Shown here piece by piece: positions 1 through 64,000 of a DNA stretch of 64,000 bases. Below the pieces are notes generated by a model. The model worked only from the letters and a program-made list of their open reading frames with translations, did not search any database and was not told the DNA's origin. The stretch is from Oryzias latipes. Taxonomy: Eukaryota > Chordata > Actinopteri > Beloniformes > Adrianichthyidae. How positions within the stretch are numbered: the first letter of the stretch is position 1; every line of letters starts with the position of its first letter. The stretch is taken from contig NC_019859.2 of the NCBI RefSeq assembly GCF_002234675.1, forward strand, positions 4,371,240 through 4,435,239. Direction: 5' to 3'. The translations under genes were made by a program, and so were the position numbers.

Positions 1-780
1 TAAACAGTTTCAAACCAAAATATGTTAACGGTTAAAGATTTGAATAATTTTCACAAATATTTTAGTATTTAACATAAAAACCTAGATTTTATTTGTTAGT
101 CATTTTAAACAAAAAGCTGTGATTTAGCTCCACAGACTTGCTGCTCCTAGTCTGAGACTTTAATGACAGCTTGATTTCATTAGTAGTCATTAGAAGAGAT
201 ATTTAAAAAACTCTATATATACAAATGAATTCACTATAGTGTCATTGTGTAGGGCATTCCCATGCATGGGCAGTGCCAGTCCCTGTTGCAGTGGAGCTGA
301 AGATCCTGCATTGTTTCTACAGGAGACCATCCCGAGAATGTGCAGGGCTGCCCATTCTGTGAGCAGCTTATCTGACATTCTTCTTTGCACAATGAGTCTC
401 CAGAGCAGCCAGCTCAGAATCAACACTCTTTATCAGCTTCTTCAAACGTCTGTCTGAGATGCTGCTTTCAAAATAAAATGTTTAAAAACAACAACAACAC
501 TCTAATAAAGCTATGAAACTGCATTTCAAAATGAGGTTTGGAAAAACAAACGTGGACTCCTACTAAAGCTAATAGCAGGAATAATGTACTGGAGGGGAAA
601 AGGGACAAAAATGTTGGACATGAAGACAATTTCAGAGTTTTGCTTTCTCGGCTCATGCGGGACAGATTTTACCAACAGCTGCTAGCTTCACCTCACAAGA
701 ATCATTTTTATTTGCTAATCTGCCTTTGGTTTGTGGATTTTGTCCCTAAAAACTTACGTAAACGGCTCATTCTCGCGCTG
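1..780. other. No recognised gene; AT-rich, probable intron sequence
   Basis: I see no convincing coding exon, RNA gene or transposon end here. The short open frames on both strands lack splice-site support and family similarity. If the minus-strand first exon at 997-1184 is real, this stretch is the start of its first intron. Confidence 0.4.
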
Positions 781-1450
781 CAGCTAAGCTAGCAGGCTGT
801 GTTAGCCGCGGCTGTCAGTTTGACAGATATGTACCGAAGCGGGTAAAGAGGAAGAATTACCCGCACTTAAATTCGTTTTGAAACTGCCGGCGACGTTATG
901 GAGCGCTGCACGATTGTGACTGTGGCGGGTTGTAAAGGCAAAGCGCATCCAGAGCGAAACAACACAGCTAGCTGACTTTCACAGATGCTTCCTCACCTTC
1001 GGCTGAGGATGGGGCTGCTTTCATCTCTGACCCCAGACTCTGGAGGCACGGCCTCGGGCTCCCTTATTCCGTCCACGGCATCTCCTCGCCATCTCCTCCT
1101 GGGCACGTCCGACGATTTGTCGGTGCTCGAACCGGCCCAGCGCTTCAGCTGCTCCCGCCGCCGGGTCTTCGCCAAGTCCCCCATTAATCAGACCGCGGAG
1201 GACGGAGTTCTAAAAAACAAGACATACGGTGGCGGAGGCAGACACACCCTCCATGCGTGCGCTTTCACTTCCTGGTTCTTGCTCAGACTGTACCTCTCTC
1301 CCGCTGTGAGTTTGGAGGAAGCTAGTGTCGCGAGCGCCAGTCGCGAGCGCGCAACCTGACGCCGTGCTGACCAGCCGTCGTGACGTCACGGCCTTTGTTT
1401 TGCTGCTGCGTCCTGAGGAAACGCAGAAATAGGTCCGTGTTCGGACGCTG
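780..1450 (-). promoter_or_regulatory. GC/CpG-rich promoter region of the minus-strand PPP1R12-like gene
   Basis: The stretch is clearly richer in G+C and CpG than its AT-rich flanks and surrounds the proposed first coding exon at 997-1184. This is the usual look of a vertebrate housekeeping promoter. The transcription start would lie between about 1,200 and 1,450 on the minus strand. A promoter serving the plus-strand QPRT copy about 2 kb away cannot be excluded. No TATA box or specific operator was identified. Confidence 0.45.
997..1184 (-). CDS. First coding exon of a PPP1R12 (MYPT)-like myosin phosphatase targeting subunit, partial
   Basis: Read on the minus strand, the exon starts at an ATG (1184) and encodes MGDLAKTRRREQLKRWAGSS followed by a TDK motif. 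It then runs through a charged tail to a GT donor just after base 997. The motif RREQLKRW-GS-TD is the N-terminal signature of the PPP1R12 family, which bring protein phosphatase 1 to myosin. In those proteins the signature precedes the KVxF PP1-docking motif and ankyrin repeats. Neither is seen here, so they would have to lie in later exons left of the window. The exon sits in a CpG-rich stretch, which fits a first exon. Assignment rests on the short motif only; which paralogue (A, B or C) is not clear. Confidence 0.45.
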
Positions 1451-2920
1451 CGCTCTTACTGACCACTGCACTTCCTACAATTGTCTTTTCTTAGAATAGT
1501 AATTCATAAATCTTACAGTTCATAAAGTTTTATATAATTGGAAACATTGAAAGATAAAAACCCTAGAGATGTCCTATTTTTTACGCATTTCCAAGGATCC
1601 TACAAAACCTTATTTTATTGAACGATTGAACAAGACAGAGGCCATGGCTATTACATTCAGTAAAATATATAAAAACTAATTAGTAATTAAAAGCAGAAGG
1701 AACATATACAGAATAGATAACGGTAAGAAAAAAATTATATATGTAACATAAAATGAAAGATAAAATTCTGCCCAATATAACCTTATAATTTAGTTTATGT
1801 TGGTTATAATTTTTTTTATCTTAAATAACTTTTATTCAAGAATTAAAAGGAAAATAAAATGAAACAAAATTAATAAAAGCAATATGCTTCAGGGTCAAAC
1901 TACAACAATTTTTAACACGTGTTTTCTAGAGTTTTAACAATTAATTGTTCACTTGTTTGTTCACTTGTTTGCACACATAATTAATTTACACTTGATTACT
2001 TTGAAAGAATTATAAGGAATCTGGACCTGCACTGTTCAGTACCCAGGTATTTCTCTGTGACTCACACTGGTTACGTTTTTGGCGAAAGATGTCCTGGATC
2101 AATCTTAGGTCAGTGAATCAGATCAAATTGGATTGTTTACAATAAACTAAAATCAAAAGTGAATCGAACAGACAACCACAAATTATGATGGGAAACAAAC
2201 AGTTGTTTAAACAACCTAAGTGTTTTCATATAAAAGGGTTTTATGTACATTTTCAGTTCAGACCCCTGAAGAAAATCAATAGTGGAGTCAACGCACATTC
2301 TAGTGGCACTTTCGCGATTTCATTTTTCAGATCTCCCTTTTTCTGATTTTCCCAATATATGTTGTTGTTTTCGTACAGGTAGTTTGGCAGAGATTTTTGT
2401 GCCCTTCAAGACACAACTATGTATCTTATCCAGGCTGGGGACGGGCACAGGGAGACCCAGACTTGGGTCCCCTCATGGTAACATTGTCAGGCAGTAGCGT
2501 AAATGGTCTTGCCCATAGACCCACACTGGATGAAGCTCATTGTGCCCCAAATTGAATACTGGTCTCTCATGCACCAGTCCAATGCAGCCAACTGAGCCGT
2601 CTAGCTGGAAGATTTTACTAATAAAGAAATCAAAGCTCAATTTTAACATTTTTATAACCAAAAACTTCCAAAGTTGTGTAAATGTGTAAATGTAAAAAAA
2701 ATGCGTTTTTTAAAAACATTTTTAATGCTACTATGTAGAGATTTACTTTTCAATCTGTCTTAGCAAAATATCTTTAAACTTCAATTAGTTCCAAGGGTCA
2801 AAAAAGATTGAGTGCATAATCTTAGTAACAAAAGAATTTAAGGTATTCCAGTTAGGAAAACTCCAGTAACATGTCACATTTATCCAAAATGAATTACTTA
2901 AATGTGAAAACATGCTGAAG
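1450..2920. other. AT-rich intergenic sequence with an old hAT-type fragment
   Basis: No coding exon is supported. The part around 1,950-2,175 resembles the interior of the hAT-type element at 39449-40146: both share phrases such as cactgttcagta and aaagatgtcctggatc. It is therefore probably an old fragment of that family. The stretch ends where similarity to unit B begins. Confidence 0.4.
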
Positions 2921-3967
2921 GGGGGCCTGTGAGGAAGCCACATTGGTCAGAGGAATCAATGGGAAACCTCAGTTGTGACCTCTTAACCTAATTATGGTAC
3001 GTATGTTCTAGTCTAAAGCTGTACTGCTTTTAATACTGCACAGAGGGAGCATTCACACTTATCAGTGTTGTTTAGACTGACACAGGGGCAGTAAAGAAAG
3101 CAAAAGTCTTTACAGTATTTTTCTAGTCTTTAAACTATTTATAGTCACAGTATTTTTATCCTATTAGTGGATAAGTGCTATTTATTTCTTTATTCTTTGA
3201 AAAATAAATATTACTATTCAGTTTTCAAACCTATGAACCCTCCAATGTCCTTATATTTTTATCTATTGTACAAATGAGAGGTACTTTTGTTTTAATTCGA
3301 ACAATTTATACCTGCAATACAACCTGCAATATTCTCAGTTTATTCTCAGGCCTTCAGTATGTCTGCATCAATGCACCCAGTGGCCCACTCAGTCCCACGT
3401 CACACCCTGACCCGGCTGGCACGAGAGTGGCTAGCAGAAGACACCCCGAACTTTGACCCAGCTGGAGTGTGTGTGGGATCAGAAGAAGCCGAGGCGAGGT
3501 TGTTGTGTAAAAGTCCGCGTACAGTCCTGGCAGGCTGCCCTTTCTTCACGGCAGTGTTCAATGAGGTTGGCTGCACGGTGGACTGGATCTACCAGGAAGG
3601 AGCTGAGCTTGGTAGGTCCCTCCGTTGGTTTCATATGTCTGCAATCAAAATATGTATAAGGTAATTCATGGTGCTGAAGCCCGATAACTGAGTTACAAAA
3701 ACAAGATTAACATTTAAAAATAAAAAAGCAAAAGTTAAATCAAAACAATGTTACTGGTTTTCAGATCTGTGATGTGTCAATTTTTACACATGTAGCTAAA
3801 ATAAATTATTTTTTATATTTAAAGGGAATAATAAAGTGAAATGTTAACCCTTTGACCCTCATTGATGCATTTAACACCATTATTTGGTATCTTTATCAAA
3901 GCAAAAACATTAGTGACATTTTTCTTTATACCTGGAGTTTAGTTAGGATGTATTGGAGGGTCTAAAG

Positions 3968-4146
3968 CAGGGGTGTCCAATTCAAGGCCTCAAAGGCAGG
4001 TGTCCTAGATGTTTTCCAATCAACCTGACGTTGACGCTCCTTATTGGCTAAACACACCTGATCCAGGTAATCAACAGCAGATAAGGCAGGGTTTCTGGAA
4101 AACCAGCAGGTTGCCGGCCCTTGTGGCCTAGATTTGGACACCCCTG
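3968..4146. mobile_element. 179-bp hAT-type MITE
   Basis: The ends are inverted repeats, caggggtgtccaa and ttggacacccctg. They are flanked by the 8-bp target duplications gtctaaag (3960-3967) and gtctatag (4147-4154), with one mismatch. Eight-base duplications and CAG-type ends are marks of hAT elements. Unit B has the empty site gtctaaag at 52274-52281. The insertion in QPRT-A intron 1 therefore post-dates the duplication. Confidence 0.85.
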
Positions 4147-4412
4147 GTCTATAGTAACTCACACAGTTGTGTTGATGAATAAAGCCTTTGTCACATGCAT
4201 CCGTTTATGGGATTGACCCAAATGGGTGCTGCAGCGTTTTGGGTTATCCGGGTCCGTGGAGGGTCATAGAGGGGAGCAGCTAAATCTGAAGGGGAGCGCA
4301 GATGTGTATTTCCCCTTGAGGTTCATATGGACACCTCATGAGATGTCATGAAAATGGATCATACCATTGTTGCGCATTTGGTAAGTGTTTTGTGAAGTTT
4401 TCGAAGGCTATT

Positions 4413-4680
4413 GTAAGGGTGTATTCAAACTGGACACATTTGGTTCACTTCAAGTGAACCAGAATTGTTTACCCCGATAACCCATAAAAAATTTGGTCCG
4501 GGACAGACAACCAGTCTGGGATCCATCTTTCAAGGTGGTCTCGGTTTGTTTGTAGTTGGCCTGAGCTCCAGTTTGCTCCGAGTTTTCTCAGTCTGAATAG
4601 GCTCTGTACTCAGAGTGGAACAACGTGGCCAAAACGGTCACCATAACCGGGCATTCTGGGATGTAAACAGAGTAGGAAGG
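4413..4680. mobile_element. Left part of a DNA transposon, deleted relative to unit B
   Basis: The stretch starting gggtgtattcaaactgg matches the left part of the element at 52851-53600 in unit B. About 0.9 kb present in unit B, including the right end, is missing here, and the flanking sequence (gctctatgaccttgatg) follows directly. Confidence 0.6.
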
Positions 4681-4748
4681 AAGGGCTCTATGACCTTGAT
4701 GTTTAACGCGAGCCACCCAACAAGTTGACAAAAACACCACCAAACACT

Positions 4749-6480
4749 AGATATATATCTAGTGTTATTGTTATATATAGTGATATTGTTGTTAATCCAA
4801 CAACTTGTTTTTTAGACCCCATCCCTACATCACTTTTTAAATCCTTTTACAGGTCTTTTGAGAGTGAGATTTTAAATATCATGAACTCCTCTCTACAGAC
4901 GGGTATTTTTCCTACTGCCTTTAAAACGGCAGTGGTGAAACCGTTACTCAAGAAAACTAATTCAGACCCTTCAATTTTTAATAACTACAGACCTGTGTCC
5001 AACTTGCCATTTTTAAGTAAGGTTTTAGAAAAACTTGTTTTTATTCAGCTGAATGAGTTTCTCTCTCAAAACAACATTTTTGAGATAAACCAGTCTGGTT
5101 TTAGGACGAACCACAGCACAGAGACAGCCTTGTTAAAAATCGTTAATGATGTCAGATGTGCCTTGGATTCAGGTCAGATCTCAGTACTAGTTCTACTAGA
5201 TCTAAGCGCAGCTTTTGATACAGTTGATCACCTGATCCTTGTAAACAGACTTAAAAGTCTTGGCCTTTCAGGGACTGTTCCCAAGTGGTTCGAATTGTAT
5301 CTCATGGAGAGAAACTTTATGGTAAGCATCGACACACACTTCTCTGGGGTCCATGAAATTAATTGTGGTGTGCCTCAAGGTTCCATCCTTGGCTCCTTGC
5401 TTTTTAACATTTACATGCTTCCTCTGGGGAATGTCATCAGGAGCCACAACATCAGTTTTCATAGCTATGCTGATGATGCCCAGCTGTATATAGCTATGTC
5501 TCCTGATGACCAATAGAAGCACTTTTTAACTGTATTTTAGATGTAAAATTATGGATGGCAAATAATTTTCTGCAGCTCAACCAGGACAAAACGGAAATTT
5601 TAGTTATCGGTCCTGAAGCCAAGAGGGAGAAAGAGTTTCTGAAGCTACAGGAACTTTCATTAAGTCATTCAGAAACAGTCAGAAACCTGGGCGTTATCTT
5701 CGACTCTAAGCTGACTTTTATCCCCCATATAAAACAGGTGGTTAAAACTGGTTTTTATCATCTCAAAAATCTGGCTAGAGTCCGCCCACTACTCTCTCTT
5801 GCTAATATGGAGATGCTAATGCATGCTTTTATCATGAGTAAAGTTGATTACTGTAACGCCCTGCTTTCTGGTCTTCCAAAAACCAACATTAGGAACCTTC
5901 AGCTTCTCCAGAACTCTGCTGCACGAGTTCTTACAAAGACCAGGAGGCGAGCTCACATCACCCCAATTTTAAAATCCCTGCATTGGCTCCCCATATGCTT
6001 CAGGATTGATTTTAAGATACTTTTAACAGTTTTTAAATGTCTTAACGGTCTTGCGCCTTCTTATTTATCAGATCTTTTAGTAAGATATGAACCCTCGCGG
6101 ACCCTGAGATCCTCTGGCACTGGTCTGTTAACCATTCCAACTGTAAAAACTAAAACCTATGGGGAGGCTGCATTTCAGCACTATGGTCCCCGTTTATGGA
6201 ACAGTCTGCCGGAGGACCTGAGAGCCGCAGAGAGCATTAATGCTTTTAAGAAAAGGCTCAAGACCCATCTTTTTAACCTGGCTTTTAGCTAACTTTTTAC
6301 TACTTTTATGTATTTATTCAGTTATTTATTTATATGTACTTTTTATTTTATTTATTTATTCATCCATTTTATCTTGTTTTATGAACTTGAATCTGATTTT
6401 AACGCGTTATTTTAATTTACCTTATTTTAATGTTTTATTGTTTTTATCAATATGTTTACTTGTTTATTCTATTCTAATAA
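4749..6480 (+). mobile_element. L2-clade non-LTR retrotransposon, truncated at both ends
   Basis: The reverse transcriptase frame runs from about 4,800 to 5,515 and continues in another frame at 5555-6292. Visible landmarks are LDPIPTSLFKS, LLDLSAAFDTVDH, GVPQGSILG and the catalytic YADD in FHSYADDAQLY. The C-terminal part contains LHWLPI and RLWNSLPEDLR, typical of L2-like elements in fish. One frameshift or stop around 5515 separates the two parts. There is no endonuclease domain (5' truncation). The usual 3' tail, seen in the antisense copy at 12953, is missing because an L1 element begins there. It is a dead copy. Confidence 0.85.
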
Positions 6481-7293
6481 GATGACGCTACCACAGATTT
6501 CACAAGAGGGAAAGGATGCAATGGACTCTACTTTAACGGAAGCTGAGGTTAGGAAAGCAATCAGTAAGATGAAAACTGGAAAATCACCTGGGATAGATGG
6601 CTTTCCAGTTGAATACTACCAAACATTTGCAGACATATTGTGCCCGTTCTTAACTAAAGTACTTCAAGAAGCCTATGATTTTGGGACACTCCCTGAAAGT
6701 TTTAACCAGGCAATAATATCATTAATACCAAAAGGTGACAAAGACTTAACGGACCCAGCCAATTACAGACCCATTAGTTTAATAAATGTGGATTGCAAAA
6801 TACTATCAAAAATATTAGCAATGAGGCTACAGAAGGAGCTGCCAAAGATTATTCATAAAGATCAAGTTGGTTTTGTCCAAAATAGGTTGTCAGCTGATAA
6901 CATGAGGAGATTACTACATCTTCTATTCGCAATATCCCTCGATGCCCAAAAAGATTTCTATAGGGTTGAATGGAAATTTTTGTTTACAGCACTAACAAGA
7001 TTTTGATTTGGAGACAATTTCTGCCGGTGGATTAAGACATTATACTCGGGACCAAAAGCTGCAGTTTTCACAAATGGGGTACTATCTCCTTTTTTTGATA
7101 TATCTAGATCAGTGTTTTTCAACCAGTGTGCCGCGGCACACTAGTGTGCCGTGGGAGATGGTCAAGTGTGCCGTGGAAAATTGCCCTCATTCACTGATCT
7201 AAAAACATTTCCCATCTCCAGGAAATCAGCTCTTTGTTCATCCAAACAGGCCCTGATAAAACACTGAGGAGTTAGGAATATGAAAGATCATAA

Positions 7294-7980
<687 letters not shown>

Positions 7981-9906
7981 AAATACTTTTTTCTTTCTGT
8001 TTATTTGATTCTATCAAAGACATTTTTATAAGAATGACGGTAACGCGATTTAGCTGCAGCTGTAACTGTTATCTGAAAAGTCCCGCAGCTTTTACTGTCT
8101 CCACGACTCCACCAATCATTCTTGAAGGCTTAATCACATGTCATCAGTCTGACCAATCAGAAGTGGTTAAAGTATTCACTTCCTTGTTCCAATTTAGCTC
8201 ATAACTCACTCAGTTCCAACAAAAACACCAGCTAAAGCTCGTCTTTAGCGGTGTAGCTTTCCACAGAATCCGGTATCAGACCGTGGAACAAGTGAACAAA
8301 ACCATGAAGCTCAGAGACGCGAGTCTTTCTGCCGTTTTCTGGCAGTTTTCACACTACATCTCCCATGATGCATTGGCTTACAGGGACAGCGCCTCAGCGT
8401 ACAATGAGTCGTCCTTGTTACACGTCTTGAAACCACAACGAACATACAGTTTGTATGTAACTTAAGTTTTATTACATCTTTTAGAAAAAACATCTGCAAC
8501 TTCCTGCTTTTTCTGCCACAATTATCACAAAAATGCACGTCAGATTGCCGGGGGGGGGGGGGGGGCTGTAGATCAAAACAGACTATGAGTTTCTGCTTTT
8601 TTTTGGGGGGGGGGATGCTGGTGTGCCGCGGGATTTTTGTCAAGGTTAAAGTGTGCCGTGGCTCAAAAAAGGTTGAAAAACACTGGTCTAGATCAACCCG
8701 TCAGGGATGCAGTCTCAGCCCGCTCTTATACACAATATTTTTGGAACCAACAACCCAATCTTGGAATTCTCAAAGATGGTATGGTTAGAGATGCATAAAA
8801 AGTGTAAGCTCTCTCCACACCTTCAAAAATATGCATCTTTATGGCACAACCCTAAAAATAAGATTGGTAAACAATCTATCCACTGGGCACAGTGGTTGCA
8901 AAAAGGTATGAGAACATTTGGTCATTTATTCCAAGGGGATATTTTCATGTCATATGATGAAATTAGATGAAATATAATTTGGAAGGACACGGTAACTTTT
9001 GGAGGTATTTACAACTTAGAGATTACTTAAAAGGGAAATTAGGCTGTCGCAATATGGGAATCCAATAGAAAATTTTCTGCGACTACCCACATTGCTAAAC
9101 AAGGCATCCAAATGGTATAAAATCTGCCCATGGGCTAAAAAAAACACAAGCAAAGGACTTGAAACAATATCGGAAAGAGACCTGTGTTGTACAATCGATG
9201 ATGATTCATGGCAAACAATTCTTTCTGACAATGGAATGTACATCAGGGAAGCCAGAGGCAAATTTATTCAATATAAAATATTTAACAGGTATTACCACAC
9301 TCCATCTAGACCTCAAGTGATGGAAATCAGTGAAAATGATCTGTGTTGGAAGTGTCATAAGGAGAGAGGTACCTTTATTCATGCAATATGGGAGTGCTCA
9401 CTTATTTCTACATTTTGGAGTAAAGTGTTGGAATGCATACAGGGCTGGATAGCATGTGAACTTCCCAAATCACCAAGACTATGTCTCTTAGGGGATAGAA
9501 AAGAGGTGCCACTACTAAGCAAAACTACTTTCAGAGTATTGAATACTGGACTGGTGACATGTGCTCGTCTTATTTTTTAAATTATGGAAAGAACCCCAAA
9601 TCCCAACGCTAAAAATGTGGAAAGAAAAAATGATAGAAAATAGCGCTTGTGAAAAGATGTTAGGAAAAGTGAGTTGCAAAAATATCTATGTGGCGGAAAA
9701 ATGGTACAGCTTCTGTCTTTATCTATCAATGATGACACGTTAATACACTATGCATGGCAAACTGTCATCGGTAATCTTCACTTGTTTATGTTTACGTTTA
9801 TGTTCTGTTTTTATTTTTATATTAGTGTTTTTTGTTTTTATTAGCGGGTTTGTTATACATGTAAACTGTAAAAACTCAATAAAATACTTAAATTACAAAA
9901 AAAAAA

Positions 9907-11767
9907 TGCTGTAGCTGTAACTGAGGCAGCAGGTCGTAGACCTGGAATGCTACAATCACAACAAGCTTGTTGTGCTTGTTTTTTCATCCTGAGGACTATG
10001 AAGCTGAAAAATCTGTCAACTGCGCCAGCAGCGTTAATAAATGTGTTGAGCTATGTTTATTTGCAAAAAAAAAAACAGTATCAAGCACCAGATGGCAGTA
10101 GGGAGACTTTTGGTGCAGCTTAAATGCTTTCTGAAGGTCAACAGGTTAGTGTGAGAAATGTAGAGTCGTTAATAAAACGTGTGGCGGAGCATTTCTTGAA
10201 CTTTAGTTTGCTGAAAGTCAAAATCACTAGGCAGACTGAAGTGCCTCAGTCCAACAAGTGGTCAGAATTTGGGTGAAGGAAAGGCTTACTTCAGTTATGT
10301 GTGGATCCACCTCTTCACACATTAACACACACACACACAGCCAGTCCATCTTTAGCTTTATCGCCGGAACAGAGCATGATGGGAGTTTCTGAGAAGTGTT
10401 TTTTTTAAAACCATAGTTTTCAGAAACCAAAAATAAATTTTCTTTGAGAAGGGGTGGGGTGATGACACTGCCTGACTTCACTGCTGTGAATATGTTAACA
10501 GGATGACTCATGCATTATTAAAAAAAAAAAAGAGACTTTGTTTGCTCTTAAAGAGGGGTCGATGGGGTTTGGTCTTTACAGCGAAATGTAAACAGGACCT
10601 TAAATATATTTTTACACATAAAAATGTATTCAGAAATGTGAGATTTATCTGTTCAGTTACTTCTTTGAATGGTGTTTATCAAGAATTTATTACACACTAA
10701 AACGCAGATCCCTCACAGACTCAAAAAATAACCCAACCTTTTCATGCTCCTAGTTTGAAAATGAATTTTTAATACACTGAATACACCCCTCCCATCTCTC
10801 ACCCCCCAAAAAGAGGACATCACAGCGGGAGAAACAGTCAAAAAAATGAATGGGGACAAAATCTCTAATGTGATTAAAAAAATATTTCAAAATCCACTAG
10901 CAAAACCCAAACACACTTGTTGAAGGAAGTTTATAAATTATTATGGGATGGCCACATTACCTACGGCTTGGCCGCCATTTTGTGGTAAAGTGTGATATTT
11001 GCCAATTTTCCCTTTTGCCAACAATCTTGATGAAATTTACACACATGCCACCAAATGAAATCTACAACAACAACAGACGTTTTGTCGACCTTTGACCTTG
11101 GTAAAGGGCTGCCATCTTTAATTTAAAAAAAAAAAATCCATTTGGTACTATCAAAATCAAAACTCCTAGTGATGTTCATCTTACTTCTCCTAACTCCTCG
11201 ACCAAAAATATAGGAAATTGGGGATCTTAAATGGCGTCATAGTGGCGAACTTGCCAAAGAGGCATTTCACTGTTTCTTACACATTTTCTTACCAGAACAT
11301 TGGGAACATTTAAAAAAATGAATCATTGACTTAAACTGAACAAGACAATACGAGATACGATATGGAATTAATGGGAATGTAGCCATGGTAAACTAAAACA
11401 CTCTGTTGCCATGGAAATCCCCAATTTTTCTTTTGCTGATTCTTCTAAAAACTACATAGATGTGTTCTTCACTACCAGGTGACCAAAACATGAAATGGTT
11501 GCTATGGAGATAAGACCAACAGAAAAGCCTCCATTTTGTAACAAAAAACATGAATTTGTCCTGTGCAGCACTGACCAAGGTGGGAGAGGTGGAGGGGGAG
11601 AGACAGACATATGTAGCAGCTAATCACCGAGTGTTGGCAGGTCAAAGGGGAGCGGCGAGGGAGGGGCGAGTAGCATCTGCTGGACTTTTAACGTGCTGTG
11701 GCTTTAATTTAAATTATATTCATTTATTTATTCAGTAACTGTGCATGTGAATATTTTGTGTGTTGAG
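9907..11767 (+). other. Remainder of QPRT-A intron 1
   Basis: From 9907 to about 10,633 the sequence matches unit B 54,106-54,865. About 1.0 kb (10,634-11,660) is present only in unit A, as an insertion here or a deletion in B; it shows no coding capacity and no clear transposon ends. The match then resumes up to exon 2. Confidence 0.6.
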
Positions 11768-12078
11768 GTCCAGAAGTTGTCACCATTACAGCTGTAGTGA
11801 GAGGTCCTGCAAGGGACCTCCTCCTTGGCGAAAGGCCAGCTCTGAACTGCCTGGCCCGGGGCTCTGGGATCGCCACCTGCTGTTCTCGGCTTCAGTCATT
11901 CGCAAAGGCTGCTGGTTGGCACGAGGAAGTGGCTGGGACTCGCAAGACCACGCCGGGCTTTCGGCTGGTGGAGAAGTACGCCATGCTGGTGGGCGGTGCT
12001 TCCATGCATAGACAGGATCTGAGTGGGATGGTGATGCTGATGGACAACCATGTTTGGACTTCCGGAAGCATCACAAAG

Positions 12079-12952
12079 GTGGGAAGTTGCGCTTCATCTG
12101 TAGAATGTGTCGTTCAAAAACTCTGCATGGGTTCCTCTCAACTCTGTCTGCTGCCCAGACTATACGTCGGTCTCTTTTTGGGGATTTTGGGTACTCTCGT
12201 AGATGCCTGCGTTATTACTCTAGCTGTCAAAAATGTTAATTTATCAGATATTTACAAAGATCTCTCACTCTGATAATCTTTGAATTTATTTTCATAGTGG
12301 TCCCAGTGGTCTTTCAATTATACTTATACCGCTTTTAGCAAAAAAAAAAAAAAAAAAACTCCTTTTCTAGGACATAGATTCTGCAGAGCGGCATGAGTTC
12401 ATAAGAAATTTTCCTCCGAGTTGTAGGCGGAACCGTTGGCATGGGGCAACCCCGCCCCCCCTTTCCCCTTGGAGCCCGGGGCAGGGAGCTTGTGGCCCTC
12501 CCAGAGTATTAGCTACATCACAAATAAGCTCTTTAAACGACTGCTTTTTTTTTCCTGACTAATAACGACTTGAATAAAAGAAATAATCGGACTTACAATT
12601 TTAAGCCTTTTTATCTTATCCATCATCAGAAAGATGCCACAGGAACCAAAAACCTTTTGAGGTGTTTTTGATCTTTACATATATTGTACTGTTTTAAGGC
12701 TAACTAACCATAATCTTTAATCCTGGACTTTTTTCAGTGGCTTCAGAAGCTTTTGTGTATTCTAAAATAATCCTTGTTGCTTCTCCCATACCACTGTAAC
12801 AAAACTCTTTTGATAGCGTTTTAGGCTTCAGAAACGCAAATAGCCTGGTAAACATACCGGTAGGGCTCCGCACTGTTTATCTCAAATATCAGACTATAAT
12901 ATTTCACGACAGTTCTGGTTACCCGTCATTTTATTTATTGTTGTCCTACACC
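12079..12952 (+). other. QPRT-A sequence after exon 2 (start of former intron 2)
   Basis: Matches unit B 55,288-56,085 with small gaps. No exon is seen. A poly(A) run lies at 12,340-12,358. Apparent open frames running past the exon 2 donor are intron read-through. Confidence 0.6.
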
Positions 12953-14757
12953 AAATTCAAATTCAAATTAACTTTATTTATAAAGTACCTTTCATGTCAA
13001 ACAGACAGCTCAAAGTGCTTTCCATAAAAAACAAACAAGAATACAATAAAAACAAGCCCCACATATGAAATAAAATCATTAAATAAGCCACTCAAAATAA
13101 AACACACAAAAACAAGCACAAGTAAAAGAGAAATGACAGAGCTTAAGAACAGAAAACCCAGAAAGCGCCGTCCACCCTGTCCTCCTGTTGGCCGGGGTGT
13201 CAGCATCTATGCAGCACAAGCACAACTCATCCCCAGCACCCAACCCCCAGTCCCAGAGCACCAACATGGGCGCACCAGGCCTGGCAACCCGGAGGAGCCG
13301 GAACAAGAGAAGCCAGAGGACAAGCATGGCCAAAATCTCTTGGAGCCCGAACACTAACACCTCAGCCAAGGTTGAGAAAACACTCGTAAACAGTCTAAAA
13401 TGTAAAAGTAATAAAATAAGAAAGTTAAAATATGACAACAGGTAAGATATGCAAATATTAATTAAAATAAAATAAGATAAGATGATTTAGTGCCTAAAAA
13501 AGTCTAAAAAGTTAGAATAAGTTAAGATATAAAAGGACTAAAAGACATTAAACAAATAAATATTTGATAAAATAGCATATAAAATATAAGAGTAAAGATA
13601 AAAGTTCTCTCCCATCCACATTTTAATATCTAAAATACAGTTAAAAAGGTTATCAAGGGGTCCAGTGTCATCAGGAGACACAGCTACATATAGTTGAGTG
13701 TCATCAGCATAGCTATGAAAGTTAATACAGAGTCTCCTGATGACATCACCAAGTGGAAGCATGTAAAGATTAAAAAGTGTGGGACCCAGGATGGAGCCTT
13801 GAGGCACCCCACAAGTCAGTTTGTGCCTTTCAGATGAGAAATCATTTAAATTAACAATAAAATCTCTGTTTGTATTGTAGGATTTAAACCAACTAAAAGC
13901 TGTCCCAGTAATTCCAACCATGTCATGAAGTCTGTTTAAAAGGATAGAGTGGTCAACTGTGTCAAAGGCTGCACTCAGGTCTAGTAAGACTAAAACAGAT
14001 ACTTTCTTCATGTCAGCATTGGACCTGAGATCATTTAAGACCCTGACAAGTGCCATTTCTGTTTAGTGATGAGATCTAAAACCAGACTGAAACTTTTCTA
14101 AAATGTTATTTTCATTAATAAAATCATTCAGTTGAGTACAAACAAGCTTTTCTAAAATTTTACTTAAAAATGACAGGTTGGATACCGGCTGGTAGTTGTT
14201 TAGATCGGATATATCTAAACCACTCTTCTTCAGACTGGGTCTCACTATAGCAGTTTTTAGGGTTGCAGGGAAGACTCCAGTCTGAAGAGAGCAGTTCAAG
14301 ATATTTAGTAATTCCTCCTCACACGATGTGAAAACTGACTTAAAAAGTGAAGTGGGGATGGGATCAAGAGAACACGTTTTTGTTTTCATTTGGGACATCA
14401 CTTCTCTGAGTGCTGCAGCGTCAATCAAGACAAAACTGTCGAACGTTTTCTCACCGATAGGAGGACAAGCAGTAGAAAGGTCAAAACAGGGTCGTTGATT
14501 CCTCTCCTGTAGGATAGATAATCTAATGTCATCCATCTTATTGGTGAAGTGGACTGCAAACTCCTCACAGTTTTTACTGTCAAAGGTGGATGGTGGGCCA
14601 GAGGTCGGATTGATTATTTTATCAATTGTGGCAAAGAAGATTTTTGGCTTTGACTGATTTTCTGCTATGAACTTTGAAAAGTAGTCTTGCCTTGCCTTTT
14701 TAATAGAGTTATTGTAATGTATTAGAGTGTTTTTAAAAATTTGGTAAATTTGGTAAC
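12953..14757 (-). mobile_element. L2-clade retrotransposon, antisense, 5'-truncated
   Basis: On the minus strand frames 14779-14063 and 14056-13538 encode the L2 reverse transcriptase: LDPIPTSLFKS, LLDLSAAFDTVDHSILLNRL, GVPQGSILGP and the catalytic YADD in FHSYADDTQLY. One break separates the frames near 14,060. The 3' tail, rich in A/T with a cactttgagctg-like end, reaches 12,953. Unit B is uninterrupted at this point (about 56,088), so the element landed after the duplication, in what was QPRT-A intron 2. Confidence 0.85.
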
Positions 14758-15373
14758 CAGTCATCAGTGGTTTTATCACGGTCCAAGATTTCCTGATCAG
14801 GGTTCAAAAAGTCTTCCAAAAGAAGTATGGACCAGGACACAAGGTCATTGTGGAGAGGGGAAGAACTGAGGACCTGTTACAGAGATGAATACAACAACTT
14901 CAGAATTTTAACTTAGAAGGGTTCCCAATATAAATGTACAACACAGTCGATATTTAGCTCAAAAATATGCAAACCACAAAATGTCTCCACAGTATTTGAG
15001 CTTGCATTGGAAAAAACAAGATTTGACCAAAAAAACAACAATTTCAACAGACTTCCTGTTGCCTTTTTTTTTTTTACATCATGCGACATGATTGAGCATT
15101 TTTCTTATCTACTAGTACAAAGTATGTCAAAGATGCTGAAAAACCAAGTTTATCAGCCAGATCACTGATAAAAAACACAGTGGTCATTAAGCCTTTTCCT
15201 TGAAACACACTTCATTCTGGCAAATACATAAAAAAAGAAAATTAAGTAGTAAATATAAATTTAACATCCTGTGCATCCAAGATTGCAAAAACCTACAAAT
15301 AAAAAATGTAAAAAATATTAACCTTAATTTATGAATCTATGGCTTCATTTTTAATTCATTAATCTTAATTATC

Positions 15374-18157
15374 AGGGGGTACCCCCTGATGAGAAGAAAG
15401 ATCAAGGAACCGATTACGTCGCCCGGATTGGCGTCACCGGGGCCACACTCTGGAGCCAGGCCCGGGGTTGGCGCTCGCAGGTGAGTGCCTGGTGACCGGG
15501 GCTCTTCCCACGGCCCCGGTCAGGCACAGCCCGAAGAAGCGACATTGGGACCACTCTCCCATGGGTCCACCACCCATAGGAGACTTCAAAAGGGGCGGGT
15601 GCATTGTGGTTTGGGTGGCAATCGAGTGCAGATGCCTCGGCGGCCCAAACCCCGGTCATGGAACTCGGCTTTTGGGACATGGAACGTCACCTCTCTGGGA
15701 GGGAAGGAGCCTGAGCTGGTGCGAGAGGTTGAGAGATACCGTCTAGATATAGTCGGGCTCACCTCCACACATAGCCTGGGCTCTGAAACTCAGTCCTTAG
15801 AGAGGGGTTGGACTCTCTACCACTCTGGAGTTGCTCAAGGTGAGAGGCGGCGGGCTGGTGTGAGCTTATTCATGAGCCCACAGCTCAGTCGCCAAGTGTT
15901 GGAGTTCACCCTGGTGGACGAGAGGGTCATGTCCCTCCGCCTTCGGGTGGGGGACAGGTCTTTAACTGTGTTCACGGCTTGCATGCCGAACAGCAGTTTG
16001 GAGCACCAGGCCTTCTTGGTGTCTCTCGAAGGGGTACTGGAAAGTGCCCCAACGGGGGACTCCATTGTCCTCCCGAGGGACTTCAATGCGCACATGGGCA
16101 ATGACTGTGGCACCTGGAGAGGCGTGATTGGTAGGAACGCACCCCCTGATCAGAACCCGAGTGGTGTTTTGTTATTGGACTTCTGTGCTCGTCATATCTT
16201 GTCCATAACGAATACCATGTTCGAGCACAAGGGTGTCCATCAATACACCTGGCATCAGGACACCCTAGGCAGGAGGTCAATGATCGACTGATCGACTTTG
16301 TAGTTGTTTCAGGCGACCTTTGGCCTTGTGTCTTGGACACTCGGGTGAAGAGAGGGGCGGAGATGTCCACCAATCACCACCTGGTGGTGAGTTGGATTCG
16401 CTGGCGGGGAAGGAGGCCGGAAAGACTTGGAAGACCCAAACGTACTGTGAAGGTCTGCTAGGAACATCTGGCTGAACCCTCCGTTAGGGATGTCTGTAAC
16501 TCCCACATCCGGGAGAACTTCAAACAGGTACCGAGGGAGGTTGGGGACATTTAGTCTGAGTGAACCATGTTTTCCACTTCCATTGTCTCTGCTGCTGCTC
16601 GGAGCTGTGATCGCAAGGTCTCTGGTGCCTGTCGCGGCGGTAACCCCCGAACCCGGTGGTGGACACCGGAAGTAAGGGATGCCGTCAAGCTGAAGAAAGA
16701 GTCCTACCAGGCCTGGCTGGCTTGCGGGACTCATGAGGCAGCTGACAGGTATCGGGAGTCTAACCGAGCTGCGGCCAGGACTGTTGGGGAGGCAAAAACT
16801 CGGGCCTGGGAGGAGTTCGGTGAGGCCATGGAGAAGGACTATCGGTTGGCCTCGGAGAAATTCTGGCAAACCATCCGGCACCCCAGTTCTCCACATGCAC
16901 TGTCTTCAGTACAGGTGGGGGGCTGTTGACTTCGACTGGGGACATTGTCGGGCGGTGGAAGGAATCCTTCGAGGATCTCCTCAATGCCACTGACACGCCT
17001 TCTTTTGAAGAAGCAGAGAAAGAGGACTTTGGGGGGGGGCCGTCTATTACCCGGGCTGAAGTCACTGAGGTAGTCAACGAGCTCCTCAGTGGTAAGGCCC
17101 CGGGAGTGGATGAAGTCCGCCCTGAGTACCTCAAGTCTCCGGATGCTGTGGGAGTGTCTTGGCTGACACATCTCTGCAGCGTCGCGTGGCAGTCGGGAAC
17201 TGTACCACTGGACTGGCAGACAGGGGTGGTGGTTTCCCTCTTTAAGAAGGGGGACCGGAGGGTGTGTTCCAACTACAGGGGAATTACATTCCTTAGCCTC
17301 CCTGGGAAAGTCTATCCCAGGGTACTGGAGAGGAGAGTCCGTCCGATAGTCGAACCTCGGATTCGGGAACAATAGTGCGGTTTCTGTCCTGGTCGTGGAA
17401 CAGTGGACCAGCTCTACACCCTGTCTAGGGTACTGGAGGGATTGTGGGAGTTCGCTTACCCAGTCCATATGTGTTGTGTGGATTTGGAGAAGGCGTTCGA
17501 CTGCGTCCCCCGTGGTATCCTGTGGAGGGAGTATGGGGTCCGGGGAGCCTTACTGAGGGCTCTCCGGTCTCTGTATGACCAGAGTAGGAGCTTGGTTCGC
17601 ATAGCCGGCAGTAAGTCAGACATGTTCCCGGTCCACGTTGGACTCCCTGGGCTGCCCTTTATCACTGGTTCTGTTGATAGTTTTTATGGACAGAATTTCT
17701 GGGCGCAGCCAGGGGCCTGATGGCATCTGGTCTGGGGACCACAGGATTTCCTCTCTGCTTTTTGCAGATGATGTTGTCCTGTTAGCTTCATCGAGCCAGG
17801 AGCTCCAGCGTGCATTGGGGCGGTTTGCGGCCGAGTGTGAAGCGGCTGAGATGAGGGTCAGCACCGCTAAATCCTAGGCCATGGTTCTTGACCGAAGAAA
17901 GGTAGTTTGCCATCTCTCGGTGGGTGGAGTCTCCCTGCCCCAGGTGGAGGAGTTTAAATATCTGGGGGTCTTATTCATGAGTGAGGGAAGACCGGAGCGT
18001 GAGATCGACAGCGGCGTCCGTAGTTATGCGGTCGCTGTATCGGTCTGTTGTGGTGAAGACAGAGCTGAGCCGAAAAGGAAAGCTCTCAATTTACCAGTCG
18101 ATCTTCGTTCCAATACTCACCTATGGTCATGAGCTATGGGTCATGACCGAAAGAACA
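15374..18157 (+). mobile_element. RTE-like non-LTR retrotransposon with a near-complete 5' end and a lost 3' end
   Basis: The 5' leader (gggggtaccccctgatgag) is followed by an apurinic-type endonuclease at about 15,640-16,340 with FGTWNVTSL, RDFNAHMGN and RRSMIDFVV. A reverse transcriptase follows at about 16,930-17,880 with GKAPGVDEVRPEYLK, NYRGITFLSLPGK, VDLEKAFDCVPR and the catalytic LLFADDVVLL. Stops and frameshifts near 16,291, 16,460, 16,927, 17,375 and 17,720 disable it. The element stops inside its C-terminal coding part (after YGHELWVMTER) and unit-A flank follows directly. RTE-clade assignment (Rex3/Expander type) is from the general look of the protein. Confidence 0.82.
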
Positions 18158-19733
18158 TCAACAAATAAACAACAATACTTGTGTGCATCCAGTCGTCTGC
18201 TCAAAGAGGGAATGATTGATTGGGAAAGATTTAGAGAACGGAAACCGGGAACTGATGGCGAAGAAATAAAGGAACTTTGAGTTGAGGAAGGACATAAAAA
18301 ACTCCAGACACTGAAAGTAAAACGAGAAGTAATGTTTAGCGACAAAAAAAGACGGTAAAATAAAACACAAATAAGAAAGTTTAAACACATTGTTAAAAAA
18401 TGCACAGAAAAAAAATAGAAACAGAAAAAAGAGAAGAAAGCAACACAGTTGGAGAAAAAACTCAAATAAAAGGTGATGTTGACTGAACTACAAGTTTGGA
18501 ACACCTGTTCTACAATGTGCTTGACAACAGTCTGTCCTTTGTCAAAAAAAACTGTTTTATTAACGTGTATGGCTTAGAATGAAGCCTTTAGCTATACCTT
18601 CTCTGAGCCTGTGCTCTAAATGTGATCCAACTTTTTAGTTCCCAGCAAACAAAGAACCAGCCTCGCCCTTTCTATGAAAAAACATTTAGTGATTTACGTT
18701 GACACGTCAGACTCTTGCACCGTCTGCTTCCAATCAGAACCCACTGAATCATGACAAGAGCATTTCTAGCGAAGTTGTGTGTGGAGGTTTAACCTGCTAA
18801 GACTGAAACCAATAAATAAAGAAATGATTGTTTATTGATTTTAATTTCAAAATACCGATTTCTAACAGTCCACTAAAAAAAAGGATTTAAAAGCACGTAT
18901 TTAAATTTTTATTTTTAAATCATGGATTTGTGGCTAAGGACACTGCTACTGTTTTATATGGAAAGGGAAAAAAACAGTCACATGTGATGGTTATATCCAT
19001 ATCTATACATACACTGGATGAATAATCTCTGACTAGAAACATGGAGGATTATAAACAAGGAAAATAAAAGATTGCGGTGAGTCACGCACAGAGGTCCATA
19101 AATGGATGATTGGATTAGAAAAAGAAAATTGAGTGTAAACCTCCTGCTGCCCCCCCCCCCCCCCCATATAAGATTCAATTCTTAATTGACAATGAATGAA
19201 ATGAAATGAAATTGCAATTTCTTTTGTTTTTTGACCAAAACACCCAGGCAAATAAAAAAAAAGCATAAGATTTTGAGTATTTTAGGTATATTGAGTTGTA
19301 AAATGCAAAATGCATGTTCATTTGAATTATGGTTCCTAAAGTCTATAACAATTAAAATGCAGTTAATAGTTTTTATTCAATATGTTGTTTAAAACAATGG
19401 CTTGATAGAATTGTAATTTTTCACAAGCCGAAGAACAAAAAAGTCCCAAAACAGGAAAGAGGATCCTAAAATGTTTTTTCCAGAAATTGCATAATGTGAG
19501 TTTTCTTAACTTCCTCGTGTTAACACCCATCGCTTTGCTTAATACCAGTGAGATTGAGCTACTGCTTCATATTGATAAAGTGTCTTTAAATGCAAAGCAG
19601 AAAATTACAACAAATGCAGCCCAGATTTTGAATAAGTCTTTGTATTGTGTTGCTTATTATTCAAGATCTTCCTGAAAGGAAACACTCGGTGGAAACACCC
19701 TTGACAATATATCCTCAGGAAGCAGTACATGCT
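18158..19733 (+). other. Former QPRT-A 3' flank, intergenic up to integrin A
   Basis: Matches unit B from 60,396 onward, beginning just beyond the QPRT-B stop codon. No gene is seen. A poly(C) run of about 18 bases lies near 19,151-19,168, and unit B has the matching run near 61,937. Confidence 0.65.
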
Positions 19734-22700
19734 TATGGAAGCAATTCTGTAGCATTAATAAAAAGCAAAGTCAAAACCAGAAATGCTTTTTCATTTTCAA
19801 AATGAAGCTGCATTTTTTGACTCAAAAATAAAATGAAAAAGCAATCCACCAAAATGCTTTTTCTTTTCCTTCCTCAACACAGCTTGTTCTGTCACTTAAT
19901 TAAAATTAAAATTAAAATGGTATTTGACATTTCATTTTCAAAACGTTCCATGGTAAATATGTAGCATAATTCATTTAGAAATGTTTAATTTGACATTTAA
20001 AATGGATTAATAGAAATGATTTTTAATTTTCAAAATGAAGCTGCATTTTTTGACTCAAAATTAAAAAGAAAAAGCAATACTTCAAAATGCTTTATCATTT
20101 CCTTCCTCAACCCAGCTTTTTCTGTCACTTAATTAAAATGATAAAGAAAATGGTATTTGACATTTCATTTTAAAAAAGGTCCATGGTAAATGTGTAGCAA
20201 AATTCATTTAGAAATGTCTAATTTGACAATTAAAATGGATTAACAGAAATACTTTTTAATTTTCAAAATGAAGCTGCATCAAATGCCTCAAAATTCAAAT
20301 GAAAAAGCAATATTTCAAAATGCTTTTTCATTTTATACTTAAAACCGCTTATTCTGTGTCATAATTAAAACGAAAATGCAAAGAGGGGATTGCATTTGCA
20401 TTTTAACATCCACCCTGCAAAACTTGGAGCAATATTCATTTAGAAAAAGCATTAGCAGAGGGGAGGCGGGGCGATGACGTCACTGCTTTCTCCGTGTGTC
20501 CGGCAGCTGTCGCTGAGAGACCTGGGGCCTCATTTATAAACGTTGCGTACGCACAAAAGAAGGCGTACGCCACTCTCTACGCAATAGTTGAGATTTATAA
20601 AAAGCAAACTTGACGGGAAAATGTGCGGTCCTCCACGCAAGCTCTGACCCAGGCGTACGCACAAAACGGGTGAAATGAGAAACGGCGACACCGTCGGCAG
20701 ATGGAAGAAACACGTGAAAGTGACAGTGTGTGCCACATCGTGCTGGGATGTGCTGTGCTACACAATGTGGCACAGCTTAAAAACGTGCCTCTACCCCCTG
20801 GCGCTGATTGCTGTGTTGGCCCCGACCCTGAACCCCATCCCCACGCATTTGAGCCATTTGCTGCTGCTGTGCGCCAGCGTTTGGAAGTGATGCGTCGCTT
20901 GTAAAGAAAAAGAGGTGTGGAAAATATTATTTATTTAAGAATTCCCTCATTGTGCAGTTTATTTCAGTCAGGGCGATCTTGATTTCGCCCAACTCCTTGG
21001 CCACCTCTCTGATTGAACTACTGACTTCCCTCTGCATTTCAAGGACTGCATCGGTGAGGACGCGTCCACTGCTGGAGGGTTGAGAGCCGCGTGCCGTGGA
21101 GACGCTGGGGCCAGACGGCTGCTCAGCTGCAGCATCGTAACCACTGGCCCCGCTGGAACACCCAGCAACTAAAATAAAATTGTTCTATATTAATAATCTG
21201 TAATTGTGTAGCCTGCATACATGTGACTTGACTGGATTCATTTTAATTATTTCTCTTACCTGTGTCACCCTGACCCTGGCGCGTCGGCGTCCCCTCCGTC
21301 TCAGTCAGGTGGAGGACGCCGATAAGGGGGACTTAATAGGGATTAATAGGGACTTAATAGGGATTCCCCAATAATAGCGGTCAGTTTCTCATCAAGAGGG
21401 GTCAGCTCCGGTCCCCCCACCCCCACCCCCCCACGTGGCGGACACACTCTGCCGATGCAGCGCTAGACGTTTTTTTGCCTCGACTTTGATGTCCGATCAT
21501 TTCTTTCATTTCTTTTTTATTTAACCACGGTCCGAGGTTGTGAGGCTGCAGCATTTACGGCGTCTGCCACCGTTTGCCGCTCACGTGCCTTTTTGGCATT
21601 AGTGATGCTCACACTGTGCCCTCCAAACAACACTTTTCTCCTCTTTTCCACCTCGCCAACGATAACTTCTACTTCACATTGAGTGAAGTTACGTTTTTTG
21701 ATTTCCCCTCTGTGTTTGCCATGATTTAGCAAGCCATGAATATTAATTTGTGGGCGTTTCACGGACTATTTATGGGCAACTATGGGCGTGTCATGTAGCC
21801 GCAAAAGCTGCGCTGCATTTAGAATCGGTTGTGATTTATAAAGGGAAAGATGCGTAGGATGTGCGTGCGCACGGTTTTATAACTCCGAATATTTCTGTGC
21901 GTACGCACGTCCTATGTTTCATCCGTACGCCACTTCTGACGCAAATCCTACGCAAAGTTTTATAAATGAGGCCCCTGGTGTGTCTGTGTTCGCATTAAGA
22001 TCACCTAAAACCGGGTCCTGTTCACAAACCGCTGGACCTGGACTGCTCAAACCTGGATTCCTGGATCTTAATGCGAAAAATGCAGCAGAATGTTCCTTTA
22101 GCTCCCTCGTGAATCAGAAGCTGTGAATCGCAACCAAACTTCTTCAGCGTCCCGTCTGACCGCACGGATTTAAAAACATATGATCGAGTAGAGCAGGCCC
22201 TTAATAATAATATTGACAGTAATAAAAGCACATTATGAAGATAGTCTCCTGCAGCTTCGCGCTGAGTGAGTGTTTTTGGTCCAACCAGCAACGTTTAGTA
22301 CGGTGAAATCTGCTATCTGTTGATGGGGCTCCAGCTGTCATCAAACAGCAAATTCAGCGCGAAGCTGCAAATAAATGTGTAAATATGTGGAAATTACATG
22401 AGTCTTTATTTTGTTCTGGACACCACTGGAAACACAAATTCATTTGATGGTTTCTCAGATCGCAGCAGCATTTCCGCCTTCAGCGATCATCGGAGCTTCG
22501 CGCTCCGCTGTGCGAAGGCAGCTGGCGGTCCGCAGAAAAAAGCTTGTCCGCGGTGCGTCAGGAGGAGGACCGCAGAAGGCGGACATGCTGCTATGTAGTC
22601 CTGAGAAGCTGTGGAAACTCATCAGAAGTTCACAACCAACTCAAAGCCGTCTTCTCTGCCGCTAACACAGTCTGCTCCTGGTGCGTCTGTGTGTGTCAGC

Positions 22701-23486
22701 GGCCGGACACACGGAGAAAGCAGTGACGTCATCGCCCCGCCTCCCCTCTGCTAATGCTTTTTCTAAATGAATATTGCTCCAAGTTTTGCAGGGTGGATTT
22801 GAAATTGCAAATGCAATCCCCTCTTTGCATTTTCGTTTTAATTATGACACAGAATAAGCAGTTTTAAGTATAAAATGAAAAAGCATTTTGAAATATTGCT
22901 TTTTCATTTGAATTTTGAGGCATTTGATGCAGCTACATTTTGAAAATTAAAAAGCATTTCTGTTAATCCATTTTAATTGTCAAATAAGACATTTCTAAAT
23001 GAATTTTGCTACACATTTACCAGGGACCTTTTTGAAAATGAAATGTCAAATACCATTTTCTTTATCATTTTAATTAAGTGACAGAAAAAGCTGGGTTGAG
23101 GAAGGAAATGAAAAAGCATTTTGAAGGGATGCTTTTTCTTTTTAATTTTGAGTCAAAAAAATGCAGCTTCATTTTGAAAATTAAAAAGCATTTCTATTAA
23201 TCCATTTTAAATGTCAAATTAAACATTTCTAAATGAATTATGCTACATATTTACCATGGAACGTTTTGAAAATGAAATGTCAAATACCATTTTAATTTTA
23301 ATTTTAATTAAGTGACAGAATAAGCTGTGTTGAGGAAGGAAAAGAAAAAGCATTTTGGTGGATTGCTTTTTCATTTTATTTTTGAGTCAAAAAATGCAGC
23401 TTCATTTTGAAAATGAAAAAGCATTTCTGGTTTTGACTTTGCTTTTTATTAATGCTACAAAATCGCTTCCATATTATGGAAGCAAT
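19734..23486. mobile_element. 3.75-kb foldback (long inverted repeat) element
   Basis: Unit B reads straight through this point (gtacatgct joined to cacattctc), so 3,753 bases were inserted. The arms, roughly 19,734-20,520 and 22,700-23,473, are inverted copies of each other. Each arm consists of about three degenerate direct repeats of about 230 bases beginning aatgaagctgcatttttt. The arms meet in a GC-rich core, with gaggcggggcgatgacgtca on the left and its reverse complement on the right. A 12-base direct repeat, tatggaagcaat, stands at both outer ends (19734-19745 and 23475-23486). No transposase of its own is visible. A Harbinger element is nested in the core. The insertion ends 48 bases before the integrin A start codon. 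Confidence 0.85.
20525..21974. mobile_element. PIF/Harbinger element, copy 1 (inside the foldback element)
   Basis: The ends are gggcctcatttataaa and its inverse, with 3-bp target duplications ctg (20522-20524 and 21975-21977), as expected for Harbinger. Plus strand 20701-20904 encodes a transposase C-terminus (GCAVLHNVAQLKNVPLP). The minus strand encodes pieces of the partner Myb/SANT-like protein (NFTQCEVEVIVGEVEKRR). Both are broken, so it is a deletion derivative that would need a helper. It is almost identical to the copy at 29894-31344. Confidence 0.9.
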
Positions 23487-23574
23487 CACATTCTCATGAA
23501 ACTCATGCAACAGTTCTCCACCACCAAAAAAAAGATGCGTGACATCTGCCTGATCTGCTGCATTTGGGCTGCAG

Positions 23575-26500
23575 GTAGGACAACATTTTAATTTTACTTC
23601 AAGTAGGAAACAAAATGGTGTTTATTTTGGGTTTTGGGAGAATACAGAATACACATTCAGAGCCAAAAAAACAAGTTTGATCTCGTTTTTCTGACCGTTC
23701 TACCTCTTTCTTGTGAAACAAAACAAAAAAAAAACACTTTCTTTAAGTGTTTCTATTTTGTGCCTTCTCAAAGAGGGAAAAAGGTGGTTATCTTCAAAAT
23801 TAGGAAATCCTACAATGGAGTCAGTGTAACGATTCCAGCACAGACAAAGCCACAAAGATTCGCTTTAGTTCTGGCGTTTTCATCTTACACTAAAGTTTAT
23901 TTTTCTAAAAGATCATCAAAGAAAACAAAATGATTGAAAATGTGTTTGTGTTCAAGTGAATCAGCTGTTTTTAAAATGTTTCCTGACTTTTTCAAATTAT
24001 TCTAAAAGTAACAATTCGTTTGCCAATGATTTGATTCATATCATAAGTTGTGGTTGTTCATCCGATTATTGATTTATTTTTGATGCTCCGCAAACAAACA
24101 AACAAGGATCAATGCCACATCCATTCACATTTTAATTCCTAAAGTTCAGCCCACTGTTGTTGTTGTTTTTTTCAAACAGAACATTAGACCTCATGTTATG
24201 GTCACATGTTTCCACACACTGGAATAAATGATTTATTTTATTTTTTAATAGTTTTATAAAAGTAAAGATCAATTCGATTAACAGCTTGCTTCAGACGGAT
24301 GGATCCGGTTTAGTTGTAGGAGTATAAATCAATTCACTGATTCATCGTTACACCCCTACTTATACGTAGGTAAGTCTTGCTTCAAAGAAGGAGGTGAAAA
24401 GTAACAGTTATATACAGACCACAAAATGACAACAAGAGACCGTCGACGGTAACTACAGCCATACATATCAGTCTGAAAACCCTCAGTTAAGAGTCCTTGC
24501 AGAGTTGAAGTCTGTGTGAAAAGCTTGAAAGATGTGTAAAAGTTTCAAATGAGCTGCTGTTTTCCTGAAAGGTTCAGAATAACTGGGTTTGTTTGGGAGG
24601 GTTCTATTGAAACCCAATCCTGACCTATAATTTCAGACTTTCATCATTAAAATAACCTTTAACTTTTTTTGGGGGCCTCAACTAATTTGACTAATTTGGT
24701 TTGGATGAAGCTAAATTCTGGGCTTTACACGCGCATTTAAGAAAAACACCGATTGTAAGTTCTTGTCCTCCACCATAACGGTGTTCACACTGAAGGAGCA
24801 GGGTGGGGCTTCCTCTTCTTTTTTTTTTACTATTTACTAGCTCATGTCCGCAACCTATAGCTGGAAGAGTCTTGGTGCAAAATGTCAAAGCGGTAAAATT
24901 CTCGCAAATATTGTTCCAAGCTTTTTATTCACAGCTCTATTCTGAGAATTGAAAGACTTGGATCATTTTGGCCGGACCCAAAACCACAATTGTAAAATGT
25001 CTCTGTAATGATTGATTTATCAAACAGTTGGCAGTTCGGTGAATTTAAAGCGATGCCATCCATTCATCCCTACATAATCTGAGTTCCTCATTAGTCAAAG
25101 GTCACCGGATTTAACTTTCAACGCGGGATGCCAGTTTTGTACGTAGAGCTGGAAAGCTGTTGTGAAAAGTTGCTTAGCTGTGTGTCAACGTGAAAGTTTT
25201 GAACGTGGAAGCCCGAAACGCGCGCTGATGTGCGTCTACATTGACCTTTCTTCGGAAGTTGTCACCTGAACGCGCGTTGCCAAGGGCGGTGTAAACAAAG
25301 CTTAAATAGTCTATATCATGCTTTTCTTACGACTTTCAGAGTAAACTTCATCCATATATATGATCATATATAACCTTTGGCACACTAAAAAGGAAATATG
25401 TTATTTCTGTGAGTACATTTACTACCCAGAAGTAAGACAAATGCATACCCGAGGCCGCGTGGCCGTGACGTCAACGTTAAAGGTCTGAGGTAGCCCATTT
25501 GGCTAACAGTTTAAAAAACAATAAATGGATTAACAAGTTTATGAAGTTTCATTTTTATTTGTGGTTGACATTTTTTGTTTTGTTATCTTAAAAATTCGAA
25601 CAAATTTACAGTTTAAATCTCATGCTATTGTGCATCATCACTGCGTTAGCACAGTTTTTTTTTAAGTAAAAAGAAAAAAAAGAATTAAAATGTTGCAATG
25701 CTTTAGCTCTGTTACAAAATCAAATTTCTAGGTACTGCTGCTTGTAGAAAAATTGGGAACTTACATGACTGTAACCTGAAGGAAATTGTAGTCTTAAAAA
25801 GGATTTGCTCGCTACCATTCATCAGGAAGTTCTCATGCAAGCATCTGAGTATTCACTCCTGTGAAAGAAAGTAGAAGCTATACAGACGAATAAATCCTTT
25901 AATAATACTCTCTAAGTCATTTGGTCTAAATTCTAACAAACCAAAACTCAGCCAGAGCCACAAAGTCCCAGTTAACCATTTAAAAAAATAATTTTGTGAA
26001 CATTAAACCATTTATTTATACTTAATTGTAGCTTTTGAGTATTAACAATAGTTAAAAGCAGCTAATTTAATTATTGTAAATAATTAAATAGGACTTAAAC
26101 CTGTCCCTCAGCCAGGACTTTAACCTGGCTGAGGGACCTGAAACAAAATCACCTTTCTGTGTGGAATTTGCCCGTTCTCCGAATGCATGCGTGGCTTCCT
26201 CCCACCGTCCAAAAACATGCTTTACAGTTTAACTGGTAGCTCTAAACTGTCCCTCGGTGTGATGTGAGTGTGTATGGGTATGTTATTGTGGCCCTGCGAC
26301 AGACTGGCGACCTGTCCAGGGTGCACCCTGCCTTCACCCACGAGTGGCTGTGTTAGGCTACGGCTGCCCTGTGACCCTAAAAAGGGAGAGAAAAAAAACA
26401 GGTTTCGAAGATGAATGACTGATTAAATCATATTTTATCATATCTACATTTATAAATAACATATTTACCTTCTTTTAGACACCGAGAAGGAGGGTTTAAG

Positions 26501-27162
26501 GACAGGGATGTCCAGTTAGCTTAGTCTGTTTAGTTTGGCAGTCAGAGATTGGATTTTATGTTTTTGTGCAATTATCAGTGTGAAGCTCATTAGGACAACT
26601 GTGTTGCGATATTGGACAATATAAATAAAATTGAACTGATTTTTCACAGCTGCATATGCAGAAGATCCTTTCAAAATAAAATACTCTCAAATAAAGCCTT
26701 CATGGTGCAAAGTTGTGCTTGAAGACAAACACCAAGAATCTGCACAACACTTTACAATTCAACCAACTCCTCAGACAAACATATCCCACTTCTTCTACCT
26801 AATACCCACTTTTTCAAATTAAGAGCTTTTTGATTAAATCGTAGGATTTTTTTTACCTTACCTTTTCCTATGTAGAGATTTTTTTCTCCATCTTTTCCAG
26901 TAATGCAATTTTTTTAGTTCCAAACTTGAATGTCTCGTTTTTAAACAACTGTTTCTATGTCTTCGTGGCTTGTGTGACATTAGTTAATTTCATTTTGATT
27001 CCACAGAAAAACTAGAAATAATTTACTTTTTGTGTTAGTTTTGTCATCATAGATTCTAGATTAAAGAAAACTTGCCACTGATTTTTTTTTAAACATCTAA
27101 CGGTTCAAATCACACTTGTTATAGTCAAATCAAATATTTCTTACCTTTCTTTTTAGTTGCAG
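23575..27162 (+). other. Integrin A intron 1
   Basis: No exon is seen. The first part matches unit B up to at least 23,999. An end of the hAT family found at 39449 (cgttacacccctac) lies at about 24,350. A fish dispersed repeat lies at 26,105-26,440. Otherwise the sequence is AT-rich and unremarkable. Confidence 0.6.
26105..26440. repeat. Teleost dispersed repeat (SINE/LINE 3'-tail type)
   Basis: Phrases such as cttcctcccaccgtccaaaa, acatgctttacag, and ggcgacctgtccagggtg mark a repeat found very widely in teleost genomes. This is assigned from general familiarity, not from a search. It lies in integrin A intron 1. Confidence 0.65.
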
Positions 27163-27539
27163 TCTTCCCGGGTTCTTTGGCTTTCAACATTGGAACAACA
27201 GATCCCAAAGTCTTTTCTGGAGAGAAGAATGATTTTTTTGGATATAAAGTGCTTCAGATGAAATCAGCTGAGAAGATGGGGTATGTTTTTATTCGCTGAA
27301 GACTTTCAGAAAGCCCTTTTTTAATGATCACTTGTGGTTCAACTAGACACACTACTCTCAATAAATTTGGGATATTGCTTTTCCGATGTGGTATGAATAT
27401 AAATCAAATGCATGAAAGCTACTTTTGATATTACTAATGGGAAGAAACTGCATTTTTAGTAGTTTGAGATGTATTACCCAAAAAATCAAGACAATATTAA
27501 AGGCAGCCCCAAGTAACAGAAACTGACCATGTCAAAAGA

Positions 27540-28830
27540 GGGTTTTCTGGCATTTCTTTCAATAACAGCTTGATAGGGACGTGTCCTGCTCCTCACTAAC
27601 CTCATGATGTTGCTCTGAGGCGTTCCACTCTTCCACAAGTTCTGCCAGGTCACTTGGAGGTGAGGTCAGATCATCCATTCTCTGCTTCAGCTGGTCCCAG
27701 GCCTGCTCTATGGGGTTCAGGTAAATGGAAAATGGCGTATACTTGTAGAGCGCTTTTCTACCTTCTTCAAAGGCCCAAAGCACTTTACAGTCCCATACAC
27801 ACATTCACCCATTCACACGCACTGGTGGGGGCTTCGCTGCCGAACACTGGCACCAACCTTCCACCAGAGGCAAGGTGGGGTTCAGTGTCTTGCCCAAGGA
27901 CACTTCGACACATTGGGGGGGCAAGGCAGTAATCAAATCTGGAATATTCCAATCAGAGTTCGACCGCCCCACCACTGTACCACAGCCGCCCGTCGGAGGT
28001 CATTGCTGGCTAAACCATATGAGTCACACCCAGTTCCAGATGTCCAGCTGTGACTATTCTGGTGGTGGAGCATTATCCTCCATGAATGAAAGTTGGGGTG
28101 AGCTGGTGGGATTGGGGGACAATGATGTTCCTGAGGTAAGAATGTGCACTGACTGGGCCATCAACAATAACCAAATGGGTTTTAGTCTGACTGGTGATGC
28201 CTGACTGTAGCACCTCCTCCACCAAAGCCAACTCTGGGGACCATGTTGACCTTGGCATGTTGGTCACCTCGCCTTCTCCAGCATCACTGACAACCATCAT
28301 TTCTGTGCAAAGTGACCCGACACTCATCAGTGAACTGGACAGTAGACCATTGCTGCTCTGTCCAGGTCACATGGTCTTCTTAAGATGTTCATGGGGATGT
28401 CTTGGTGTCAGTGAAGTCACCTGTAATAGCCATCTGGCATTCAAGTCAAAACGTCTGAGTCCAATGGTTTGTCTGGGAACCCTAGTACCCCTAACATCTG
28501 GTAAACGGACCTGCAGCTGTGTGGCGTTTGGTAAACCATGTCTTGAGTGATGAGGTCCTAATCGTCATGGTGGTGGTCTGTCAATGGTGAGGCTCCACTT
28601 CTGGTCTGTCAGAAACTTTGCCAGTAGTTCTGTGTCTTGATGCAAGGGTGCTGATGATACATTGAGACTCACCAAGTTCACCTAAAACATCTGACTGTCT
28701 ACTACCAACCAGAAGGCACACATGATGTTGTGTTTTCATGGTTGAATGATGATCTTGGAATGACTTGCTGCCAAAATCAGCTTTTTATACCCACAGAATC
28801 TTGGCATTGATGTCACATTGACAGTTTATT
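27540..28830 (-). mobile_element. Tc1-like transposon, degenerate, antisense
   Basis: Read on the minus strand from about 28,800 to 27,560, the pieces resemble a Tc1-type transposase. They include an N-terminal region with TTGKVSDRPEVEP, a central FTDESR-like part near 28,340, and the C-terminal LNPIEQAWDQLKQRM at about 27,720-27,680 (the D-D-E family ending). Frameshifts are many. It is interrupted by another repeat at 27,725-27,990. It lies in integrin A intron 2. Confidence 0.75.
27725..27990 (-). repeat. Fish dispersed repeat nested in the Tc1 remnant
   Basis: Contains gcccaaagcactttacag, cacattcacccattcac and cagtgtcttgcccaaggac, a short repeat very common in fish. A second copy in the other orientation lies at 32,500-32,660, sharing gaaggtagaaaaagcgct and the tatacgccattt end. 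Confidence 0.65.
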
Positions 28831-29893
28831 TTTATTTTTAACAGTATCGTGGTTTTGGCCCCGATAGGTAAGACACACTGTACACAATGAGACTAATATG
28901 TGGAAAACAGAAAACACAGTGTTTCTTTCACCCCAATTCCTCTTTATCTTGAAACTCTGTGAAGTGAAACACTGTGTTTACAACATTCCCCAAGTTTTTC
29001 CGCAATATCCCTAAATTATTGTGAGTATTGTAAGTTTTACGTCATGTGGCTAATATATGTAACCATATGTACTTTTCTTAACCTGATAGCTTAACTGTGA
29101 TCCACAGAATTATTATCACGGCACCTCTGAGCTTAAACAGATCCGGGAAAGTATGCAAATACAGCCACGAAGGAAAGTCAAGTTGCCAGACTTCCCAGGG
29201 TATGAACCTCTAACACTCTCAATCCCCGTAATCAAATAAAAAAAAACAAAAATACTTCAATAAAATGTAAATAGGGAGCATTTGATGAATGTGACTACAA
29301 AGCTTTTTTTTTCTAAATTTGTTCTGTCCAACAGCTGAGCAAACAGAAGAGACCTGAAGGTCTCTTGTGTTGGACATATTTTACTTTTACAATAGGGGTT
29401 ATGAATCTTCTGACACATGAGGTGTATATTTGTATATTTTGTATATGAAGCTAAACGTTTTTCTTATAAATGTAGCCAACCACAAAGCTTGTTGATTACC
29501 TTAATTTTACTTTGACAGAGTTTCTGGAATCAAACAGAACTGTGATCAAGCACTTGGGTTTGTCAATAGCTGCTAAACCCACTGGATCTGAGTTCACAGT
29601 AAGAGCTCCTCACATTCTGAGGGATCTTTAGGGGACATTCCAACTGGATTTCTCTTTCATCTTCTGTTATAGGTGTGCAGTCCAAGTGTTGTCCATGAAT
29701 GCTATGGGAACTCCTACCTCAACAGTTGGTGTTTTAGCATGAAAGATAATCTTTCCTCCATTTTTAAACCAGGTTTCCAAGGTGACAGAAATGGAAATGA
29801 CGTATTCTGTCCTGTCCATGTTTGCTCTGCTCTTAATCAAATGTGCTAAACCACATATTTTTTCCAGAGTGCACCAAGAATAAAGTAGACCTG

Positions 29894-31344
29894 GGGCCTC
29901 ATTTATAAACGTTGCGTACGCACAAAAGAAGGCGTACGCCACTCTCTACGCAATAGTTGAGATTTATAAAAAGCAAACTTGACGGGAAAATGTGCGGTCC
30001 TCCACGCAAGCTCTGACCCAGGCGTACGCACAAAAACGGGTGAAATGAGAAACGGCGACACCGTCGGCAGATGGAAGAAACACGTGAAAGTGACAGTGTG
30101 CGCCAAATCGTGCTGGCATGTGCTGTGCTACACAATGTGGCACAGCTTAAAAACGTGCCTCTACCCCCTGGCGCTGATTGCTGTGTTGGCTCCGACCCTG
30201 AACCCCATCCCCACGCATTTGAGCCAAACGCTGCTGCTGTGCGCCAGCGTTTGGAAGTGATGCGTCGCTTGTAAAGAAAAAGAGGTGTGGAAAGTATTAT
30301 TTATTTAAGAATTCCCTCATCGTGCAGTTTATTTCAGTCAGGGCGATCTTGATTTCGCCCAACTCCTTGGCCACCTCTCTGATTGAACTACTGACTTCCC
30401 TCTGCATTTCAAGGACTGCATCGGTGAGGACGCGTCCACTGCTGGAGGGTTGAGAGCCGCGTGCCGTGGAGACGCTGGGTCCAGACGGCTGCTCAGCTGC
30501 AGCATCGTAACCACTGGCCCCGCTGGAACACCCAGCAACTAAAATAAAATTGTTCTATATTAATAATCTGTAATTGTGTAGCCTGCATACATGTGACTTG
30601 ACTGCATTCATTTGAATTATTTCTCTTTCCTGTGTCACCCTGACCCTGGCGTGTCGGCGTCCCCTCCGTCTCAGTCAGGTGACTGAGGCGGAGGAGGACG
30701 CCGATAAGGGGGACTTAATAGGGATTCCCCAATAATAGCGGCCAGTTTCTCATCAAGAGGGGTCAGCTCCGGTCCCCCCCCCCCCCCCCCCCCCCCCCCA
30801 CCCGGCGGACACACTCTGCCGATGCAGCGCTAGACGTTTTTTTGCCTCGACTTTGATGTCCGATCATTTCTTTCATTTCTTTTTTATTTCGGCCACGGTC
30901 CGAGGTTGTGAGGCTACAGCATTTACGGCGTCTGCCACCGTTTGCCGCTCACGTGCCTTTTTGGCATTAGTAATGCCCACACTGTGCCCTCCAAACAACA
31001 TTCTTCTCCTCTTTTCCACCTCGCCAACGATAACTTCTACTTCACATTGAGTGAAGTTACGTTTTTTTGATTTCCTCTCTGTGTTTGCCATGATTTAGCA
31101 AGCCATGAATATTAATTTGTGGGCGTTTCACGGACTATTTATGGGCAACTATGGGCGTGTCATGTAGCCGCAAAAAGCTGCGCTGCATTTAGAATCGGTT
31201 GTGATTTATAAAGGGAAAGATGCGTAGGATGTGCGTGCGCACGGTTTAATAAATCCGAATATTTCTGTGCGTACGCACGTCCTACGTTTCATCCGTACGC
31301 CACTTCTGACGCAAATCCTACGCAAAGTTTTATAAATGAGGCCC
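29894..31344. mobile_element. PIF/Harbinger element, copy 2, inside the integrin I-domain exon
   Basis: A 1,451-bp element with the same ends as copy 1 and ctg target duplications at 29891-29893 and 31345-31347. Plus 30071-30274 encodes a transposase C-terminus (ACAVLHNVAQLKNVPLP). Minus 31091-30873 encodes the start of the Myb/SANT-like partner protein, and minus-strand sequence to about 30,340 encodes its C-terminal coiled part. Frameshifts and a Trp-to-stop change break the latter. A poly(C) run of more than 20 bases lies near 30,774-30,799. Reading from the integrin frame into the element gives a stop after four extra codons. Confidence 0.93.
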
Positions 31345-32499
31345 CTGGTCTTTCTGTTTGACGGCTCACGCAGCATGACTGAACAAGACTTTGAAAAAAA
31401 CAAAGATTTCATTGAGAGTATAATGAAAAGTTTACCCAACACAACAATCAAGGTCAGTAAAGCGCAGCAACATTTACAGATTAGTTTACATCAGTCACAT
31501 TGTTATCATCAGTAATGTGGATGTTTTATTACTCGTGCTTCAGTTTGCAGCAGTTCAGTTCTCCACCACCTTCAGGACAGTTTTTGACTTCAACGACCAC
31601 GCCGCAGGGAGAGCTATGGAGAAACTGAAGAAGGAAAAGCACATGATGGCACTCACTAACACATATGGAGCCCTTCAGTTTATCTTGTGAGTAACTTCAC
31701 AGCTAGTGAGAGAGCTGTTCAAACTTGATATTGTTGTGAAGTGAAAGCTACACAAAGCTTTCTGTGTGACGGGTGTCACTGATGTTGGTTCCAGAACTAA
31801 CCTGTTTGAAAACAAATCAGCGGGTGCCACCCCTAATGCAACTCAAGTTCTGGTTCTCATCACGGACGGAGATCCCAGTGATCCTTACAAGAATGCAAGT
31901 CTTAAAACATATGAGGAGAAGAACATCATTCGGTTTGTCATCGGGGTAAGTTATAAATAAAAAAATAGAAATGTGTGTTTATTGAATTAGTGGAGAAGCT
32001 GTTTGCTAAAATTTGTAGGAAACATTAACAGTCTAGTAAATGTGTGAGATTTATTGTCCTGAAGATATCAAATGTCTGACCCATTATGGTGTTTTGGCAA
32101 AGTTATCATTTCAGTGTTTTGGTTTTAGGTAAAAATTGACAGCATGGAGAAAATTAAACCCATTGCTTCAGAGCCAAAGGACAAAAATGTTTTTAAAATT
32201 GAGGACTATCAGGGCCTTGATGGGATTAAAAAAAACTTCCAAAATAAGATCTTCAACATGGAAGGTAGTTTTTTTTTTCATTATCTTTTTTATACCTTTT
32301 CTTCAAGTTTGTATCTGATCTTCCATCCTCCATCAGTAAGTAGTAAGTAACCCGGTGTGATCTTCTTCAGGGTCCAAAGCTGCTCTGGCAGGAGACTTAA
32401 CTAATGAAATGTCTCAGAGTGGATTCAGTGCTGCCTATCACGGGGTGAGTGATGCTAAATACTACCAGCACTTTTTAATGATTCCAAGAATACATCAAT

Positions 32500-32660
32500 G
32501 TTGAAGTATTTAGCATGAAAGGGCATGAAATGGGGTGCAGCCACCACGAGTGTGTGAATGTGTGCGTGCTTGGGTGAATGGGACTGTGACTGTAAAGCAT
32601 TTTGGGCCTTCGAGGAAGGTAGAAAAAGCGCTATACAAGTATACGCCATTTACCATATGA
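32500..32660 (+). repeat. Fish dispersed repeat in integrin A intron 10
   Basis: Same family as 27,725-27,990 in opposite orientation: gtgaatgtgtgcgtgcttgg, gcattttgggccttcgagg and the tatacgccatttaccat end. Confidence 0.6.
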
Positions 32661-34595
32661 CATTTTTTTTTCAAAAGGTAAAAACAGGCCTGAGCAACAC
32701 ACCTGTGCCATCAACTACAAGAGACAGAAAATAAAACACTTTACCATCAGAATTTTGATAATGGTTCTCGGTAAATCGCATACATGTAATATTGTATGTT
32801 CCACAGTTTATTCATCATTACCAGATTAGCATAAAAAAATTCATATCTAAACAGCTGGCCAAACCTACTTTATGATCACTCGTTACAACTGGAGGCAATG
32901 TGCAGTAAAAGTGTCTCAAGAAACAATAACTATCCAACCTGAGATGAGAGGTTTGTGTTTCCAAGTGGTTATTACCATTGACAGGACACCCTGGTCCTGG
33001 GCTCAGTGGGATCAAACAGCTGGCGTGGTTCTCTGGAAGAGCGTCATCATCAACATGAAAAACAGATTTCAGATCCAGACATGGAAATGGACTCCTACAT
33101 GGGTAAACTTTCCACAGGCTGCTTTGTGAATATGTGCCTGTTTGAAATCAGCTTAAATGTTTAATGTCAGTCTAACTTGATGGAAAATAATGCTGCAGGA
33201 TTCAGTTTATCCACTGGGGAGAGGAATGGAGTTCCTCTGTATTTCTCAGGCGCTCCCCGGTTTCAGCACACTGGACAGGTTGTGGTTTTCAATCGAACTG
33301 GAGAACGATGGATGGTACAGCAGAGACTAGAGGGGAGCAAGGAAACGCCATAAAATTATACCTACTGGAATTCAAATGGAGAAGGTGAAAATACTTGTGC
33401 TCGACAAATGACTTGATGCTGCTTGGAAAGTTTTCTGGAAAAAAAAAGTTCACTCACTTTCATGATTACTAAGAGGAAACCACTGAACTTCCTGGCAACA
33501 CCACAAACCTGAGCATTAACGGAAAACTTCAAAAAGCAGTTCAATTGCCTAAAACACCACTAATACAGACATTATATTCCTCAGGTTGGTTCCTATTTTG
33601 GCGCAGAGCTCTGCACTGTAGATATTGATTTGGATGATAGCACTGACTTTCTGTTGGTGGGAGCTCCAATGTTTTACGAGCCTCTACAAAAAACAGAGGG
33701 AAAAGTCTATGTCTACACTCTGACTGATCAGGTGGGTCATCGTGAGACTGAAAGAGTCAGCATTATTGACACACTGATTTAGAAACAGAGGACATATTTG
33801 ATTCCTGTAGATGCAACTGGAAATGAAGCTGAACGTGACGGCTCCATCCATGGGGAGATTTGGCACCACCCTATCCAGTCTTGCTGATCTGAATGGAGAT
33901 GGACTCCGAGATGTAGCAGTTGGGGCCCCTCTGGAAGACGATAACCATGGAGCCGTGTACATATACCTCGGAGATCGAAAACGTGGGATACGCCACACCT
34001 TCAGCCAGGTGACAAAAAGACTGAGTCTGAAACATCTACTTAAGCAAATGGATCAATGCTTTGATTTTGTTTTCAATCCTCTATTTTAGTTTAATCTTCA
34101 GGGGACAAACACAAACAAATTCAGAGAAACGTTTAAAGGGAATGGAACAGAAATTCAGTAAAACTGAGTTGATGAGAGGTCTTGCAATGCACAGCAAACA
34201 GTCCAGGATACCTCACCCTTCTTCAGCTGTGTTGGCACCAGCATCTGTGACCCACAATCAAAAGAAGGCAGTTTTAGACAATGGATAGATGGCTGCATTT
34301 AAAAACATTAGGTTACTTTCAATGTGAAACTAAAAGATTCCAGATGAACTGGCTCCTATGTGGATTTAACGCAAAGACCTTGGGCTCCTGCTTAGATTTC
34401 CAGCAGGACTCATTATTACCTCAGTCTATAGCAGAGACTCCCCCTGGTATGAAAGGTCTGTAATGCCCCTCCAGCGCTCACATTATTTCCTAGTTCAATT
34501 GCCCGTATCCTACTTCTATACTGTAGATGCAAAGAAAAACCTCTAATAGCAACGTCTTTTTAGGACAGAAAAAATCTGAATCAAAAATATGAATA

Positions 34596-35455
<860 letters not shown>

Positions 35456-36059
35456 TCAGTATATATTTTTATGTAAAAAATGTCATAAAGATGAAAAAGG
35501 TTCTCTTTATGTTTTAGAGAATCAGTGGAAAGAGTTTTGAACCTGCAATGAAGCTGTTTGGGCTAGCCATTGATGGACATGGAGACCTTGGAAACGATGG
35601 GCTTCCAGACATTGTGATTGGATCACAGGGAGCTGCTGTTGTTTTAAGGTATGCCTATAGTGAACTCTGTATGTGATTCCTGTATGCATGGTTTTTTAGG
35701 GTTAATACTTGATCATTAACTTTTTTGTAAAGATACATTTAAATATATTTTTTTAAACATTTTTTTTGTTAGACATCAAACTAGCATCACAGCTGACCAT
35801 TAGGAATGTCGAGGAAACAATCCTCCAGACAGACAGTGTGACACTTGGATTTCTTAGAAAAATAACACTAAATTGACAATCATGCTCAAAGTGCTCAGTG
35901 TGCTGTGTGTGTGTGTACTAAATGTAAAAGTGCCAATGTGTCAATTGGTCAAACTTTTTAATATCAACTTAAGTCAGGGTTCTGTGGTACATCTCAAGCA
36001 GTGGCTTGCCCTCCCATTAATACTAGATAGTTCACAAGTCCTCAGCCTCTTTCCCTGCG

Positions 36060-36870
36060 GCTAGCATACAGTCTTAGGTTGCTGGTATGTATCGCGAAGA
36101 GCTTTTCGTGTCGACAGCTCTTCGCTGGGGACAGAGCAACTCCTGGGTATATGTCACATTTCATGGACATCAAAAGTGTTTTTTCACAACCTCATTGAGT
36201 TTCTTATGAAGGATTTTAGAAACCTGTTGAAGTTTTACAGCTCCAAGTATTCAGCGATCCATGTGTATGGCATTAAGTCATAGGCTTTTTTGTAATCAAT
36301 TCAGGCAATACACAGGTTGGTAAGTCATGACTTGCAGTCTTCAGTGGCTGTTCTGTCAATAAGGAGTTGGTGTTTGACTCCTCTGGTATCTCCACCAATG
36401 CTCTTCTGTTCTACTCATGTATAGATCCATGTGCCCAATTATTTTGGTTGCAATGATGCATAAGGGATCCTTCTGGATCAAGATAGTTCCCTCTTCCGTT
36501 AGCCATTCGGGGCTAGTCCCATCTTTTGGCAGCTGGTTCAGTTGTGTTGCCAGGCGCTCATGCAGTGCAATGAGTTGAGCCAGCCTTTAACCAGTGGGTG
36601 TGTATCATGTCAGGGCTCAGTGCTGTCCAGTTTTTCATGCGTGAGGATCTCTCTTGGAGGTCTGCCACTGTGGTGATCACAAGTTTCTGTCCTCAGATGT
36701 TCATCCCTCAGAAAGACAAGTTCTGGTTGGGAGTTTGATACAGCCCCTATGCTGGCCTGGTGTTCTGGTTCTCCTATTTGAGTTGCATTTGAGTTGTACC
36801 TCTTCAATCTGAAGTTGTGGTATCAGTTGCCATTTGTGGATTTTGGAACGTTAAGCTACCAGTTGCTTTG
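36060..36870 (-). mobile_element. R4/Dong-like non-LTR retrotransposon fragment, antisense
   Basis: Minus-strand translation in shifting frames gives DMIHTHWLKA, ERLATQLNQLP, PEWLTEEGTILIQKDP and, further on, IDYKKAYD. This is the look of the reverse transcriptase of R4/Dong-type elements. Many frameshifts make it an old copy. It lies in integrin A intron 15. Confidence 0.65.
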
Positions 36871-39448
36871 CAGTAAACCTTGTGGATTTCAAAGCAAACT
36901 GTTTCTATATGTAATCTGATCAGGATTATTTGAGTAGTCGCATTCCAACAGAACCAACACACTGGATTATTTTATTGTTTATTGCCCCCCTGGGAATTGA
37001 ATCCTGATTTCCAATGTGCTATCCATACTTTTTTTTATCTTTTTTATTTTCTTTATGTTCCAATCAATCTATATGTATCGTAGATGTTTTGTCTTGTTTT
37101 TGTTGTTGTTGTTGTGATTGCTTGACTTAAACCAATTGTACAATTTTCCTTCATGGGATGTGTTCCAGCTCCAAGCCAGTCTATAATGTTGCAGCTTCCG
37201 TGTCATTCCATCCTGAAATGATAAGTATCGAGAAAATCGACTGCGTGAGCAATGCCCATGAAGTTCTTCCCATGGTCAACCTAACAACGTGCTTTGAGTT
37301 GAAAGAGGCAACAAAGAGCGTAACAGGTAGAAGAACCAGACTCAGAAATGAAATATATTTTAAAAAATGGCTGAAAATAATATGATTTTTGGACCTGCTG
37401 TATGTATTTGTAGAAAAAGCTAACTCCGCCATAAGAATCCTTCTCAGCATGGATTTGATGAAACAAACCCATCGAGGATTCTTCAATCCAACTTATAATA
37501 AAACCAAGAGTCTTCACATGCACTGCAACTTAACCACACAAGTGACATGTTTCAACCATTCAGTCTACTTGCCGGTATGCCATTTTATATAATACTGCCT
37601 TTCTAAACTTTCTCAAGTATGTCCACACTGGTTTAAACTCCTCTTTTTGTCTGCAGAAATGTGTAAAAGACACTCTATCCCCTATCAGCGTTAAGTTAAG
37701 CTTCTCCCAGCCTGATAATGACAACGCAAGTGCTGTCCTAAACGTGGACAGTAAGAAGGAGGCCATTTTTGAGGTGTGTACTCTGAAAAATGTAACAATT
37801 TGTAACGGTGGGTCATGCCTTAAAAAAGCTAAAAAGGATACATTTGTCAAAAGATGTTGGAACAAGTGGGGTAATGTTAAGCCAGGTCGGATTCATTTTC
37901 TTATTCTAACCTTGAATTTTTACTGACAAAAATCCAACAAAACATTGAGCAAAATTAAAAGGATATTACAACTATGTAAAGGTTTTTATAAAACTTAGTA
38001 AACTTAAAGAAATGTCATTAATTATGGGAGCTTTTTTTTATTTGTTTCTAAAGAACTGTACCAAATGGATCAGAGAAAAAGTTGCGTTCATGTGTTTCTT
38101 CACCTCACTAGAATAAACACTAATTATAATCAGAAACATGTATTCATTTTGAGGCTTTTAATCATCCTGGTTAACAACAGTGTTGACTTGTGTCGACCTT
38201 CAGTGTTTACATTCTTTCGACTACCATTACTCATTTATGCAGTTAATGTCATTCCAGAGGATCCTGAAGTGGAGAAAAGCCAGCTTGCACTGATACACAA
38301 CACTTATCGTAGTGAAGTTTTTATGCAATCAATACAAATTAGCCAAACTTGTCACAGAGAAAAGGTTAGCACCAGAATCAGCTAATTCCCATTGACCATG
38401 TCAAACAGTCTGAGAGTTGTAGATGTCAAGAGCGTGTGTTATTTAGGTATCTCCTGTGACATCTCTGGTGTTGAAGGGTTAAGATCAGGGTTGTGGCAGT
38501 AATAAGTAGCACAAAATGAATAGTGTTTTTCTTTTTTTAACAGATTCCATTTGAGAAACAATGCAAAAATAATGACACTTGCATTGCTGAACTGGATGTA
38601 GATTTCAACTTCATGTAAGTATATTCAACATACACGGAACAGCCATTCTGCCACTGTCTCTGACTAGATGCTCTTTCAATCTACAAGGACGCCAACGCTG
38701 TTGGTGTCCGACCAGAGTTACTTCAACGTTTCCATAGTACTGGTCAATAAAGGGGACGACTCATACAACACCAGCCTCACTGTGCTCCACTCTCCTGGCC
38801 TTTCCTTTTCCAGTATGAATGTCACAAAGGTGATTCAAACTTTCTGTCTATGAACAGGGTCATTCTTAAGAGTTTTTGGCAGCAGCATTGATCCATCAAA
38901 AAAACTGTCACAAATATATATGTAAAGGGTTTGAACTCAGCCTTTTTCTTTCCTTTAAAAGGCCACAAGACAAACTTTGTATGAGTGCTATGATCTGAAA
39001 GAAGTGCGTGACAGAACTCAGTGTGGCATCAGCCGTCCTGTGTACCGCAGCGGCTCCAAGGTTAGTTCCAATAGGCATGTTGACACCATTCCTAAAACGA
39101 GTCAAAACCAGCAGTTTCTCCAGTGTGTTTGATTCGGGCTTGTTTAGGGCTAACATCAGCATCTCTTGTGTCCATCAAGGCAACATTCCAGTCGTCTTTC
39201 CATGTCATTAAGGATATTGATTGGAATGACACAATGACAATGACCGTCTTTGGCAAAAGGTATGCACGTGAGCTAATACGTTTCGGTTCATTGCCAAAGT
39301 ATTTTTTGTAATGGAGACAACTGTGTGTCCACAGTGATAACACAAACTCCAGCACGATTGATTCTGTGACCAAAACCATTAAGGTACAATATGAAATCAG
39401 GATGGTGATCGCAGTGTAAGTTTTCCTTTTCTTATCAACTGTTTAAAT

Positions 39449-40146
39449 TAGGGGTGAAACAATCAATTGATCATTTGATGAATTGATTTATCCAACCAGA
39501 TCAATCTGTCTGCGGCAAGGTGTGATTCAAATCAAACTATTCCATTATAAAACTGTTTCAAAATGAAATAAATTTATTATGGAAAATACCATTTGAATTG
39601 AGGTGCGGTAGGTTTTATTTTACTTTAAACTAAAAATGACGAAGTGACATGGACTGTAATGATGAACATTTTTTTCTGCCATCACAGCGAACAATACACA
39701 CATGATGACAGCAAAATATCATCAACCATCATTCCAGTTCAACTTGTGGAAACTCTTTGAATTTAGCAAAGACGTGACCATGCAGTGTGGTAGAATGTTC
39801 TATATTACATTTGGATTATTTAATTTGAAAAAACAACAGTAAAACAACTTTATGAAATGTGAATGGATTTGCCCAAACTTCTTGTCTACTTGTTTGTTTT
39901 CACGCATATTAAATTTACACTTCATTGTTTTGAATAAATACAGAGAATCTGCAAAACTTTATCTGCACTGTTCAGTAGCCAGGTATTTATCTCTGAGTCA
40001 CACTGTTTGAATTTTTGGCAAAAGATGTCCTGGATCCATTTTAGGTAAGAGAAAAGGATTGAACCAATATTGACAATAAATTGTATAATCAAACCCAAAT
40101 TATAATATTAATTGAATTGTTGTTATAATGAATCGTTACACCCCTA
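39449..40146. mobile_element. hAT-type element of 698 bp with perfect 8-bp target duplication
   Basis: Ends taggggtgaaacaatca and tgaatcgttacacccctA are near-perfect inverses. The 8-base sequence gtttaaat stands directly outside both ends (39441-39448 and 40147-40154). No transposase frame is seen. Relatives are present as fragments at about 24,350 and 1,950-2,175. It lies in integrin A intron 23. Confidence 0.8.
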
Positions 40147-40344
40147 GTTTAAATATTTCACAAAATTTCACAAAAACAGATCCTGTTAGTTATTGAATGT
40201 TTACAAAAGAATTTTGTCAAACCGAGTCTTCTTTCATAGAAAAGAGGACAGTGTCTCCTACCTGAACTTCACAACAAAGGATACAAAACCCAAAAAAATG
40301 GTCATTACTTACCAGGTGAGACACCAGCAGCATCCTTCCCTCTG

Positions 40345-40946
40345 AAGGCCATGTCACATAGCCACAATGTACATTTTGCACGGATGAAAACTGGTCATAC
40401 GTGAATATAGGTGGAAAAAGTAAAAAAAGTTGTGGTCTGTACGTGAAATTTTTACAAATGTATCACAAATGAACCACGTCAACTACAGAAGAAGTCAGAC
40501 TAAACCATGAGAAGATCACATTAATTAACATAGAACATGAACCGTGTGTGACTATTGTGGCATTTATATTCAAAGAATTGGTGATTTGTGCGTCATTTAT
40601 GTAATTTGAACGTGATATGTGCGATGGTAAATGCGTGAAAAGTCTGTTAGACATATGTGGAACGGTCGTGGAAAGCCACATATGCATCTTGCAAAAATCA
40701 CACACAATTGTGGAAAGTTTACACAATAATTGCATATAAACTACGTTACATATAAACTGCGTAATTCTCAACCTTCCATAAATTTTGAACAGCTCCAAAT
40801 CGAATTCACATAAAGAACCGTAGCTCTGAAACCCTTGATGGACATCTATGCACACCGAACGCAAAAAACACTTGTGAATTACGTATGTCACACATGTATC
40901 CTTTCATACGTGGAAAATGTATGTTGTAGCTGTGTGACATGGCCTT
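40345..40946. mobile_element. MITE of about 600 bp with 35-base inverted ends
   Basis: The left end aaggccatgtcacatagc mirrors the right end gctgtgtgacatggcctt, and similarity continues inward (tacattttgcac versus gtggaaaatgta). A related copy ends at 45,250. The superfamily is not clear. It lies in integrin A intron 24. Confidence 0.75.
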
Positions 40947-43049
40947 GAAACAGGAAATCAATGTGTGCATGATCTGACAGTGCTCTCATCTGTTACAGAT
41001 AGATAATACTGGTTTCAAGGAGTTTCCGGTCAATGTGTCGCTGCACTTCCCAACACAAGTCAAATACAACTTTGAATTAATCAACTTTCAAGTTTTAGTT
41101 CATAAAGTACGTAGACAAATCGTAAAAAGAGGCTTTCATACGATTGTTTTTCTGGTCATACTATAAGATATTAACATATCTTTTCCTTCAGAACAAAACC
41201 CAGTGCTCTAGTGCTCCCCATCTAAAATCTGAGGTGAGTAAAAAGCATTAGAATAAACTAAACATTCGGACTTCTTCAGTAAGACATCAGTTTGCTTTGT
41301 TTCAGCACTGTTCACCGGACATGGAATGCATCATCACACAGTGCAACAGTTTCAGTCTGAAAAAACACTCTACCGCTGTCTTCAGGCTGGAGGCAGACGT
41401 GCATTTTAGAGACATTCGTCATTATGCAGAGGTTCGTACTATAGCAACTAGAAACAGGAAAAACAAGGCAGCGTTCTCAATGGGTGTTCTGTTACTTGAC
41501 AGATGTTTTCTGGCTTTACTGGAGGCAGCACAGACATCCGATTCAAGAGTTTGATACACGTCGATACCGACAGGAGGCGCTATGTGCTGGCTTCTTACAA
41601 TGAGGTACGAGGAAGTGTGACGCAACCTCACCGATCCTTCATCCATTCATTTTTCGATCTTCTGTATTGAACACAGAAAAGCTCTGAGAAGATCAAGCTT
41701 TTGAAGAACGGCCAACACACTGAAAACGATCCAACAACGAAATGGGTATGCAAACATCCAAATGAGTACAGAGACTCCAAAGAACAATCGCTTACAGCTT
41801 TTCTGCTTTAACAGAGCGAAGTTCGAGTTGAGATCAGCGTTTCCCCCAACCAGTGGTTGATCATTGGAACTGGAGCAGGAGGGGGATTGCTGCTTCTCAT
41901 CATCATAACAATCATCTTGTGTAAAGTAAGAGTTGCCAGTGAAGTCGTTGCTCTGTCATGGTGTGAAAGCTCCATAGAAGTGTCCCTTCTAAATACCTGG
42001 CTCAGGTGATTACAAATTCTGATAGATTCAAAAAGATCTAGATCAAGCACAGAGGTATCTCTTGAGAAACACCAGTGTCATCCAGCATTTCATTCTTTTA
42101 ATTGTCTTTTAAATGGTATTAAATGTAGATTAACAAACCGTTGAATGTGGGGATGAATGACTCATTCGGTCCTTGGGGGGGTGGACAAATTAGAGAACCT
42201 CAGCAGTTTATTGAGTTAACACAAACATTTATAACTGTCCTATAGCTTCATTTTGGGAGCTTTAGGCTGACCAGGTTACCAAAACCCACTGAAAATAAGG
42301 TTTTAGTGTTTGGTCTTATGCTGCTTTCCATGTCTGTTACAAGCTGGGCTACTTCAAGAGGAAAAACCCGCCGGTGGACGAAGAAGAGGAAGGAGTAGTC
42401 TTCATCTTCCCCACGGAACAACACACTAATGGAACAGTTGGTAAATCAGAAGACGGAGGCGATTCGGATCGAGTTCTCGAGGAACAACAGTCTCTTCCCG
42501 AGAACAACGGAGACCCTCAACAAGAAGACCAGCCATAGGACCAGGATTCAGCTTAAACATTCAGCCTCACAGCTGCCTGAAACTATCCTGACATCTCGTA
42601 AGGAATATAGAGAAAAATCTGGAAGAATCACCAAAAGAGTTTTTTCTGTTAAAAAGCAAAACTATGAAACCAGGTCAAGAGTTTGATGACCCAAAATAAA
42701 AAATAAATGATAAAACTGATGATGCAGATACTTTTGATCAGATTTGCTACAAACTTTGCCCAGAACTGTCTCTAGTGAAGAAAAGTACTTTTTTATTTCT
42801 GAACCTATAATAAATTCAGTGTTTAAATCATAATCCAGTTCAAACAGTTCCCCGAACGGAGATCAAATGGCAAACAGGAAAGAACCGAATAAATCTGAAT
42901 CGGGAGGACCCAAAGAGCAGAAAACGGTCCTGCTGTGAGCATGTTCTGTTTTAAGGAACGCGTTATGAAAATCTTACTAAAATGATTTACAGGTCTATGT
43001 AACTTTGTATTGTTGAGCCATGTCCAATGTGAAGTGTTCTAAAATAACC

Positions 43050-43055
43050 AATAAA
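43050..43055 (+). promoter_or_regulatory. Candidate polyadenylation signal of integrin A
   Basis: An AATAAA hexamer stands 512 bases after the stop codon at 42536-42538, followed by AT-rich sequence. AATAAA-like sequences at about 42,700 and 42,808 are closer alternatives. Confidence 0.45.
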
Positions 43056-43356
43056 GACTCAAATTAAAGAGTAAAATTCAATTTTAAAAACTTTGGACAT
43101 GCTTTGAACTTTAAATATGAAAAACCTTCCAAAATAATATCTTCATTCCAATTTTTGCAAAAATAACTATAATTAGTTGTGTTAAATTCTAGTTAACATT
43201 TCCAGTAGTACTCTGACTTTGAATGTAAGCCCTAAAGAAACTGTACAGACAGAAATCACCTAATTCTGTCAAAAGAAAAATTGTAAAAATGATATTGCCA
43301 TATCTAAGCATAAACTGCTCTTTTCTGCATGTGTGTAAATGTGTGTGGGTGTAAGG

Positions 43357-43860
43357 CAAGGCAAGTTTATTTGTAAAGCACAATTTGTACACAAAGTAAT
43401 TCAAGGTGCTTCACAAAACAGAAAAAATGCATTAAAATCACAATACATCATAGAAATAATCAACGTAAAATTTTCTTTTTAAAGAAAAGGAAAATTTTGA
43501 AAATTGATTTAAAAATAAAGGAAGGAAAGGAAAGAAAAGTGCAGATAGGACCTTTCAGTCATATACATGGCTAAACAGAAATGTTTTAAGTCTAGATTTG
43601 AACATGAACACAGAAGAGGCCTGTCTTACGACTTCAGGGAGGCTGTTCCAGATTTTAGCTGCAGAATATTGAAACGCTGATTCCCCTTGTTTAGTTCTGA
43701 CTCTGGGAATCAACAGGAGGCCGGCCCCTGAGGTCCTCAGAGTACGAGATGGTTCATATGGCACTAACATGTCAGAGATGTACTTTGGTGCGCGGCCATG
43801 GAGAGACTTGTACACAAGCAGAGCTGCTTTGAAGTCTTTTCTTTGAGGTAAAATAAAAAT
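43357..43860 (-). mobile_element. 3' end of an L2-clade retrotransposon, antisense
   Basis: Minus-strand frame 43815-43555 encodes MYKSLHGRAPKYISDMLVPY followed by RTLRTSGAGLL and IWNSLPEVVR. This is the C-terminal part of the L2-type protein, related to 6050-6290. The tail with gcttcacaaaacag-type sequence reaches 43,357. It is a 5'-truncated fragment downstream of integrin A. Confidence 0.8.
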
Positions 43861-45371
43861 GACATAAAAAATCAGATTTCTTTATTACATTTCTTTAATT
43901 TTATCAAAGCAATGAAACACAATTCATCAATATTGTAATGAAGTTAAACTTGCACAACAGAGCAGTCACGTGACGCGTCGTTCTCCGCAGAATCCACTGC
44001 AGGGCAAATAAACATTTAATCGCTAATAATGCTCATTATGTATTTGTAGCAACTTAGTCATTCTAATAGCAGGTTAATATAGCTAATATAGATACATATC
44101 TTGCATGCGTTGCCTTCATTATAAGGCTTAAATAGGGCTTTTAATATTTTGCGGCTCCAGACATATTTGTGTTTTTCGTCCAATTTGGCTCTTTCAATAT
44201 TTTGGGTTGCCGACCCCTGCTCTGGGGGATAGCACCTCTAGAGCCGCACAGAGGAGGTCAAGTTGAGGGTGGTTTGGGTGATGGACCAGGAGGAGCAGGA
44301 GCTGGATGGGATTTGGGTGAACGGTGGAGGGGGCGTGTTGGAGGGGTTTGGATTAAGGACGTGTTGGAGGGACTTTGGGTGAAGGATAAGGAGGGGGCGC
44401 TGGAGGGGTAGGAGAGCTGTAAACAGATGTATTTATGTCTGTATATCTATCTGTTCAGAGTTTTAATCATTGCTTGTTGTTTTTTTAAATGATTTAAAAG
44501 TGTTTTCCATTTTATACATACTTTCTGTTACACTTTTATTAATAAAAATATACCAAATATCTGAAGATGAAATGTTACTTGACGGAAAGCATATCCAACA
44601 GCATTAAATGATAGGATTTTTAATAATAAAATATTTTTTTATGCAGCTAAAATTATTTCCGATGATATTTCATTTTTTTTGTGATACACCGAGATGTATG
44701 AACTTCAAAAGCGTTTCTTGCGTTTGTCATTTGTTGATGTGCGCAGATGTCCGTCGAGGGTGTCTGCCAACGGGTCTTTAGGTCAATTCTGTTTTGAGCT
44801 GTTCCAATTTTTTGTTCAGTTGAGAATTACGAAATTTGAGTATTTAACGTAGTTTATTGCGAGAAATTTGTGCCTTTCCACGACCGTTCCACATGTGTTT
44901 ATCAGACTAGTCAAGCATCTACCACCGTAGCATAACTTTTATATTGGGTATATCACGTTAAAATTACGCAATTGGTGCATGGATCACTAATGATTGCATA
45001 TAACGCAGCAATAGTCAAGCACGGTTCATGTTGTACATTGATTTCTGTGTTCTTTGCGTGATTTATTTGTACAAGTTTGGGATGATTCATACTTTCATGG
45101 TTTTAGTGTGGTTCGTCAATGAAACATCTGTGAAAATTTCACGTAAAGAACCACAACTTTTCTCACTTCTACCACGTATATTCACGTCTGACTGATTTAA
45201 GTCCGTGGAATATGCGGAAAATGTATGTAGTGGCTGTGTGACACGGCCTTAAGGTTTTAGGATTGTCTGTAGTTGTTCAGGGCAATGAAAGCTCACATTT
45301 TTGGCTCATAAATGGATGTGAACAACCCAAGCTGCATGAAAGAAAAAGTAGAACTGTAAAAGCAGAGGTTT
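43861..45371. other. Intergenic repeats: hAT end and a second MITE copy
   Basis: At about 44,205-44,220 gggttgccgacccctgc is a typical hAT terminal sequence. The stretch ending at 45,250 (gctgtgtgacacggcctt) is a second copy of the MITE at 40345-40946; its other end is not clear. A G-rich stretch at 44,225-44,410 has short imperfect repeats. No gene is supported. Confidence 0.5.
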
Positions 45372-45650
45372 TAGTGAGTTTTTCTTCTTCTTTCCCTTTC
45401 GGCTTGTCCCAACAAGGGTCGCCACAGCGAATCATCCTCACCGTCAAGGACTAGTCACATGGTAGACTTGGCAATGCTTTACGCCGGATGCCCGGCCTGA
45501 CGCAACCCTCTCAATTAAACCGGGCTTGGGACCGGCACACAGAAGTAGAGAAGGGACCAGGGAGCAGCCCGGTTTTGAACCCTGGTTTCACGGTCCAAAG
45601 GTGCCGCAAACCAGAACGAGCTAAACTGGCTCCTGCAGAGATTTTAGTGA
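45372..45650. repeat. Teleost dispersed repeat
   Basis: Phrases ttcggcttgtcccaac, ggtcgccacagcgaatcatc, gccggatgcccggcctgacg and ccgggcttgggaccggcac mark a repeat common in fish genomes. Recognised from general familiarity only. Confidence 0.65.
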
Positions 45651-45747
45651 GTTAATGCTTGAAATTCTTAGTTCAGGATTAATAATTTGAACAAAATCTG
45701 CTGATGATAAAAAGGTGTAGTCAGAAATCCAGGATCACTGTGTGCTG

Positions 45748-45900
45748 TAGCAGTGGTCCCCAACCCCCCCAGACAGCAGATTGGAAAGTCTGTTCCGGGC
45801 CATGGAGAACAAAACACGATAATAATAATATGCATAGTATTCATCAGCCAGCTGTCTAATGTAACAAGGATGCTGCTAATAAAGTTGTCCAAACAGTTAT
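45748..45900. mobile_element. hAT-type end fragment
   Basis: The sequence cagtggtccccaacccccc followed by ttccgggccatgga resembles the left end of a common hAT family. The partner end was not found, so this is a fragment. Confidence 0.4.
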
Positions 45901-46321
45901 TATATTTAGAAAATACCCGCTTTTGTCGCTGTTTTAAAAAAAAATATATATTTTCAATATTTTTTTATATTTATGTGCCGCATTTTAAAAGTTAGACAAG
46001 GCTAAAGTTGGCGTCCGATCTTTTTTAGCTTCCACTTTACGGGTTAAAAATCTATAATCACATTTCAATGTTTCCTAGAGGAATTCTAGAGGACAACGAA
46101 GTTTAAAGCAGCTAAAATTAATTTACAGAGGATGAAGATAAACTTCAAAAGTTAAAGTAAACTGGAGACTAAAAAAAAATACAAAATAAAAGATCAGATG
46201 TCCGCTTCAGCCTCATCCATAAAAATATTGTCCAACATTAGAGCACTGGGTGCCACAATACTAAAATCAGAACCAAACGGTGCACCTTGATTGGGTTCCC
46301 CTTGATTGGGTTCCTGTGATT

Positions 46322-49300
46322 TCAGTCAAAAGCAGAACAGTTTAAAGCCTTAAAGAGGTCCTTAAACGAGCCCCCTGCCACACTCCCCGTGATCCCGTCT
46401 ACTTCCTCTGTCGTTCGCCGAGCAGGACACTGCATCAGCGGTGCCGCTGGTTCTGACGGAACCGTGACCGACTTTCCCAGCTGAAGGGGGGCCGTACCGG
46501 GACTGCAAAGACCGGCTGTCTGCTGCTCCACTTTATCTGAAGTCTGGTTACAGGAAGCTGGAGTCTGATGGCCAGAAAAAAACAAAATGAATGAAATGAA
46601 GAAAGTTTAGAGGACCCGAGGCGCCGGTCTGAACTCCTGATCCTGTCAGCCCTCCATTCATACCTTTAAATGGAAGAGTTCTCTACTTTAAACACGAAAC
46701 TTCATCAAGTAAGCTGCTATTCTGCCCATTCAGCTCTGTTTGTGGTCGTTTCTGGAATTTCAGCATTTACCTCGGTCCATTACGACGGTCTGGATCAAAG
46801 ACTTCATCAAGCAAAAATTACTGGACCTTTTAAATTTAAACAGTTGCCCCTTCAGGCACTGATGATCGGAACGTCTTGATAATTAAACAAACCTTTTTCT
46901 TCTTTTGCCTGTGTGGCAACACGAGCGGTTAGGCACACCAAACAAAACTGAGGACTCAACCAGGTGGAGACGTGGTTCTGGCTTAAAAAAATAGTTTTAA
47001 TATCAATAATAAAAAAAAACAGGATAAAACCAGATAAAAAGAGTAAGAGCTTCATATAAATAATTAAAACAGAGTAAAACAAATAACATTAAGGGCCTCA
47101 AGCCCACCTGTTGATAGCACGGGTACCCCAACAACACTGGAACAGAACAAACAATACCCCGTAACATGCAGGGGTATAGGTGCAAACAAGCAAAACACAG
47201 CAAACCAGTGAAGTCCCAGAGTTTGTGTACCAGAGTCTTTTTGTTACAGATGGTCAGGAAACGGTAGGTAGGTGTACACACGTCACTACCGGCCTCCAAC
47301 TCCCAGGAGAACCTGCACAGACACGTGGTTGGCCGTAGACGAAGTGGGAGGGGGGAGCAGACGCCGCCGTCAGCGACTCCCTCGTTGGACCACCACAGCG
47401 GATGGGGGGGGGGGGGGGGGGGCGTGTAGAGAACACCTATGGACACCTCCACAAAAAGGACCAAAACTCTGTACAGCAGCAGCAGCGGGTTCCACCAAAC
47501 ACCCTGTGGAGGCAAACCAGAAAACAGGCAGCAGGGCATCACCTCTGCAACCAGAGGACATGCAGGGTGAAGAGGCACACATCACACACATACCAGTCAG
47601 TGGGGGATATCACAAGGAACCGGAGCGATGAAAGAAGAATTGCCGAAAGAGTCTGGTCCTTGCGGTCCAAAACTGCTGTGGGACAGGAAAATGCACTGAC
47701 CTCCCGGTTCTGGGCTCAGATCGTGGTTCCGTTGCTTAGTGTCCTCCTGGTACGGACCCAGACTCACAAACAGGGATTTCAGAACTGAACCGTCAGACTT
47801 CTCTGCACAGAAGATAGTTTGTTGTTAAACCTCAACATCTTAAAAATGACAGCAGCACACTCTCACCTCTGGGGGGCGACGCATCCGGCCCCTCCTGCTG
47901 AGTCCGACATGCAGACGGGCCGCCAGCAGAATCGGTTTCAGAACTAGAGGAGCATCTGGGAGACTCCGTCTTCTGGGGAGTTTGCTTGGCATCAGCGCTA
48001 ACCAGACGAGGCATAGGCAACGCCCTGATGGGCCGGGTGTCCATGGCAGGCAGCGGTCTGCAGGGAGGGGGGCTGGGGTGCGGCGCCGGCCCCTATGAGA
48101 TGTTGGGATCCCTTTAGTTTCTAACGACCGTTTGGGTTTGTTAAAGCCCTGAAGGTCAGACGGAGCCTTCACACAGGCGGGTTTAGGCATTGCACCGTCA
48201 GTCACACCCACAAAACGGCCAGAAAAGAGACTCTGTTGGGAAAAGCCATCCCGGGTTTCAGAGGAGGGGTCAGGTTTCAGGTTTGACTGCATGTTCTGGG
48301 GCTGATGTGGAGTTTCAGAGGCTTTGGCCTGAACAGAACTTGTTGCAGGTCCATTATTAGAGCCTCTGACACCAACAGAGCGCTTCATTAAAGATAGAAA
48401 ATCAGGTTGCAGAACAGAAACATGAGGTTTGAGCTTTGGAGGGTGTTTGGGAGAACTTTCAGTGGGAGAAGTTACTTTAGGAAGCTGACTGTTTCTGTAT
48501 CCAAATGGAAGAGAAGACGAGCTTTCTAGCATGTCATCCTGTGACGTCTTCATTTGAATCGTGGCGTTTTCCTTTAATTGTTGGTTTTGGGACCAAAGTG
48601 GACGATCTGTGATTTCCTTAGAGTATGTTGGGGTTTGAGGGAAACTTTTTGTGTTGTCAACAAGTTCCGAACCTTCCATGGATTTAAAAGACCTGAGGAC
48701 AGCATCCACAGAATATGGAGCTTCCATCGGATTTACCGAGCTGGAGGGCGTCTCTGAAGAAGACGGGGGGACAGAGGGAGATGTTGCTTCTTGACTTCTG
48801 GGTTTTGTATAGAAGCTAAAAAGCGGTTTGAAAAGCTGAGGCCCGAGAACCGCCTCCACGGAGTAACAAACGGGCTCCTTCTGCTCCAGACTGGACAAAG
48901 AGGGACTGTGAGGCGGATCAGCTTCTGATCCAGGATCCGGCTCCTCGTTCTGACCAACAGATATTTGCTCCTCCACATCTGCGCTGTTATAAAAACTCGG
49001 CCTGAAAGAATAAAGACAAAGAAAAACTAGGAGCTGCATTTCCAGGAGAATATGCAGGGTTGAATGCTATAACGCTAAATGAAACTTAAAGGGTAATAAA
49101 TTGGAAAAAAAATAATAATAAAGAAATAATCAAAGATGACTATAAATAAAGTGAAAATAGCACAATAACAAAAAATACACATTGTACAAAAATTGTACAT
49201 GTTTTTAATAGTTGATCACATGTTTGCAGTTGAACACGTTTTTACACTTTCGCAGCTTAATATTAATACTTATTTATTTATTTAATACGAATGTCATTTT

Positions 49301-50454
49301 TAATAATAATAATAATAGTAATAATAATTTTTGAATAATTTGAATGTGTTTAATAATAAACCGTCTGATTCCAAAGCTTGATGCGTCTTTCGTCTGCTGA
49401 ACTAAGCTTCTTTGGTTGATCCCAGCGTCTACCATCCTCAATGATTCCTTTTTCGCTTCTTCAAAAGAGCTTGGACACTCAGTCTGCTTTGAAATCTTTG
49501 TCTGGGAAAGACAACCGAGGGTCTTGTTGCTGTCAAACGGTCTTTGCGTAGCTTTTCCACTTTCCTCTGAAGTCTCCTACGGCGGTTTCTGTCCATGACT
49601 GGGTTTCAAACGCCGTGTGATGTGAAGGTCTGTTGGGTAGACCTGGTCCTTCAAACACCCGACTGGAATCCTAGTCTTTGTCCAATTGTTTCTATAAAAT
49701 TGATGCTGGTTTAAAGGCAAAAGGTAGAAACACCAACTGCTGCTTTGGTTTAGATTTGTTTTTTTATGTGATTACCGGTACTTTGCATTTATTTAATTGA
49801 TAAAAAAGACAATGAATATTTATATTTCTCTCTTTATAGCATTTTTCACACCTGCTTTAAGCTTTTCACAGAACAGTATTCAGTGTTAATATTTGTTTTA
49901 AATAGATGTTTTTTCTCTCTTTATGTCACCTCTGACGACCTTACAGAGCTGTAAATCACAGAAGTGCTTCGTTTGGCCTTTCACACAATATTAGTCATTA
50001 ATTTTTTACATAAGAAAAAAAACTGAAAACATTCATAAAGCAAAGGGGAAGCTGAAAAAGCCCTGCAAACAGACCACCTCCAACATTCACACAGAAACCC
50101 AAATGAGGCGTGCAGAAACAGAGAATCAACCACCGAGGCGTTCAGGAGGAGCGGTAAAAACCACATTTCCTACTGGTAGTTGCTTCTCGTTTTGTTGCTA
50201 CACTAAACTGAGGTTGAGTTTCTTAAAAGCAGAACCTGTTTTAAACCATTTTTAGAAACAAATGCTATCATTTCATTTAAACAAACGCACTTTTGCCGTT
50301 TTCCAAGAGCCCTCTGAGCCAAAGCTGCGCTCTCACCTCTTTCGGCGGGCGTGACGGTGACGATGGGGCTCACAGATTGGACGTTGCGAGGTGGGGAGTC
50401 CACAGCTTTACCCACGTTCTTCTCTGCCTCCTTCAGATCAGTCAGAGTCACACC
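46322..50454 (-). pseudogene. 3' part of a minus-strand gene with a PPP1R12-type exon; 5' part missing
   Basis: Three exons are visible on the minus strand. Exon a (50454-50337) encodes GVTLTDLKEAEKNVGK. It has an AG acceptor exactly at the boundary known in PPP1R12 proteins, where RRSTQ precedes GVTLTDL. Exon b (49001-47867) encodes about 378 residues rich in Ser and Pro, with two YSV-D/E-AVL motifs; I recognise no domain. Its last part reads sensibly only in another frame (RALPMPRLVSADAKQ). Exon c (46564-46322) ends FKDLFKALNCSAFD and stop. The phases of a and b do not fit directly, so an exon may be missing or a and b may belong to different genes. No upstream exon is found before unit B begins at 51,252. 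The large ankyrin half of a PPP1R12 protein is therefore absent. Whether it is a broken duplicate or a live gene of another family is open. Confidence 0.45.
46565..47866 (-). other. Intron-like stretch with a poly(G) run
   Basis: Lies between the last two exons of the minus-strand gene. It holds a run of about 18 G near 47,405-47,422. Many overlapping frames exist on both strands, but none has splice or family support. Confidence 0.4.
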
Positions 50455-51251
50455 CTGAGAGCACACAGCGAGAAAAAAACCCCAGAAGGTCACAGCAGAG
50501 ACAAGCGGACGCCTTCACACCTCAGCAGCTTCACAGCTCTGAGCTGCTGTGGAGATACGGAGTAATATAGAATAACGAGCTTCCGTCGTCAAACCGCATC
50601 CAAAGAACACTATTTAACATTCTGTTCTTTAATGGAGACACTTTGATGAATGATTCAATAGATAATCCAACCCTGAATGTGGTTAAATAGGACGTTACTG
50701 CCTAGTTTTATAACTACAAAATCAGATAAACAGGTCCGTTTAAAATAAAAAGGTCTCAGATGAGTTCATGTTTTAACATTTAAACCACAAACTTTCTTAA
50801 ACTGAGCATTAAGGCCGGGAGATTCCCTGGTAACTCTTTGCTGTTGTTTTTTTTTCTGTAAAAACATGAAACCACTTCAGAACACATCAGACGTGTTTAT
50901 CAAAATACCAGCTCAACACGCAGGAACCCGTATCTCCTGCTGGGAGATCGGCAGCACAGAGCTGAGCGGCTTCTGGCTCAACATGAGGAGAACAAACAGC
51001 CTCACTCTAATATATGTATTTAATGTATTTCCACTCCAGTATGTTTTCATAATGCAGGGTCACATGAGCGTATTTTCTTAAAAAAAAACACACCGTCAGT
51101 AGCTAATAAAGACTTCATCACCTCAACCGGGATGAAGAAAAGCATCTTCAGCGGCCGGAAAGAGTCTTAAAACCTTCAGAAAGTATGTTGAGAGGTTTCC
51201 TCGCCTCTAGATAGTCCCAGCGTGTAATATATAGAAATAAAGCAAATAGAG
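50455..51251. other. No further exon recognised; sequence up to the duplication junction
   Basis: I looked on the minus strand for the PPP1R12 exon that should precede GVTLTDL (ending RRSTQ) and did not find it. The sequence is otherwise unremarkable, and unit B similarity begins at 51,252. Confidence 0.45.
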
Positions 51252-51830
51252 GGGGGCCTGTGAGAAAGCAACATTGGTCAGAGGAATCAATGGAAAACCT
51301 CAGATGTGACCTCATAGTGAGCTAGTAAACATTCCAGCTTGGACACTGGGTCAAACTCCACATACGATACGTTTCTGCAAGAGCCTGATGACAGCAGCCA
51401 CTCTGCAGTCTGTAATCTACTGAGAACATACGTGCCTGGTAAAGGTAGGTTTGCATTTATTTGCGCGGCTCTTAACCTAATTATGGTAGGTATGTACTAG
51501 TCTAAAGCTGTACTGCTTATGATACTGCACAGAGGGAGCATTCACACTTATCAGTGTTGTTTAGACTGACACAGGGGCAGTTAAGTAAGTCTTTACAGTA
51601 TTTTTCTAGTCTATAAACTATTTCTAGTCACAATATTTTTATCCTATTAGTGGATAGTTGCTATTTACTTCTTTTTTCTTTGAAAAAGAAATACTATTCA
51701 GTTTTCAAACCTATGAACCATCCAATGTCCTTATATTTTTTATCTATTGTACAAATGGGAGGTACTTTTGTTTTAATTTGAACAATTTATACAACCTGCA
51801 ATATTCTCAGTTTATTCTCAGGCCTTCAGT

Positions 51831-60380
<8,550 letters not shown>

Positions 60381-63300
60381 TGACATGAATAAACCAAAGT
60401 CAACAAATAAACAACAATACTTGTGTGCATCCAGTCATCTGCTCAAAGAGGGAATGATTGATTAGGAAAGATTTAGAGAACAGAAACTGATGGCGAAGAA
60501 ATAAAGAAACTTTGAGTTGAGGAAGGACACAAAAAGCTCCAGACATATGAAAGTAAAACGAGAAGTAATGTTTAGCGACAAAAAAAGACGCAAGTAATAA
60601 CATTTAAACACATAGTTACAAAAGGCACAGCAAAAAAATATAGAAACAGAAAAAAGAGAAGAAAGCAACAAACTAGGGGGGAAAAAAAATCAAATAAAAG
60701 ATTACGTTGACTGAACTACAAGTTTGGAACACCTGTTGTACAATGTGCTTCACAAATGTCTGTCTTTGATCAATCTGAGCCAAAATAAAGCAAAAAAATA
60801 ACTGTTTTATTAATGTGGATGGCTTAGAATGAAGCCTTGAGGAACTTTAGCTATACCTTCTCTGAGCCTGTGCTCTAAATGTGATCCAACTTTTTAGTTC
60901 TCAGCAAACAAAGAACCAGCTTCACCCTTTCTATGAAGAAACATTTACTGACATACGTTGACATGTGAGACTCGTGCACCATCTGCCTTCAATCAGGACC
61001 CACTGAAACATCATGAGTAGAGTTTTTCTAGCGAATTTGTATGGGGAGGTTTAACCTGCTAAGACTGAAACCAATAAATAAGGAAATGATTGTTTATTCA
61101 TTTTAATTTCAAAAAACCAATTTCTGACAGTCCACTTAAAAAAAAGGATTTAAAAGCACGTATTTAAATTGTATTCTTAAAATAATGGATTTGTAGCTAA
61201 GGACACTGCTACTGTTTATATGGAAAGGGGGGAAAAACAGTCACATGAGATGGTTATATCCATACATACACTGGACGAATAATCTCTGATTAGAAACATG
61301 GAGGATTATAAACGAGAAAGATAAAAACTTGGAGTGAGTCACACACGGAGGTCCATAAACGGATGAAAAAGGAAACTGAGGGTAAATCTTCTGCTAATCA
61401 AAAAACAAAAACAACAAAATACACCCCCTAGGCAGAGATTTGAGCTCTGTGAAGTTAAAAACAGCCAAATAAAAAAACACTCATACACATAAATAAAACC
61501 AAAAATTGATTTCACTTTTTGGGTGGAGAAGTAAAACTAGACTTTTCTAGCTTTCTGAAACAGCCCCCCAGTGGTCATTTGAAGAACTGCAGATTTTCGC
61601 ACTTCCTGGTTTGCTTCAGACTCATGATCAAAAGATTTGGGCCTTAATTTAAACCAAAAACTGAACAAGGAAGTGACACCAGGATAAAAATAATAACAAT
61701 AATTTAAGGAAATTCAGATGAACTGACAGGATTGTTGTTTTTTCAGATCTGGCAACAAAAAAGAGATTGGAAAATATGTTAATGAGAAGGTAATAAAAAT
61801 AGTAAATTAAAATTACACTGATCAGAAGCATTTTAAGAAGAAACCAAAATAAGTAAATAAGACAATTGTGACAAAAAGAATAAAAGACAAGAACAGCTTA
61901 AACATTTAAAGAAGTAGAAGCAAAATATGGTAGTTCCCCCCCCCCCCCCCCCGCCCCATATAAGGCTCAATACCTAATTGACAATTCAATTTGCTGGTTT
62001 ATCATGTGTTTTGACATTTACAATTCAATATAAGAACGGATAATTTAATCTTAATTTCTTCAAATTAATATGAAAGCAGATAATATTAAAGCAAAAATCA
62101 ATTGCACTTTAAATTGTCATAAGTTTTTGGTACTTAATTCAATGAAAATGTATTTAGCAATTGATATTCGGTAATGAAAAATGACGTTTCAACTCCTTGT
62201 AACTTTGCCTGTAATGCATTTTCGATTTGCCATGGTGTTTTTGTTTTAAATGTTCAGAAGAAATTGCAACCACACCCCTAACTACCTAACAACCCTCACC
62301 CCCGGTTTCGTGCATTTTCATTTTGCGGCTGTAATGTTTTTTCCAACCCAAAATTCAAACTGCCAGACTCTCATAAGACCTGTGTGAAGTCCCGCCTTCA
62401 CTGACCAATAAATGAAACAGGATTTGTGCAGGAGTCACAGACAGATGTTTACAAATTTAGAAAAGTAATTTTTTAATCCTTATACAGTATGTCCAGAATT
62501 GATCCATTTAGATTTAAGCAGATAGATAAGTGCATGCCTATACAACAACAACAACGAAAAACATACATAGGGGCTACCAAAGTACATAGCAGCTATAAGG
62601 ATGTGCTCCAAAAATAAATTCTATGAGTAATTCAGTCCCAGTCATAAAAACAGATTATTAGCTGATATTAAATGATTCCATTGGTTGGTTGAGTGTCTTT
62701 AGGATTTTTAATTGGTCTACCAAAAGGAAATGGAGGCGGGACTGGGCGACTTTGGGGCAGAAAAAGTGTAAATGAAAATGCATCAGGAGGGCAACGTTTT
62801 GCCATTTCTTTTGTTTTTTGACCAAAACACCCAGACAAATTAAAAAAGCATTAGATTTTAAGTATTTTAAGTATATTGAGTTGTAAAATGCAAAATGCAT
62901 GTTCATTTGAATAATGGTTCCTAAAATCTATAGCAATTAGAAATGCAGTTAATTGTGTTTTTATTTAATATGTTGTTTAAAAAAATGGCCTGATAGAAAC
63001 GTAATTTTCCACAAGCAGAAGAACAAAAAAGTCTCAAAACAGAAGAGCCTGAGGATCCTAAAATGTTTTTTTTTCAGATATTGCATAATGTGAGTTTTCT
63101 TAACTTCCTCGTGTTAACACCCATCGCTTTGCACAATACAAGTGAGAACGAGCTACTGCTGCATATTGATGAAGTGTCTTTAAATGCAAAGCAGAAAATT
63201 ACAACAAATGCGGCCCAGATTATGAATAAGTCTTTGTATTGTGTTGCTTATTTGCTTTCAAGCTCTTCCTGGTAAAAAAAAGTGATCTAGAACTGATTTA

Positions 63301-63544
63301 CTTGTAATATTTTACACACGAAAGTCTGTAAACTTCAATTTGTATGCAATATTTTGGACCTAGATTTCTGCTTGTTTCTGAAAAAGTATAAAAAAAGAGG
63401 AAACAAAATTTGCAAAATGCAAGTTAGGAACTGAAGTGTCACCACCTGCGGCGGAAACACCCTTGACAATATATTCTCAGGAAGCAGTACATGCTCACAT
63501 TCTCATGAGGCTCATGCAACAGTTCTCCACCACCCAAAAAAAAG
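60381..63544 (+). other. Intergenic sequence between QPRT-B and integrin B
   Basis: Matches unit A 18,158-19,733 and 23,487-23,534, with about 1.4 kb of extra sequence (61,390-62,810) not in unit A. A poly(C) run lies near 61,937-61,954. The last 450 bases should hold the integrin promoter; no TATA box is obvious. Confidence 0.55.
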
Positions 63545-63584
63545 ATGCTTGACATCTGCCTGATCTGCTGCATTTGGGCTGCAG
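63545..63584 (+). CDS. First coding exon of integrin alpha copy B (signal peptide), gene runs off the window
   Basis: ATG at 63545 opens MLDICLICCIWAA, one residue different from integrin A exon 1, and ends at a GTAGG donor in the same phase. The exon lies in unit B at the position matching 23535-23574. The sequence after it matches integrin A intron 1 to the end of the window. The remaining exons should lie to the right of base 64,000. The identity follows from integrin A, whose exon 1 joins in phase to exon 2. Confidence 0.8.
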
Positions 63585-64000
63585 GTAGGACAACATTTTA
63601 ATTTTAATTCAAGTAGGAAACAAAATAATGTTTATATTGGGTTTTGGGAGAATACAGAATACAAATTTGGAGCCAAAAAACCAAGTGTGATCTCATTTTT
63701 CTGACCGTTCTACCTCTTTCTTGTAAAATAAAACAAAAACAAAACACTTTCTTAAAGTGTTTCTGTTTTGTGCCTCCTCAAAGAGTGAAAGAAAGGCGGT
63801 TATCTTCAAAATCAGGAAATCCTACAATGGAGTCAGTGTAACGGTTCTAGCACAGACAAAGCCACAAAGATTCGCTTTAGTTCTGGCGTTTTCATCTTAC
63901 ACTAAAGTTTATTTTCCCAAAGATCATCAAAGAAAACAAAATGATTGAAAATGTATTTGTGTTAAAGTGAATCAGTTGTTTTTAAAATGTTTCCTGACTT
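63585..64000 (+). other. Start of integrin B intron 1
   Basis: Matches 23,575-23,999 with scattered differences. The short open frames here are also present in unit A and have no support as exons. Confidence 0.65.

Follow-up and report, generated by a model that had tools for sequence, protein, structure and literature searches.

The window analysed here is a stretch of 64,000 nucleotides of the medaka genome (C1:4371240-4435239), and the genome searched comprised 734,051,031 bases in 25 contigs. It holds an integrin alpha gene with an I domain (copy A; Table 1), of which 30 exons, exons 2-31, could be modelled by an exon walk on splice signals and reading frame. The translation matched the Pfam families VWA (PF00092, 1.3e-34), FG-GAP, Integrin_A_Ig_1, Integrin_A_Ig_2 and ITGAX-like_Ig_3, has the VWA domain with its DxSxS...T...D site between the propeller blades, and contains a hydrophobic stretch and a GYFKR tail that resembles GFFKR. 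Among PDB chains the top match was integrin alpha-L (1.7e-90, 307 bits), followed by alpha-X (3.8e-81, 276 bits), alpha-M (273 bits) and alpha-E (225 bits). The DGSRS, TNTY and ITDG motifs of copy A, which we take to include the metal-binding residues of the DxSxS...T...D site, line up with alpha-L in the PDB match alignment, and the I domain is encoded by exons 6-9. Copy A shares domain order, the VDLVFLFDGS strand, the MIDAS and the GYFKR tail with alpha-L (CD11a, LFA-1 alpha) and with alpha-X, alpha-M and alpha-E, whereas it differs from alpha-L in being the broken member of a fish duplicate pair; the alpha-L assignment is made by best PDB score. Another integrin alpha gene, located on the minus strand at C9:5766001-5786000 and with a piece resembling the end of an I domain, is more distant (23-57% identity over pieces with E < 0.5).

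Table 1. Features of the locus, in window coordinates unless extended window coordinates are indicated
Feature	Coordinates	Strand	Basis
Copy A, alpha-L-like integrin alpha gene with an I domain (exons 2-31)	27157..42538	+	splice signals and frame, Pfam, PDB match
Exon 6 (131 nt of host sequence), interrupted by the element; first of the I-domain exons, with the DGSRS MIDAS motif	29868..31452	+	
Left CTG target-site duplication	29891..29893	+	sequence read, family flanks
Non-autonomous PIF/Harbinger-type element, 1,451 bp	29894..31344	.	TIRs, CTG TSD, genome-wide copies
Probable transposase C-terminal remnant, 63 aa, remainder missing	30083..30275	+	translation
Element Myb-like (ORF1) gene, open start, 72 codons then stop	30876..31091	-	Pfam Myb_DNA-bind_5 (PF13873) 3.7e-12, translation
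Right CTG target-site duplication	31345..31347	+	sequence read, family flanks
Exons 7-9, remaining I domain, open	31544..32264	+	exon walk, comparison with copy B
Exon 12 (FG-GAP exon)	33199..33341	+	exon walk, comparison with copy B
Exon-12 donor lesion, GA versus GT in copy B	33342..33343	+	splice comparison
Unit A of the duplication	about 2980-49158, extended window coordinates (about 46 kb)		piecewise matches
Unit B of the duplication	51469 to beyond 88760, extended window coordinates; C1 to at least 4460000		piecewise matches

The integrin gene and its surroundings are held in a tandem segmental duplication whose two units match in pieces, 81-98% identical by piece. The exons of the second gene, copy B, were found at C1:4440649-4444574 by a genome search with the protein from I domain to propeller, in which 92 of 147 candidates were scored. 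Copy B starts just beyond the window end, with its exon 2 at 2.7 kb and its I-domain exon at 5.4 kb, and over exons 2-31 it keeps an open frame with GT at 29 of 29 donors and AG at 30 of 30 acceptors. The acceptors of copy A are likewise all AG (30 of 30), while its donors comprise 28 GT and one GA. That A and B are separate loci is evident from differences in their introns. The TAG stop of copy A (42536-42538) lies a few codons before the stop of copy B, which has CAG at that place. Two scans, covering 24000-27150 and the corresponding stretch of copy B, detected no exon 1 (expected to encode the signal peptide) in either copy; since the duplication extends further upstream, this exon may sit there. 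An additional small exon suggested by eye between exons 2 and 3 was rejected because the frame is maintained without it.

Exon 6 of copy A, whose splice sites can be read directly (acceptor ...ttttttccag ahead of 29868, donor gtcagt following 31452), consists of 26 host bases, the element of 1,451 bp, the repeated CTG and 105 further bases of the host. Reading from the exon into the element gives V-D-L-G-P-H-L-stop, and the 147 residues counted from exon 2 to this new stop end before every MIDAS residue. Once the element and one CTG are taken out, the exon measures 131 nt and reads VDLVFLFDGSRS, its flanks rejoin VDL to VFLFDGSRS, and the result matches the strand VDLVFLFDGS of the PDB alpha-L chain in the alignment. 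The corresponding exon of copy B is uninterrupted and has a single CTG (...GTAGACCTGGTCTTTCTGTTTGAC... / ...GTAGACCTGGTCTTTCTG...); it is the natural empty site for the element. The sequence-only reading of this DNA had put a Harbinger-type element inside the MIDAS exon of the integrin I domain, with the frame from VDL to VFLFDGSRS kept on removal of the element and one CTG, and with a stop four codons into the element. Its placement is borne out by the exact boundaries, the CTG on both sides and the empty site in copy B, which also displays the predicted single-CTG form; GPHL-stop is read directly, and the class of the element agrees with its terminal inverted repeats (TIRs), CTG target-site duplication (TSD), Myb-like frame and copies across the genome. 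Among the papers listed by literature searches on the gene, the insertion and medaka variation, no title or abstract opening dealt with this insertion, and a term search of the main text of the MIKK-panel genome paper returned neither 'integrin' nor 'Harbinger'.

The element ends in 16-bp perfect inverted repeats (GGGCCTCATTTATAAA), which an inverted-repeat listing gives as a 23-nt arm pair, 96% complementary, with flank included, and it contains a poly-C run at 30774-30799. Besides the Myb-like gene it encodes a 63-aa piece that matches no Pfam or NCBIfam family at E values up to 1 and that we assume, from a motif and from its place in the element, to be the C-terminus of a transposase; relatives of this piece occurred in frames of 67-85 aa and none longer among the 150 scored of 282 genome candidates. 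With 40 of 1,514 candidates scored, searching the genome with the element gave at least 57 match rows, including at least 35 other near-full-length places with 96-98% identity. The 31-bp left end with CWG has 671 exact occurrences in the genome, against 0 for the reversed control, and the family is one of high-copy, internally deleted elements. A second copy in the window (20525-21974) is 95.9% identical, has CTG on both sides and is judged older by its 22 private differences; no counterpart was found in unit B as far as extended coordinate 88760, and its empty site, sought in unit B, gave no match.

The 3-bp TSD, short TIRs, Myb-like gene, target preference reaching past the TSD and amplified internally deleted copies are all features that this family has in common with known PIF/Harbinger systems such as zebrafish Harbinger3_DR with its non-autonomous Harbinger3N_DR, and rice mPing/Ping. 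The medaka family, which belongs to this genome, is set apart by a CWG duplication and by having only a short presumed transposase remnant; the target of Harbinger3_DR is 17 bp with CWG. Passages in PMC9710019 describe a 3-bp TSD as typical of PIF elements, with TIRs of about 15 bp, and passages there and in PMC2836001 describe a preference for target sequence outside the TSD as well.

Such a preference is also evident in medaka. Our target analysis drew on 35 copies from elsewhere in the genome plus the two in the window; one (L021) was dropped for an inexact TIR (n = 36). Identical 3-bp flanks were present in 26 of the 36 copies (CTG 18, CAG 6, TTA 1, TTG 1) and non-identical flanks in 10, some copies abutting another family member, and the commonest letters around the 26 insertions, unsymmetrised, were AGAC-CTG-GTCT. 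A symmetrised matrix was then built on 23 of these 26, leaving out both window copies and one (L010) that abuts another element. On this matrix the exon 6 site, with 14.1 bits, outscored every other position of the 3,515-nt CDS, where the runner-up reached 10.5. Within the 99-kb region (97,291 positions) it was one of the top three: the sole higher score was 15.0 at extended coordinate 83559, and the tie was the identical copy B site. The place of the insertion in exon 6 is sufficiently explained by the element's own target preference, and its closeness to the MIDAS is a coincidence of codons, with nothing special about the MIDAS itself. The exact empty 14-mer target TAGACCTGGTCTTT occurs 6 times in the genome, copy B site included, against 27 for a reversed control that is not palindromic in like manner; the difference could reflect target occupation or merely palindrome effects, and no conclusion was drawn from it. 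A wider proposal, which we consider unlikely, is that the codons of the conserved first VWA/I-domain strand (D-L-V-F, GACCTGGTCTTT), which spell the family target, would make I-domain genes recurrent insertion hotspots in fish, with copy A being a segregating null leukocyte-integrin allele, its insert precisely losable, in a standard laboratory fish.

Compared with the majority letters of the 36 copies, the element in exon 6 differs at 16 of 1,443 positions, and 7 of these differences are private, being absent from the other 35 copies; two lie beside the poly-C run. Noncoding sequence of A and B differs at 237 of 4,058 positions (5.8%; 21 stretches of 26500-33584), a count summed by hand in which one position may have been entered twice. 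The earlier suggestion that the loss is recent fits this comparison of 7 private bases in 1,443 with 5.8%: as the divergence amounts to about 2.9% per copy, against 0.35-0.49% for the element, the insertion would fall, with wide error, in roughly the last sixth of the time since the duplication or the last conversion between the copies. Coding sequence gave dS 0.058, dN 0.020 and dN/dS 0.34, a ratio taken over changes in both copies together, which would fit a gene that selection maintained through most of its history. Noncoding divergence between the copies was uneven, with 24 of 855 positions differing in 29200-32128 and 213 of 3,203 elsewhere in 26500-33584 (Fisher 7.7e-6, boundaries picked post hoc); gene conversion across the ligand-binding domain may possibly account for this patch. 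Further patches of low divergence lie at 26500-26799 and 27600-27899.

The rest of the gene had also been described as in frame, and this proved right for the exons, which are open, but not for the splice signals, because the donor of exon 12 is GA in copy A and GT in copy B. It is the only non-GT among the 29 donors of copy A, and reading past it meets an in-frame TAA three codons on (33351-33353). GA-AG introns are described in passages of PMC7072748 as frequent in two invertebrates and as used efficiently in human FGFR genes, so the change is likely, though without certainty, to be harmful; in copy A the donor is probably nonfunctional.

Taken together, the data point to a redundant alpha-L-like duplicate that recently became a pseudogene, with copy A lost in this genome and copy B surviving, a reading to which we give a probability of roughly 85%. 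According to this model, a tandem segmental duplication would have produced two alpha-L-like integrin genes, and a non-autonomous PIF/Harbinger element would have entered the left one, presumably through mobilisation in trans, integrating at its preferred palindromic target (AGACC-WGG-TCT core) with duplication of CWG. This target happens to be spelled by the D-L-V-F codons of the first I-domain strand, and the resulting stop after four residues makes full-length copy A protein no longer possible. As the stop lies upstream of 25 exon junctions in the exon model, degradation of the transcript would be expected. Separately, the exon-12 donor of copy A is GA in place of GT. Copy A is thus probably null in this animal.

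Whether splicing could circumvent the lesions depends on the acceptors and exon phases available. Splice rescue inside the element was rejected, since none of the tested element AG acceptors (at least 50% pyrimidines in the preceding 20 bases), combined with four upstream donors, opens a frame into VFLFDGSRS. In-frame skips around the insertion exist, among others those of exons 6-9 (187 aa, the I domain) and 5-6 (80 aa), as does one for the GA donor (exons 11-12, 87 aa) and one that removes both lesions (exons 5-12, 335 aa), and a shortened copy A protein made by such skips is conceivable from the exon phases. It seems nevertheless very improbable that copy A survives through exon skipping as an I-domain-less or otherwise shortened integrin, the insertion altering the gene rather than killing it. 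Exons 6-9 do form a phase-symmetrical block whose loss preserves the frame, integrins without an I domain exist, and the A-B dN/dS of 0.34 would be in keeping with this reading; but after that skip the exon-12 GA donor would still have to be bypassed, the skip of exons 5-12, which would drop both lesions, also deletes propeller exons, several exons would need to be skipped in concert, and the same dN/dS is equally expected from a loss that is merely recent.

Still less credible is an assembly artefact, whether an error or a collapse of the tandem copies, as the source of the element or the GA base at this locus. Tandem copies more than 90% identical are difficult to assemble, and the element contains a poly-C run, but a misjoin would not bring together at one place a precise CTG duplication, full TIRs and the family target motif, and the intron differences keep loci A and B apart. 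This argument protects the single GA base less well than the insertion.

Pseudogenisation of copy A is also compatible with a third possibility, which adds polymorphism to it: the insertion may segregate or be confined to particular strains, with copy A uninterrupted in other medaka strains, and the element could still excise precisely, PIF/Harbinger excision usually taking one TSD copy along. We regard this as a real possibility, if somewhat short of an even chance. The low private divergence of the element would suit such an allele, and according to passages in PMC9179366 Harbinger coverage in medaka exceeds that of every other species compared, with expression in gonads. Excision in the PIF/Harbinger superfamily is described in passages of PMC2836001 as usually precise, so that the insertion alone could revert; against a full restoration of copy A, the GA donor would persist after the element had left. 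Either lesion could be specific to a strain, or the GA base a base-calling error, one genome having been examined.

Given an intact twin (exons 2-31) next to it, the loss of copy A would be the loss of a spare copy; copy B probably covers the function, and nothing in the data indicates that the receptor is missing from the animal. The process is an ordinary and known one, while the anatomy of the locus is neat and well documented. Exonic transposon insertions knock out redundant duplicate genes, and copy A follows the same logic to the same outcome; unlike in such cases generally, a single locus displays the target motif, the twin's empty site and, separately, a splice lesion. Copies A and B together show cleanly how the site of an exonic Harbinger insertion looked before the event and after it, and studies of the medaka alpha-L-like integrin must specify the tandem copy to which they refer. 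Should copy A be null only in the reference strain, it would constitute a natural knock-out of one LFA-1-like duplicate, which would allow leukocyte adhesion to be compared between strains.
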